Source of the DNA: an uncultured Gammaproteobacteria bacterium
GTDB taxonomy: Bacteria > Pseudomonadota > Gammaproteobacteria > UBA4575
Reading direction: 5' to 3'
Length of the DNA: 54,532 nucleotides
Assembly (NCBI GenBank): GCA_905479295.1
Contig: CAJQLY010000033.1
Span: forward strand, 1-54,532
Part shown: one piece after another, positions 1 to 54,532 of the stretch
How the letters are laid out: each line of letters starts with the position of its first letter
Numbering within the stretch: position 1 is the first letter of the stretch
Notes under the pieces: generated by a model
Databases searched by the model: none
Seen by the model: only the letters and a program-made list of their open reading frames with translations
What the model was told of the DNA's origin: nothing
Translations under genes and position numbers: made by a program

Positions 1-325
1 TGATTTCTTCTCGAGCTAGTTCAACATTGAATGTACTTTGGCAGTGTAGCTCGATGGCATGCAGCACGATTTTAGCAATCGGCTTATCGATGCCAGCCAG
101 TGTCTCTTGCGCTTGGCCTTCATCACCTTGACGCCAAGCATGCAGTGCTGACTCAAGCGCTTGGTTGTGTATAACGCCGATACGGCTAAATTGCCAAACC
201 TTCAGGAGCACAGTCGCTACACCCAATACAGACATGAATAGTAAAATAATGAGGACTGGCCCACCAGCATCAAACAAACTCTGAATTTCAGGCGAAATAC
301 CGAGTAGATTAAGCGTTTTTTCCAT
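1..325 (-). CDS. MotA/TolQ/ExbB-family proton channel protein (partial, runs off left edge)
   Basis: Only the first 108 residues are in the window; the gene continues past base 1. The ATG at 325-323 opens MEKTLNLLGISPEIQSL, followed by a hydrophobic segment (about residues 22-41, GGPVLIILLFMSVLGVATVL) and a charged cytoplasmic stretch beginning KVWQFSRIGV. A single N-terminal membrane helix followed by a long cytoplasmic region is the layout of the ExbB/TolQ/MotA family, whose members form the proton-driven motor unit of TonB, Tol or similar systems. It is not the same gene as the exbB at 19067-19666. A 7-bp-arm inverted repeat lies 64 bases upstream. The family call is fairly safe; the specific system is unknown because the partner genes are outside the window. 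Confidence 0.75.
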   Translation of the reverse strand, partial: MEKTLNLLGISPEIQSLFDAGGPVLIILLFMSVLGVATVLLKVWQFSRIGVIHNQALESALHAWRQGDEGQAQETLAGIDKPIAKIVLHAIELHCQSTFNVELAREEI

Positions 326-388
326 TAAAACTTGCCCTAACAAAAATGATAGTGAGCAGATTCTACCTTACCGGGCGAATCTTAACAC

Positions 389-405
389 TGCGTCAACATG
401 ACGCA
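389..405. promoter_or_regulatory. Perfect inverted repeat TGCGTCA-ACA-TGACGCA
   Basis: Two perfect 7-bp arms around a 3-base spacer lie between the end of the haemoglobin gene (456) and the start of the ExbB-type gene (325). No T-run follows on the minus strand, so it is a poor intrinsic terminator. A dimeric repressor site upstream of the ExbB-type gene is the more likely reading, but this is inference. Confidence 0.35.
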
Positions 406-455
406 TGCTATGAATCCTCTTGTAATAATTTTTATGAGTTCACTGTAGATTTAAT

Positions 456-830
456 TTAGTCGACACCGAGAATATTATTTCGTTGATACTCGAGAATAGT
501 TATCACTTCTTGAATTAGCTCTGCTGCGATTTTTTGCTCTTTCAATGTCTGTGCCATACAGGCCATCATGGCATTGAAATGCACCGTGCTTAGGCCTTGG
601 TTTATCACTAAACCACTATGAGCTCGGCGTAAGGTCTTGCCGGTATACAGTGAATTACCACCAAATGCATAGGTTAGAAAGGCATGCATCTTACGTTCTT
701 GCTGATCGATGTCGATGCTTTCAAAAAATGGCCTAAGTAGATCATCCTTCAAAAAATTCACATAAAAATGATGGGCTATTCTATGAACACCTTGTTCTGC
801 ACCTAGTTTGTCATATAACTCTGATTTCAT
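456..830 (-). CDS. glbN: Group I truncated haemoglobin (2/2 globin)
   Basis: A 124-residue globin-like protein, the usual size for bacterial truncated haemoglobins. It has the family pattern in order: LYDKLGAEQGV at the N-terminus, HFYVNFLKDD with the B10 tyrosine (Y23), LYTGKTLRRAHSGL with the proximal F8 histidine (H71), and a final HFNAMMACMAQTL helix. These proteins bind O2 or NO and are usually linked to NO detoxification or oxygen handling in the cytoplasm. The reading frame extends to a TTG at 842, but I chose the ATG at 830 because a -10-like TATACT (minus strand, 868-863) would put transcription start only about 26 bases before that ATG and too close to the TTG. It is flanked upstream by a bidirectional terminator and is therefore probably transcribed alone. 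Confidence 0.88.
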   Translation of the reverse strand: MKSELYDKLGAEQGVHRIAHHFYVNFLKDDLLRPFFESIDIDQQERKMHAFLTYAFGGNSLYTGKTLRRAHSGLVINQGLSTVHFNAMMACMAQTLKEQKIAAELIQEVITILEYQRNNILGVD

Positions 831-862
831 GTTGTGACCCAATACTATTGTAAGTTAGGCCC

Positions 863-868
863 AGTATA
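863..868 (-). promoter_or_regulatory. Candidate -10 box for the truncated haemoglobin gene
   Basis: On the minus strand the hexamer TATACT (5 of 6 to consensus) lies 33 bases before the chosen ATG at 830. No convincing -35 hexamer is seen at 16-18 bases. The terminator at 935-965 separates this gene from the ftsK operon, so a promoter must lie in 843-934. Confidence 0.35.
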
Positions 869-934
869 CGATTAGTTATTTATATAAACTATATAACTTT
901 GCTTTAATTGTGGTGATATTAATGATTTGAGCAT

Positions 935-965
935 AAAAAAAGCCGCTAAAAAGCGGCTTTTTTTT
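935..965. terminator. Bidirectional intrinsic terminator
   Basis: Stem AGCCGCT (941-947) and AGCGGCT (952-958) with a 4-base A loop, flanked by six A on the left and seven T on the right, so both strands carry a U-tract. On the minus strand it lies 19 bases after the stop of the 32-residue gene and closes the ftsK-lolA-rarA-orf99-orf32 run. Confidence 0.85.
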
Positions 966-983
966 ACAATACTAGTAGGCTGT

Positions 984-1082
984 TTAAAACAGGTAAAGAT
1001 CAGCCACTGTGAATGCAATGTATAAAATTGGGATCATCATAATGACAACGGTGATCGTGGTCTTGATACCTTCTTCGTCCAT
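984..1082 (-). CDS. Small single-pass membrane protein, 32 residues, unknown
   Basis: I do not recognise this protein. It starts MDEEGIKTT, continues with a hydrophobic helix (about residues 9-27, including VVIMMIPILYIAF) and ends ADLYLF, so it is an acidic N-terminus plus one membrane segment. It is preceded on the minus strand by AGGAG seven bases before the ATG, a strong ribosome binding site that makes a real gene likely despite its length. It sits 96 bases after orf99 and directly before the terminator at 935-965, so it is probably the last gene of the ftsK-lolA-rarA transcript or has its own promoter in that gap. Small proteins of this shape often attach to membrane complexes; no function is assigned. 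Confidence 0.65.
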   Translation of the reverse strand: MDEEGIKTTITVVIMMIPILYIAFTVADLYLF

Positions 1083-1178
1083 AGTCCTACTCCTAATATT
1101 TGTATGTGGCGTTATTCGCCTTATTTTATACTCAGGCTATACCCAAGTTCAATCGTAATACGCTGAAAACCCAGTTTA

Positions 1179-1478
1179 TTAGCTAGGTTTCCAAATGCCG
1201 AAAGCTGATCCTGGTGGTGCTATTGGCGCCGCCGGTGCTGCAGGCGCTTCCACAGGCCCTGAGACGTCCTCTAAGACGTGTTGCATAAAGGCTGCTAACT
1301 CATCAACAATCTCTTTCTTATCCTTTGCTGGCGCCTCTGAGGTGCCAATAACGAAGCCCACGATGGCACTTAGATACTGGCTGCCAATAAATGGATCTTT
1401 TGCACGCTCATCGGCGGCAACGACAACCTTCATGACATCATCAATCAGGCTTTTAGATAGTTGTAACTCATCAGACAT
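1179..1478 (-). CDS. Conserved-looking hypothetical protein, 99 residues (orf99)
   Basis: I do not recognise a family. The first 75 or so residues look like a soluble helical domain (MSDELQLSKSLIDDVMKVVV, then QYLSAIVGFVIGT). This is followed by a low-complexity Ala/Pro linker (residues about 78-90, APAAPAAPIAPP) and a short aromatic tail ending FGIWKPS. The linker-plus-tail layout suggests a docking peptide for a partner. The start is supported by AAGGA eight bases upstream of the ATG. It begins 10 bases after the rarA stop on the same strand, so it is probably co-transcribed with ftsK, lolA and rarA. A long reading frame on the opposite strand here has no start context and is a shadow. Confidence 0.7.
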   Translation of the reverse strand: MSDELQLSKSLIDDVMKVVVAADERAKDPFIGSQYLSAIVGFVIGTSEAPAKDKKEIVDELAAFMQHVLEDVSGPVEAPAAPAAPIAPPGSAFGIWKPS

Positions 1479-1488
1479 AGGGCTTTCC

Positions 1489-2817
1489 TTAGGTTGCTTT
1501 GGAGCTGCGCAAACGCTGCAACATCTCCTTGATTTTAACTTCTAATCCACGATCGACGGGATCATAGTATCTTGCGCCTGAAAGTTCATCAGGAAAATAA
1601 TTTTCGCCGGCAGCATAACCGCCCTCTTCATTGTGTGCATAACGGTAATCCTTGCCATAATCTAATTCTGCCATTAGTTTGGTAGGTGCGTTACGAAGGT
1701 GTTTCGGCACATCTAAACTACCCTTCTCTTTAACATCCCGCATCGCAGCGTTATAAGCCATATAGATGGCATTACTTTTAGGGGCACAGGCAAGAAAAAC
1801 AATTGCTTGAGCAATCGCTAGTTCACCCTCCGGACTACCCAGCCGATTATAACTATCCCAGGCTTGTATCGCTATTTGTAAGGCACGCGGATCGGCATTA
1901 CCAATATCTTCAGAAGCAATGCGCAGTACACGACGAGCAATGTAATTTGGATCACAGCCACCATCGAGTAAGCGGCAATACCAATATAAGGCAGCATCCG
2001 GGTCGGTACCACGGACTGATTTATGCAGTGCCGAGGTTAAATCGTAAAAATACTCACCCTTGTTATCAAATCGCCGCAGGCTAGTTTGTGTCACTTGGGC
2101 GATCAATTCACGCTCAATAATGCGCTGGCCTTGTATATCTTGTTCGCTCAGATCAAAGGCCACTTCCAGCATCGACAGTGCACGACGAGCATCACCATCG
2201 GCAGCTACTGCCAATAGGTTTAAGGTATCATCACTAATTACTATATTTTCTGCCCCTAAGCCACGCGATTTATCTGTCACTGCACTTTTCAAGCAGCCGA
2301 ATAAGTCTTCTACCCTCAATGACTTTAAAACATAGGTTCTAGCACGTGAGAGCAAGGCATTATTTAATTCAAATGATGGGTTTTCAGTAGTTGCACCAAT
2401 AAAGCAGATAGTGCCATTTTCTATATGCGGTAAGAAGGCATCTTGTTGAGATTTATTAAACCGATGGACTTCATCCACAAATAAGATAGTGGTCGCTTGC
2501 CCTGCTGCTTGATTTTGCTGCGCTTGTTCAACTGCTGCACGAATCTCTTTTATACCTCCCAATACTGCTGAGATAGCTACAAAAGGTACTTGGCATTGCC
2601 TTGAAATAATTTGTGCAATGGTAGTCTTGCCGATACCAGGTGGCCCCCATAAAATCATTGAATGAGGTCTTCCGGAATCTATTGCCTTACGTAGAGCAGA
2701 TTGCTCACCAAAAAGGTGTTCTTGACCGATAAACTCATCGCAACTTTGTGGCCGCATTCTATCGGCTAACGGTCGATAGCCGTCATTATCAGCAAAAAGG
2801 TCATCCATAGCACTCAT
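1489..2817 (-). CDS. rarA: Replication-associated recombination protein RarA (MgsA), AAA+ ATPase
   Basis: A 442-residue AAA+ clamp-loader-like ATPase that acts at stalled forks and in recombination. Walker A is GPPGIGKT (residues 58-65) and Walker B is in [10 protein letters not shown] (about 111-120). Sensor 1 follows in [14 protein letters not shown], and the C-terminal tetramerisation and MgsA region contains [20 protein letters not shown]. Length matches the family (about 440-450). The ATG directly abuts the lolA stop codon (zero spacing), so translation is coupled. The ftsK-lolA-rarA order is a well-known gammaproteobacterial arrangement. In enterobacteria serS comes next, but here orf99 takes that place. 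Confidence 0.95.
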
Positions 2818-3459
2818 CTACTCGACCACTGTCCCAATCACATCAAGGCCTTTATCTGGCGAGAACTGAAAAGTTTTATCCGCGATACGATGATTAATTA
2901 ATACCCGTGAAAATCGAATCATCGTGGTTTGATCAAAATGATCAAGTAGCTTCATCTCACGTACTTGATTACCTTTAAGACCAATCTCAACACGATAAAA
3001 TTCAGTATCTTGTACTTTAGGCACTAATGCTCGCCATTCCAGACCAAAGGCCTCACCTAGCATCCGTATCTCGAAATCTTGATAGATAGCACGGTAATTG
3101 GTGAGCAATAATATCGGTGAATTACCTAATGCTTTAGCCAGCGGCTGTACACTAACCTGTTCTAATTCATGGTCAATCAACCATAGGTTTTTACCATCAG
3201 AAATAATATCTTGTGGCTCCGGCGATTCGTAATGCCAGATAAAGCGGCCCGGTTTTTTTATTTTAATCGTGCCGCTGGATTCTTGAATGAGATGGCCTTG
3301 ATCATCACGCACTTCTTGATAAAAGTTGGCTTGCAATGTTTCTATCGCAGCAACGATGGCCTCTAGATCTTGATCCGCTTCATCGATAACAAACTTATCT
3401 TCAGCCTGTGCGAATGAAGACCATAAAATAAAAAATAGAAGGCTTAAATAAGCAGACAT
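2818..3459 (-). CDS. lolA: Outer-membrane lipoprotein carrier protein LolA
   Basis: Periplasmic chaperone that takes lipoproteins from the Lol ABC transporter and passes them to LolB. It has an N-terminal signal peptide (MSAYLSLLFFILWSSFAQA, cleavage before EDKF). The LolA fold region includes ANFYQEVRDDQG, the KPGRFIWHYESPEPQ strand and SDGKNLWLIDHELEQV. I start it at the ATG at 3459; the frame extends two codons further to a TTG (3465) that lacks better context. The gene lies between ftsK (68 bases upstream) and rarA (abutting). Its transporter partners lolD and lolC/E are in this window at 21.1-23.0 kb. Confidence 0.92.
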   Translation of the reverse strand: MSAYLSLLFFILWSSFAQAEDKFVIDEADQDLEAIVAAIETLQANFYQEVRDDQGHLIQESSGTIKIKKPGRFIWHYESPEPQDIISDGKNLWLIDHELEQVSVQPLAKALGNSPILLLTNYRAIYQDFEIRMLGEAFGLEWRALVPKVQDTEFYRVEIGLKGNQVREMKLLDHFDQTTMIRFSRVLINHRIADKTFQFSPDKGLDVIGTVVE

Positions 3460-3527
3460 CTGCAAGTTTTCCGAAGTTGTAGAGCTTTTTAAGGGTACGC
3501 GATCAGAGCCAATAAAAGCGAGCGATT

Positions 3528-5837
3528 TTACCGAGGTGGTGCTGGTGCCAACACTTCACGGCTACCATTGGATTGAACACTGGAAACCACACCACTGCTT
3601 TCCATTTCTTCGATCATACGGGCAGCACGATTATAACCAACCTTTAAGCGACGTTGAACATAGGAAATTGAGGCCTTGCGTGTCTCTGTAACAATGGCAA
3701 CGGCTTGGTCATACAGTGGGTCCATCTCGTCATCTGAATCACCGTTTTCATCATCTAACCCTGGAATACCAGTAACTGGCTCAGTCAGAATTTCTTCGAG
3801 GTAGTTTGCTTGTCCACGCTGACGCAAGAAATCACAGACATTGTGGACTTCTTGATCTGAGACAAAAGCACCATGGACACGTTCTGGGATAGAGGTACCA
3901 GGTGGTAGATACAACATATCACCGTGTCCTAGTAGTTGCTCTGCACCCATCTGATCGAGAATAGTGCGAGAATCAATCTTTGACGAAACCTGAAACGCCA
4001 TTCGCGTTGGAATATTAGCTTTAATTAAACCGGTAATAACATCCACTGATGGCCTTTGTGTCGCGAGTATTAGGTGGATACCAGCAGCCCGTGCTTTTTG
4101 TGCTAGACGTGCAATTAAATCTTCTACTTTCTTGCCGACAACCATCATCATATCGGCAAACTCATCAACCACGATTACAAGCAATGGTAGTTGTTCTAAT
4201 TCTGCTGCTATGATTTCTGCTGAGAGTTGTTCTTCTGGCTTGAATAAAGGGTCAAGAATAGGCTCACCTTTAGCCCGCGCTTCGCTGATCTTGCTGTTAT
4301 AACCGGCAAGATTCCGCACACCTAAGATAGACATCAGCTTATAACGACGTTCCATTTCAGCAACCGACCAACGCAGGGCATTGGCAGCTTCTTTCATGTC
4401 GGTTACCACAGGTGTTAATAGATGTGGAATGCCTTCATATACGCTGAGCTCTAGCATCTTAGGATCGATTAAGATCATGCGGACATCTTCTGCCGTTGAT
4501 TTATACAATAAGCTCAAAATCATTGCATTAACTGCCACCGACTTACCTGAGCCAGTAGTACCAGCAACTAATAGGTGCGGCATAGCAGCAAGATTGACCA
4601 CTACCGGCAAACCACCGATATCTTTGCCTAAAGCCATAGAGACTGGTGACTTAGATTCATCATATAGATTCGATTTCAGAATCTCACTTAAACGCACCAT
4701 TTCGCGATTTTCATTCGGAATTTCAAGCCCGATTGAGGGTTTACCTGGAATCACTTCAACGATGCGTACACTAATAACAGACAAGGCTCGTGCTAAATCT
4801 TTTGCCAATGCAGTGACTTTACTCACCTTTAGACCGGGTGCCAGTAACAATTCAAACCGTGTCACGATTGGCCCAGGGTGTACTTCACTGACCTCAGCTT
4901 CAATATTAAAATCTAATAACTTCAGCTCCACTTGCCGTGATAGAGCCTCTAATGCGGCATCTGAATAACCAGTCGCTTCACTCACCGTATTATCTAACAA
5001 CATCAGTGGTGGTAGGTCGTTATTACCCTTCCCTTCAAATAATGGAATTTGTTTCTCACGCTCAACACGTTTACTCACCTTAACCGTATTCACGGTAGGT
5101 TCAATTCGTGGTTTCTTACGCGGCTTAGCAATCCGCGCTTCAAATTTAGGTGTGCGTGCTTTCTCTAGGGCAGCTTGATCTCTACGCTGCATAATTTGCT
5201 GATAGATATAACTGCATTTAGCACTGACCCAGAGTGCAGACAAGACTGTCAGCTTACCGAGTAGATCAATGATCTTTAACCAGGACAGACTGGAGAAGAT
5301 AGATATTCCCGCTAAGAACATAGCTAAAAGTAAAAGTGTTGTACCGGAATAGTTGAATGCCAGAATGAATAGGTCACTGAGTACGCTACCGAGCACACCT
5401 CCTGCATCCGCAGGTAGAAAGCTAGGCTCAAAGTGCATCGAAGAAAGCCCACAACCTGAGGCTAAAGTTAATAGGAAACCAAACCAACGTAGCCACATCA
5501 AACGGTAGTCCGGTTGGCCGTCTATATCGACACCTTTATATAACAACCAACCGCTATATATCACCATTAATGGAGTGATATAGGCTAGGTAGCCAAAGAG
5601 AAATAAGAATAGACCCGCAAAAAAGGCGCCAGCAGAACCACCTAGGTTATGCACAACGGCATCGGTGTTACTCAAGGTAAAGCCTGGGTCAGCACGATCG
5701 TAACTAATCAATGCTAAATACAAGTACACACCAATAGCGACCAACATCACCAGCATAGCCTCACGGATACCCCGACCAAGGTGTGTCTTGGAGCTCTTTG
5801 TTGTTCTCTTAGGTTTTTTACTGGTTGCTTGAGCCAC
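3528..5837 (-). CDS. ftsK: DNA translocase FtsK
   Basis: A 769-residue septal DNA pump that clears the chromosome terminus and activates XerCD dimer resolution. The first 200 residues hold about four or five membrane helices (for example [18 protein letters not shown] and [19 protein letters not shown]). A short basic linker follows, far shorter than the enterobacterial one. The motor then has Walker A GTTGSGKS (in [20 protein letters not shown]), Walker [15 protein letters not shown] and [14 protein letters not shown]. The last 65 residues are the winged-helix gamma domain ([20 protein letters not shown]), which reads polar KOPS sites. Translation appears to start at a GTG (5837-5835) with a weak ribosome site. 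Length is typical of the compact FtsK/SpoIIIE form. Confidence 0.95.
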
Positions 5838-7005
<1,168 letters not shown>

Positions 7006-7012
7006 AACAGCA

Positions 7013-8164
7013 GTGAGTGATCAACAGAAACAACCTCTAGAAATTAGTTTTCACCGAGCAATTGATGAGATTGGTGCGCAAGATTGGAATGGTTTGGCCG
7101 GTACGGCTGACCCATTCATGCGTTATGAATTTCTAGAGGCACTGGAAGAAAACAACTGCGTTGGCCCTGATTATGGTTGGTTACCCTATCATATCGCCGT
7201 GCGCGATACGGATCAGCAGTTAGTTGCCGCCTGCCCTATCTATATTAAAACCAATTCCTATGGTGAGTTTGTCTTTGATTGGAATTGGGCCTCGGCTTAC
7301 GAACAGGCCAAACTTCAATATTACCCAAAGATGGTCTGTTCAGTACCATATAATCCTGCCACTGGCATGCGTATTTTGAGTCAGGATCCAGCACTAAAAA
7401 CCCTAGTTATTCAACAAGCCATTGCGATCGCCAAAAAGATGCAAATGAGTGGTATGCACTGGCTATTCACTACCACTGAAGATACTACTTTATGTGAACA
7501 ACAAGGATTAATGTTACGCATGGGCTGCCAATATCATTGGTTTAATCATAACTATGCATCCTTTGATGACTTCACTGCGAGCTTTGTCTCTAGGAAACGA
7601 AAAAAGGTCAATCGCGAGCGTCGCATGGTGGCTGAGCAAGGTATAGAGATTAAAGTAATTCATGGTAATGAGGCCAGTGCCGAACAGATTATTCGCGCAC
7701 ATCAGTTTTATGTCAGCACCTTCGATCGAAAATCTGGTATCCCCACTCTACAACTAGAATTTTTCCAACAGATCTGTCGCACTATGGGTCAACAAGTAGT
7801 GTTCTTCTTTGCTTACCATCAAGAACAGGCGATTGCCTGTGCCATCTGTTTACGTAGTGACGATACACTATATGGTCGTTTCTGGGGTTGTGATGAGCAG
7901 TACCACAGCCTGCACTTTGAGACCTGTTTCTACCAGGGTATCGATTATTGTATTAAGCATCAGTTGCAACGTTTTGAGCCGGGTGCACAGGGTGAACATA
8001 AGATTGCCCGAGGCTTTGTTCCAACTAAAACCTGGTCGGCACATTGGATTGAAAATGAGCAGTTTCGCCCAGTCTTAGAAAACTTCTGTCAACGTGAGCA
8101 ACATGGCATGCAGCATCAAGTCGATGAACTCACGACCATGTTGCCGTTTCGTGAAGCATCATGA
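7013..8164 (+). CDS. FemAB-like GNAT-fold protein (PF04339-type, putative N-acyltransferase)
   Basis: A 383-residue protein of the family once annotated as DUF482 or 'peptidogalycan biosynthesis'. It has two GNAT-like halves. Recognisable stretches are DPFMRYEFLEALEENNCVG near residue 33, FDWNWASAYEQ near 90, the basic region SRKRKKVNRERR near 193-204, and LYGRFWGCDEQYHSLHFETC near 285-304. It ends with FEPGAQGEHKIARGF. The acyl acceptor is unknown; known FemAB relatives add amino acids from aminoacyl-tRNA. That it is followed by aat, an aminoacyl-tRNA-dependent transferase, is suggestive but not proof. Starts with GTG and overlaps aat by four bases (ATGA), so the two are translationally coupled. 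Confidence 0.8.
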   Translation: MSDQQKQPLEISFHRAIDEIGAQDWNGLAGTADPFMRYEFLEALEENNCVGPDYGWLPYHIAVRDTDQQLVAACPIYIKTNSYGEFVFDWNWASAYEQAKLQYYPKMVCSVPYNPATGMRILSQDPALKTLVIQQAIAIAKKMQMSGMHWLFTTTEDTTLCEQQGLMLRMGCQYHWFNHNYASFDDFTASFVSRKRKKVNRERRMVAEQGIEIKVIHGNEASAEQIIRAHQFYVSTFDRKSGIPTLQLEFFQQICRTMGQQVVFFFAYHQEQAIACAICLRSDDTLYGRFWGCDEQYHSLHFETCFYQGIDYCIKHQLQRFEPGAQGEHKIARGFVPTKTWSAHWIENEQFRPVLENFCQREQHGMQHQVDELTTMLPFREAS

Positions 8165-8904
8165 GTGTCGATGATCTAACTTTATTAGATCCAAAAGATA
8201 GCACCACACCCTTCCCACACCCAAAACAAGCCTTGAATGACCCAGAAGGTTTATTGGCGGCTGGCGGTGACCTATCACCTACCCGCATTTTACAAGCCTA
8301 TCAACAGGGTATCTTTCCTTGGTATTCCGATGGGCAACCGATTTTATGGTGGTCACCTAATCCACGAGGTGTGCTTTGGCCACGTGAATTTATCGCTCAT
8401 AACAGCTTAAAACGTATCATTAATAAAGGCTGGCGGGTGAGCTATGACCAAGCTTTCGAATCGGTCATACGCGCCTGTGCAGAACCTAGGGGCAACGATC
8501 AGGGCACCTGGATCACAGAGGACATGATTCAAGCCTATTGCGAGTTACATGTATTAGGGCCAGCACATTCTATTGAGGTTTGGGATGAAAAACAGCTGAT
8601 TGGTGGTGTCTATGGCATTGCCTTAGGCAAGTTGTTCGCTGGTGAATCGATGTTCTCACGACAATCAGGCGGTTCTAAAATCGCTCTACTATATCTTTCA
8701 GCTTATCTGGATAATTGGGATTATACCTTGATTGATACACAACTACCGAGTGAACATTTAGTCAGTTTAGGTGGACGCACTATGTCACGTGAAGCCTATT
8801 TAGATTTGCTACAGACTGCGACACATGAAAGCGTCACAGCACAGGCCTGGCAGCCTGGACAAGCTATTGATATCAATCATTGGTTAAAGACCCGCCTACT
8901 GTAA
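8161..8904 (+). CDS. aat: Leucyl/phenylalanyl-tRNA-protein transferase
   Basis: A 247-residue enzyme that attaches Leu or Phe to N-terminal Arg or Lys of proteins, marking them for ClpS/ClpAP (the N-degron pathway). Diagnostic motifs are DPEGLLAAGGDLSPTRILQAYQ (about residues 27-48), GIFPWYSDGQPILWWSPNPR (about 50-69), HSIEVWDEKQLIGGVYGIALG, FAGESMFSR, and the near-C-terminal IDTQLPSEHLVSLGG. Length matches E. coli Aat (234) with a short extension. It starts inside the stop of the preceding acyltransferase-like gene. Confidence 0.95.
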   Translation: MSVDDLTLLDPKDSTTPFPHPKQALNDPEGLLAAGGDLSPTRILQAYQQGIFPWYSDGQPILWWSPNPRGVLWPREFIAHNSLKRIINKGWRVSYDQAFESVIRACAEPRGNDQGTWITEDMIQAYCELHVLGPAHSIEVWDEKQLIGGVYGIALGKLFAGESMFSRQSGGSKIALLYLSAYLDNWDYTLIDTQLPSEHLVSLGGRTMSREAYLDLLQTATHESVTAQAWQPGQAIDINHWLKTRLL

Positions 8905-8932
8905 GCTGAGGTCTAATCGAGATGAACTAGGC

Positions 8933-10072
8933 TTATCCCATATTCGACAGAATGGCGTCCTTCACATCGGCAAGCTTTGCATCAATCGTAATTAGTTTAC
9001 TAGTGGCTTGCTTAATAGCGGTATCAGGATCTTTCAGGCCATGACCAGTCAAGGTACATACCACGGTGCTGCCAGCAGGAATTTTACCACTTTCAATATC
9101 ACGCAAGGCACCGGCAACTGAAGTTGCTGATGCAGGTTCACAAAAGACACCTTCAGAGCCTGCCAATAAACGTTGGGCAGCTAGAATTTCATCATCACTG
9201 CACTCATCAAACCAGCCACCTGATTCTTTATTTACCTTCCAAGCATTATCCCAACTCTGTGGGTGCCCGATACGAATTGCAGTTGCAATTGTTTCAGGGG
9301 CATCAACCATATCACCACGCATAAATGGAGCACTGCCTGCCGCTTGGTAACCAATCATCTTAGGTCGCTTAGCACTCTTAACACCTTGTAAAAATTGGCA
9401 GTTGCCTGAACAGAGGCTACACGACTGAGTGCATTCATTGGCATATTCTGAATAACCGATCCAATGCGCTGTGATATTGCCAGCATTACCTACTGGCAAA
9501 CAATGAAAATCTGGAGCCTCACCAAGTTCATCAACAATCTCAAAGGCCGCTGTCTTTTGCCCCTGCAAACGATAGGGATTAATACTGTTAACGATATCTA
9601 CTGGCGCTTCGGTAGCGACTTCTTTTACCAAACGCATACCATCATCAAAGTTACCTTTGACTTGAATCACCACCGCACCTTGAATCATTGCTTGTGCTAA
9701 CTTACCCATAGCGATCTTACCTTCAGGAATCAACACAAAGGCAGCGATGCCTGCACGCGAAGCATAGGCTGCAGCTGATGCTGAAGTGTTACCAGTGGAA
9801 GCACAAATAATGGCACGACTGCCATCTTGCACCGCCTTGGTTACCGCCATCGTCATCCCTCGGTCTTTGAATGAGCCGGTTGGATTAAGGCCTTCATATT
9901 TAAGCAGTAAGCGTACATCGTGCTTTTTTAATAGCTCAATATTATGGCATTCGATTAGAGGAGTATTCCCCTCACCTAGGCTAATAATTCGGCCATTAGG
10001 ATCGATTGGCATACGCGAGATGTAATTATTAATAAGCCCGGTATAACGATTTTCAGTTGCATTTGTAGTCAT
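8933..10072 (-). CDS. thrC: Threonine synthase (PLP enzyme) with an unusual four-cysteine insert
   Basis: A 379-residue fold-type II PLP enzyme that turns O-phosphohomoserine into threonine. The PLP lysine is K69 in [11 protein letters not shown], and [18 protein letters not shown] forms the phosphate-binding region. [17 protein letters not shown] follows near residues 194-210. Between this helix and [14 protein letters not shown] there is an insert with C214, C218, C221 and C225 (C-X3-C-X2-C-X3-C). That spacing suggests a bound metal, and I do not know it from well-studied threonine synthases. The gene lies 3 bases after hom on the same strand. The homoserine kinase gene is not in the window. 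Confidence 0.93.
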
Positions 10073-10075
10073 AAT

Positions 10076-11407
10076 TTAACCCAAAGATTCTACGCGGATA
10101 CGGACAATGTCAGCATGTACCGCATCCAATTTTTGCAAGGCATCCAATGCAATTTGCATATTGGATTCTAAACATTCATGGCTGAGCATTACTAAGGATA
10201 CGCAACCTTGTTCGTCTTCTTTATCTTTTTGTACGATGGCCTCTATGCTGATATTACAGTCGGCAAAACAACGTGTGATATTAGCCAACACACCAGCTTC
10301 ATTACTAACCTGTAGGCGTAAGTAGAAAGCAGTGTTAACCGCAGACATTGGTAATATCGTCAGATCCTTGATCGCATCTGGTTGGAACGCAAGATGTGGA
10401 ACCCGGTTACCTGGATCACTAGTAAATGCACGACAGACATCAACCAGATCAGCTACTACTGCAGATGCCGTTGGCTCAGCTCCAGCACCTGGACCGTAAT
10501 ACAGCGTTGGCCCAACAGCATCAGCATTGACCAAGACTGCATTCATCACACCATCGACATTAGCAATTAAGCGTCGCTCTGGAATCAGCGTTGGATGTAC
10601 ACGCAATTCAACACCAGATTCAACTCGACGTGCAATTCCTAGATGTTTAATGCGATACCCAAGCTCAGCAGCATACTCAACGTCACTTTTTTGAATCGCT
10701 GAAATCCCTTCGGTATAAACCTTTTCAAACTGCAATGGCAGACCAAAGGCAATCGAGGCTAAGATAGTTAGCTTATGCGCTGCATCAATTCCTTCAACAT
10801 CAAAAGTCGGGTCAGCTTCGGCATAACCCAGTGCCTGCGCTTCGCTTAAGACATCATCAAAGTCACGACCTTTATCGCGCATCTCGGTCAAAATAAAATT
10901 ACCGGTACCATTAATAATACCAGCCAACCATTCAATCTGATTACCAGCGAGCCCTTCGCGGATCGCCTTAATGATAGGAATACCACCTGCAACAGCAGCT
11001 TCAAAAGCCACGGTAACGCCTTTACGTTGAGCAGCTAGAAATATCTCATTGCCATGTAAGGCAATTAAGGCCTTATTCGCAGTGACTACATGCTTACCAT
11101 TGCTGATAGCACATAACACTAAATCTCGAGCCAGATCAGTACCACCGATTAATTCAAGTACGATATCAATATCAGGATGATTAACGATTTCATTAGAATC
11201 TTCAGTTAATAAAATACCGTCTAAATTAACATCACGTGACTTATTAATATCACGCACACTGGCTGCTAGAAGTTTAATTTCTCTACCGGCACGACGCGCA
11301 ATTTCTTCAGCATTACGGCGTAAGACTGTAGCAGTACCACCGCCAACTGTACCTAACCCCAGTATGCCAACGTTTACTGGCTTGATCTGTTCATCTGGCT
11401 TATTCAT
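10076..11407 (-). CDS. hom: Homoserine dehydrogenase
   Basis: A 443-residue NAD(P)-dependent enzyme that reduces aspartate semialdehyde to homoserine. The N-terminal Rossmann motif is [13 protein letters not shown] (about residues 14-26). The catalytic domain has [30 protein letters not shown] and [11 protein letters not shown]. The C-terminal 80 residues form an ACT domain ([20 protein letters not shown]), which normally gives threonine feedback control. This is the monofunctional form without an aspartokinase domain. It overlaps alaC by four bases and is followed closely by thrC, so alaC-hom-thrC is one operon. Confidence 0.96.
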
Positions 11408-12588
11408 TCATTATCCGTTTGTCTAAACATTTTTTTAATACCACGTAAGGCTTGTCTAATGCGGTGTTCATTCTCAATTAAACTAAAACGCACATGATCG
11501 TCACCATAGTGCCCAAAACCTATACCTGGCGACACTGCAACCTTAGCTACTTCCATCATATGCATGGAAAAATCAAGCGACCCCATATCGGCGAACGCAT
11601 CAGGAATCTTGGCCCAGACGAACATAGTCGCTTTCGGCGGTGTAACAGCCCAGCCGAGTTCATTTAAGCCAGAGACTAAAACATCGCGGCGAGATTGATA
11701 CATATCACGAATCTCATTAACACAGTCTTGTGGCCCGTCGAGTGCTGCAATCGCTGCAATCTGAATCGGCGTGAACATACCATAATCCAAATAGGATTTG
11801 AGGCGCGCTAGAGCTGCAACCAATGTTTTATTGCCACACATGAAGCCAACACGCCAACCAGGCATGTTGTAAGTTTTCGATAACGAGTAAAACTCTACTG
11901 CGATATCGCGCGCACCTTCGACTTGCAAGATAGATGGTGGCTCATAGCCATCAAAGGTGATCTCGCCATAAGCAATATCATTAACAACCCAAATTTTATG
12001 TTCTTTTGCTATTGCAATGACACGTTCAAAAAACTCTAGCTCGACACATTCTGTCGTTGGGTTGCCAGGGAAATTGAGAATCAATAACTTTGGTTTAGGC
12101 CATGAGTTTTTAATCGCCTTTTCCAATTCAGCAAAAAAATCAGTGTCCTCACGTGCTGGCACATAGATCACCTCAGCCCCAGCGATGACACAGCCATAAG
12201 GATGAATCGGATAAGCAGGATTTGGTACTAAGACGGCATCACCTGGACCGAGGACTGCCAACGCCAAGTGCGCTAAACCTTCTTTAGAGCCAATAGTTAC
12301 AATAGCTTCTTCTTCTGCGTCTAATGTGACGTTAAATTTGCGCTGATACCAATCACAGATTGATTTTCGTAAGCGAGGAATACCACGCGATAAAGAATAT
12401 CGATGAGTGTCATCACGCAACGCGGCTTCAGCTAATTTATTCTTAATATGCTCGGGCGCACCTTGGTCAGGGTTACCCATACCAAAATCAATAATGTCTT
12501 CACCCGCCGCTCTAAATTCGGCTTTACGCTCGTTTACAATATTGAAAACGTAGGGTGGTAGGAGCTTAATTCTTGGAAAATCGTCCAT
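11404..12588 (-). CDS. alaC: Alanine-forming aminotransferase AlaC (class I/II, PLP)
   Basis: A 394-residue fold-type I aminotransferase. Key stretches are [36 protein letters not shown], the [17 protein letters not shown] region, [15 protein letters not shown], and the PLP lysine in [17 protein letters not shown]. The pattern fits the AlaC/YfbQ group, which makes alanine from pyruvate and glutamate. In many gammaproteobacteria this gene precedes hom and thrC, as here. It overlaps hom by four bases. A -10-like TATACT on the minus strand (12642-12637) lies 49 bases upstream of the ATG and may be the operon promoter. Confidence 0.9.
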
Positions 12589-12810
12589 GCGTCAGCAGTT
12601 CATTAAAACAAAGGCGATATGATACGCGAATCCGCCAGTATAAATAAGTAACTTCCGACTCAAATTTCCTGCTTTAGTCACGTTATAAGCACTATTTCAA
12701 CGCTAAGCTATGAGCCATAGCAACAGATAAAACGGTTGCTATAGCGTATTAGATCGGTAAAAGGCGTTAATTTAGGGCCTTAATGGCTTTTAACCGCTAA
12801 ATTATTCGCT
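12589..12810. other. Gap at the usual rpoS position, with two hairpins
   Basis: No gene in 222 bases. It holds a perfect 8-bp inverted repeat, ATAGCAAC (12717-12724) and GTTGCTAT (12735-12742). A second one, CGCTAAA (12795-12801) with TTTAGCG (12810-12816), runs into the nlpD stop codon. Neither has a T-run. In most gammaproteobacteria rpoS follows nlpD here; no remnant is visible. Confidence 0.5.
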
Positions 12811-13515
12811 TTAGCGTGGCAGATAACGCAGAGGATCGACTGGATCACCATTTTTACGGATTTCAAAATGCAGTTTATTGCGATTGGTGCCTGTGCTACC
12901 TACTTCAGCGATCTTCTGTCCACGCTTAACCCTGTGACCTTCAGCCACTAATAACTTTCGACTATGCGCATAGGCACTAAAATAAGTGGCGTTATGTTTG
13001 ATGATAACTAGATTGCCATAACCACGTAGACCATTACCGGCATAAACAACCTGCCCTGAGGCAGCCGCTTTCACTGCGGTGCCATTATTTGCGGCAATAT
13101 CAATGCCGTTACGGTCAGCTGAATATTTACTGATTAATTTACCTTTGACTGGCCAACTCCATGAACCTGGTGCCTTGGCTATTGGTAGCTTTGTGCTAGA
13201 TGGACTAGTCTTTTTGCTACTTGATGCAGCATTATTAGATGACTTTTTAGCCGTTCTCTTAGTTTTATTTGAACCTGAGTAGCCAAGTTTCAACCGTTGC
13301 CCTGGTTTAATCACATAGGGGTCTTTTAGGTTATTCCATCGGGCAATGCTGTTCGCGTTAACTCTATAGCGCCAGGCAATAGCGTATAAGGTATCGCCCT
13401 TTTGCACGATGTAATAACGCGTCTGTTTGCTCGGTTTGACGGCACCGGTATAGCAACCACTTAGACTCAAGCTGATAGCTAGGATCAAACTAAAAAATAT
13501 TTTTGGCAAAATCAT
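12811..13515 (-). CDS. nlpD: LysM/M23 lipoprotein NlpD-like (murein hydrolase activator)
   Basis: A 234-residue outer-membrane lipoprotein. The signal peptide MILPKIFFSLILAISLSLSGC ends in a lipobox with Cys21. A LysM domain follows (YYIVQKGDTLYAIAWRYRVN to IKPGQRLKLGYSG), then a Ser/Lys-rich linker (about residues 80-115), then a LytM/M23 domain with SWPVKGKLISKYS, GIDIAANNGTAVKAAASGQV, YGNLVIIKHN and KLHFEIRKNGDPVDPLRYLP. The metal ligands of active M23 enzymes are only partly kept (the first His of the HxxxD motif is replaced: NGIDIAA), as in NlpD/EnvC activators of amidases. I start at the ATG at 13515, two bases after the yqaA stop; the longer frame lacks a ribosome site and would bury the lipobox. 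Confidence 0.9.
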   Translation of the reverse strand: MILPKIFFSLILAISLSLSGCYTGAVKPSKQTRYYIVQKGDTLYAIAWRYRVNANSIARWNNLKDPYVIKPGQRLKLGYSGSNKTKRTAKKSSNNAASSSKKTSPSSTKLPIAKAPGSWSWPVKGKLISKYSADRNGIDIAANNGTAVKAAASGQVVYAGNGLRGYGNLVIIKHNATYFSAYAHSRKLLVAEGHRVKRGQKIAEVGSTGTNRNKLHFEIRKNGDPVDPLRYLPR

Positions 13516-13517
13516 CT

Positions 13518-14099
13518 TCACTTTAAACCAACCCAAATAATAGTGATCAGAATCAAACCGACCAATAACCAACCCAAATATTCAATATAACGCAGGACAT
13601 GTTGTTCTATTTTACGTCCAAAAAACTTAAGTAGTAAGGCGAGCAAGAAAAATCGACTGCCTCTACCTAGCACCGATGCCAGGATGAAGGCGATTAAAGG
13701 CTGCCCCATAGCGCCTGCTGTTATTGTAAATAACTTATAAGGAATTGGTGAGAATCCAGCCATTAAGACAACCCATACACCCCATTGATCAAACCATGCC
13801 CTCGCCTGCTGATAGATCGACCAGTAGCCTTTATCTTGTAATAGTTGCTCAGCAAAATCCAAGGCAAAAAAACCAATGAAATAACCTGCAATACCTCCAA
13901 GGGCTGAAAATAACGTTGTTAAAAGGGCAAAGTACAACGCGCGATGTGGCTGCCTCAATGCCATAGGAGCCAACATCACATCTGGAGGAACCGGGAAAAA
14001 AGAAGACTCTGAAAAACTCAATAGACTGAGATAAAAGGTGGCTCTACGATGCTCTGCCCAAGACATAACACGCTCATAAAGATTGCCGAAAAAATTCAT
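13518..14099 (-). CDS. YqaA-type VTT/SNARE-associated inner-membrane protein
   Basis: A 193-residue membrane protein of the DedA/VTT superfamily. Hallmarks are FPVPPDVMLAPMAL (about residues 36-49) with the conserved prolines, three or four hydrophobic helices (for example FALLTTLFSALGGIAGYFIGFF), and VVLMAGFSPIPYKLFTITAGAMG (about 110-132), which carries the conserved SPIPYK motif, then LASVLGRGSRFFLLALLL. The molecular role of this small family is not settled; the superfamily is linked to lipid scrambling and flipping. It sits in the classic surE-pcm-yqaA-nlpD order, 13 bases after pcm. Confidence 0.88.
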   Translation of the reverse strand: MNFFGNLYERVMSWAEHRRATFYLSLLSFSESSFFPVPPDVMLAPMALRQPHRALYFALLTTLFSALGGIAGYFIGFFALDFAEQLLQDKGYWSIYQQARAWFDQWGVWVVLMAGFSPIPYKLFTITAGAMGQPLIAFILASVLGRGSRFFLLALLLKFFGRKIEQHVLRYIEYLGWLLVGLILITIIWVGLK

Positions 14100-14112
14100 C
14101 TATTCTGAATTC

Positions 14113-14778
14113 CTAGTTCTTACCTTCATTAACAAAAGGCACAAAAACAACATCTTCGAGTTTATTTTTTTCAAAGCCTGCAACTGTACGCGTAAGGGTC
14201 AATAATTGTTGTTTATCATTTTGCTCACCTACAGGGATAATCATACGTCCACCTATAGCGAGTTGTTCGGTCAAAGAATCTGGAATCTGACTAGCGGCTG
14301 CCGTTACAATAATGGCGTCATAGGGTGCATAATTTTCCCAACCCCAAGTGCCATCTGATAACTTGCAGTGCACATTATGCAGGTTCATTGAGTGCAGTAA
14401 CTTGCGTGTCTGTTGATATAATTCAGGGATACGCTCTACCGTATAAACATCTTTGACCAAGGCCGCTAATAAGGCCGATTGATATCCTGAACCAGTACCA
14501 ATCTCTAATATTTTCTGTGGTTTATCATTGGCTAACAAGGCCTCTGTCATGCGTGCAACGGTATACGGTTGAGAGATTGTTTGTTTGTAGCCGATTGGTA
14601 AGGCGTCATCCTCATAGGCACGAGAGGCCAAGGCCTCATCAACAAATAAATGGCGAGGTAGGACACGCATCGCCTGTAATACGCGGTCGTCTCTAATCCC
14701 TTTATCTCGTAGCCGTGTAATCAGCCGATCTCGCGTCCGCTGAGAGGTCATACCAATGCCAGCGTTGGCATTTTTCAC
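14113..14778 (-). CDS. pcm: Protein-L-isoaspartate O-methyltransferase
   Basis: A 221-residue SAM-dependent repair enzyme that methylates isoaspartyl residues in aged proteins. Motifs: RHLFVDEALASRAYEDDALPIG (about residues 47-68), QTISQPYTVARMTEAL (70-85), SAM motif I ILEIGTGSGYQSALLAAL (about 95-112), VYTVERIPELYQ, and NYAPYDAIIVTAAASQIPDSL (about 150-170). It overlaps surE by four bases. This pairing is conserved across gammaproteobacteria. Length is slightly above E. coli Pcm (208). Confidence 0.95.
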   Translation of the reverse strand: MKNANAGIGMTSQRTRDRLITRLRDKGIRDDRVLQAMRVLPRHLFVDEALASRAYEDDALPIGYKQTISQPYTVARMTEALLANDKPQKILEIGTGSGYQSALLAALVKDVYTVERIPELYQQTRKLLHSMNLHNVHCKLSDGTWGWENYAPYDAIIVTAAASQIPDSLTEQLAIGGRMIIPVGEQNDKQQLLTLTRTVAGFEKNKLEDVVFVPFVNEGKN

Positions 14779-15533
14779 GTGCTAAGCCCTGATTCTTCTA
14801 TCCAAGACTGTAAGCTATCGATACTACGATGACGGGTTAAATCAACATGGATTGGACTGATCGAAACATAGCCATCATTAATTGCATGGAAGTCAGTACC
14901 TGGGCCTGCATCCTGCTCTGGGCCTGCTGCACCCACCCAATAAATAGGCTTACCTCTAGGGTCCTGAGCCTTAACTGCCGGCTCAGCCTTATGCCGATTG
15001 CCTAAACGCGTAGTCTTAAAGCCTTTTATTTCTGTTAGGGGCAGATCTGGAATATTTACATTCAGAATCATATTTTCCTGGATTGGATTCTGTAACAGAT
15101 TGCTAATCAAGCGTGCACTTAGGCTAGCTGCAGCCTTTACATGCTTGGGTTTAAATGAAGTTTGTGAGATGGCTACTGCAGGTAGACCCAAAAAACGTCC
15201 TTCTATCGCTGCTGCCACGGTACCTGAATAAATCACATCGTCACCCAGATTAGCACCCGCATTAATACCAGAAACCACCATATCGGGGACATCATCTAGT
15301 AAACCGGTTAGCCCTAAATGGACGCAATCAGTTGGTGTGCCATCCACTGCATAACTACGTTCAGCATATGTTTGTGCTCGCAAGGGACGTTCTAGCGTTA
15401 AGGAGTTACTGGCCGCGCTGCGGTTTCGATTAGGTGCCACAATCGTGATTGTGGCTAAATTTTCTAAAGCTGCTGCCAGCTCAATCAATCCTTGGCCTTG
15501 ATAGCCATCATCATTACTCAACAAAAGGTGCAT
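14775..15533 (-). CDS. surE: 5'/3'-nucleotidase SurE
   Basis: A 252-residue metal-dependent nucleotidase (survival protein E). It has the N-terminal metal site MHLLLSNDDGYQ, VAPNRNRSAASNSLTLERPL, the VDGTPTDCVHLGL motif, and MVVSGINAGANLGDDVIYSGT. I start it at the ATG at 15533 because the family begins exactly at M-H-x-LLSNDDG. The frame continues to a GTG at 15560, which adds nine residues without family match; GAGAA lies about eight bases upstream of the ATG. First gene of surE-pcm-yqaA-nlpD; the 119-base gap to the divergent Smr gene at 15653 must hold both promoters. Confidence 0.95.
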   Translation of the reverse strand: MHLLLSNDDGYQGQGLIELAAALENLATITIVAPNRNRSAASNSLTLERPLRAQTYAERSYAVDGTPTDCVHLGLTGLLDDVPDMVVSGINAGANLGDDVIYSGTVAAAIEGRFLGLPAVAISQTSFKPKHVKAAASLSARLISNLLQNPIQENMILNVNIPDLPLTEIKGFKTTRLGNRHKAEPAVKAQDPRGKPIYWVGAAGPEQDAGPGTDFHAINDGYVSISPIHVDLTRHRSIDSLQSWIEESGLST

Positions 15534-15652
15534 TCGTTCTAGTTCTCGTAGGCTGTACACTTGGCATCAAATTACTAAAGATTATACTATCAGCTTACTG
15601 CTTAAAGTATGCAGAATATGCATAAGCAAAAGGTGTAAGAAAAGGCTTAATT

Positions 15653-16195
15653 ATGACAAATGGAAATAATGACAAGAATAAGGAAGCCAGTTTTGCTGAC
15701 ATGATGGGCGATATCAAACTAATCACCAGTGATCGTGTAGTCTCAAACAAGCCTAAACCTTACCCTACTCCCAGACAGCGCGACTTGGATGAACAGCGCG
15801 TACTGCAAGAACTCTCTCATCCAATGATAGAAGATGAGGATATGCAGGCTGGTGATGTATTGAGTTATTGCCAGCCAGGCATCCAAAAACAAGTATTTCG
15901 CAAGTTAAAACGTGGCCAATACTCAATTACTGCCGAACTTGATTTACATGGTTTAACGCGTGCTGAATCAGAGATCGAACTGATCGACTTTATCGACTAC
16001 GCACTTAATGAAAATATCCGTTGTGTACGTATTATTCACGGTAAAGGACTCGGTTCGAATAATAATGGCCCGGTGATAAAGCCCCTAGTTAATCGCTGGC
16101 TACGGCGGCGTGAGGAGATACTTGCTTTCTGCTCAGCAAGACCGGTAGATGGTGGCACTGGTGCAGTCTATGTATTACTACGCTCTAAGCGTTAA
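15653..16195 (+). CDS. Smr-domain protein (SmrA/YdaL-like putative nuclease)
   Basis: A 180-residue protein with a C-terminal Smr domain. The N-terminus is charged and variable (MTNGNNDKNKEASFADMMGD). The domain holds ELDLHGLTRAESEIELIDFI (about residues 102-121), with the LDLHG motif, and the second signature CVRIIHGKGLGSNNNGP (about 128-144), then GAVYVLLR at the end. Stand-alone Smr proteins of this layout include E. coli SmrA and SmrB; SmrB cleaves mRNA at collided ribosomes. Which of these roles applies here is not clear from sequence. Monocistronic, divergent from surE. Confidence 0.85.
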   Translation: MTNGNNDKNKEASFADMMGDIKLITSDRVVSNKPKPYPTPRQRDLDEQRVLQELSHPMIEDEDMQAGDVLSYCQPGIQKQVFRKLKRGQYSITAELDLHGLTRAESEIELIDFIDYALNENIRCVRIIHGKGLGSNNNGPVIKPLVNRWLRRREEILAFCSARPVDGGTGAVYVLLRSKR

Positions 16196-16266
16196 GTTGA
16201 TGCTATAGCCCGACTAGAATTTCTGCTAGAGAAGCTTCAACCTAAGGTTAAAAACTAATTCCACCC

Positions 16267-16302
16267 CTTGATATCATCAGCCTATGAGCTGGCTAGATCA
16301 AG
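16267..16302 (+). other. Hairpin in the moeA leader
   Basis: Arms CTTGAT (16267-16272) and ATCAAG (16297-16302) enclose an inner CAGC/GCTG stem. It lies 22 bases before the moeA ATG. It is far too short for the molybdenum-cofactor riboswitch; any regulatory role is speculative. Confidence 0.2.
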
Positions 16303-16323
16303 AAAAGACCAAGGCAAAAAGAC

Positions 16324-17592
16324 ATGAGTAAAGAACCTATCCAGTATCAGGCGAGTTGCATGGATGATTACGACCCTTCCTCGATGGATGCACAGGTTGC
16401 ACAACAGCATATCTTAGACAGCGTATATCCTGTTCAAGAGAGCGAGACACTAGCCATTCGTGATGCCTTAGGCCGTATTTTGGCAAGTCCTATTACTTCT
16501 GACTTAGATGTCCCCGGTCATACCAATTCAGCCATGGATGGCTATGCTGTGCGTGGTACTGACTTACCTAGCGATGCTACCCAACGCTTAAAGGTAATTG
16601 GCACTGCATTTGCTGGCAGGCCTTTTGCTAATTCTGTTACCAAGCATGAATGTGTGCGCATCATGACCGGTGCAGTCATGCCAACAGCTTGTGACACTGT
16701 CATCATGCAAGAACATGTGCAACTAGAAGCCGATGAGATCATTATCGATGATCAACAGCAGGCCGGGCAAAATGTTCGCCTAGCTGGTGAAGACATTGCT
16801 AAAGGTGACTCTGTATTTCAACCTGGTCGTCGACTCAGTCCAGCAGATATAGGCCTATTAGCCTCACTAGGCATCGCCAAGGTCAGTGTTATACGCAAGC
16901 TTAAAGTCGCCTTCTTCTCTACTGGTGATGAATTAACATCAATTGGCCAACCACTAGCCAGTGGCCAAATTTATGATAGCAATCGTTATACCCTCTGGAG
17001 CATGCTTAGTGAGATTGGTGTCGAGATCATCGACCTAGGTGTTGTACGTGATGCACCCGAATTAGTAGAGCAAGCCTTTAAAAATGCTGCTGCACAAGCA
17101 GATGTCATCATCACTTCAGGTGGTGTATCGGTCGGTGAGGCTGATTTTGTAAAAGAGACACTGGCCAACCTAGGTCAGGTTAATTTCTGGAAAGTAGCAA
17201 TGAAGCCTGGTAGACCACTTGCCTTTGGCCAAGTGGAACAGGCCTATTTCTTTGGCCTACCCGGCAATCCTGTATCGGTCATGGTAACTTTTTACATCTT
17301 CGTTCAAGCCGCTATAGAGAAGATGATGGGAGGCACGCCACGTTCTCGCCTAAGACTACAGGCTAGCTGTAAGAATCAATTACGCAAACGTGCAGGTCGC
17401 GTTGAATATCAACGAGGTATGTTTGAGGTAAATGCCGACGGTAGTTACAGCGTAACTAAAACTGGCGCCCAAGGCTCAGGGATTTTACGCTCGATGTCGG
17501 ACGCGAATTGCTTTATTTTTCTACCAATGGAAAGTGAAGGTGTTGCCGCTGGTGCGATGGTTGAAATTTGGCCATTTGATTCTTTTCGTTAG
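16324..17592 (+). CDS. moeA: Molybdopterin molybdenumtransferase MoeA
   Basis: A 422-residue enzyme that inserts molybdate into adenylylated molybdopterin. Domains run in the MoeA order: HTNSAMDGYAVRG (about residues 65-77), VRIMTGAVMPTACDTVIMQE, the central VAFFSTGDELTSIGQPL, the MoCF-fold SGGVSVGEADFVKETL (about 260-275), KPGRPLAFG and FFGLPGNPVSVMVTF (about 310-324), and a C-terminal beta domain. The start is preceded by AAGG about ten bases upstream. No other Moco gene is nearby, so moeA stands alone between smr and the convergent kdsB. It implies a molybdo- or tungsto-enzyme encoded elsewhere; note the TupA-like protein at 25.2 kb. Confidence 0.95.
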   Translation: MSKEPIQYQASCMDDYDPSSMDAQVAQQHILDSVYPVQESETLAIRDALGRILASPITSDLDVPGHTNSAMDGYAVRGTDLPSDATQRLKVIGTAFAGRPFANSVTKHECVRIMTGAVMPTACDTVIMQEHVQLEADEIIIDDQQQAGQNVRLAGEDIAKGDSVFQPGRRLSPADIGLLASLGIAKVSVIRKLKVAFFSTGDELTSIGQPLASGQIYDSNRYTLWSMLSEIGVEIIDLGVVRDAPELVEQAFKNAAAQADVIITSGGVSVGEADFVKETLANLGQVNFWKVAMKPGRPLAFGQVEQAYFFGLPGNPVSVMVTFYIFVQAAIEKMMGGTPRSRLRLQASCKNQLRKRAGRVEYQRGMFEVNADGSYSVTKTGAQGSGILRSMSDANCFIFLPMESEGVAAGAMVEIWPFDSFR

Positions 17593-17614
17593 GGCTAGAG
17601 CAAACCTTAAGAGA

Positions 17615-18361
17615 TTAATTACCAACACTTAGCCGTTGAAAGTCTTCTGCTGTATCAATGCCATGGCCACTGTCTTCCTGTGCAACAGCGATTGCGATAG
17701 CATCACCCGCTTGTAACGCACGCAACTGTTCTAAACGCTCGCTACTTTCTAGGAATGACACTGGTTTTTTAACAAAGCTTTGCAAATAGTCAGCACGATA
17801 GGCATACAGTCCTACATGCCTGTAGACCGCTAATTTAGCTAAGTCAGCCAATTGATCTTTCGACATATGCGGTAAGCTAGAGCGACTAAAATAAAGTGCT
17901 AGGCCTTGGTCTGTTTTAGTTACTTTAACTACATTCGGATCTTGATAATCACGTAACTCAGTGATCGGCTCACATAACGTTGCAATCTGAGCGTTGGGCA
18001 TATCCTGCAGTAACTGTGCAACCTGCTGAATATTGGCCGATGGCATCTTAGGTTCATCGCCCTGCAGATTGACAATAATGGCATTATCATCCCAAGCTTG
18101 CTTGGCGACAGCTTCGGCAATGCGGTCTGTGCCTGAGTTATGTTCAACAGAAGTCATACAGACAGCAGCACTAAATCCCTCTGCTACAGTGGCAATACGC
18201 TCATCATCAGTGGCAATCAAAATGGATTGAGGCTTTGCAGCCAAGGCACGACGATAGACGTGTTCAATCAGACTGACGCCTTGAAACTCTAATAGGGGCT
18301 TACCCGGCAATCGACTCGAATTAAAACGTGCGGGAATAACAACATGAAAATTAGCCATCAT
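17615..18361 (-). CDS. kdsB: 3-deoxy-manno-octulosonate cytidylyltransferase (CMP-Kdo synthetase)
   Basis: A 248-residue enzyme that activates Kdo as CMP-Kdo for lipopolysaccharide core assembly. Motifs: [19 protein letters not shown] (about residues 5-23), [25 protein letters not shown] (about 95-107), [11 protein letters not shown] and the [13 protein letters not shown] region. It overlaps the stop of the trm112-like gene by four bases (ATGATG start). The order trm112-kdsB is conserved; lpxK, which normally precedes them, is absent here. Confidence 0.96.
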
Positions 18362-18555
18362 CGTTGCTTTTGGTATTCCTCATATTCAGCATTACTCAAT
18401 TCACGCGCCTGATCTTCAATCATCACTGGGATATCATCCTTCACGGCATAGGCTAATCTTGCACTTAACGAGATCAACTCAGACTTTTCTTTGTCAAAGA
18501 TCAGCGGCCCTTTAGTTACAGGGCAGGCTAGGATTTCGAGAATTTTAGTATCCAT
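18358..18555 (-). CDS. ycaR: Trm112-family protein (YcaR-like)
   Basis: A 65-residue protein of the UPF0434/Trm112 family (PF03966). It reads [20 protein letters not shown], then [15 protein letters not shown], the usual 'CPvtkgpL...LayPirdgIPvm' pattern. Compared with zinc-binding relatives it keeps one cysteine (C11), like E. coli YcaR. Eukaryotic Trm112 activates methyltransferases; the bacterial role is not firmly known. Forms an operon with kdsB through a four-base overlap. Confidence 0.9.
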
Positions 18556-18620
18556 CTTAGTATTTAAGGAGTTCAGTTTAAGAAGTGCTTAGTGTAGCTG
18601 AACATGGATTAGCTTGCGCG

Positions 18621-19049
18621 CTATTTAAGGTCTTCTAATGACTTGGAATCAGCTGCTATCGAGATCTGTAACAGTCCAACTGCAGCTGCTGCATCCAGCA
18701 GCCAAACTACTGATTGATGTGTACTCTCGCCATCCGCACGAATAAGTAATTTCAGATCACCTTTTTCAGAACGTAACTGTTGCAAGCTTTGACGTAAATC
18801 TATTGGCGAGTAGTGTTGTAATACGTTACCATTTAAAGCATAACGCCCTTCTTTATCAATCAACACGACAATACTGATAGGCATGTCTTGTTGTTCTAAC
18901 GCATTGGCCTCTGGCAAATCAATAGATAGTGCTGCTTCTTGCTTGAATGTTGTGGTTAACATGAAAAAAATTAGCAGCAAAAACACCACATCAATTAGTG
19001 GGGTTAAATTGATCTCATCATTTTCTTCCTCTGCTGTAGAGAATTTCAT
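18621..19049 (-). CDS. exbD: ExbD/TolR-family biopolymer transport protein
   Basis: A 142-residue protein with a short cytoplasmic N-terminus (MKFSTAEEENDEINLTPLID), one membrane helix (VVFLLLIFFMLTTTF, about residues 20-36) carrying the conserved Asp (D20), and a periplasmic domain (SIDLPEANALEQQDMPISIV). It pairs with exbB 17 bases upstream to energise a TonB-type or related transporter. The exbB-exbD pair sits in the conserved comEC-exbBD-(lpxK)-trm112-kdsB block, where it is usually annotated as a second, TonB-independent set. It is followed by a 65-base gap that contains no lpxK. Confidence 0.92.
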   Translation of the reverse strand: MKFSTAEEENDEINLTPLIDVVFLLLIFFMLTTTFKQEAALSIDLPEANALEQQDMPISIVVLIDKEGRYALNGNVLQHYSPIDLRQSLQQLRSEKGDLKLLIRADGESTHQSVVWLLDAAAAVGLLQISIAADSKSLEDLK

Positions 19050-19066
19050 GCCTTATTACTCATTAA

Positions 19067-19666
19067 CTAGCTTGCCAGACGGTCAATTAATAAGATCGCC
19101 TGAGTTTCCATTTGCAACACTAGGTCTGCTACCTTCCTACGAAAATAGCGTAAAAAAATCAGGCTGGGTATAGCAACTGAAATACCAGCGGCTGTGGTAA
19201 TCAAGGCCTGGGCGATACCTCCAGCCAAGGCTTCAGGTTCCGTTACATTGGTGCTACTCATAGCCATAAACACATCAATCATGCCAAGCACCGTACCGAG
19301 CAAACCAAGCAGAGGTGTTATCACTGCGATCGTTCCCAAAGTCGTCAGAAAAAACTGCAATTCATGTACGATCTGACGCCCTACTTCTTCTAGACGTTCA
19401 CGTTGTACTGCCTTGCTAGCCATACGCTGCTGTATCGCGACTCTGACTATGGTGGCAAAGGCTGAATCACCATGAATGTCACTAATATCATTATCTAGTG
19501 CAGCTGATTTTTGCTGTAGCAGACTCATCTTCTTAACTAATTCTGATGGCATAATGCGCTCTTGTCGCAAAGCCCAAAAGCGCTCGAATATAATGCCAAG
19601 TGCAATCACAGAAGAAATTAATATCGGCCAAATCATCCAGCCACCAGATTGAATAATCTCTAACAT
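19067..19666 (-). CDS. exbB: ExbB/TolQ-family proton channel protein
   Basis: A 199-residue inner-membrane protein with three predicted helices: IWPILISSVIALGIIFERFWAL near the N-terminus, LGTIAVITPLLGLLGTVLGMIDVF (about residues 110-133) and ALITTAAGISVAIPSLIFLRYF (about 158-179). The PLLGLLGTVLGMI and GI.AI motifs are those of ExbB/TolQ. I start at the ATG at 19666, with GAGAGG four bases upstream; the frame extends four codons to a TTG that has no better site. Partner is exbD, 17 bases downstream. Confidence 0.93.
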   Translation of the reverse strand: MLEIIQSGGWMIWPILISSVIALGIIFERFWALRQERIMPSELVKKMSLLQQKSAALDNDISDIHGDSAFATIVRVAIQQRMASKAVQRERLEEVGRQIVHELQFFLTTLGTIAVITPLLGLLGTVLGMIDVFMAMSSTNVTEPEALAGGIAQALITTAAGISVAIPSLIFLRYFRRKVADLVLQMETQAILLIDRLAS

Positions 19667-19687
19667 CTGACCTCTCAAGGTATTTGT

Positions 19688-20517
19688 TTATCTACACTTA
19701 GCTAACATATCTGTTTGATGCCAATAACGGCGGCTACGTTCTCGATAATTTTCATCTATAACAATGCTGTCAGGCTTGTTTACATCTAGGAGCAAGCTAA
19801 TAACACCTGCATCAGCCGTTGTAATGCAATCAATACCGAGGTCTTTATAGCGTTTTAGGATAGTAGCATGGGGAAAATGATAACGGTTATCTTGAGCATA
19901 AGAGAATAAGGCAATCTGCTGAACTTTTGTAGTAGCGTTTGTCTTAGCCCTATCGAGTTGGGTCTTTGACAGCTACCTTTGCGTACAGAAGCCCTAGCTA
20001 TTATGCCCTGTGAAAATAGAAAGCGTTGATAGTCACTGCTACCTGGATTAGCTAAACGCCAGAGCTGACGCAAGTGGAGTTGTAATTGACATTGGCTCTC
20101 TAGTAGCAACTCATCTGGTAGATTATACCAACTAACTAATAGTTTACTGGGTAACCCTCGCTGAATTTTAGCCTTGTCATCATCAGAATCTTTACTCAAT
20201 ACAAAAATAAATCGACTATAAGCTGGTGTATTAACCTGTAACTGCTGAATAACACCATTTAAGGTTAGATCTGTTTTGGGCCAGTCTGTATTTAGATCGG
20301 CGTTAAATACGCTATGAACTAGTAACAGACTCCACAGGAAACCAAACGACAAACAGCACAACACTCTTAATCGAGGCAAAGAGAGGTATATCAGCAGCAG
20401 TGGAACCAGCAAAAAGGTATATTCAATGGCCAACAGTTCTCGACTACACTGAAAAATGCAACCACCAATAAAAATCAGTCCTGCCGTTGTATTAATAGTC
20501 GTGGGATAATAAGTCAC
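19688..20517 (-). pseudogene. comEC: comEC/rec2 remnant with large internal deletion and frame change
   Basis: The upstream part (20517 to about 19920) encodes the ComEC N-terminus: two or three membrane helices, then a DUF4131-type soluble domain with LANPGSSDYQRFLFSQGIIA. After QTLLQKFS the sequence jumps to the ComEC C-terminus in another frame: from about 19918 it reads QIALFSYAQDNRYHFPHATI, then LKRYKDLGIDCITTADAGVI, and stops at 19688. That tail matches the end of the ComEC metallo-lactamase-like domain. The whole competence channel and most of the hydrolase domain (several hundred residues) are gone. The original frame runs on 22 codons past the junction and stops at 19855. Start is a GTG (20517). 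ComEC carries DNA across the inner membrane during natural transformation, so that function is lost here. The locus position (next to exbB and DUF2062/lolD) is the canonical one. Confidence 0.85.
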
Positions 20518-20542
20518 ATACTTAACCCAAAAAATAACTGTA

Positions 20543-21103
20543 GTGCCAAAAAAATTATTCCAACAATGGCTCAGTAATTCTGATCATGGCCAATTTAAGA
20601 AAGCTGCCAGCTATTTTGGCGATTTCTCCCATGATCCCAACTTATGGCATATCAATCGACGTTCTGTTGTGCGCGCTATTGCGATCGGCCTGTTTACGGC
20701 TTTTATGCCAGTACCGGTACAAATGCTTGTAGCTGCAGCCCTAGCTGTTATCTTTGCTGCTTATTTACCCATCGCTGTAGTTTTAGTTTGGATCACCAAC
20801 CCAATAACCATGCCAGTATTTTTTTACTGGGCTTATCATTTGGGTGCATATTTATTGGATGTGCAAGCCGAGCCGATACAGGTTGAAATGAGCTTTAATT
20901 GGCTGTTCACACAGCTACTACATCGCTGGCAACCGTTTTTAGTAGGCTGTTTGTGTGCCGGTGCATTGGTTGGGGGGATTGGTGCTGGCTTGGTCAATAT
21001 ATACTGGCGTTACCATGTTTCGAAGGCATGGAAGAAACGCTCAATCTTACATAAGTTAAAGGCAAAAAATCGGCTTAGACGATCTCGCCATCACTCAGAG
21101 TAA
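20543..21103 (+). CDS. DUF2062 inner-membrane protein
   Basis: A 186-residue membrane protein of the DUF2062 family. It begins with GTG and MPKKLFQQWL, the usual family N-terminus, followed by NRRSVVRAIAIGLFTAFMPVPVQM (about residues 38-61), which has the conserved glycines and prolines, AVVLVWITNPITMPVFFYWAYHLG, and a last helix GCLCAGALVGGIGAGLVNIYW. The C-terminus is very basic. Function unknown. It is divergent from the comEC remnant (25 bases between two GTG starts), and its 3' end overlaps the 3' end of lolD by 29 bases. Confidence 0.85.
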   Translation: MPKKLFQQWLSNSDHGQFKKAASYFGDFSHDPNLWHINRRSVVRAIAIGLFTAFMPVPVQMLVAAALAVIFAAYLPIAVVLVWITNPITMPVFFYWAYHLGAYLLDVQAEPIQVEMSFNWLFTQLLHRWQPFLVGCLCAGALVGGIGAGLVNIYWRYHVSKAWKKRSILHKLKAKNRLRRSRHHSE

Positions 21104-21773
21104 TTACCTGATCCATACTCTGTGCGAGCTCAATATCATGAGTCACTAAAACAATCGCTGTCGCACATTCTTGCTGTAGCTCATCCATTAATACAGCTAT
21201 CTGCTCTGCACTTTTTCGATCAAGGTTGCCTGTAGGTTCATCCGCCAATAGTAACTGAGGTCGCATTACCATCGCACGTGCAATCGCTACACGTTGACGC
21301 TCACCACCAGATAACTCATGCGGCTTGTGTTTGCTACGCTTTGATAGATTCACTTGTTGTAAGATATCTGAGGCCCGTTGTTTAGCTTCACGACAGGAAT
21401 AGCCACTCATAAGCAATGGCATACAGATATTTTCTAAGGCACTAAATTCTGGTAACAAATGATGGAACTGGTAAACGAAACCAAGGCTACGATTCCTCAA
21501 CTCACCTGCCTGTGTTGCATTTAACAGCGCGAAATCATTCCCATCAAAGAGTACACGACCACTGCTAGCATCATCCAAGCCTCCCATAATTTGTAATAGA
21601 GTACTTTTGCCACTGCCGCTGGCACCGACTATCGCAAGCCGCTGCTTATGATGTACCTGCAGTGAGATATCAGACAATACGTTGACACTTAATGGGCCAT
21701 CATTGAAACGCTTACTAACACCCTCGACGATAAGTAAAGGTTTGGCTGTTGTGCTTATAGAATCCAAACTCAT
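21075..21773 (-). CDS. lolD: Lipoprotein-releasing ABC transporter ATPase LolD
   Basis: A 232-residue ABC ATPase. It has Walker A GASGSGKST (about residues 50-58), Q-loop VYQFHHLLPEFSALENICMP with the LolD-typical HLLPEF, signature LSGGERQRVAIARA (about 144-157), Walker B LLLADEPTGNLD and the H-loop VTHD. It drives release of outer-membrane lipoproteins to LolA. It overlaps the stop of the lolC/E gene by four bases, and its end overlaps the convergent DUF2062 gene by 29 bases. Confidence 0.95.
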   Translation of the reverse strand: MSLDSISTTAKPLLIVEGVSKRFNDGPLSVNVLSDISLQVHHKQRLAIVGASGSGKSTLLQIMGGLDDASSGRVLFDGNDFALLNATQAGELRNRSLGFVYQFHHLLPEFSALENICMPLLMSGYSCREAKQRASDILQQVNLSKRSKHKPHELSGGERQRVAIARAMVMRPQLLLADEPTGNLDRKSAEQIAVLMDELQQECATAIVLVTHDIELAQSMDQVITLSDGEIV

Positions 21774-23017
21774 TCATACCTCAAGGCAGCGGCCGGTTGG
21801 GTTTTTGCAGCACGTAGCGCGGGGTATAAGGTGGCAATAACAGTCAGGCAGAAAGACAAACCTGCAACAATCAGTACGTCACTAGCAATAATTTTGGATG
21901 GTAGATCACTAATGTAGTAGACACTGGCATCTAAGAATTTAATTTGTAGCAGACTCTCTATGCCTGCTACCACAACCTGTAGATTAGAGGCCAATACAAG
22001 ACCACCCAGCACACCTATCACTGTACCCACTAACCCGATCATGCTGCCCTGGATGATAAAGACCCACATCACACTACGAGGAGAGAATCCCATGGTACGC
22101 AATATAGCGATATCAGATTGTTTATCCGTCACCACCATAACCAGCATGGATACAACATTAAATACTGCAACAGCAACGATTAAAATCATGATGATAAACA
22201 TCATCGTTTTTTCCATTTTAATCGCACGGAAGAAATTACGATTACTACGAGTCCAATCAGTCACCCAGTACTTGCCTTCAAACGATTGATTTAAGCTCCT
22301 AGCCAACAGTGGCGCTTGAAATAGATCATTAAGTTTCAGCCTAATCCCACTGACCTCATCTTTCATACGGAATAATCGTTGTGCATCTGCGATATGCGCC
22401 ACTGCCGTATTACGATCAACTTGATTCATACCGACTTGATAAATACCAGCTACCTGTAAGCGTTTGAGCTTAGGCATGATGCCGGCAGGAGTAACTGAAG
22501 CCTCTGGTGTAATCAAGGTAATACGCTCGCCAACAGAGACACTCAGATAGTCAGCTAACTCAGCTCCCATGAAAATATTAAATTGCCTATCTTGTAGGCT
22601 ATTAATATCACCCTCGACAATAAAATCCTCAAGGCTTGAAACGTTCGCTTCTAAGGTGGGATCAATTCCACGTAACATAACACCGGTAACTTGCTTACCT
22701 TTGACCAGCATCACCTGGCCTTCGACAAAAGGTGCTTGTGCAATAATATCCTCATGCCCTTTTAACTCCTCAGCAATACCTTGCCAATTAGCCAATGAGC
22801 CATCTAGCTCTAATAAGGTCGCATGTGCCGTCATCTGCAACATGCGATCTCGAATCTCACTTTGAAAACCATTCATAACCGAAAGCACGGTAATTATGAC
22901 AATAATACCAAGACTGATTCCAATCACTGAGCTCATCGAAATGAATGAGATGAAATGATTTCGTCGCTTTGCACGCAGATAGCGCAGACCAATAAATAAT
23001 TCTAGTGGTTTAAACAT
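21770..23017 (-). CDS. lolC: Lipoprotein-releasing ABC transporter permease (LolC/LolE/LolF type)
   Basis: A 415-residue permease with the LolC/E layout: N-terminal LFIGLRYLRAKRRNHFISFISMSS, first helix IGISLGIIVIITVLSVMNGF (about residues 33-52), a periplasmic domain of about 200 residues with FVEGQVMLVKGKQVTGVMLRG, then three C-terminal helices (MFIIMILIVAVAVFNVVSMLVM; SPRSVMWVFIIQGSMIGLVGT; VLIVAGLSFCLTVIATLYPA) and the ending AAKTQPAAALRYE. Only one permease gene accompanies lolD. Some gammaproteobacteria use a single LolF permease as a homodimer, so this may be LolF rather than LolC; the second gene could also lie elsewhere. Confidence 0.9.
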   Translation of the reverse strand: MFKPLELFIGLRYLRAKRRNHFISFISMSSVIGISLGIIVIITVLSVMNGFQSEIRDRMLQMTAHATLLELDGSLANWQGIAEELKGHEDIIAQAPFVEGQVMLVKGKQVTGVMLRGIDPTLEANVSSLEDFIVEGDINSLQDRQFNIFMGAELADYLSVSVGERITLITPEASVTPAGIMPKLKRLQVAGIYQVGMNQVDRNTAVAHIADAQRLFRMKDEVSGIRLKLNDLFQAPLLARSLNQSFEGKYWVTDWTRSNRNFFRAIKMEKTMMFIIMILIVAVAVFNVVSMLVMVVTDKQSDIAILRTMGFSPRSVMWVFIIQGSMIGLVGTVIGVLGGLVLASNLQVVVAGIESLLQIKFLDASVYYISDLPSKIIASDVLIVAGLSFCLTVIATLYPALRAAKTQPAAALRYE

Positions 23018-23270
23018 GGTCGCAGGCTAGTCTCGGTCGCAGATAGAAGCCATAAGCTGCTGACAGCAATGGCAAGATGATATTAGGATAGTAGGTATCA
23101 TAACTGCCTATTAGTGTACCGCAGGCGTGATCGCCTAAGCCAGATCTAGATAACAAAAGTTTATACTTTAAGGTTTACTAACGACTCTAACCTAATGAAC
23201 TATTCGCAAGACTTGCGTTTCAGAGCATAAGCCTAATAATAAAGCCCATCTAAGCTAAGCTGATATCAAG
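23018..23270. other. Divergent lolC/aguA intergenic region
   Basis: No gene in 253 bases. A small hairpin AGGCG-TGAT-CGCCT lies at 23123-23136. It must contain the lolC promoter (minus) and the aguA promoter (plus), neither of which I can place with confidence. Confidence 0.25.
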
Positions 23271-24338
23271 ATGCCTCTATATCCAAGTGCTGAATGGGCG
23301 CTACAAAGTGCAACTGTCGTTGTTTGGCCTCATCCGCAATCAGATTGGGCACCTTATTTAAGCAATAGCCAGGACAATGCTATTGAACAACTCTATCGCC
23401 ATCTCTGTGAACAGATAGCGATTTATCAACAAGTTATTGTCATCGCTTATGATGCAACACATCAGCAGCATATTCGCAGTCAGTGTCGCGCTATAGCCGA
23501 AGATAGACTAACGATCTTTATAATTAAAACAAATGACACCTGGGTACGTGACTTTGGCCCCCAGTATTTTGCTAAACAAGGCCTCGATCTACAATTCAAT
23601 GCCTGGGGCAATCAGTATCCCTGCAGCCTAGATACCGCCTTTGCTGAAAACTTTCACCAGCAGTTATGTGCGACCAATACAGCGCCATATATGAATATCA
23701 CAGCAGAAACTCTAACACCTAGCCGGTGGACATTAGAGGGTGGTAATTTAGAATTCAATGGTGCGGGTATGGTGCTCTTTAACTATCATTGCGTGTTACG
23801 CAATAATCCTCAGTTAAACTTATCTGAAGAACAGGTAAGCCAGCAGCTCTGTCAGCAGTTTTCATTACAACGAGCACTGTCAGTTGATGTCCCTGCCTTA
23901 GCTGGTGACGATACTGGTGGCCACATCGATACCCTAGCCCGCTTTATTGATGAAAAGCATATTGTTTATGCGAAGATGCATCAGAGCGAACATGCCGATG
24001 CTATCACTTTAGACAAGCTGGAACAGGATTTAAAAGAGTTAGCTGCAATACATGACTTACAATTAACTGCAGTGAATACGACGGTAACATCGCTTTATAA
24101 TGCGACGAATAACATCGTACCAGCTAGTTATCTTAATTTTTTATTTATAAACAATGCCCTACTATTACCATTGTATAATCTAGGCAGTGATGCCGCAGTA
24201 CTGGCGCAGTTTCAACAGTTACTACCACGGCATAAGATTATTGGTATAGATGCGAGCGCACTCATTGAGCAATTTGGTAGCATTCATTGCGCAACACTAC
24301 ATCTGGCAGCAGACATCTTTAAAATGGAAGGCACATGA
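23271..24338 (+). CDS. aguA: Agmatine deiminase
   Basis: A 355-residue enzyme of the peptidyl-arginine-deiminase superfamily (PF04371) that converts agmatine to N-carbamoylputrescine and ammonia. Catalytic-site motifs: NDTWVRDFGPQYF (about residues 87-99), TLEGGNLEFNGAGMVLFNY (about 153-171), and GDDTGGHIDTLARF (about 214-227) with the catalytic His. The C-terminal nucleophile Cys is in GSIHCATLHLAAD (about residue 342). The residues after Cys are less typical than the usual HCITQQ. It overlaps aguB by four bases, and the two form a complete two-step putrescine pathway. Confidence 0.93.
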   Translation: MPLYPSAEWALQSATVVVWPHPQSDWAPYLSNSQDNAIEQLYRHLCEQIAIYQQVIVIAYDATHQQHIRSQCRAIAEDRLTIFIIKTNDTWVRDFGPQYFAKQGLDLQFNAWGNQYPCSLDTAFAENFHQQLCATNTAPYMNITAETLTPSRWTLEGGNLEFNGAGMVLFNYHCVLRNNPQLNLSEEQVSQQLCQQFSLQRALSVDVPALAGDDTGGHIDTLARFIDEKHIVYAKMHQSEHADAITLDKLEQDLKELAAIHDLQLTAVNTTVTSLYNATNNIVPASYLNFLFINNALLLPLYNLGSDAAVLAQFQQLLPRHKIIGIDASALIEQFGSIHCATLHLAADIFKMEGT

Positions 24339-25216
24339 AAATTGGATTCATTCAGCAGGCCAATCAGGCTGAGCGTGAGCAAAATCTACAGCATTCGATT
24401 AGCCAGATAGCAAAGCTTGCAGACTTAGGTGCTGAATTAATTGTCCTGCCAGAACTACATACCTCACTGTATTTTTGTCAGAGCGAGCAAACGCAGCACT
24501 TTGATCTTGCAGAAGCCTTACAGGGACCTACTTTCAATACCCTAGCGCAGGTCGCTAAACAGCATAAAGTACTCATACTCGCCTCCATCTTTGAACGTCG
24601 TCAAAGTGGTGTTTATCACAATACTGCCTTAGTCATTGAATCTGATGGCACTTTGGCAGGCCATTATCGCAAGATGCATATACCAGATGATCCTGGCTTT
24701 TATGAGAAATACTATTTCACTCCTGGTGACACCGGATTTAAGCCGATAGAGACCAGTATTGGGCGTCTAGGCGTCTTAGTCTGCTGGGATCAATGGTTTC
24801 CTGAGGCTGCAAGATTGATGGCGTTAGCGGGTGCAGAATTACTCATATATCCAACTGCTATCGGTTGGGATCCCAATGATAAACAAGCTGAAAAGATACG
24901 CCAGTGTGATGCTTGGGAAACGGTACAGCGTGGTCATGCCATTGCTAATGGTCTGCCGCTACTTAGTGTTAATCGTGTTGGACATGAGCTAGCTAGCGCT
25001 GATAACAAGACTACTGCCATCGATTTTTGGGGAAACAGTTTTGCCTGCGATACCATGGGGCAAATTATACTGCGTTGTTCACAGGATCAAGAACAGAGTG
25101 AAGTTATTGATATCGACCTTGCTGAATCAGAGACAACACGTCGTGTTTGGCCATTTATGCGAGATCGTCGTATCGATGCCTATAGCGCACTAGTCACGCA
25201 TGGTAAGGAAGAATAA
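24335..25216 (+). CDS. aguB: N-carbamoylputrescine amidase
   Basis: A 293-residue nitrilase-superfamily amidase that releases putrescine, CO2 and ammonia. The Glu-Lys-Cys triad is visible: E in LIVLPELHTSLYF (about residue 42), K in HYRKMHIPDDPGFYEKYYFTPGD (about 111-133), and C in LGVLVCWDQWFPEAARL (about 148). The DPGFYEKYYF stretch is typical of the carbamoylputrescine subgroup. Coupled to aguA by an ATGA overlap. It converges on the tupA-like gene, leaving only 8 bases. Confidence 0.95.
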   Translation: MKIGFIQQANQAEREQNLQHSISQIAKLADLGAELIVLPELHTSLYFCQSEQTQHFDLAEALQGPTFNTLAQVAKQHKVLILASIFERRQSGVYHNTALVIESDGTLAGHYRKMHIPDDPGFYEKYYFTPGDTGFKPIETSIGRLGVLVCWDQWFPEAARLMALAGAELLIYPTAIGWDPNDKQAEKIRQCDAWETVQRGHAIANGLPLLSVNRVGHELASADNKTTAIDFWGNSFACDTMGQIILRCSQDQEQSEVIDIDLAESETTRRVWPFMRDRRIDAYSALVTHGKEE

Positions 25217-25224
25217 GCGCTTTA

Positions 25225-26058
25225 TTACTGCTTAGCGTTTGGGAAAAATAGTTGATCACCGGCCACACGATAGTCTGCAATAGCCTGTTGACCACGTGCA
25301 GCCAGTAACCAATCAGCAAAGGTCTGTGCTAGTTTCAACTTAACGTGAGCATGGCGTGCTGGGTTAACTACAATCACACTATATTGATTATGTAAGGGTG
25401 GATCACCTTCAAATAGTAAGCGATAGTCCTTCTTATTACCAAAATTCAGCCAGGTAGCTCGATCACTTAGGGTATAGGCCTGTAATGCCACTGAAGCATT
25501 CAAGGTTGCCCCCATCCCAGCACCAACTTCTTTATACCATCCACCGCTAGCACCACTAACTGTTAAGCCTGCCGAGCGCCATAACTCTAATTCTTTAGTA
25601 TGTGTGCCACTATCATCACCGCGTGAGACAAAACCACTGCCGGCTTCAACAATTCGTTGCAGTGATTCTTTTACCGTCTCAGATTTAGCCACTTCAGCTG
25701 GATCTGATGTTGGCCCAACAATAACAAAATCGTTATACATGAATTGGTGCCGTTGCAGGCCATAGCCTTCAGTAATGAATTTCTCTTCACGCGACTTGGC
25801 ATGAACAATAAGTACATCGGCATCACCATTCTGCGCATTACGTAATGCCTGCCCTGTGCCAACAGCAACCACACGCACATCAATACCGGTATCTGCGGTA
25901 AACAAGGGGATTAAATAATCATACAGACCTGAGTTCTTAGTCGAGGTGGTCGATTGCAATAAGATAAAGTTATCTTCAGCAAATAATCCACTGCAATACA
26001 GGAGACTGAGCAGACAAATTGATACGCGTAAATAGATAAACTTCATTTGAGATTTCAT
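25225..26058 (-). CDS. tupA: TupA-like tungstate/molybdate-binding periplasmic protein
   Basis: A 277-residue ABC substrate-binding protein. The signal peptide is ISICLLSLLYCSGLFA-like, cleaved near residue 27. The mature start has ILLQSTTSTKNSGLYDYLIP, the TupA oxyanion loop, followed by VVAVGTGQALRNAQNGDADV, VHAKSREEKFITEGYG and SRGDDSGTHTKELELW. These are the TupA hallmarks; the family prefers tungstate, with some members taking molybdate. No permease or ATPase gene (tupB, tupC) is in the window. It lies 15 bases after ccmI on the same strand and may be the last cistron of the ccm operon, which is unusual. The oxyanion could feed MoeA. Confidence 0.85.
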   Translation of the reverse strand: MKSQMKFIYLRVSICLLSLLYCSGLFAEDNFILLQSTTSTKNSGLYDYLIPLFTADTGIDVRVVAVGTGQALRNAQNGDADVLIVHAKSREEKFITEGYGLQRHQFMYNDFVIVGPTSDPAEVAKSETVKESLQRIVEAGSGFVSRGDDSGTHTKELELWRSAGLTVSGASGGWYKEVGAGMGATLNASVALQAYTLSDRATWLNFGNKKDYRLLFEGDPPLHNQYSVIVVNPARHAHVKLKLAQTFADWLLAARGQQAIADYRVAGDQLFFPNAKQ

Positions 26059-26073
26059 CGAATTAAATTACTC

Positions 26074-27297
26074 TTACTCGACTACGCGTTGAATCAATAC
26101 TTCAAGCTCGTGTTGACTATGCTGGCTGAAATCAACACTAACAGCTGCAGAGATTAAATCACCAGCTTGGCTTATAGCTTGACCGCTAGGAGAGATCCTT
26201 GCCAATACTTCAATCTGTTCAAAACTGCGGAGATTCATATTCGGCAACATAGAGGTCGCTTCCGTCAGCTCAACTTTAATTGGTAGAGCCGACAGCGGCA
26301 CACGAACTAATGACAATGGCATTTTAGGTCCATTCTTTGCGCGGGCATAAATAAATACGGTATCGCTGGCTTGATAATTTTTAGCCAGTCCTTGCGCAAC
26401 ACTCACCTGCACATCAAGTATACGAGGCAATACTGCTTGTTCTTTAGGTGCCACCTCTAAACCAGCTTTTTCTCGCGCATCATCAACAAACTTATTTAGC
26501 GAATCACGCACATCATTTCTATCCGCAGGCACCAGACTTAATAATGTCTGCCAATGCACTACCGCAGTTTGATAATCATCTACACTATAGGCGGCATAAC
26601 CAGCATACCAAAGCGCACGCTCATGCCTAGGATTAACCGCAAGTGCCTGCTCTAATAAAGCATTCTCAATAGTGCCAAAAACACCATCATTGGCAAACGA
26701 TGAGGTTTCTGCAAGCAAAACTAGTAGATCTGGATCAGAGTAATCACTTAATGCAGCTGCCTGTGAATAGGCTTCTACAGCCTTATCAAATTGCTGCATC
26801 ACGACATAGGACTGGCCTAGTATTTTCCAGCCATCCAGATCATCGGGCTGATCTTGCAAACGTTGCTCTAAATCAACTATCGATTGTTGAATAGTCTGCG
26901 CCTGCTGCGCTAATTTTTGTTGCTCATTATATTCATCGTTCGCAACGTAACTAGTGAATTGCTGATAAAGCAAGATAGCGGATAGTGGCAAGGCAATAGT
27001 CAGCAATATGACCATGCTTAGATTACTACGTTGTTGAGTCACACTAGAGCGCTGACTAACCGTTACATCAGAGAGCAAACTTCGTTGTAATTCTTGCTCA
27101 CTCTGTTGGTACTCAGAGGGGTCTAATAAACCCTGCTCAAGATCTGCTTGCAGCTCTTCTAATTTACTTTCATACAAGGCTTTATTTACCTGCATGCGTG
27201 AGACCTGCGCAGATGCCGTCTGTCGTATTAACGGCAGAATAATAAAACCTAAACCGATTAGGGTAATCGCGGCTGCAGCCAACCAGAACAATGTCAT
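26074..27297 (-). CDS. ccmI: Cytochrome c maturation protein CcmI
   Basis: A 407-residue apocytochrome chaperone for system I. The N-terminal helix LFWLAAAAITLIGLGFIILP is followed by a cytoplasmic loop (MQVNKALYESKLEELQADLE) and a second helix (LSMVILLTIALPLSAILLY, about residues 92-110). TPR repeats come next (DDLDGWKILGQSYVVMQQFD, DPDLLVLLAETSS, ERALWYAGYAAYSVDDYQTA), and then a beta-rich C-terminal domain with PLSLVRVPLSALP. CcmI holds the apocytochrome C-terminus for the CcmF/H ligase. It begins 3 bases after ccmH. Confidence 0.92.
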   Translation of the reverse strand: MTLFWLAAAAITLIGLGFIILPLIRQTASAQVSRMQVNKALYESKLEELQADLEQGLLDPSEYQQSEQELQRSLLSDVTVSQRSSVTQQRSNLSMVILLTIALPLSAILLYQQFTSYVANDEYNEQQKLAQQAQTIQQSIVDLEQRLQDQPDDLDGWKILGQSYVVMQQFDKAVEAYSQAAALSDYSDPDLLVLLAETSSFANDGVFGTIENALLEQALAVNPRHERALWYAGYAAYSVDDYQTAVVHWQTLLSLVPADRNDVRDSLNKFVDDAREKAGLEVAPKEQAVLPRILDVQVSVAQGLAKNYQASDTVFIYARAKNGPKMPLSLVRVPLSALPIKVELTEATSMLPNMNLRSFEQIEVLARISPSGQAISQAGDLISAAVSVDFSQHSQHELEVLIQRVVE

Positions 27298-27300
27298 CGT

Positions 27301-27750
27301 TTAATCATCTCTATCTTGTATTACAGCGTTTACATGTTTCTTTTCGGCCTCTGTTAGCATATTACTTTTAGCCGTCTTATTATTTGCTCGCACTACTTGT
27401 CGTATACCTATAAGACCACCAATCAAGAGTACAAAAGGTCCAAACCAAAGCAACCAGGTTCGTGGTTTAACAGGTGGGTTATATAAAACAAAATCACCAT
27501 AGCGATCAGACATGAAAGTAAATATTTGCTGATCACTCAGCCCCTCTTCCAACATTCGTTTGACCTCCAGTCTGAGGTCATCGGCCAAACCAGAACCAGA
27601 GTCTGCTAATGTCTGATTTTGGCACACCAAACAACGCAGTTCATGTAGCAGATTGTTATAGCGTCCTTGATATTCAGGCTCCACGCTGATGATCTGTGCT
27701 TGTGCAACTCCGATCCATAAGCTGAGCAATAAGATTAAAGTGCGTATCAT
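27301..27750 (-). CDS. ccmH: Cytochrome c maturation protein CcmH (CycL-type)
   Basis: A 149-residue membrane-anchored thioredox protein. Signal peptide MIRTLILLLSLWIGVAQAQ; the conserved LRCLVCQNQTLADSGSGLA carries C40 and C43 (L-R-C-x-x-C), then a helical bundle (RLEVKRMLEEGLSDQQIF) and one C-terminal membrane helix (LLWFGPFVLLIGGLIGIRQVV). It is the short form lacking a fused TPR domain, which fits the separate ccmI. It reduces apocytochrome heme-binding cysteines. It overlaps ccmG by four bases. Confidence 0.95.
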   Translation of the reverse strand: MIRTLILLLSLWIGVAQAQIISVEPEYQGRYNNLLHELRCLVCQNQTLADSGSGLADDLRLEVKRMLEEGLSDQQIFTFMSDRYGDFVLYNPPVKPRTWLLWFGPFVLLIGGLIGIRQVVRANNKTAKSNMLTEAEKKHVNAVIQDRDD

Positions 27751-28280
27751 AGTGCTTCTCTACGTAAACGTTGAATGATTGGTAAAAAATCACGCTGCCA
27801 AATCTTATCGTTCATGACACCAACACGTTTATGCTGAATCACGCCCTGAGCATCGATTAAAAAAGTCTCTGGCGCACCATAGACACCAAAATCAATACCG
27901 ATACGCCCGTCATCATCAGCAATCGAGAAAGCGTAGGGATTACCTTCATCACGTAACCAAGCTCGTGCTTCGGCCTTATCAGTTTCTTTATAGTTCAGGC
28001 CATAGATTGGGATATCAGTCTTCGCTGCCAAAGCAACCAGATCTGGATGTTCATGCTTACAAGCAGGACACCAAGTAGCCCAGACATTGACTAAGGCAAT
28101 CTCACCAATTAAGTCTGCTTGGGTCACTGTTTTATCAGGATAAAATAGTGTCGACGCATTAAAACTAGGGATTGATTTTCCAACTAAGGGTGATGAGACT
28201 AATGATGGGTCTTTATACAATCCAACAAACAGAAAACCACTAATAACAAAGAAGAATAAAGCAGGAATTAGAGACTTCAT
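27747..28280 (-). CDS. ccmG: Thiol:disulfide oxidoreductase CcmG/DsbE
   Basis: A 177-residue thioredoxin-fold protein with an uncleaved N-terminal anchor (LIPALFFFVISGFLFVGLY). The active site C71-P-A-C74 lies in VNVWATWCPACKHEHPDL, the family-specific acidic loop in NYKETDKAEARAWL, and the cis-Pro in VYGAPETFLID. It passes electrons to CcmH and apocytochrome c. It overlaps ccmF and ccmH by four bases each. Confidence 0.95.
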   Translation of the reverse strand: MKSLIPALFFFVISGFLFVGLYKDPSLVSSPLVGKSIPSFNASTLFYPDKTVTQADLIGEIALVNVWATWCPACKHEHPDLVALAAKTDIPIYGLNYKETDKAEARAWLRDEGNPYAFSIADDDGRIGIDFGVYGAPETFLIDAQGVIQHKRVGVMNDKIWQRDFLPIIQRLRREAL

Positions 28281-30238
28281 GCGTTAGCAGACGTTGTCTT
28301 TCGTTGTGCGCGATAACGTCGATCTAATGCACCAACAATGCCACCTAAGGCCATCAATAAACAACCCATCCAGATCCATTGAATAAAGGGCCGGTAGTAC
28401 ACGCGTAGACCCCATTCATCGCGTGTTACAGGTTCTCCCAGAGCGACATACAAATCAGCAAAAATACCGGTGTAAATGCTTGCCTCTGTCATTGCATTAC
28501 GCTGGACGTTATAAATACGCTTTTCAGGTAATAATGTTGTTAGCAGTTGTTCACTTTTCTCTACCCGCACCGAGCCACGCATAGCGTCATAGTTAGGGCC
28601 TTTCACTGGGCCTACTCCTTCCAAAATAAAGTCATAACCTGAAACGCTAACCTTCTCACCTACTTTGACTGCTTGTTCTACTTGATCACTAAAAGAGCTA
28701 GTGAAGACTACGCCGATAATAAAAATACCCATACCAAAGTGAGCCAAGAGCATGCCATACATAGCCTTAGGCACCTTGGCATAAGCCTTTAACAATGGTG
28801 TTTGCGCATCCCGTTTATTGACCAAACGTACAACGGCATAGACCGAACTTAGAATCACCCAGGCTGCTGCTGCAATACCGATGCCAGTCATCACTGTATT
28901 GTTACCGTAGATAGCTAGCGGCAACACCAGCCCAACAACGATTGCTAAGATTGCTAGTACTTTAAGTCGATTAAGTAACTCACCTAGCTTCTCACGCCGC
29001 CATTTAGCCACTGGCCCTAGAGCCATCATGAAGATTAATGGCAACATCAGTGGCACAAAAACTGCTTCAAAATAAGGCGCACCTACTGACGATTTTGGCA
29101 TGCCCAAGGCATCTTCAAACAAGGGATACAAGGTCCCGATTAAAATAGTCAACATGGCCACGATCAAGAGCACATTATTCACTAGCAACATGGTTTCTTT
29201 TGAGACAATCTCATATTGACTCGTTGAAGAAAAACGCATCGCCCGCCAGGCATAGAGTGTTAGTGAACCTCCCACGACCAGCGCAAGGAAGCCTAAGATA
29301 TAAACACCACGTGCAGGGTCACTAGCAAATGAATGCACCGACACCAAGACACCAGACCGGACTAAAAAAGTACCTAGTAAGCTTAAGGAAAAAACAATAA
29401 TCGACAGTAGTATCGTCCAGCTCTTAAAGGTTGAACGTTTTTCTGTCACGGCTAGCGAATGGATTAATGCCGTACCCGCTAGCCAAGGCATGAATGATGC
29501 ATTCTCAACTGGATCCCAGAACCACCAACCGCCCCAACCTAATTCCTGATAGGCCCACCAGCTACCTAGTGCAATACCCACCGTTAAGAATACCCAAGCA
29601 AGATTAGCCCAAGGTCGTGACCAGCGTACCCAGGCTGAGTCCATCTCACCGCTTATTAAGGCAGCGATAGCAAAAGCAAAGGCGACAGAAAAGCCAACAT
29701 AGCCCATATAAAGCATCGGCGGGTGAATCACTAACCCGGGGTCTTGTAGTAAAGGATTTAGGTCTTTCCCTTGTAATGCAGCTGGAAACAGGCGATCAAA
29801 TGGATTCGAAGTGGCCAGAGTAAATAATAGAAAGCCAATACTGATCATACCCATAACACTGAGCACACGAGCCAATAGATCTTGCGGCAAACTACGACTG
29901 AAAATAGCAACGGCAAAGCCCCAACCCGATAACGCTAATACCCAAAGCAATAAAGAACCTTCATGTGCGCCCCAGACGGCTGAAATTCGATAGTAAATGG
30001 GTAACTCAGTATTTGAGTTATTAGCGATATAAAGCACTGAGAAATCATTAACAACAAAGCTATAGGCTAAGCAGATGAAGGCCAGCAATAAAAATAGAAA
30101 TTGTCCGATAGCAGTACTACGTCCCACTGCCATCCAATTAGCGTTATTCGTACTGGCTCCAATCAATGGAATACTCGCCTGCGCAATCGCCAAGCAAAGC
30201 GCCATAACCAAGGCAAAATGGCCAATCTCTGGAATCAT
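28277..30238 (-). CDS. ccmF: Cytochrome c heme lyase subunit CcmF
   Basis: A 653-residue polytopic membrane protein, the usual size, that ligates heme to apocytochrome c with CcmH and CcmI. The WWD heme-handling domain is in LGWGGWWFWDPVENASFMPWL (about residues 235-255). Other family stretches are YRISAVWGAHEGSLLLWVLAL (about 83-103), LNPLLQDPGLVIHPPMLYMGYVG (about 159-181) and HSFASDPARGVYIL. It lies 2 bases after ccmE and overlaps ccmG by four. Confidence 0.96.
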   Translation of the reverse strand: MIPEIGHFALVMALCLAIAQASIPLIGASTNNANWMAVGRSTAIGQFLFLLLAFICLAYSFVVNDFSVLYIANNSNTELPIYYRISAVWGAHEGSLLLWVLALSGWGFAVAIFSRSLPQDLLARVLSVMGMISIGFLLFTLATSNPFDRLFPAALQGKDLNPLLQDPGLVIHPPMLYMGYVGFSVAFAFAIAALISGEMDSAWVRWSRPWANLAWVFLTVGIALGSWWAYQELGWGGWWFWDPVENASFMPWLAGTALIHSLAVTEKRSTFKSWTILLSIIVFSLSLLGTFLVRSGVLVSVHSFASDPARGVYILGFLALVVGGSLTLYAWRAMRFSSTSQYEIVSKETMLLVNNVLLIVAMLTILIGTLYPLFEDALGMPKSSVGAPYFEAVFVPLMLPLIFMMALGPVAKWRREKLGELLNRLKVLAILAIVVGLVLPLAIYGNNTVMTGIGIAAAAWVILSSVYAVVRLVNKRDAQTPLLKAYAKVPKAMYGMLLAHFGMGIFIIGVVFTSSFSDQVEQAVKVGEKVSVSGYDFILEGVGPVKGPNYDAMRGSVRVEKSEQLLTTLLPEKRIYNVQRNAMTEASIYTGIFADLYVALGEPVTRDEWGLRVYYRPFIQWIWMGCLLMALGGIVGALDRRYRAQRKTTSANA

Positions 30239-30240
30239 GT

Positions 30241-30705
30241 TTATTCTACTGTTGTCTTAGGGATAGATACTGGGTGTTCGCCGCCTGCGGCCTTCAATGC
30301 CTCAGCAACTTCTGGTGGCATATAGTTTTCATCATGTTTTGCTAACACTTCTTGAGCGACAAATAGACCGCTTGCATTGAGTTTACCCTGCGCAACAATC
30401 CCTTGACCCTCACGAAATAAATCAGGTAGCAAACCGGTATATTCCACCTGCACTTGACCTTGCATATCAGTTAGAGAGAACTGTGTGGTAATACCGTCAG
30501 GCATACGCACAACACTACCCTCCACTACTAAACCACCGAGACGAAATAACTGATCTTCAGTTACCTCAGCCTCACTCAGTTGGGATGGGCTGTAAAAATA
30601 GAGTAGATTTTTTTGGAATGCGAATAAGGCCAAGGCGGTCGCTGCGGCAAAGCCACTGATCAAAACAATCACAAAAATCATTCGTTGCTTACGTTTAGTC
30701 GCCAT
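30241..30705 (-). CDS. ccmE: Heme chaperone CcmE
   Basis: A 154-residue periplasmic heme carrier anchored by an N-terminal helix (MIFVIVLISGFAAATALALFAF, residues 9-30). The OB-fold domain ends with VLAKHDENYMPPEV, where H124 is the histidine that binds heme covalently and the nearby Tyr (Y128) is conserved. It starts 3 bases after the ccmD stop. Confidence 0.96.
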   Translation of the reverse strand: MATKRKQRMIFVIVLISGFAAATALALFAFQKNLLYFYSPSQLSEAEVTEDQLFRLGGLVVEGSVVRMPDGITTQFSLTDMQGQVQVEYTGLLPDLFREGQGIVAQGKLNASGLFVAQEVLAKHDENYMPPEVAEALKAAGGEHPVSIPKTTVE

Positions 30706-30708
30706 TAG

Positions 30709-30861
30709 TTAGTCCTCTTCACTTAACTCTTGTATCTGTTGCAAAATTTGTTTACGACGCATTGTCGCGAAAACTAGGTTTGCAAGTAATACCCCAGCAG
30801 TGAGCCCATAAGAACCCCAAACGTAGAAGGCATAGCCACCCATATGGAAGAATTCACTCAT
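30709..30861 (-). CDS. ccmD: Heme exporter protein CcmD
   Basis: A 50-residue single-pass protein between ccmC and ccmE. It begins MSEFFHMGGYAFYVWGSYGL, which contains the CcmD pattern F.MGGYA.YVW.SYG, continues with the helix TAGVLLANLVFATM, and ends with a basic then acidic tail (RRKQILQQIQELSEED). CcmD stabilises the CcmABC complex that loads heme on CcmE. Its ATG overlaps the ccmC stop by four bases and its stop is 3 bases before ccmE. Confidence 0.93.
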   Translation of the reverse strand: MSEFFHMGGYAFYVWGSYGLTAGVLLANLVFATMRRKQILQQIQELSEED

Positions 30862-31598
30862 ACCGCCTCCTTCAACAGAGCTTTAACCCAACTGGTATTA
30901 CGTTCTCGTAATAACAACTCAGTACGTGCACGTTTAAATAGTACTGCGAAAAAATAAGCTTTAAAGGCTAAAGCCATTACCAATAATGGTATCAACATAC
31001 TCGGATGTGCCGATGGCGAGTCAAATTTACTGACTGTTGGCCCTTGATGTAAGGTGTTCCACCACTCTACTGAGTAATGAATAATCGGAATATTAACAAT
31101 CCCGACTAAGGTCAAGATAGCGGCAGCCCTAGCACCTGCACGCTCATCATCAAAAGCGCCAGAAAGAGCAATCACACCAAAATAGAGGAATAGTAAAACC
31201 AGCTCTGAGGTTAAGCGTGCATCCCAGACCCAATAGGCACCCCACATTGGCTTGCCCCATAGCATGCCTGTGATTAGTGCTAATGCCGTAAACGAGGCAC
31301 CAATAACTGCACATTGTGCGATCATAATTTCAGCGACTTTAATGCGCCAAATCAAAGTAACTATGGCAGCAGATGCCATCACCATGTAGCCAAACATCGA
31401 TAGCCAGGCAGCCGGTACGTGCACATACATAATGCGTACAGTCTCACCCTGTTGATAATCGGCAGGAGAATTCAGTAAGGAATAGTAGAGCCCGACACTC
31501 ATCAATAATGCTGCAATAATACTCGCCCATTTCTGCCAACTGGCAGACCATGAATAAAAGTATTGAGGTGAGGCGTATTTATGTAAAAAGGTAAACAT
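30858..31598 (-). CDS. ccmC: Heme exporter protein CcmC
   Basis: A 246-residue membrane protein with six predicted helices and the WWD-type motif in MLWGKPMWGAYWVWDARLTSE (about residues 121-141), plus conserved histidines in RIMYVHVPAAWLSMFGY and SVEWWNTLHQG. It handles heme for CcmE together with CcmA, CcmB and CcmD. I start at the ATG at 31598, one base after the ccmB stop (TAAGATG). The upstream extension to 31637 lies inside ccmB and has no family match. Confidence 0.94.
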   Translation of the reverse strand: MFTFLHKYASPQYFYSWSASWQKWASIIAALLMSVGLYYSLLNSPADYQQGETVRIMYVHVPAAWLSMFGYMVMASAAIVTLIWRIKVAEIMIAQCAVIGASFTALALITGMLWGKPMWGAYWVWDARLTSELVLLFLYFGVIALSGAFDDERAGARAAAILTLVGIVNIPIIHYSVEWWNTLHQGPTVSKFDSPSAHPSMLIPLLVMALAFKAYFFAVLFKRARTELLLRERNTSWVKALLKEAV

Positions 31599-31599
31599 C

Positions 31600-32265
31600 T
31601 TAGTTATATGAAACTCGTAAGGCCGCCACAACAGCAAACGGCACTAATAAGATTGAAACAATTAAGAACGCTGCAAGTAACGCATAATAACCGCTGACCG
31701 GTTGATTTACAGCTGCAGCATTAATTGCCATGGTGGAAAAAATCAGTACAGGGACATAGAAAGGTAACGTTAGTAAAGAAGATAAAACGCCACCGCCCCT
31801 AAGACTCAAGGTTAATGCCACTCCAACCGCACCTAACAGACTCAAAATGGGCGTGCTAATTAATAGTGTGATAATCAGACTAGGCAGTGCTTGCGGCGGT
31901 AAAAACAACAAAAATGACATCAGCGGCGCAATAATAACCAAGGGTAGACCGATACTGACCCAGTGAGCGGCGATCTTTGCGCTAATCAAGACCACTTTAG
32001 AACCCGGCATCAGTAGCAATTGCTCAAGTGAGCCATCACCGTAGTCAGAGCGAAACATACTATCCATTGATATCAGCGCGGCCAGCAAGGCGGTAACCCA
32101 GATGACACCTGCTGACAATTCGGCGAGAAAGGCGTGATCGGGTGTTACCCCTAGTGGGAACATACTCACGACCATAATGAAAAAGACTAATGGGTTAGCT
32201 AATTCACGTCGACGCCTTATTGCCAATAGCATATCTCGTTTAAATATGAATAAAAACAGACGCAT
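31600..32265 (-). CDS. ccmB: Heme exporter protein CcmB
   Basis: A 221-residue ABC permease with six hydrophobic segments. Family stretches: FKRDMLLAIRRRRELANPLVFF (about residues 8-29), SAGVIWVTALLAALISMDSMF (about 51-71), FRSDYGDGSLEQLLLMPGS, and SLRGGGVLSSLLTLPFYVPVLIFST near the end. It pairs with the CcmA ATPase, 3 bases upstream, in the step that frees holo-CcmE. Confidence 0.95.
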   Translation of the reverse strand: MRLFLFIFKRDMLLAIRRRRELANPLVFFIMVVSMFPLGVTPDHAFLAELSAGVIWVTALLAALISMDSMFRSDYGDGSLEQLLLMPGSKVVLISAKIAAHWVSIGLPLVIIAPLMSFLLFLPPQALPSLIITLLISTPILSLLGAVGVALTLSLRGGGVLSSLLTLPFYVPVLIFSTMAINAAAVNQPVSGYYALLAAFLIVSILLVPFAVVAALRVSYN

Positions 32266-32268
32266 AGT

Positions 32269-32916
32269 CTACTTTTTTGCACTCTCGTTAAGGTCTAAAT
32301 TTCGAATTGTTGCTGTTCCCAAATCCAACCCTCTATGGGTTGTTAGAATTAACATGCCACCATTCGCTAAGTGTGCTTGTAAGCACGCTTCGATGGCTGC
32401 AATGAAATCGACATCTAACGCAGTCAATGGTTCATCGAGTACCCATAACGGCTGTTCAGACAAAAACAATCGTGCCAGAGCGACGCGACGCTGCTGTCCT
32501 GCTGATAAGCGCGAACAAATAACACCTAACCGTTGGCGTAGCCCTACCTTTTCCGCTAATTCAACCATTGAGTCTGCTCCACAGCCATTTAGCGCATAAT
32601 GTAAGCGCAAATTTTCACGCACACTTAACTCTTGTTTAATCGCTGACTGATGCCCAATAAATAACAGTTCTCGCTGATAGGCCTGTTCATCTGCCGTAAT
32701 CGGGCGGCCATTCCAGAGTACGTCACCCTCTATGGCCGTCGTTAGACCTGTAATAATCCTTAATAAGCTGGTTTTACCGCTACCATTAGCCCCCTGTACT
32801 AATAAGGCCTCACCCGCATGTAATTCAAAGGTAAGATTATCAAATAGCACACGGCCACCACGCTCACATTGAAGTGCGGTGCTTTGCAAGGAATTGGATT
32901 TTTTGTACTTGGACAT
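32269..32916 (-). CDS. ccmA: Cytochrome c biogenesis ATP-binding protein CcmA
   Basis: A 215-residue ABC ATPase. It starts MSKYKKSNSLQSTALQCERG, with Walker A GANGSGKT (in LVQGANGSGKTSLLRIITGL), signature LSAGQQRRVALARLFLSE, Walker B LWVLDEPLTALD and H-loop TTHRG. I chose the ATG at 32916; the frame runs on to a TTG at 32946 that adds residues unlike the family. It heads the ccmABCDEFGHI operon, which is tightly packed and complete. The 114-base upstream gap is shared with the divergent tetraheme cytochrome gene. Confidence 0.94.
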   Translation of the reverse strand: MSKYKKSNSLQSTALQCERGGRVLFDNLTFELHAGEALLVQGANGSGKTSLLRIITGLTTAIEGDVLWNGRPITADEQAYQRELLFIGHQSAIKQELSVRENLRLHYALNGCGADSMVELAEKVGLRQRLGVICSRLSAGQQRRVALARLFLSEQPLWVLDEPLTALDVDFIAAIEACLQAHLANGGMLILTTHRGLDLGTATIRNLDLNESAKK

Positions 32917-33060
32917 TAGTGCTTTAATGCATACACAGTGAATCAAGCCCTGTATGCTTCTTGTTCACATTCTTGAGATCACGAATTCACGTTGTTACGC
33001 GGCCTAATATTACATAAAATGCTGCTTAATTATTCGCATACTAGCACCCAATAAAAAATA

Positions 33061-33618
33061 ATGTCAGATCGCAAAAAATACACTTTAGGTTTCATCTCCG
33101 TTTTCGGTTTCATTGCCCTTATCGGCCTTGGCTTCTTTTCTGCCCTCGGCTCCTCGGTGGCACTAGAAAAAACTAATACGGTCGAATTTTGTACTTCCTG
33201 CCACTCGATGCAATGGGTCAAAGAAGAATGGATGGAGTCGGTTCACTATAAGAATGCCTCCGGCGTCCGCGCTGGCTGCCCAGACTGTCACGTCCCTCAC
33301 TCCTTGGGGCCTAAGTTGATGGCCAAGGTGATGGCAGCAAAAGATGTCTGGGGCGAGATCATGGGCACCATCGATACCGAAGAAAAATTTGAAGCGCATC
33401 GCTGGGAAATGGCTAATCGTGTCTGGGCGACAATGGAAGCCACTGATTCACGTGAATGTCGCAGCTGTCACAGCTTTGACGCGATGGATCCAAGTGAGCA
33501 AGAAAAAACATCTCGCAAGAAGCATAGGAAGGCACAAAAACGTGGACAGACCTGTATCGAATGTCACAAAGGTGTCGCCCATGAAGAACCAACTGAGCCC
33601 GATACGGATGAAGGCTAA
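33061..33618 (+). CDS. NapC/NirT-family membrane-anchored tetraheme cytochrome c
   Basis: A 185-residue cytochrome with an N-terminal membrane anchor (FISVFGFIALIGLGFFSALG, residues 11-30) and four CXXCH heme sites: C44-C47-H48, C73-C76-H77, C133-C136-H137 and C165-C168-H169. Members of this family (PF03264) take electrons from quinol, or exchange them with it, and pass them to periplasmic partners. Nitrate, nitrite, TMAO and hydroxylamine systems are known users. No reductase gene is adjacent; instead it lies 130 bases upstream of fccAB and divergent from ccm. It could link FccAB to the quinone pool (inference). The start ATG has no clear ribosome site. Confidence 0.9.
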   Translation: MSDRKKYTLGFISVFGFIALIGLGFFSALGSSVALEKTNTVEFCTSCHSMQWVKEEWMESVHYKNASGVRAGCPDCHVPHSLGPKLMAKVMAAKDVWGEIMGTIDTEEKFEAHRWEMANRVWATMEATDSRECRSCHSFDAMDPSEQEKTSRKKHRKAQKRGQTCIECHKGVAHEEPTEPDTDEG

Positions 33619-33676
33619 TCAGTTTTAAAAAATCAATGCTACCTAAGCCCAATATGCTTATAGAGAATCATTGAAT

Positions 33677-33708
33677 TAGGCGCCTAAAGTGTTGCTCATA
33701 GGCGCCTA
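33677..33708. promoter_or_regulatory. Two copies of the palindrome TAGGCGCCTA, 22 bp apart (candidate operator)
   Basis: Perfect 10-bp palindromes TAGGCGCCTA occupy 33677-33686 and 33699-33708. Their centres are 22 bp apart, about two DNA turns. The second lies inside the spacer of the putative fccA promoter and the first just upstream of its -35. In RNA the two copies could pair as a 10-bp hairpin, but there is no U-run for termination. Confidence 0.55.
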
Positions 33709-33721
33709 TCTACAGCATACT
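33692..33721 (+). promoter_or_regulatory. Candidate sigma-70-type promoter of fccAB
   Basis: The -35-like TTGCTC (33692-33697) and -10-like CATACT (33716-33721) are separated by 18 bp that contain the second TAGGCGCCTA palindrome. Transcription would start near 33728, giving a leader of about 20 bases that contains the ribosome site GAGGAG (33735-33740). Confidence 0.45.
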
Positions 33722-33748
33722 ACTGTCTTAATCTGAGGAGTTCTAATA

Positions 33749-34405
33749 ATGAGAATAAAAGCTACTGCAACGGCCCTGCTTTGCATGGCCTCGCTGATGG
33801 GTACGACCGCTAGCGCGGATCCTGCTCGCCAAGCAATGTTGGTGAATACCTGTGTTGCCTGCCATGGTGAGGCTGGAAATAGTGTTGGCCCAGCTATCCC
33901 AACCCTTGCTGGTCTATCACCTAATTATTTAATGGGTGCGATGTTGGCCTATAAATATCCTGATGCTGACGAATTAGAAGCTGTTATAGATGCTGACCCA
34001 GCATTCGAGGATGTCGAAGCATTCAACCGTTATGGCACGATCATGAATCGCCTTGCTAGCGGCTACACAGAAGAAGAAATTAAAATGATCGCTGCTTACT
34101 TCAGTGACCAAGAAATGCAGCGAGCAACGCAAGACTTTGATAGCGCACAAGCCAAAAAAGGTAAGAAACTTCATACCAAGTACTGTGAAAAGTGCCATGA
34201 AGATGAAGGCCGTGTAGCTGATGATGATACCGGTGTACTCGCAGGCCAATGGGCACCTTACTTCCTATATAGCATGGCAGACTTCAACAACGGCGATCGT
34301 GATATGCCTAAAAAAATGAAGATCAAGCTTAAGGAAATCCAAGACAGTGTAGGTCACGCTGGCTTTGAACAACTTGCGCATTACTACGCAAGTATCACTG
34401 ACTAG
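33749..34405 (+). CDS. fccA: Diheme cytochrome c subunit of flavocytochrome c sulfide dehydrogenase
   Basis: A 218-residue periplasmic cytochrome with a signal peptide (MRIKATATALLCMASLMG, cleavage after ASA at about 23). It has two class I heme domains: C35-VA-C38-H39 with a likely Met ligand at M99 (TIMNRLASGYTEEEI), and C146-EK-C149-H150 with a likely Met in DMPKKMKIKLKEI. The two-domain c4-like form is what FccA of purple sulfur bacteria has. It is the partner of fccB, 15 bases downstream. GAGGAG precedes the ATG by eight bases. Confidence 0.9.
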   Translation: MRIKATATALLCMASLMGTTASADPARQAMLVNTCVACHGEAGNSVGPAIPTLAGLSPNYLMGAMLAYKYPDADELEAVIDADPAFEDVEAFNRYGTIMNRLASGYTEEEIKMIAAYFSDQEMQRATQDFDSAQAKKGKKLHTKYCEKCHEDEGRVADDDTGVLAGQWAPYFLYSMADFNNGDRDMPKKMKIKLKEIQDSVGHAGFEQLAHYYASITD

Positions 34406-34420
34406 TCGAGGACACAAACA

Positions 34421-35704
34421 ATGAAAAAATTAAATCGTAGAGATTTTATTAAATACGGTAGTGGCACAGTAGCTGCTGGAGCGGTCACTCTAGGTGCTCC
34501 TAATATTGCACTAGGCTCGACTAAAAAAGTTGTCGTTGTCGGTGGTGGTGCCGGTGGCGCGATTGCTGCCAAATATATCAAGAGAGCAGATAGCTCAATT
34601 GATGTGACGCTGATCGAAACCAATAAAGAATATTACACCTGCTTCATGAGCAATGAAGTACTAGGTGGTGACCGAGACATTAGTACCATTCGTCATGGTT
34701 ATGAGGGCTTGAAGAAACATGGCATTAATGTAGTACATGCTAAGGCTACTGGCGTTGATCATGACAGTAAGAAAGTTGTTACCGATGCCGGTGATAGCTT
34801 TGGCTATGATCGCCTTGTACTTTCACCAGGTGTTTCTCTTAAGTACGGTGTAATCGAGGGTTATGACGAAGCTGCTGCTGAAGCCATGCCACATGCTTGG
34901 AAAGCAGGCCCACAGACTGGCTTACTACGTAAGCAACTGGTTGAAATGAAAGATGGTGGCACAGTCATTATCGCACCTCCAGGCAACCCATTCCGCTGTC
35001 CTCCAGGACCTTATGAGCGTGCCTGCCAAATTGCGCACTATCTCAAGCATAACAAGCCCAAGTCGAAGATTTTAGTCATCGATGCAAAAGACAAGTTTTC
35101 CAAGCAAGGCTTATTTATGCAAGGCTGGAAAGCATGTTATGACGGCATGATTGATTGGGTACCTGCAGCTGATACCGGTGGTGGTGTAACCTCAGTTAAT
35201 GCGGCTGAAATGACAGTCTCAACCGACTTTGATGATATTCAAGGTGATGTAATCAATATTATCCCACCTCAACATGCTGGCCATATCGCACATGTTGCTG
35301 GTGTAACTGATGACTCTGGTTGGTGCCCTGTTAATCTAGGTACTTTTGAATCTAAGATTCATGCCGGTGTTTATGTTATTGGTGATGCTAGTGCAGCAAA
35401 AGGCATGCCTAAGTCAGGTTATGCAGCAAACTCACAGGGTAAAGTATGTGCTACTGCGATCGTTGCTTCATTAAATGATATTGAGATGACTGCTCCTTCA
35501 TATGTTAATACTTGCTATAGCTTGATTGCACCTGATTATGGTATTTCAGTCGCAGCGGTTTACCGTTTAGCTGAAGATCATTCAAAGATTGCAAAGGTTG
35601 CTGGTGGTCTAACCCCTGGTGATGCGAGTAAGGAAGCGTTACAACGTGAAGTGCAATATGCCTACAGTTGGTACGATAATATCGTTGCCGATATGTTTAC
35701 CTAA
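34421..35704 (+). CDS. fccB: Sulfide dehydrogenase (flavocytochrome c) flavoprotein subunit
   Basis: A 427-residue FAD protein that oxidises sulfide in the periplasm. The Tat signal is [20 protein letters not shown], consistent with export of a folded flavoprotein. The FAD motif is [17 protein letters not shown] (about residues 37-53). Three key cysteines line up with characterised FccB: C74 (in [10 protein letters not shown]) for covalent FAD, and C193 ([12 protein letters not shown]) plus C365 ([14 protein letters not shown]) for the redox disulfide at the flavin. The match of both the covalent-FAD cysteine and the disulfide separates it from ordinary sulfide:quinone reductases. GAGGA lies eight bases before the ATG, and a strong terminator follows. 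Confidence 0.95.
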
Positions 35705-35724
35705 ATAATCGCTGTTTTAGGTGA

Positions 35725-35754
35725 AAAAAGCGGGGCTTAGGCCCCGTTTTTTTT
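35725..35754 (+). terminator. Intrinsic terminator of fccAB
   Basis: Stem CGGGGC (35731-35736) / GCCCCG (35741-35746) with loop TTAG, followed by eight T and preceded by an A-tract. It lies 26 bases after the fccB stop. Confidence 0.9.
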
Positions 35755-35944
35755 GCTTTAGTTTTAATCCCAGAAAACAACTAGTAATCCCTATAAATAA
35801 GCGCTAAATATTACATATCAACATAACTCTCTGATTGATTATTTAATATACTAGACACTACTATCCAAGCAACTTCAGCAAGCCAAGCATGATGAAATAA
35901 TCAGTACGCCTGCATAAGAACAACTATCACCCCAAATTGAAAGA
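35755..35944. other. Intergenic region upstream of mfd
   Basis: A/T-rich, no gene. A -10-like TATACT at 35847-35852 could serve mfd but no good -35 is seen at the right distance. Confidence 0.3.
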
Positions 35945-38900
35945 ATGCATTATTTAGACACTAAATTGCCCAGCGCAACCAAAAGTAAAAAATCTTGGGG
36001 CCAGCTCTATGGCTGCTCAAAAAGTCTTGCGATCAGTAATGCGATCAAACAGCATCAAGGTTTAGTTGTGGTGGTTACTGAAGACTCTTCTAGTAGCCAT
36101 CAATTACATACTGAATTACGTTTTATTCACGCCACTATGGAAAACTTCTTAAGCTTTCCAGAATGGGAAACTCTACCCTACGACGTATTCTCACCACATG
36201 AAGATATTGTCTCAGAGCGAGTGGCCACGCTACAGAAGCTACCCAAGATCGAACAGGGCGTTATCGTCTTACCTATCTCAACCTGCATGCAACGCGTGCC
36301 TCCCAAAGAATTTGTTGCTAGCTTTTCAGTCAGCCTTGAAGTCGGCCAGAACATTCAACCCGAAAAATTAAAACGCACTCTAGTAAGCGCTGGATATAAC
36401 CCTGTCTCACAGGTAATGACACGCGGTGAATTCACCAGTCGCGCTTCGATTATTGATTTCTTCCCTATGGGTTCATCATTACCTTATCGAGTAGAATTTT
36501 TTGATGATGAAATCGATACTATTCGTACCTTTGATATCGAAAAACAGGTTTCTCTAGAAAAGGTTCAGCGTATTGAAATCTTGCCAGCGCGTGAGATACC
36601 GACCAATGAGGAAGCGATTAAAGCTTTCCGTCAACGCTATCGCGCCAAGTTAGCCGGTGATCCGAACAAGAGCTTAATCTACCAAGAGGTCAGTAATGGC
36701 CACTTCCCTGCTGGTATTGAGTATTACCAGCCCCTGTTTTTTGATCAAACCATTCGGCTATTTGACTATTTTCCTGAAAATACACTATTTGTTATGGTCG
36801 ATGAAATTGCACAGGTAGCAGAAGAATTTGAGCAAGAATTATTCCATCGTTACGAACAACGCCGACATGATATTGAGCGCCCTGTGCTGCCACCTGCGGA
36901 ACTCTATCTCAGCGCTGCCGATACCTTAAATGAATTTGGAAAAGCTCTCTGTATTCAGGTCCATGGGCATAAGATTGACGAGCATCTTAAGCCAAATACT
37001 AACTTTCCGATTTCAACATTACCAGCGATTCAAATCGATACGCGGCAAGAAGATCCTGCAGGCTTATTAAAAGCCTTCTTAGAGCAACGAGTAGATAAGA
37101 CTGTATTTATAGCTGAATCACTCGGTCGACGTGAATTTCTGAATGAAACCCTACGCAGCTTCGGTATCAAACCTACCGTCGATAGTGATTGGTTTAGCTT
37201 TAGCGAAAGCTCAGAATCCACCCATCTGTTAGTTGCACCTTTTGAAGAATCCATCTATCTGCAGAACGAACGTATTGCAATTATTTGTGAGAGCGCCTTA
37301 TTTGGTAATAAGGCACGTCAGCGCACCCGTAAGCGTCGCACACGTGACGCAGATGCCGTTTTTCAGAATCTGAGTGAACTGACTCCAGGTGCGCCTATAG
37401 TGCATGAAGAACATGGTGTAGGCCGTTATATTGGTCTCCAATCATTAGATATAGATGGTGACGGTACTGAATTTCTTACGATTGAGTACTATGGTGGTGA
37501 CAAGCTCTATGTACCTGTTGCTAACCTCCATCTAGTTAGTCGCTATACCGGTAGTGGTGCAGAAAATGCGCCTTGGCACAAATTGGGGAATGACCAATGG
37601 TCACGTGCACGCCAAAAGGCTGCTGAACGTGCTCGGGATGTCGCCGCTGAATTATTAGACGTCTATGCTAGACGAGAAGCAAAGAAAGGTATTTTCTTCG
37701 ACACCGATTTACTAGAATACAACACCTTTGCCGGTAGCTTTGCTTACGAAGAAACACCCGACCAGCAATCCGCCATCGACGATGTATTATCTGATATGGG
37801 CTCCAGTAAGCCTATGGATCGTGTGGTCTGTGGCGATGTTGGCTTCGGCAAGACTGAAGTCGCAATGCGCGCTGTCTTTATCGCTGCTAGTAATGGTAAA
37901 CAGGCAGCGGTACTAGCACCCACTACTCTACTAACACAGCAACATTACCAAAGCTTTTGTGATCGATTCGCTGAGTGGCCATTTCGTATAGAGGCCCTCT
38001 CTCGATTCAATTCAGCCAAAAAACAAAAAGAAATATTGGCTGACTTGAAAGCCGGCAAAGTCGATATCGTCATTGGCACCCATAAGCTATTCTCTGCCGA
38101 TATCGAGTGGAGAGATCTAGGGTTAATCGTAGTCGATGAAGAGCAACGCTTTGGTGTGCGACATAAAGAAAAGCTCAAGGCACTGCGAGCAGAGGTTGAT
38201 ATGTTGACGCTGACAGCAACCCCTATCCCACGCACATTAAACATGTCACTCAGTGGCCTACGTGACCTCTCGATTATTGCAACTCCACCAAGTCATCGTC
38301 ATGCCATCAAGACTTTTGTCTCGGAATGGAATGATGCCGCCATCACTGAAGCCTGTGTACGCGAACTGAAACGTGGCGGACAGATCTACTTCTTACATAA
38401 TGAAGTAAAGACCATTGAGAAGATTGCAAAACAGTTAGAGGATCTGATACCACATGCCAAGGTACGTGCTGCACATGGCCAATTAGCGGAGCGCGAGCTG
38501 GAAGAAGTGATGCTCGATTTTTATCATGCTCGCTTCAATATCCTCGTCTGCACCACTATTGTCGAGAGTGGTATTGATGTTTCTACGGCTAACACCATTA
38601 TTATCAATCGTGCTGACAAACTTGGTCTCAGCCAATTACACCAGCTGCGAGGTCGTGTTGGTCGCTCACATCATAGAGCCTATGCCTATCTATTGGCACC
38701 ACCACGTAAATTGATGACACCAGATGCGGTTAAACGCTTAGATGCAATTGAGTCCTTAGAAGAGCTTGGTGTTGGCTTTACCCTCGCCACACATGACCTT
38801 GAGATACGTGGTGCTGGTGAATTATTAGGTGAAGAACAAAGTGGTCAGATACAAGAAGTCGGCTATACCATGTATAACGAACTACTCGCCAGAGCAGTAC

Positions 38901-39397
38901 AAGCCTTACGCTCAGGCCAATTGCCAGAAACTGATCGGCCATTAGACCACGGCTCAGAAGTCGAGCTAGGTGAAGCAGCCTTACTACCAAACACCTATGT
39001 ACCAGATGTTCATATGCGTTTGGTATTGTATAAACGTATCGCTAGCGCCACTTCGGTAGAACAGTTAAAAGACCTACAAATTGAACTGATTGATCGCTTC
39101 GGCCTCTTACCTGACGCTGCTAAGCATCTGTTTGCCAGCACAGAACTGAAGCTTTACTGTGCTGGCCTAGGGATTATTAAGATTGCAGTACATGAGGATG
39201 GCGGTCGTATCGTCTTTGACAAAGAACCAAAAATTAATGTAACAGCACTGCTTGGCTTGTTGCAAAACGAACCATCTGTATTCAGACTAGTCGGAAACGA
39301 GAAGTTATACTTCACATTAGAATTAGATACCGTTGATAAACGCATTGATTATATTTTGCAATTGATCAATAACATCGCCATTCGAGAGGCCGCGTGA
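35945..39397 (+). CDS. mfd: Transcription-repair coupling factor Mfd
   Basis: An 1150-residue DNA translocase that removes stalled RNA polymerase and recruits UvrA. Domain order is standard. The N-terminal UvrB-like region has FPEWETLPYDVFSPHEDIVSER and FTSRASIIDFFP. The RNA-polymerase-interacting domain has PGAPIVHEEHGVGRYIGLQSL (about 480-500). The RecG-like helicase has Walker A GDVGFGKTEVAMRA (about 630-643), DEEQRFGVRHKEKL, TATPIPRTLNMSLSGLRDLS, ESGIDVSTANTIIINRAD and QLRGRVGRSHHRAYAYLL. The C-terminal D7 domain starts near EAALLPNTYVPD. Full length. It overlaps csiV by four bases. Confidence 0.97.
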   Translation: MHYLDTKLPSATKSKKSWGQLYGCSKSLAISNAIKQHQGLVVVVTEDSSSSHQLHTELRFIHATMENFLSFPEWETLPYDVFSPHEDIVSERVATLQKLPKIEQGVIVLPISTCMQRVPPKEFVASFSVSLEVGQNIQPEKLKRTLVSAGYNPVSQVMTRGEFTSRASIIDFFPMGSSLPYRVEFFDDEIDTIRTFDIEKQVSLEKVQRIEILPAREIPTNEEAIKAFRQRYRAKLAGDPNKSLIYQEVSNGHFPAGIEYYQPLFFDQTIRLFDYFPENTLFVMVDEIAQVAEEFEQELFHRYEQRRHDIERPVLPPAELYLSAADTLNEFGKALCIQVHGHKIDEHLKPNTNFPISTLPAIQIDTRQEDPAGLLKAFLEQRVDKTVFIAESLGRREFLNETLRSFGIKPTVDSDWFSFSESSESTHLLVAPFEESIYLQNERIAIICESALFGNKARQRTRKRRTRDADAVFQNLSELTPGAPIVHEEHGVGRYIGLQSLDIDGDGTEFLTIEYYGGDKLYVPVANLHLVSRYTGSGAENAPWHKLGNDQWSRARQKAAERARDVAAELLDVYARREAKKGIFFDTDLLEYNTFAGSFAYEETPDQQSAIDDVLSDMGSSKPMDRVVCGDVGFGKTEVAMRAVFIAASNGKQAAVLAPTTLLTQQHYQSFCDRFAEWPFRIEALSRFNSAKKQKEILADLKAGKVDIVIGTHKLFSADIEWRDLGLIVVDEEQRFGVRHKEKLKALRAEVDMLTLTATPIPRTLNMSLSGLRDLSIIATPPSHRHAIKTFVSEWNDAAITEACVRELKRGGQIYFLHNEVKTIEKIAKQLEDLIPHAKVRAAHGQLAERELEEVMLDFYHARFNILVCTTIVESGIDVSTANTIIINRADKLGLSQLHQLRGRVGRSHHRAYAYLLAPPRKLMTPDAVKRLDAIESLEELGVGFTLATHDLEIRGAGELLGEEQSGQIQEVGYTMYNELLARAVQALRSGQLPETDRPLDHGSEVELGEAALLPNTYVPDVHMRLVLYKRIASATSVEQLKDLQIELIDRFGLLPDAAKHLFASTELKLYCAGLGIIKIAVHEDGGRIVFDKEPKINVTALLGLLQNEPSVFRLVGNEKLYFTLELDTVDKRIDYILQLINNIAIREAA

Positions 39398-40551
39398 ATA
39401 GAGCATTCTTTTTCATAAGCATAGCCCTACTTACTTTTAGCGAGTATGCCAGCGCGCAAAAAGACTATGCCTTTGAGATTATTTTTTTCACACCTAGTGA
39501 AATCCAACGCCCATATGAAGAACTTCCCAGCCTAGAGCCTGTACCTGCCCTGGCACAGGGTATCGACTTAGATGAATTACGTGCCCTACTACTTAAAAGA
39601 TCAGAACAGCAACTATTTAAAGATATCAGCGAAATACATCAGCAACCTAGCAATATAGAAGGACCTGATGCAGAAATCGATGAATTTACCGATGCTAGCC
39701 CTACGTCAATACGATTCAGTAACAATACGCCTTTACTACATAACATCCCTATAAACAGCCTAACGCCTACCAATACTCATTCTAGACAGAATCTTATAAT
39801 CCGTGCTTTGATCGAGCCAGAGCTGGCCTCAACATCAGACATTCCCAGCGCCATTGTCGAACCACTACCAATAGACCTAGCTGAGAACTTTGAGGTCACT
39901 TTACCCAAATTAGAAGCAATTGAGGCTTTTACTCAATGGTTACCACTAGGTAGTAATGATTTACAGTTAAGTGATTTGATAACCAAGTTAGAAAAGAAAG
40001 CTGGCTATCGTGTCTTGCATCACATGGCTTGGCGGCAGCCTGCAAGCAATGCCAGTAATAGTAAAGCTATCGCCGTATATGCAGGTTTTAGTTACCAAAA
40101 TAAGGTTGCACCTCCATCAGAGGCTATTTTAGAGGCGCAAACAACTGATATAGCCAAGGCCTCTGAGGTCGTCAGTATTGCCTTAGAAGAAACTCAAACA
40201 ATCGATTTTGATGCTGTAGAGCACACAGGTCTATTACAGAAAAGCTTCAATGAACTGAGTGAGCAGGCAACCATAACTATAGACCCTGATGTCATACATG
40301 AGTTAGAAGGTAGCTTAAAAGTTGAAGTAGGACGTTACCTACATTTATATACCGACCTGGTGCTCAGGATCGAGCAGTTAGAAGACAATAATGAGCAGCA
40401 AGACCTTCATTACACACCAGCTATGGACAATTTTCGCATTAAAAACCACCATCGCATGCGCAGTCGCCAAATCTATTATATAGATCATCCGATGCTAGGA
40501 ATTTTAGTCCAAGCAACTCCAATCAGTGAACCCAAGCCAGAGAAGTTATAA
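39394..40551 (+). CDS. csiV: CsiV-family (peptidoglycan-binding) periplasmic protein
   Basis: A 385-residue exported protein with signal peptide MNRAFFFISIALLTFSEYAS. The mature start (KDYAFEIIFFTPSEIQRPYEELP) and the C-terminal region LEGSLKVEVGRYLHLYTDLVLR (about 304-325) followed by RMRSRQIYYIDHPMLGILVQATPI fit the CsiV family (PF10972), which is usually found right after mfd. CsiV in Acinetobacter is linked to peptidoglycan recycling; its role here is inferred from family. The middle section is long and acidic and less conserved. Coupled to mfd by an ATGA-type overlap (GTG start). Confidence 0.8.
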   Translation: MNRAFFFISIALLTFSEYASAQKDYAFEIIFFTPSEIQRPYEELPSLEPVPALAQGIDLDELRALLLKRSEQQLFKDISEIHQQPSNIEGPDAEIDEFTDASPTSIRFSNNTPLLHNIPINSLTPTNTHSRQNLIIRALIEPELASTSDIPSAIVEPLPIDLAENFEVTLPKLEAIEAFTQWLPLGSNDLQLSDLITKLEKKAGYRVLHHMAWRQPASNASNSKAIAVYAGFSYQNKVAPPSEAILEAQTTDIAKASEVVSIALEETQTIDFDAVEHTGLLQKSFNELSEQATITIDPDVIHELEGSLKVEVGRYLHLYTDLVLRIEQLEDNNEQQDLHYTPAMDNFRIKNHHRMRSRQIYYIDHPMLGILVQATPISEPKPEKL

Positions 40552-40615
40552 CAAGAGCCAAGTAATTAAATAGTCCATCCAGTTATTACTTGAGTTATCA
40601 GCAGTGGTTTAGGGT

Positions 40616-41359
40616 TTAACTCACCTGCAACAAGCCACTAATCAATGCCTGCACTTTCTTTGTTGCTATCTGCGTACACTGAGTAATCAGCTCCATTGTA
40701 ATCTCTTCTTGACTGCGACCAGCCGCCCAATTGACCGACATGGCACAATGCGCATAAGCCATTTCTAACTCACGTGCTAACGCCGCCTCAGGCATTCCTG
40801 TCATACCTACAATATCGCAGCCATCACGCTCTAGACGATCGATCTCAGCTGTAGTTTCTAGCCTTGGTCCCTGTGTTGCGGCATAGCAGCCACCATCATA
40901 GCAATCCAAGTCCATGTTGATGCTAGCAGCCAATAGGTGTTGCCGAAGCGTTTCATCATAGGGCCGTGAAAAATCAATATGCTTTACCTGCTGCAGATCC
41001 TGCTCAAAAAAGGTATGTGGGCGATCATAGGTGTAATCGATGATCTGTTTTGGAATAACTAAGCGGGTGGGATAGATATCAGCATGAATCGATCCTACTG
41101 CAGCCACTGCAACGATGGATTTAATATTCTTCTCTCGTAATGCCCAAAGATTTGCACGGTAATTAATCATATGCGGTGGGATGGTGTGCGCTGAACCGTG
41201 ACGGGGAATGAAAATCACTTCGCAGTCAGCGTATTCACCATGACTAATGGGGCCTGAAGGTGTGCCATAAGGTGTTCGCATCACCTCTTGTTTAATAATT
41301 TTAAGCCCAGGAAATGATTTTAATCCAGTGCCACCAATAATTGCGATCTTTGCGCTCAT
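40616..41359 (-). CDS. mtnP: S-methyl-5'-thioinosine/thioadenosine phosphorylase
   Basis: A 247-residue purine-nucleoside phosphorylase of the MTAP family. Motifs: IAIIGGTGLKSFPG, TPYGTPSGPISHGEYAD, FIPRHGSAHTIPPHMINYRANL (about residues 51-72), CYAATQGPRLETTAEI and the DIVGMTGMPEAALARELEM region (about 184-202) with the active-site Met. In gammaproteobacteria such as Pseudomonas the member of this group acts on methylthioinosine. The hypoxanthine phosphoribosyltransferase gene directly upstream favours that use, since hypoxanthine is the product. Substrate choice between MTA and MTI cannot be settled by eye. It overlaps hpt by four bases. Confidence 0.88.
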   Translation of the reverse strand: MSAKIAIIGGTGLKSFPGLKIIKQEVMRTPYGTPSGPISHGEYADCEVIFIPRHGSAHTIPPHMINYRANLWALREKNIKSIVAVAAVGSIHADIYPTRLVIPKQIIDYTYDRPHTFFEQDLQQVKHIDFSRPYDETLRQHLLAASINMDLDCYDGGCYAATQGPRLETTAEIDRLERDGCDIVGMTGMPEAALARELEMAYAHCAMSVNWAAGRSQEEITMELITQCTQIATKKVQALISGLLQVS

Positions 41360-41913
41360 ACTTCTCTCAATGCGTAGATATCGGCTAAGTCTCTAAAGTA
41401 CCCTTGATAATCCATACCATAGCCATAGACATAACGATCGGCCACTTCTAAACCGATCACATCAGGCATCAAGGTGTGTTTACGTTGCTGTTTATTTTTA
41501 TACAGTAGCACCGCACTGAAGATCTGCTTGGCCCCCTGCACTTTACAATACGAGACCAGTTCCTGCAGTGTGTCTCCTTCATCAAAGATATCATCTACCA
41601 ATAAGACCGTTTCACCAGCTAAGGCATGTTGCGGCTGCTTATGCCAATGTAACTGCCCACCCACAGTTTTATCTTGGTAACGCGCAACTTGAAGATAATC
41701 CAAACGACTGTATATTTTAAGTGCACGGATTAAATCTGCCGTCAGTGGCATACCACCATTCATCACTGCAATAACAATAGGTCGAGTGCCAGCTAATAAT
41801 TGATCTGTTACAGCAGCCATTTGTATAACTGCAGCTGCGATCTCTGTTTGCGTATAGATCAAATCAGATTTATTTAGAATCTGCTGCAAATCTTCCTGCT
41901 TTGGTACCGTCAT
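41356..41913 (-). CDS. hpt: Hypoxanthine-guanine phosphoribosyltransferase
   Basis: A 185-residue type I phosphoribosyltransferase. PRPP-binding signature is ETVLLVDDIFDEGDTLQELV (about residues 99-118), with the earlier VIAVMNGGMPLTADLIRAL and the late FSAVLLYKNKQQRK and VIGLEVADRYVYGYGMDYQGYFRDL, which are typical of Hpt. It recycles hypoxanthine to IMP. Coupled to the methylthio-nucleoside phosphorylase downstream, giving a small purine-salvage unit from polyamine-derived methylthioadenosine. Confidence 0.93.
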   Translation of the reverse strand: MTVPKQEDLQQILNKSDLIYTQTEIAAAVIQMAAVTDQLLAGTRPIVIAVMNGGMPLTADLIRALKIYSRLDYLQVARYQDKTVGGQLHWHKQPQHALAGETVLLVDDIFDEGDTLQELVSYCKVQGAKQIFSAVLLYKNKQQRKHTLMPDVIGLEVADRYVYGYGMDYQGYFRDLADIYALREV

Positions 41914-41934
41914 AATTTATAATATATCTCGTAT

Positions 41935-43062
41935 TTATGCTTGTGTTGACGGTTGTATTGCTAAGCCTTTGATGGCTGCACTGTCTTCAACATAGAGTGA
42001 ACGCGATGGAAAGGCCATTTCTGCATCATGTTGCTCGATGATGTCAGCAATCTGTAGTAAGACATCTTGCTTAATCTCATGGAACCGTACCCAGTCAGTA
42101 GTCTTGGTAAAGGTATAGACCATGAAGTCAACTGAGGATGCATTAAATTCAGTGAAGTTCACAATCAATGTTTGTGTTTGATCAATTTCTTTATGAGTAC
42201 GCAGCATCTGCGTGACCGCAGCAACAATTGCATCCATCTGCTTAATGTCCACATAGCGCAATCCAATGCTTTCATAGATTCGACGGTTTGACATACGTGA
42301 TGCATTTTCAATAGCAATTGAAGCAAACACTGAATTCGGCACATAGATAGGTCGTTTATCAAACGAGCGGATAACCGTCAGACGCCAACCGATATTTTCA
42401 ACTATGCCTTCGATCTCACGATCTGGTGAACGTATCCAGTCACCTTCACTAAAGGGACGATCTAAGTAAATGGTCAGGGCACCAAAGAAGTTAGCTAATA
42501 GATCTTTCGCTGCAAAACCAATTGCAATACCCCCCATACCACCGAATGCCAGCACACCCGAGACACTAAAACCAAGTGTCTGCATAACAATAAGTGCCGT
42601 CGTTATAATAACTGCGGTGCGCAATAATTTACCGATAGCACGAATAGCTGTGACATCAGTACCGGTACTCTTTTCTTTAGCCATTTGAATACTGGCTTGC
42701 TGTATGCCGGTAATAAAGACCATCAAACCCCAAGCTAAAGTGATGATAATCAAGACATGGCGCACTGTGCCTATTAAGTCGATCAACCCACTAACATTAC
42801 CCTGATTGGCAATCTCAACTGCAAATGAGATTCCAGCAATCAAAATCAGATAATTAACACGGGTATGCAAGGCATCGACTAAAGCATCGTCCCATAGATT
42901 ACTCGTTTTGGCCGCACTTAGGGCTAACTTCGCTATTAGATAACGTGCAATCAGTGATGCTGTTAACACCAGTAAGACGATGATGAAGACTTCATAAACC
43001 CATAAGCTGACACCTCCAAATTCAAAGAGGTTAATCAACGGATCTATTAATAGTTCTTTCAT
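41935..43062 (-). CDS. MscS-family mechanosensitive ion channel
   Basis: A 375-residue membrane protein. Four N-terminal helices are visible (VYEVFIIVLLVLTASLIARYL; VNYLILIAGISFAVEIA; HVLIIITLAWGLMVFITG; TAVIITTALIVMQTLGFS). The MscS pore helix follows: GVLAFGGMGGIAIGFAAKDLLANFFGALTIYLDRPFSEGDWI (about residues 173-214). The soluble vestibule has EGIVENIGWRLTVIRSFDKR and IYVPNSVFASIAIEN. It is a YbdG/YnaI-like medium-sized member, an osmotic safety valve. It lies between nagZ (3 bases) and hpt (21 bases) on the same strand. Confidence 0.92.
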   Translation of the reverse strand: MKELLIDPLINLFEFGGVSLWVYEVFIIVLLVLTASLIARYLIAKLALSAAKTSNLWDDALVDALHTRVNYLILIAGISFAVEIANQGNVSGLIDLIGTVRHVLIIITLAWGLMVFITGIQQASIQMAKEKSTGTDVTAIRAIGKLLRTAVIITTALIVMQTLGFSVSGVLAFGGMGGIAIGFAAKDLLANFFGALTIYLDRPFSEGDWIRSPDREIEGIVENIGWRLTVIRSFDKRPIYVPNSVFASIAIENASRMSNRRIYESIGLRYVDIKQMDAIVAAVTQMLRTHKEIDQTQTLIVNFTEFNASSVDFMVYTFTKTTDWVRFHEIKQDVLLQIADIIEQHDAEMAFPSRSLYVEDSAAIKGLAIQPSTQA

Positions 43063-43065
43063 TAC

Positions 43066-44106
43066 TTAAGGCTCCAAATTAAGAGATAAACTTTCATTCT
43101 TCCCTAGGTCATCTATCCATGTGTCTAAAATTAATCGTGCTTCTACTGTTAATGGTTTAGCAGTACGCCCGTGGTATCGCGCCAAACGTAATTGCGAAGC
43201 TGGCATATTGTAATCATTCAAATAGTCTAACGCAGCAGGTACATCTTGTGGTCTGCTACAAATCAGTAGCATGTCACTACCCGCCTCTAAAGCCTGCTCT
43301 AAGCGAAATTCTATCGATCCCTGTGCGAGGGCACCTTGCATACTCAGGTCATCGCTAAAGATAACACCTTGAAATGATAGTTGTTGCCGTAGAATTTTTT
43401 TCAACCAAATGGGTGAAAGGCTTGCAGGTTTACTATCCACTGCTTGATAGATCACATGACTACTCATGACGCCAGCTAATTCATTTGCGATGAGACGCTG
43501 AAAAGGCACAATATCAGCATTCCAAATTTCAGCTTCTAAGCGCGTATCGATCGACACTTCGGTATGGGTATCCGCCTGAACACCACCATGACCTGGGAAG
43601 TGTTTAGCCACACTTTCCATACCACCTTCACGTAACCCTGATTGAAAGCTAATAGCCAAACGTGACAAGGCATCAATATCACTATGGAATGCACGATCGC
43701 CAATCACTGCACTCAAGCCATAATCAATATCTACCACTGGCGCAAAGCTCAAGTCGATACCAATCTCACGCAGCTCACAGGCTAATTGCTGTGCGAATAG
43801 ATGACTTAAATGCACTGCAGTCGCCGCATCTTGATCAAAGGCATGGCCTAAGTTACGCAGTGGAGGGAATGCAGTAAATCCTTCACGTAACCGCTGAACA
43901 CGGCCACCCTCTTGATCGATGGCAACTAATAAGCGTGGCGCCTTAATCGCATGTATCTCTGCGATTAAATCTTTAAACTGGCTCTTATCAGTGTAATTAC
44001 GCGTAAATAAAATAACACCACCAACAGCAGAATGCTCCAGCCAAGCTCGTTCCTGAGGGCTAATTTCAGTTCCTGCTAAATCAATCATTAACGGGCCGAT
44101 AGTCAT
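43066..44106 (-). CDS. nagZ: Beta-N-acetylhexosaminidase NagZ
   Basis: A 346-residue cytoplasmic glycoside hydrolase family 3 enzyme that removes GlcNAc from anhydro-muropeptides in peptidoglycan recycling. Motifs: FTRNYTDKSQFKDLIAEI, LLVAIDQEGGRVQRLREGF, LSFAPVVDIDYG, and the catalytic-loop KHFPGHGGVQADTHTEV (about residues 162-178) with the His/Asp pair. The Asp nucleophile is in VIFSDDLSMQGAL. I start at the ATG at 44106, which has GAGTGA upstream; a GTG three codons earlier is possible. Confidence 0.95.
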   Translation of the reverse strand: MTIGPLMIDLAGTEISPQERAWLEHSAVGGVILFTRNYTDKSQFKDLIAEIHAIKAPRLLVAIDQEGGRVQRLREGFTAFPPLRNLGHAFDQDAATAVHLSHLFAQQLACELREIGIDLSFAPVVDIDYGLSAVIGDRAFHSDIDALSRLAISFQSGLREGGMESVAKHFPGHGGVQADTHTEVSIDTRLEAEIWNADIVPFQRLIANELAGVMSSHVIYQAVDSKPASLSPIWLKKILRQQLSFQGVIFSDDLSMQGALAQGSIEFRLEQALEAGSDMLLICSRPQDVPAALDYLNDYNMPASQLRLARYHGRTAKPLTVEARLILDTWIDDLGKNESLSLNLEP

Positions 44107-44257
44107 AGTATTCACTCAAAAGTGGTGTAATTAAGTCAAGGTGGCTGTCGCAATCCAAATAGAATAGCTAGCTTTATTTAACTCCAATAATGCTACAACA
44201 GAAGGCAGTTTTGTATTAGTTTATTGCGTTTAGGGCGGGCTTTAAGCCAATGGAATT

Positions 44258-44282
44258 AAAAAAGGGCATTAGCAAATGCCCC
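44258..44282 (-). terminator. Orphan intrinsic terminator on the minus strand
   Basis: Stem GGGCATT (44264-44270) / AATGCCC (44275-44281), loop AGCA, with six A on the left side, which is a U-run when read on the minus strand. The nearest gene to its right (zapE) is on the plus strand, so no known minus-strand gene feeds it. Confidence 0.65.
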
Positions 44283-44540
44283 AAAAGCCTAAGAATAGGT
44301 GGAGAATAACAACACACAGGAACTAAATTGATTACAATGCCTGTTGTTCAGCTTATTAGGAGCAGATTTAATGCCAAATAAATATAACTATAAAAAACAA
44401 TAGCTTATAAAATAACAGTCGTATTAGAGGCGTTTAATCTGTCATAACTGTTACCTATCAGCACAATTGATATAAGTTAGTACAGTGGTTAAAGCCTTAT
44501 TCTTGGACGCAATAAGCGTTGTCTTAAAGCAGCAGCCAAC
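44283..44540 (-). ncRNA. Possible small non-coding RNA ending at the orphan terminator
   Basis: Inferred only from the orphan minus-strand terminator and the absence of any minus-strand gene between it and zapE. The inverted repeat at 44308-44348 could form a hairpin within it. The 5' end is not known; I could not place a strong promoter. It would be divergent from zapE and upstream of nagZ. Confidence 0.25.
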
Positions 44541-44557
44541 TAATTTTTAAAATACCT

Positions 44558-45658
44558 ATGCCAAAGATCCGTTACCAAAAAGACCTACAGTCGGAAGAAT
44601 TCAACCCCGATCTAGCACAACTGCTAGTGGTCGATCATTTGCATGCCCTGGAACAAGCGTTATTAAGTAAGCCAACAAATAAGAATGGCATTACTCAACG
44701 TATAAAAACTCTGTTTGGTAAAAAAGAGCCCCCTGCTCATGCAATTCGTGGGCTCTATATCTATGGCACAGTGGGTCGTGGCAAGACTTATCTAATGGAT
44801 CTGTTTTATGACTGCTTACCTCCTGAAGAAAAAATGCGCATGCATTTTCATCGCTTCATGCATGAAATCCATCATCGATTAAACCAAGTCAAAAATGAGA
44901 AAGAACCACTCAAGTTAGTCGCTGATCATTTTCGAAAACGTACACGCATACTTTGTCTGGATGAATTATTTGTCGCAGATATAGGCGATGCCATGCTGCT
45001 CTCTGGCTTATTAAGCGCCATGTTTGAAAGTGGCATAACCTTAGTTACAACCAGTAACTGCACTCCTGACGACTTATATAAAGAGGGCTTACAACGCGCC
45101 CGCTTTCTACCTGCGATTGAATTACTCAAGAACAATACTAACGTAGTTGAGCTTGGCGGGGATATCGATCATCGCTTACAGTTTTTACAGCAGGCCGACA
45201 TCTATCACTATCCATTAGACGAGAGTGCTGAGCAGGTGATGCTAGATAACTTCCATCATATTGCACCAGATGCAGGTAAAGAAAATGAGTTGCTTGAGAT
45301 TGAAGAGCGCAGTATTCAAACCAAGCGCAGTGCCGATGGTGTTGTCTGGTTTGAATTTGATGAGCTATGCAATGGTCCTCGTAGTGCTGCAGACTACATT
45401 GAGATAGCACGCTGCTTTAATACTGTATTAATTTCTAACCTACCTGACTTAACCCATAACAATGATATTGCCAGACGCTTTATCACCGCCATCGATGAAT
45501 TCTATGATCGTTCTGTAAAGTTAGTTATTTCTGCTTCAGCAGAAGTCGATCAGCTCTATCAAGGCAAGAAACTCGCTTTTGAGTTTCAACGAACGGTCAG
45601 TCGTTTGATTGAAATGCGTTCAAAAGAATACTTAGCAAAAGAACACAAATCCCTGTGA
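44558..45658 (+). CDS. zapE: Cell division protein ZapE (AFG1-type ATPase)
   Basis: A 366-residue AFG1/LACE1-family P-loop ATPase that modulates the Z-ring, especially under low oxygen or stress. Walker A is GTVGRGKT (residues 70-77, in LYIYGTVGRGKTYLMDLFYD), followed by RMHFHRFMHEIHHRL. Walker B is ILCLDELFVADIGDAMLL, then TLVTTSNCTPDDLYKEGLQRARFLPAI and the C-terminal WFEFDELCNGPRSAADYIEIA and FYDRSVKLVISA. Length is typical. Starts with ATG and a weak ribosome site. Confidence 0.95.
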   Translation: MPKIRYQKDLQSEEFNPDLAQLLVVDHLHALEQALLSKPTNKNGITQRIKTLFGKKEPPAHAIRGLYIYGTVGRGKTYLMDLFYDCLPPEEKMRMHFHRFMHEIHHRLNQVKNEKEPLKLVADHFRKRTRILCLDELFVADIGDAMLLSGLLSAMFESGITLVTTSNCTPDDLYKEGLQRARFLPAIELLKNNTNVVELGGDIDHRLQFLQQADIYHYPLDESAEQVMLDNFHHIAPDAGKENELLEIEERSIQTKRSADGVVWFEFDELCNGPRSAADYIEIARCFNTVLISNLPDLTHNNDIARRFITAIDEFYDRSVKLVISASAEVDQLYQGKKLAFEFQRTVSRLIEMRSKEYLAKEHKSL

Positions 45659-45711
45659 CATAACTGCGCTAATTCGCTATGATTAGTCTAGTATTTTCAC
45701 CTTAGAGAAGT

Positions 45712-46695
45712 ATGAAAAAACCAGTAACAGTTGCGATAACTGGCACCGCTGGAAACATCGGTTATGCCATTGCATTTCGCATTGCATCCGGCGGCTTATT
45801 CGGCCCTGAGCAACCAGTAAATCTACACCTGATTGAAATCGAGCCTGCTCTAGGAGCGCTTGAGGGTGTTGTTATGGAACTGCATGACTGTGCCTTCCCT
45901 ACTCTGAATAATGTCGTCGCAACCGCTGATTTAGATAGCGGTTTTGCAGATGCTGATTACGTCTTCCTTATTGGTTCAAGACCACGTTCAAAAGGTATGG
46001 AGCGACAAGACTTATTACTCGCCAATGGTTCTATTTTTAAGCCACAGGGTGCAGCAATAAATCGAAGTGCCAGTAAAGATGTCCGCGTCCTAGTGGTTGG
46101 TAACCCTGCTAACACTAATGCCTTAATTGCTTTACATAACGCACCAAATTTAGCACCTACACAGGTTTCATCAATGATGCGCTTAGACCACAATCGCGCA
46201 ATCAATAAATTATCTAGGCGACTGAACGTCCAGCCTAATGTCATTAAAAACATGACTGTCTGGGGCAATCACTCGACAACTCAATTCCCTGACCTGCAAC
46301 ACTGCACAGTAGATGGCAAACCCTCAGCCGAGCTAGTCGATCAAGACTGGTATCGCGGTGAATACATTTATAAAATTCAACATCGTGGCGCACAAATTAT
46401 TGAAGCACGCGGCGCCTCTTCTGCTGCTTCTGCCGCCTCTGCTGCAATCGATCATATGCGTAACTGGGCCTTAGGCACAGAAGCATCAAGCTGGGTTAGC
46501 ATGGGTGTTATGACTGATGGTAGTTACTATGATGTAGGTAAGGATTTGATCTTCTCTTTCCCTGTTCATTGTAAGGATCATAGTTTTGAAATTGTTGCTG
46601 ACCTTAGCTTGGATGACTATTCGATGGGCATGATTCGAGCCTCAGAAAAAGAACTAATCAAAGAGCGCGATATGGTTCTTGATCTACTGCGTTAA
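45712..46695 (+). CDS. mdh: Malate dehydrogenase (NAD)
   Basis: A 327-residue enzyme of the cytosolic-type MDH group. The NAD motif is ITGTAGNIGYAIAFRIASG (about residues 9-27), the active-site loop is GSRPRSKGMERQDLL (about 87-101), then VVGNPANTNALIA, MMRLDHNRAINKLS with the catalytic Asp and substrate Arg, and VWGNHSTTQFPD with the catalytic His. It interconverts malate and oxaloacetate in the TCA cycle. It lies 53 bases after zapE, and the pair may share a transcript that ends at the stem-loop near 46.74 kb. Confidence 0.95.
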   Translation: MKKPVTVAITGTAGNIGYAIAFRIASGGLFGPEQPVNLHLIEIEPALGALEGVVMELHDCAFPTLNNVVATADLDSGFADADYVFLIGSRPRSKGMERQDLLLANGSIFKPQGAAINRSASKDVRVLVVGNPANTNALIALHNAPNLAPTQVSSMMRLDHNRAINKLSRRLNVQPNVIKNMTVWGNHSTTQFPDLQHCTVDGKPSAELVDQDWYRGEYIYKIQHRGAQIIEARGASSAASAASAAIDHMRNWALGTEASSWVSMGVMTDGSYYDVGKDLIFSFPVHCKDHSFEIVADLSLDDYSMGMIRASEKELIKERDMVLDLLR

Positions 46696-46723
46696 ATCTG
46701 AGTAATAAACACCTCATAAAACT

Positions 46724-46764
46724 AAAAACGGGCAGACTAAATCAATTAGACCACCCGTTTCTTA
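46724..46764. terminator. Stem-loop terminator between convergent mdh and the alpha/beta hydrolase
   Basis: Arms AAACGGG (46726-46732) and CCCGTTT (46754-46760) enclose an inner CTAA/TTAG stem. The minus strand carries a five-T run after it and the plus strand TTTCTTATT. It probably serves both converging genes, better on the minus strand. Confidence 0.65.
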
Positions 46765-46811
46765 TTACTACGAAATCCAGTCTTTATTAAAACTGCATTT
46801 CAGGTAGAGCC

Positions 46812-47678
46812 TTAAGTAATCGAGACCCCAGCCCACTCTGTTACAAAATCATCGATATATTCTGCAACAACATCTGGGCGATCTTCTTGTACATAATGCC
46901 CTGCACGCTCAATTACTTGGAAACGAACAGGCCCAGCAATCGCCTGCTTCAAGCGACGACCTGACTCCACCGGCATCCACGCATCATGTCGTGCCCAGCA
47001 GACCATTGTTGGACAGGTAATTTTTGAGTGGTCAACATTCATTGTCTCTTCATTACTCGGCTCAGCACAAATCTTGACTAAGCTCTTAAACCCTAATAAA
47101 TCAGGGCCACGCCCCCAAAATTGTAGATAATTTTGTTTTACATTTTGGTCTGTGAAAGCCATCTTGTCATAGCTACCAGTACGTAATAAACCTGGGAAGG
47201 ATGCTGCAGCCTGACCTAGACCTATTTGCAAAGTTGCCTCATCAGCATCGACCAAGGCATTAAAAGCTTCTACTTCTAGTACTGGCCAGTAATCAAAGGC
47301 AACTGGGTTGATTAAGATCAGACGTGAAATATAGTCACAATATTTGCTAGCGAAAATCTGACATGCACCACCACCATGATCATGCCCAACTAAGATCACC
47401 TTGCCTTTTAGATCGAGTGCTTCGATGACACCACGAATAGCTTCTGCTTGGTTAGTTAGAGTGTGTTTAAAGCTATCTAGAGGCATATCTGATTGACCAT
47501 AGCCAACCATATCCATCGCCAAACAGGTGTAATCATCTTTTAGATGCTCTTGCACGTGTCGCCATAACCGGGCATTGGTAGGAATACCATGCACCATAAG
47601 TAAGGTCGTCTTACCAGTACCTACTGCTTCGATATTAATAGTAAGTTCTTGCTCACCTACTTTTATTAGTTGTTTCAT
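46812..47678 (-). CDS. Alpha/beta hydrolase with Asp nucleophile (haloalkane/epoxide/fluoroacetate hydrolase group)
   Basis: A 288-residue alpha/beta hydrolase. The oxyanion region is LMVHGIPTNARLWRHV (about residues 26-41). The nucleophile elbow is VILVGHDHGGGA, with Asp in place of Ser, as in haloalkane dehalogenases, fluoroacetate dehalogenases and soluble epoxide hydrolases. The acid and base are in CWARHDAWMPVESGRRL and VIERAGHYVQEDRP (the catalytic His). The substrate is not predictable from this. I start at the ATG at 47678, with AGGAGG eight bases upstream; the ATG at 47684 is too close to that site. It is separated from the sdh group by 112 bases. Confidence 0.85.
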   Translation of the reverse strand: MKQLIKVGEQELTINIEAVGTGKTTLLMVHGIPTNARLWRHVQEHLKDDYTCLAMDMVGYGQSDMPLDSFKHTLTNQAEAIRGVIEALDLKGKVILVGHDHGGGACQIFASKYCDYISRLILINPVAFDYWPVLEVEAFNALVDADEATLQIGLGQAAASFPGLLRTGSYDKMAFTDQNVKQNYLQFWGRGPDLLGFKSLVKICAEPSNEETMNVDHSKITCPTMVCWARHDAWMPVESGRRLKQAIAGPVRFQVIERAGHYVQEDRPDVVAEYIDDFVTEWAGVSIT

Positions 47679-47790
47679 TGTCATACCCTCCTAGTAATTA
47701 ATCTTCTACTCTATGGTAGATCGATCGAATTTACGTTTATCTCACATAAGTGTAGAAGTAAAGCCTAGTCTTTACATCTTATTCTGTAAA

Positions 47791-48234
47791 TCAATAAAAG
47801 CTATGCCCCCGCCGAAGTAAGAAGCTTAACCATTTTGATAAAAAGCGATTGTCTCGCCACCGTTGTAGCAAACGTTTATTTTCATATTGCGATGAACTGT
47901 TACTACCTTCTATAACCTCTGGTAATACTTCAGCCTGCATTGCATCATGGTAAACACGTACTGTGAGTTGTGGATAATCTACTGGCGCCATCGTTTTATC
48001 ACTATTGAAATGGTAGCTCAAAATCAGTGTGTAGGTGTAACGACTGCGCTCTATTATCTGCATATGTAGATCTAAATCAGCTGTTGAAACCGATAAGTAC
48101 TGCCCAATATTGGGGTTGATGTTATCGCACAACTTTCTAAGTTTTATATAATTATCTTCATAAACCTCCATCAAACCAGCAAAGGTGTTGGGTAATGGTG
48201 GCGGAATTATTGCACCCTGAATAGGTTCACGCAT
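47791..48234 (-). CDS. DUF1249 family protein (YqiB-like)
   Basis: A 147-residue soluble protein. The stretches FAGLMEVYEDNYIKLRKLC, GQYLSVSTADLDLHMQIIERSRYT and VDYPQLTVRVYHDAMQAEVL match the DUF1249 family (E. coli YqiB), with C-terminal NKRLLQRWRDNRFLSKWLSFLL. Function unknown. I start at the ATG at 48234, preceded by GGAGG five bases away; it overlaps the end of the ygfX-like gene by eight bases. It is the last gene of the sdh run. Confidence 0.85.
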   Translation of the reverse strand: MREPIQGAIIPPPLPNTFAGLMEVYEDNYIKLRKLCDNINPNIGQYLSVSTADLDLHMQIIERSRYTYTLILSYHFNSDKTMAPVDYPQLTVRVYHDAMQAEVLPEVIEGSNSSSQYENKRLLQRWRDNRFLSKWLSFLLRRGHSFY

Positions 48235-48685
48235 GAGCACCTCCAGGCAGTTCCATTGCGACTAAGTCTTGTTCTTGTAGTGTGATGCAATGACGTATAA
48301 ATGATAGGCGTTCATGTTGACTGAGGCTATCACTAGCAAGCAACAAACCCCAAGTTGACGTCTGCCAAAAACGACTATTGTTGGATTGATAGCGACCACG
48401 CAAGAGCACTATTCCAGCAGCTAGTGGCCGTACACTGATACTGTCGAGCTGAATCCATCGCCCTTCAAGGTCACTAATAGCGAACGACTGTTGTCCAAGC
48501 ATTAGTTTATTTAGAGGTTTCTGCTGTTGCCGGAGCTCATAAACTAATACAGCAGTTAGCACAGCTAGCAGACTTAGTTTCAAGCCGTTAGCAATATCAA
48601 AGTGAAAAATACAAAGAAGGAATAGTGCAATATAAGCTAACAACATCAACCGAAAATAATTTGAATGTTGCAACTGATAGGACAT
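48227..48685 (-). CDS. ygfX: YgfX/CptA-like inner-membrane protein
   Basis: A 152-residue protein with two close membrane helices near the N-terminus (LMLLAYIALFLLCIFHF and LKLSLLAVLTAVLVYEL, about residues 13-50) and a small cytoplasmic domain (DLEGRWIQLDSISVRPLAAGIVLLRGRY). The layout and its place next to sdhE match YgfX (CptA), described in E. coli as affecting FtsZ and MreB and flavinylation-linked growth. Sequence similarity in this family is weak, so the call leans on context. It lies 1 base after sdhE. Confidence 0.75.
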   Translation of the reverse strand: MSYQLQHSNYFRLMLLAYIALFLLCIFHFDIANGLKLSLLAVLTAVLVYELRQQQKPLNKLMLGQQSFAISDLEGRWIQLDSISVRPLAAGIVLLRGRYQSNNSRFWQTSTWGLLLASDSLSQHERLSFIRHCITLQEQDLVAMELPGGAHA

Positions 48686-48686
48686 A

Positions 48687-48932
48687 TTAGGGTTTTAGCT
48701 TGAGGACGATAGCTTCTATCACTGGATCATCAAATTCAGTGTAGACGGTTAGGATGTCGTACAAGATAGGATCTTGTAAGGTCAGCATATGCTCAAAGGC
48801 CTGCTGCTCTACTTTCGATGCATCTGGATAAAACGAGTCCAAATAACGTGTGGTTAAAACATCTAATTCTTTCGTGCCTCGGCGGCAACGCCAGCGTAAT
48901 TTCGCAAGGGCTGGCGTGCTGTCGATAGACAT
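48687..48932 (-). CDS. sdhE: Succinate dehydrogenase flavinylation factor SdhE (YgfY/CptB)
   Basis: An 81-residue helical protein. It has the family motif RRGTKELDVLTTRYLD (about residues 18-33), the R-G-x-x-E loop that contacts SdhA, then FEHMLTLQDPILYDIL with the usual LL...D..L pattern. SdhE promotes covalent FAD attachment to SdhA. Its stop and start positions place it abutting sdhB, so assembly factor and enzyme are made together. Confidence 0.92.
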   Translation of the reverse strand: MSIDSTPALAKLRWRCRRGTKELDVLTTRYLDSFYPDASKVEQQAFEHMLTLQDPILYDILTVYTEFDDPVIEAIVLKLKP

Positions 48933-49715
48933 TTAGTTCTTTCGCTTAACGATCAATTTCTTAATTTCAGTAATCGCTTTTGCTGGATTCAGGCCTTTAG
49001 GACATGAATTGGTACAGTTCATAATAGTATGACAACGATACAGTTTGAACGGATCTTCTAGTTCATCCAATCGTTCACCGGTAGCTTCATCACGACTATC
49101 TGCAATCCAACGGTAGGCACTTAAGAGTGCTGCTGGACCCAAGTAACGATCACTATTCCACCAATATGATGGGCAACTGGTTGAACAGCAAGCACATAAA
49201 ATACATTCTTCTAAACCTTCAAGCTGCTCACGATCTTCTTTCGATTGCAAACGCTCACGGTCGGGTGGTGGTGGTGTATCTGATTGCATCCAAGGCTTAA
49301 CTGATGCGTATTGTGCGTAAAAATTAGTCAAATCAGGGACTAAGTCTTTAACCACTTCCATATGCGGCAGTGGATAAACCTTAACGTCACCTTTCACATC
49401 AGAGATCGCTTTAATACAAGCTAATGTATTACCGCCATCGATGTTCATAGAGCACGAACCACAAATCCCTTCACGACATGAACGTCTAAAAGTTAGGGTT
49501 GGATCGATTTCATTTTTAATTTTAATCAGCGCATCTAACACCATAGGTCCGCAGGTATCCAGATCGACATCATAGGTGTCTACACGTGGATTACTGCCAC
49601 TATCTGGGTCATAACGATAGACCTTAAAGCGCTTCACATTGGTTGCGCCAGCCGGGGCCGGGAATTCCTTACCCTTTTTAACTATCGAGTTTGCTGGAAG
49701 ATTAAACTGTGCCAT
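48933..49715 (-). CDS. sdhB: Succinate dehydrogenase iron-sulfur subunit
   Basis: A 260-residue protein carrying three Fe-S clusters. The 2Fe-2S ligands are C80, C85, C88 and C100 ([18 protein letters not shown]). The 4Fe-4S ligands are in [18 protein letters not shown] and the 3Fe-4S ligands in [17 protein letters not shown]. It links SdhA to the membrane quinone site. Length (about 260) is nearer to the alphaproteobacterial/mitochondrial form than to E. coli SdhB (238). It lies 28 bases after sdhA. Confidence 0.97.
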
Positions 49716-49743
49716 TCAATAACTCCTTAAAATCCTTACGCGA

Positions 49744-51534
49744 CTAGTAAACGCGAGCTTTAGGTGGGAACACTTCAACCTCATCGCTCATGGTAGTCAT
49801 GTGCACGGGGCGGTATTCCATCCTCACTTCACCTGTAGCTGAAACATTAGCTAGCGAGTGCTTCATCCATTTCTCATCATCGCGATCTTTAAAGTCATCA
49901 CGTGCGTGTGCACCACGGCTCTCTTCACGGTTTAGCGCCGAAGCCACTGTTGCAACCGCTTGTGGTAGTAAGTTAGAGAGCTCTAGAGTTTCAATTAGAT
50001 CGGTGTTCCAGATCATTGATTTGTCCGCCACACTAACATTAGAGAAGCTAGCATTAAGGCCGTTCACTTTTTCCATACCCGTTGTTAAAGATTCACCCGT
50101 ACGGAAGACAGCAGCATGTGATTGCATAGTCTTTTGTAGATCTAAACGAATCTCTGCCGTGCTGGTATCACCTTCAGCAAAACGAATACCATCGAAACGA
50201 TCCAAAACTTTATCAGTAACGTGATCAGGCAATGAACGATGAGGTGTATCTGCCTTAACGAGCTCAGCAGCACGTTTAGCTGCAGCTCTACCAAATACAA
50301 TTAAATCCAATAGTGAGTTTGAACCCAAACGGTTAGCACCATGTACTGAAACACAGGCTGCTTCACCAATCGCCATCAAGCCAGGCACTACATGATCTGG
50401 ATTGCCATCAACTAAATTAACCACTTCACCGTGGTAATTAGTTGGCACACCGCCCATGTTGTAATGCACTGTAGGTAATACAGGGATTGGATCTTTATTC
50501 ACATCAATGTCAGCAAAGATACGCGCACTCTCAGCGATACCTGGCAGACGTTCGGCGATTACATCAGCGCCTAAATGCTCTAGGTGAAGATGAATATGAT
50601 CACCCTCAGCACCGACACCACGACCTTCATTGATTTCCATAGTCATAGAACGACTAACGACATCACGTGAAGCTAAATCTTTTGCATTAGGTGCATAGCG
50701 TTCCATGAAACGCTCACCATTAGCGTTAGTTAGATAACCACCCTCACCTCGTGAGCCTTCAGTAATCAAACAACCTGAACCGTAAATACCAGTCGGGTGG
50801 AACTGTACGAACTCCATATCTTGTAGTGGTAAGCCTGCACGTAATGCCATTGCATTACCGTCACCAGTACAAGTATGTGCTGAAGTACAAGAGAAATAAG
50901 TACGACCATAACCACCGGTTGCCAACAATACTTCATGTCCACGGAAACGGTGTAATTTGCCGGTTGCTAGATCAATAGCCATAACACCACAGCAAGTGCC
51001 GTCTTCAGCCATCAATAAATCTAACGCAAAATACTCAATAAAAAACTCAGCATTATGCTTTAAAGACTGCTGATATAGTGTATGCAAGATCGCGTGACCA
51101 GTACGGTCAGCCGCAGCACAGGTACGCTGTGCAATACCCTCACCATAGTGAGTTGTCATGCCACCGAATGGGCGTTGGTAAATCTTACCGTCATCAGTAC
51201 GTGAGAAAGGAACACCGTAGTGCTCTAGCTCAACAATTGCAGGAACCGCTTCACGACACATGTATTCGATTGCATCTTGATCACCTAACCAATCAGAACC
51301 TTTAACCGTGTCATACATATGCCAACGCCAGTCGTCATCGCCCATATTACCAAGTGATGCACTCATGCCACCTTGAGCGGCTACGGTATGACTTCTGGTT
51401 GGAAAAACTTTAGTAATACATGCGGTAGATAGACCGCTCGCGGCCATACCTAGGGTCGCACGCAGCCCAGCGCCACCAGCGCCAACTACTAATACGTCGT
51501 AGGTATGATCGGTAATCTCGTAACTGTTCGCCAT
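49744..51534 (-). CDS. sdhA: Succinate dehydrogenase flavoprotein subunit
   Basis: A 596-residue flavoprotein. The FAD motif is [19 protein letters not shown] (residues 12-30). The covalent-FAD histidine is H49 in [62 protein letters not shown], and [18 protein letters not shown] hold substrate-site residues, and [18 protein letters not shown] binds FAD. I start at the ATG at 51534, four bases after the sdhD stop. An upstream extension of the frame lies inside sdhD and does not match the family. Confidence 0.97.
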
Positions 51535-51538
51535 AACG

Positions 51539-51910
51539 TTAGAAAGAAACCTTAATAATTGAATATAAACCAACGAAGACCATCACGATGCACGTAAAGT
51601 TAAGTGCAATCAGTGATGCGATTTTCAAAGCACCACCGACGTAGTCTTCAATAATAACTTGTAAGCCGAGTTGCACGTGATAGAACAAACTAATCACCAG
51701 CAGACTCATAGCAATAGCTGCAACTGGCGTCTGCATCCACGCTACTGCGCTTGCATAATCCATCTCGGGAAACATAACGATAGAGATCGCTAGCCATAAA
51801 GTTAAAGGTAGTAGCGCCAGCGATGTTAAACGCTGCATCCACCAATGGTGTGCACCTTCGCGTGCTGAACCTAAACCTTTTGCAGCAGAAAGAGGGGTAC
51901 GTAAACTCAT
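51539..51910 (-). CDS. sdhD: Succinate dehydrogenase membrane anchor subunit D
   Basis: A 123-residue three-helix anchor. It starts [20 protein letters not shown], with [20 protein letters not shown] (about residues 21-40), [20 protein letters not shown] (the heme b histidine in [16 protein letters not shown]) and a last helix [20 protein letters not shown]. The ATG at 51910 overlaps the sdhC stop by four bases (ATGA). Confidence 0.94.
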
Positions 51911-52299
51911 ACTAGTACTCCCATGACCATCGATAGCCAACTAGCAGCGGTGGCTAATACAGCGAATGCTAATACATACCAACCAGACGATGAAGCGACC
52001 TTCTTACCTAGACCCAGCCCTGCATCCCATACTAGGTGACGCACGCCGTTGGCCATGTGGAAGTAAAGCGCAAAAGTCCAGGCAAACAAAAATAGCAAGC
52101 CGATTGGGTGAGTCAATGCATCGTGAATACAGCTATAAGCATCAGCTCCTGATGCCATACTGACTAAAACAATAACAAGTGCGACCGCACCAAAACTTAA
52201 AAATACCCCAGTCATACGGTGCAAAATAGATAGCGCCATGGTTAGGTGCCAGCTATAAACTTGCAAGTGGGGTGAAAGAGGTCGTTGTGAAACGCTCAT
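51907..52299 (-). CDS. sdhC: Succinate dehydrogenase cytochrome b556 subunit C
   Basis: A 130-residue three-helix subunit. The family start RPLSPHLQVYSWHLTMALSI is followed by HRMTGVFLSFG (residues about 28-38) with the quinone-site Ser/Arg area. The HMANGVRHLVWDAGLGLG signature carries the heme b histidine. It heads sdhCDAB-sdhE-ygfX-DUF1249. A TATAAT -10 box on the minus strand lies about 75 bases upstream. Confidence 0.95.
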   Translation of the reverse strand: MSVSQRPLSPHLQVYSWHLTMALSILHRMTGVFLSFGAVALVIVLVSMASGADAYSCIHDALTHPIGLLFLFAWTFALYFHMANGVRHLVWDAGLGLGKKVASSSGWYVLAFAVLATAASWLSMVMGVLV

Positions 52300-52372
52300 T
52301 CAGCATGTTCTCCTAATCTAGCGGTAAGTTAGCAACAGCCTGTCACTAAGACTACACTTCCGATAGTTGATT

Positions 52373-52400
52373 ATTATATGTAAGCTTTTGAAAATCTTAC
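52373..52400 (-). promoter_or_regulatory. sdhC promoter -10 box with an adjoining 21-bp palindrome (candidate operator)
   Basis: On the minus strand TATAAT (52378-52373) is a perfect -10. Immediately upstream, 52380-52400 forms a near-perfect palindrome with arms GTAAGCTTTT and AAAATCTTAC around one G (9 of 10 pairs match). It covers the spacer and the inner edge of the -35 position, as expected for a repressor site. No good -35 hexamer is seen. Confidence 0.5.
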
Positions 52401-52505
52401 CATCGCAAGGCCTTAAAGTCATGACACTGGCGATGCCGGGGTGTTTCAAAAACACACCCAGAGGAGGTATAACAAAGCAGGTAAAAGTACCTTAGTTTAG
52501 CCTCT
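52401..52505. other. Run of contiguous hairpins between the sdhC and ygfZ promoters
   Basis: Back-to-back inverted repeats: CATCGC (52401-52406) with GCGATG (52430-52435); GGGGTGTTT (52438-52446) with AAACAC-A-CCC (52450-52459); and AGAGG (52460-52464) with CCTCT (52501-52505), enclosing AGGTA-AAAG-TACCT (52479-52492). GAGGAGGT at 52461-52468 resembles a ribosome site but has no start codon after it. No T-runs. It could be a structured RNA or a dense protein-binding region. Confidence 0.35.
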
Positions 52506-52513
52506 AAAACCAG

Positions 52514-52519
52514 CTTGAC
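52514..52519 (+). promoter_or_regulatory. Candidate -35 box of ygfZ
   Basis: A consensus TTGACA lies 51 bases before the ygfZ GTG. Seventeen bases later is TTCATC, a poor -10. The assignment is therefore tentative. Confidence 0.3.
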
Positions 52520-52569
52520 AGATGGAATAGATGACTATTCATCGCATCAAGATGTACAAGGATTAAACC

Positions 52570-53571
52570 GTGCTCGAAAAACTTAGAAACCTAGCCCCTA
52601 CATTGCCTTTATTTGCTGCTGACGCAGCAGAGCCAGCATTATCTGTACTAGACCAGTACAGTGCTTACCGCATCAGCGGTGACGATGCAGAGACCTTTTT
52701 ACAAGGCCAACTGAGCAATGATGTAAAACATCTCTGCGATAGCCAACGTGGCCAATTGACTAGTTATTGCACACCTAAGGGTCGCATGCTCGCGCTTTTC
52801 TACTTAATAAAGGCAGAGTCTAGCTATATCGCTATCATGCCTAGCGAAATCGCTGAAAACGTATTTAAACGCCTACAGATGTTTATCATGCGTTCAAAAG
52901 TCGAGATCAGTCCCCTGGCCGATGACTACTCCTTACTCGGCTTACATCAAGCTGATAGTTTGCTCAGCCAAGAATTAATACCGAGTGACGATACCTACGC
53001 CATCGCTAGCCAGGGCAATAACGTCAGCATGCGTATTGCAGGCCAACCTTCTCGCTTACTGCTGCTAGCAGATGAAGATTTAGCGAATGAGCTAACACAA
53101 AACGAAAGTCTGTTAGTTGGTAATGATCGATGGCAGCTAGCCGATATTGAAGCAGGCATCCCCAATATCTTTGCCAAAACGCAAGAAAGCTTTATACCGC
53201 AAATGACCAACTTAGAATTAATTGATGGCGTTAATTTTCGTAAAGGTTGTTACCCGGGACAAGAAGTTGTGGCACGCTTACATTACCTAGGCACAGCCAA
53301 ACGCCGAATGTATCGCTTAGCCATCAATGCAAGCGAGAGGTTAGAAATTAATACTGAAGTATTTGTCGAGGGCTCGGAACAAGCCATCGGTCACATTGTA
53401 AATGTAGTTGAATTAGAACCGGGCCTCTATAGTGCACTCGCTGTGTTGCGCGTCGAGCACGCTAACAATGCTTTATTACACACAGACTATTCAAGCAAAA
53501 TCGAACAGCTAAAACTACCTTATAGTTTGACTAGCGAAAGTGAAGCAGACAATAACGCAGGAGAAAAATAA
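52570..53571 (+). CDS. ygfZ: tRNA-modifying/Fe-S assembly protein YgfZ (folate-binding)
   Basis: A 333-residue folate-binding protein of the GcvT-like fold that helps mature some Fe-S enzymes (known in E. coli for MiaB). Motifs: SAYRISGDDAETFLQGQLSN (about residues 31-50), YCTPKGRMLALFYL (about 67-80), and the signature NFRKGCYPGQEVVARLHYLG (about 222-241) with the conserved C227. The start is GTG with AAGGA eight bases upstream. It stands divergent from the sdh operon, an Fe-S client, and overlaps the next small gene by one base. Confidence 0.93.
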   Translation: MLEKLRNLAPTLPLFAADAAEPALSVLDQYSAYRISGDDAETFLQGQLSNDVKHLCDSQRGQLTSYCTPKGRMLALFYLIKAESSYIAIMPSEIAENVFKRLQMFIMRSKVEISPLADDYSLLGLHQADSLLSQELIPSDDTYAIASQGNNVSMRIAGQPSRLLLLADEDLANELTQNESLLVGNDRWQLADIEAGIPNIFAKTQESFIPQMTNLELIDGVNFRKGCYPGQEVVARLHYLGTAKRRMYRLAINASERLEINTEVFVEGSEQAIGHIVNVVELEPGLYSALAVLRVEHANNALLHTDYSSKIEQLKLPYSLTSESEADNNAGEK

Positions 53572-53723
53572 TGCGTGCTATCGTAATCTATTTCGCCATT
53601 GCAGCCTTAGCGCTACTCGCCGCCTACATCATACGTGGCAACAGTCGCCTCATCTCTAACGCACTACTGGTTATCTCTGCTGCATTTCTAGTGATATTAG
53701 GTATCGCAGTAATAGTAGATTGA
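53571..53723 (+). CDS. Small two-helix membrane protein, 50 residues
   Basis: I do not recognise a named family. It begins MRAIVIYFAIAALALLAAYI, has a short polar turn (RGNSRLISN), then a second helix (ALLVISAAFLVILGIAVIV) and ends with Asp. Its start overlaps the ygfZ stop as TAATG, which indicates translational coupling, and GGAG sits about 8 bases before the ATG. No gene follows on this strand within the window. The coupling suggests a membrane-linked role related to YgfZ, but that is only context. Confidence 0.7.
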   Translation: MRAIVIYFAIAALALLAAYIIRGNSRLISNALLVISAAFLVILGIAVIVD

Positions 53724-53868
53724 TATTAGATTTGGCAACTTTTGCTTGATCAATTATTACTCTTCAATAATTAGCTTATAAAGCTCCCATATTCCTTCTG
53801 ACTGACATAATAGAGAGACATAATCCTCTAACGATTACGGTGGAGCATATACGCACACCCTGCACCCT

Positions 53869-54300
53869 CTAGATATGCGATGAATATAGTTCATCCAGAT
53901 CAAAGCTTTTACATTCTGATGGCGAATGTGGGCTATTCATTCTTTTGATCAAGTCTACAAATTGATGATTAGCTTGTAAGTAAGTGAAAATCTTGATGGC
54001 TTGTTCGCGACTGATATTGCATCTCTGGAGCTCTCCTTCTAGATCATAGTAGCCTTTAAAATCAGCCAATCGGTTTTTATCTTGCCAAATCGTCAAGAGA
54101 ATATCAGTGACTATTTTAATCTGGATATCTGAGATAGTACCCATAACCTCTAACTCTCGCTCCAGCGCTCCTTCGAAACCGTTGAGTAAGGCGTAGATAC
54201 GGCCTTGACTAGCGGGACATACAACTACATCTGATGCGCGTTGAAACCGATATATCTCACCCAACACCTTCCCAAATAATAATCTTGATTCTTTTTCCAT
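53869..54300 (-). CDS. Hypothetical protein, 143 residues
   Basis: I do not recognise this protein. It is soluble and mostly helical by eye: MEKESRLLFGKVLGEIYRFQ, then VCPASQGRIYALLNGFEGAL, IQIKIVTDILLTIWQDKNRL, and a conserved-looking ISREQAIKIFTYLQANHQFV. The last 20 residues are polar (SPHSPSECKSFDLDELY). The start is well supported by AGGAGG eight bases upstream of the ATG. It stands alone, with an A/T-rich upstream region (54301-54532), which hints at a regulated or acquired gene. No homolog is claimed. Confidence 0.65.
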   Translation of the reverse strand: MEKESRLLFGKVLGEIYRFQRASDVVVCPASQGRIYALLNGFEGALERELEVMGTISDIQIKIVTDILLTIWQDKNRLADFKGYYDLEGELQRCNISREQAIKIFTYLQANHQFVDLIKRMNSPHSPSECKSFDLDELYSSHI

Positions 54301-54532
54301 AGGTCCGCCCTCCTAATAACTTAAAGTTAAACATCAAAAAATAGTGGCCAAGGGTCAAACCCCATGATTAATAAATTATATCAAAATACTATTCTACCTA
54401 TAGTGAATAAAATTAATATTAATCATAATTTATTGTTTATTAGAGATTAAATGAAGATATAGAGCACGATATACGTAAAAACCCATGTGAAATTGAGAGA
54501 ATCGACAAAAGTAGAATGGAGTAAAACGAGCA
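54301..54532. other. A/T-rich region at the right edge
   Basis: No gene seen. It contains the 12-bp palindrome ATTAATATTAAT (54412-54423). It likely holds the promoter of the 143-residue gene on the minus strand. It is distinctly more A/T-rich than the coding regions. Confidence 0.3.

Follow-up and report, generated by a model that had tools for sequence, protein, structure and literature searches.

Tandem palindromic operators of a dimeric repressor are known from ArgR, whose boxes lie about 21 bp apart. TTHA1953, a CsoR family protein of Thermus thermophilus, controls the sox genes through a palindromic operator, a gene for a flavocytochrome c sulfide dehydrogenase being among those induced (PMC10318464). 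SqrR, BigR and YgaV are ArsR-type persulfide-responsive repressors, which respond to sulfide and bind over the RNA polymerase site of the target promoter; their recognition site is reported as ATTC-N8-GAAT (PMC9774250). Apart from the Thermus sox system, our literature search returned no operator ascribed to fccAB, and among the papers searched the 10-mer TAGGCGCCTA was matched only in ones on a salamander virus or a mycoplasma plasmid. In the window (the whole stretch of 54,532 nucleotides analysed here) this 10-mer stands twice in front of fccAB.

The palindrome pair and the putative fccAB promoter

Both copies of TAGGCGCCTA were read exactly where the earlier note had placed them, letter for letter (Table 1). 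They are mirror-symmetric and identical, lie 41-72 bp 5' of fccA, and each forms the core of a 12-bp perfect palindrome. Their starts as well as their centres are 22 bp apart, which puts them on the same face of the helix, as had been claimed. This spacing is in helical phase in three species, i. e. the same dyad occurs twice at a fixed distance, as in a tandem operator.

Table 1. Features around the palindrome pair, in window coordinates
Feature	Position	Strand	Remarks
NapC/NirT-type multihaem cytochrome c gene (napC)	33061..33618	+	Pfam Cytochrom_NNT 8e-68
Palindrome 1, TTAGGCGCCTAA	33676..33687	.	holds TAGGCGCCTA copy 1, 33677-33686; exact in sister G012; ATAGGCGCTTAA in sister G013
Putative -35 hexamer TTGCTC	33692..33697	+	weak, 3/6 sigma-70; TTGCTC in G012, TTGTTC in G013
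Palindrome 2, ATAGGCGCCTAT	33698..33709	.	holds TAGGCGCCTA copy 2, 33699-33708; within putative promoter spacer; ATGGGCGCCTAT in G012, TTGAGCGCTTAT in G013
Alternative: one RNA hairpin, copy 1 with copy 2	33677..33708	+	predicted fold; 10-bp stem, 12-nt loop
Putative -10 hexamer CATACT	33716..33721	+	4/6 sigma-70; inside block ATCTACAGCATACTA
Probable ribosome-binding site GAGGAG of fccA	33736..33741	+	read from sequence
fccA, dihaem cytochrome c subunit of flavocytochrome c sulfide dehydrogenase	33749..34405	+	two cytochrome c domains (Pfam)
fccB, flavoprotein subunit	34421..35704	+	FCSD_central and FCSD-flav_bind (Pfam)

The Pfam domains of the two downstream genes confirm their naming as fccAB. 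Directly 5' of fccA and on the same strand lies napC, in the window across a gap of 130 bp; at the family loci with a full fccA match (L003-L019), a gene of this type is the same-strand neighbour 89-167 nt 5' of fccA. Over a wider range, a NapC/NirT-type gene was present within the examined flank of fccB, up- or downstream, at 43 of 80 loci (L050-L129) from several lineages, which suggests that this cytochrome is a conserved electron-transfer partner of flavocytochrome c. Divergent from napC-fccAB, a full cytochrome c maturation cluster occupies 26074-32946 (ABC ATPase, CcmB, CcmC-like, CcmE, CcmF, redoxin, CcmH, CycH).

The hexamers proposed earlier as -35 and -10 are present, copy 2 being held in their 18-bp spacer and copy 1 lying 5' of the -35. 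That the site belongs to the fccAB promoter is a claim which stands in part. The block ATCTACAGCATACTA, which adjoins palindrome 2 downstream and likely holds the -10 region, is invariant in three species, and the CATACTAT block recurs in another genus (locus L008); against this, both hexamers match sigma-70 poorly. A sigma-70 consensus scan of the window did not list the TTGCTC/CATACT pair among its promoters. TATAAT boxes in the napC-fccA gap of a sister genus (L006, L009, L010, L011) fit an internal promoter for fccAB, and we regard it as plausible that the palindromes are placed over such a predicted promoter. In this sister genus (g5), the gap 5' of fccA carries another dyad around a TATAAT box, in its clearest form GTGCA-N11-TGCAC; four species retain it whole or in part (L006, L009, L010 and, partly, L011). 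Relative to the TAGGCGCCTA pair this dyad is a curiosity, not a homologue.

A possible interpretation, which we favour tentatively and to which we give not quite an even chance, is that the pair is a genus-specific cis-regulatory site over an internal fccAB promoter, namely the tandem operator of a dimeric repressor. Palindrome 1 would lie just 5' of the -35 and palindrome 2, two helical turns further on, between the -35 and the -10; a dimeric regulator would most likely bind both of them, and once bound it would block RNA polymerase at the fccAB promoter and thereby repress it. We infer that there is a promoter here, that some protein binds the site, and that it does so cooperatively and represses. 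The weak -35 and -10, the moderate constraint on the palindromes and the lack of the pair in other genera speak against this operator.

Conservation in relatives and the possibility of coincidence

The pair could also be mostly coincidence, i. e. a short conserved promoter block with two adjacent GC-rich palindromic words that have no function of their own and that became exactly identical through drift in this lineage. We consider this rather unlikely, and the following comparisons bear on it from both sides. The source assembly (G000; 1.15 Mb, 77% complete) was compared with two sister species of its genus (G012, G013) and with a family sample of 19 genomes; for this lineage the order equals the family.

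In G012 copy 1 is exact and copy 2 has one change (TGGGCGCCTA), and in G013 the copies read TAGGCGCTTA and TGAGCGCTTA. The two sisters retain both sites, at an unaltered spacing of 22 bp and at the same distance from CATACT, and GCGC, the core of either copy, is identical in all three species. That spacing and cores were kept while the distal part of the napC-fccA gap diverged among the sisters, with an indel, argues against coincidence. In an alignment of this gap no such pair is seen in the family's five other genera, which counts in favour of coincidence; when viral contigs were scanned for the conserved -10 block, no further members of the genus came up. Absence of the palindromes upstream of fccA in close relatives, which the earlier note had set against its own reading, was thus found at the level of genera but not among the sister species.

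Pairwise among the three species, 1/24, 6/24 and 5/24 positions of the two 12-mers differ. The 6/24 between window and G013 fits coincidence; still, the palindromes diverge less than the fourfold-degenerate sites of fccA and fccB, which differ at 0.19-0.45, and this does not. The block after copy 2 (alignment columns 97-110) shows 0-7% divergence. These figures indicate strong constraint on the -10 region and only moderate constraint on the palindromes. The sisters keep the dyads with some loss of exact symmetry, and in G013 pairs within each palindrome are broken. Pairing of the core after four changes is kept above chance, if weakly (P ~0.03), which speaks against coincidence. Three of the four G013 half-sites share the same change, GGC to AGC, as would be expected if one binding specificity governed both sites.

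Single 12-bp palindromes occur in the window at chance level (18 found, 15.0 expected from simulation). Nor do 10-bp inverted repeats with short loops stand out here: seven overlapping matches with loops of 3-25 nt were counted at four sites, against 1.5 in simulations with a maximum of 8. Identical palindrome pairs within 60 bp are rarer. None appeared in 30 simulated windows and one in a 12-Mb simulation, which corresponds to ~0.005 per window and ~0.1 per 1.15-Mb genome. Hence the pair is unusual locally, and the earlier claim that it is unlikely by chance holds at the level of the window, but after a whole-genome scan it is not astonishing, and the genome-wide figure is in keeping with coincidence. 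For a feature found by looking everywhere, the rarity of the identical pair is suggestive, not decisive.

The earlier note had also held that a random genome-wide spread would count against an operator, and here the picture is mixed. Beyond the pair, our own assembly has no further exact copy of TAGGCGCCTA in its 77% complete sequence, and its three one-mismatch 12-mers all lie in genes. In the sisters and the family, the exact copies examined lie mostly within genes; three (L130, L131, L143) have no long ORF around them. Elsewhere in the family the exact motif looks random, again as coincidence would have it. With the relaxed consensus WTRRGCGCYYAW, forward matches exceeded those of the reversed-pattern control (8/11/12 vs 2/6/0) and were mostly coding; the intergenic ones stand before unrelated genes where these could be identified (guaA-like by its start at L148), with other ORFs at L164 and L167.

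An RNA hairpin as an alternative

Since each copy is palindromic, copy 1 can also pair with copy 2, and a 10-12-bp hairpin is predicted in all three species, which did not figure in the earlier interpretation. The predicted fold of 33670-33715 has -17.9 kcal/mol (z -3.85). Located between napC and fccA in a read-through mRNA, such a stem-loop would shield or process the fccAB part of a napC-fccA-fccB transcript, and the palindromes would then be a by-product of self-complementary arms. On balance we judge this unlikely. It agrees with the position of napC, which in the family immediately precedes fccA on the same strand, and with a stem of 10/10 pairs in the three species (G-U allowed), which includes one compensatory C-G to U-A change and extends to 12/12 pairs in G013. 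If the window sequence is taken as the starting point, 12/12 pairs seldom arise by random change (P ~0.0003), and the self-symmetry of the G013 copies is at the level of random decay (P 0.22-0.33). However, this asymmetry comes from two flanking positions and presupposes that the window is ancestral; in the reverse direction, the window palindromes become the unlikely outcome (P < 0.001). As the verdict flips with the assumed ancestor, the simulation favouring the hairpin was not used as proof.

The 10-bp core fits both models indistinguishably, and the counts of compensatory changes under the palindrome and the hairpin model, taken from three sequences only, are equal. As to the flanking bases, those of the window and G012 favour palindromes, those of G013 the hairpin. 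Against a hairpin, an fccA start near 33728 would leave it outside the fccA transcript; none is found at the napC-fccA gap in other genera, where z-scores are near zero in most relatives; and there is no T-run that would make it a terminator. Rfam returned only two chance matches, far below the gathering scores and neither of them over the palindromes. The reading at the DNA level, as an operator, is preferred for two reasons: a probable internal promoter coincides with the site, and the same G-to-A type of change recurs in three of the four G013 half-sites.

It is very improbable that the site is an intrinsic terminator, relict or bidirectional, for the cytochrome gene upstream, since neither strand has a T-run after the stem in the window or the sisters and a terminator scan gave no match there, even though the only other clearly intergenic exact copy examined in a sister genome (G012 contig 60, L160:1660) lies in the palindromic arms of AGGCGCCTATATATAGGCGCCTTTTTT, a hairpin of textbook terminator shape. 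Of the perfect hairpins found in the window, the longest is a terminator-like one at 935-964, a 13-bp inverted repeat flanked by an A-run and a T-run.

Regulon, candidate binders and comparison with known systems

If the pair is an operator, the question arises which promoters share it. The earlier note had proposed to look for TAGGCGCCTA in fcc, sqr or sox promoters genome-wide. Pattern searches in our own genome and in relatives found neither the exact nor the relaxed motif in promoters of other sulfur genes, as far as the genes could be identified, so that a regulon finds no support in an assembly that lacks a fifth of the genome. As no other promoter of the genus has the site, there is also no autoregulated regulator gene that would point to the binder, and this counts against the operator reading. 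For a single-target regulator further operator sites are not obligatory. It appears improbable that a novel regulator, private to the genus and acting at this one promoter only, switches fccAB on sulfide via two TAGGCGCCTA-type operators.

Two known families were considered as binders. Proteins of the CsoR family (PF02583) were found in none of the three genus genomes, whose assemblies are 77-91% complete, with control searches positive; an operator of CsoR/CstR type was rejected on this ground and because the operator sequence differs. ArsR-type helix-turn-helix matches are present in both sisters, and none was detected in our own incomplete assembly. ATTC-N8-GAAT is absent from both palindromes and from the sequence between them, and a binder of ArsR/SqrR/BigR type was rejected for these two reasons.

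The TAGGCGCCTA pair is real and slightly unusual, and it is most likely a small promoter element at the level of the genus, with a putative function; palindromic operators that overlie promoters are an ordinary kind of element. Should the element be real, the DNA could serve as a bait for the flavocytochrome c sulfide dehydrogenase regulator of uncultured sulfur-oxidising Gammaproteobacteria.

With TTHA1953 the fccAB site has in common that it is palindromic and lies at sulfur-oxidation genes, but the TTHA1953 operator TACNNTACNNNNGTANNGTA is unlike TAGGCGCCTA (PMC10318464). The predicted site resembles that of SqrR, BigR and YgaV in overlapping the promoter, and differs from it in the recognition sequence. 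Tandem operators of the ArgR type are alike in their architecture, with a pair of palindromes that overlie a promoter at a distance of about two helical turns; their sequence is a different one.
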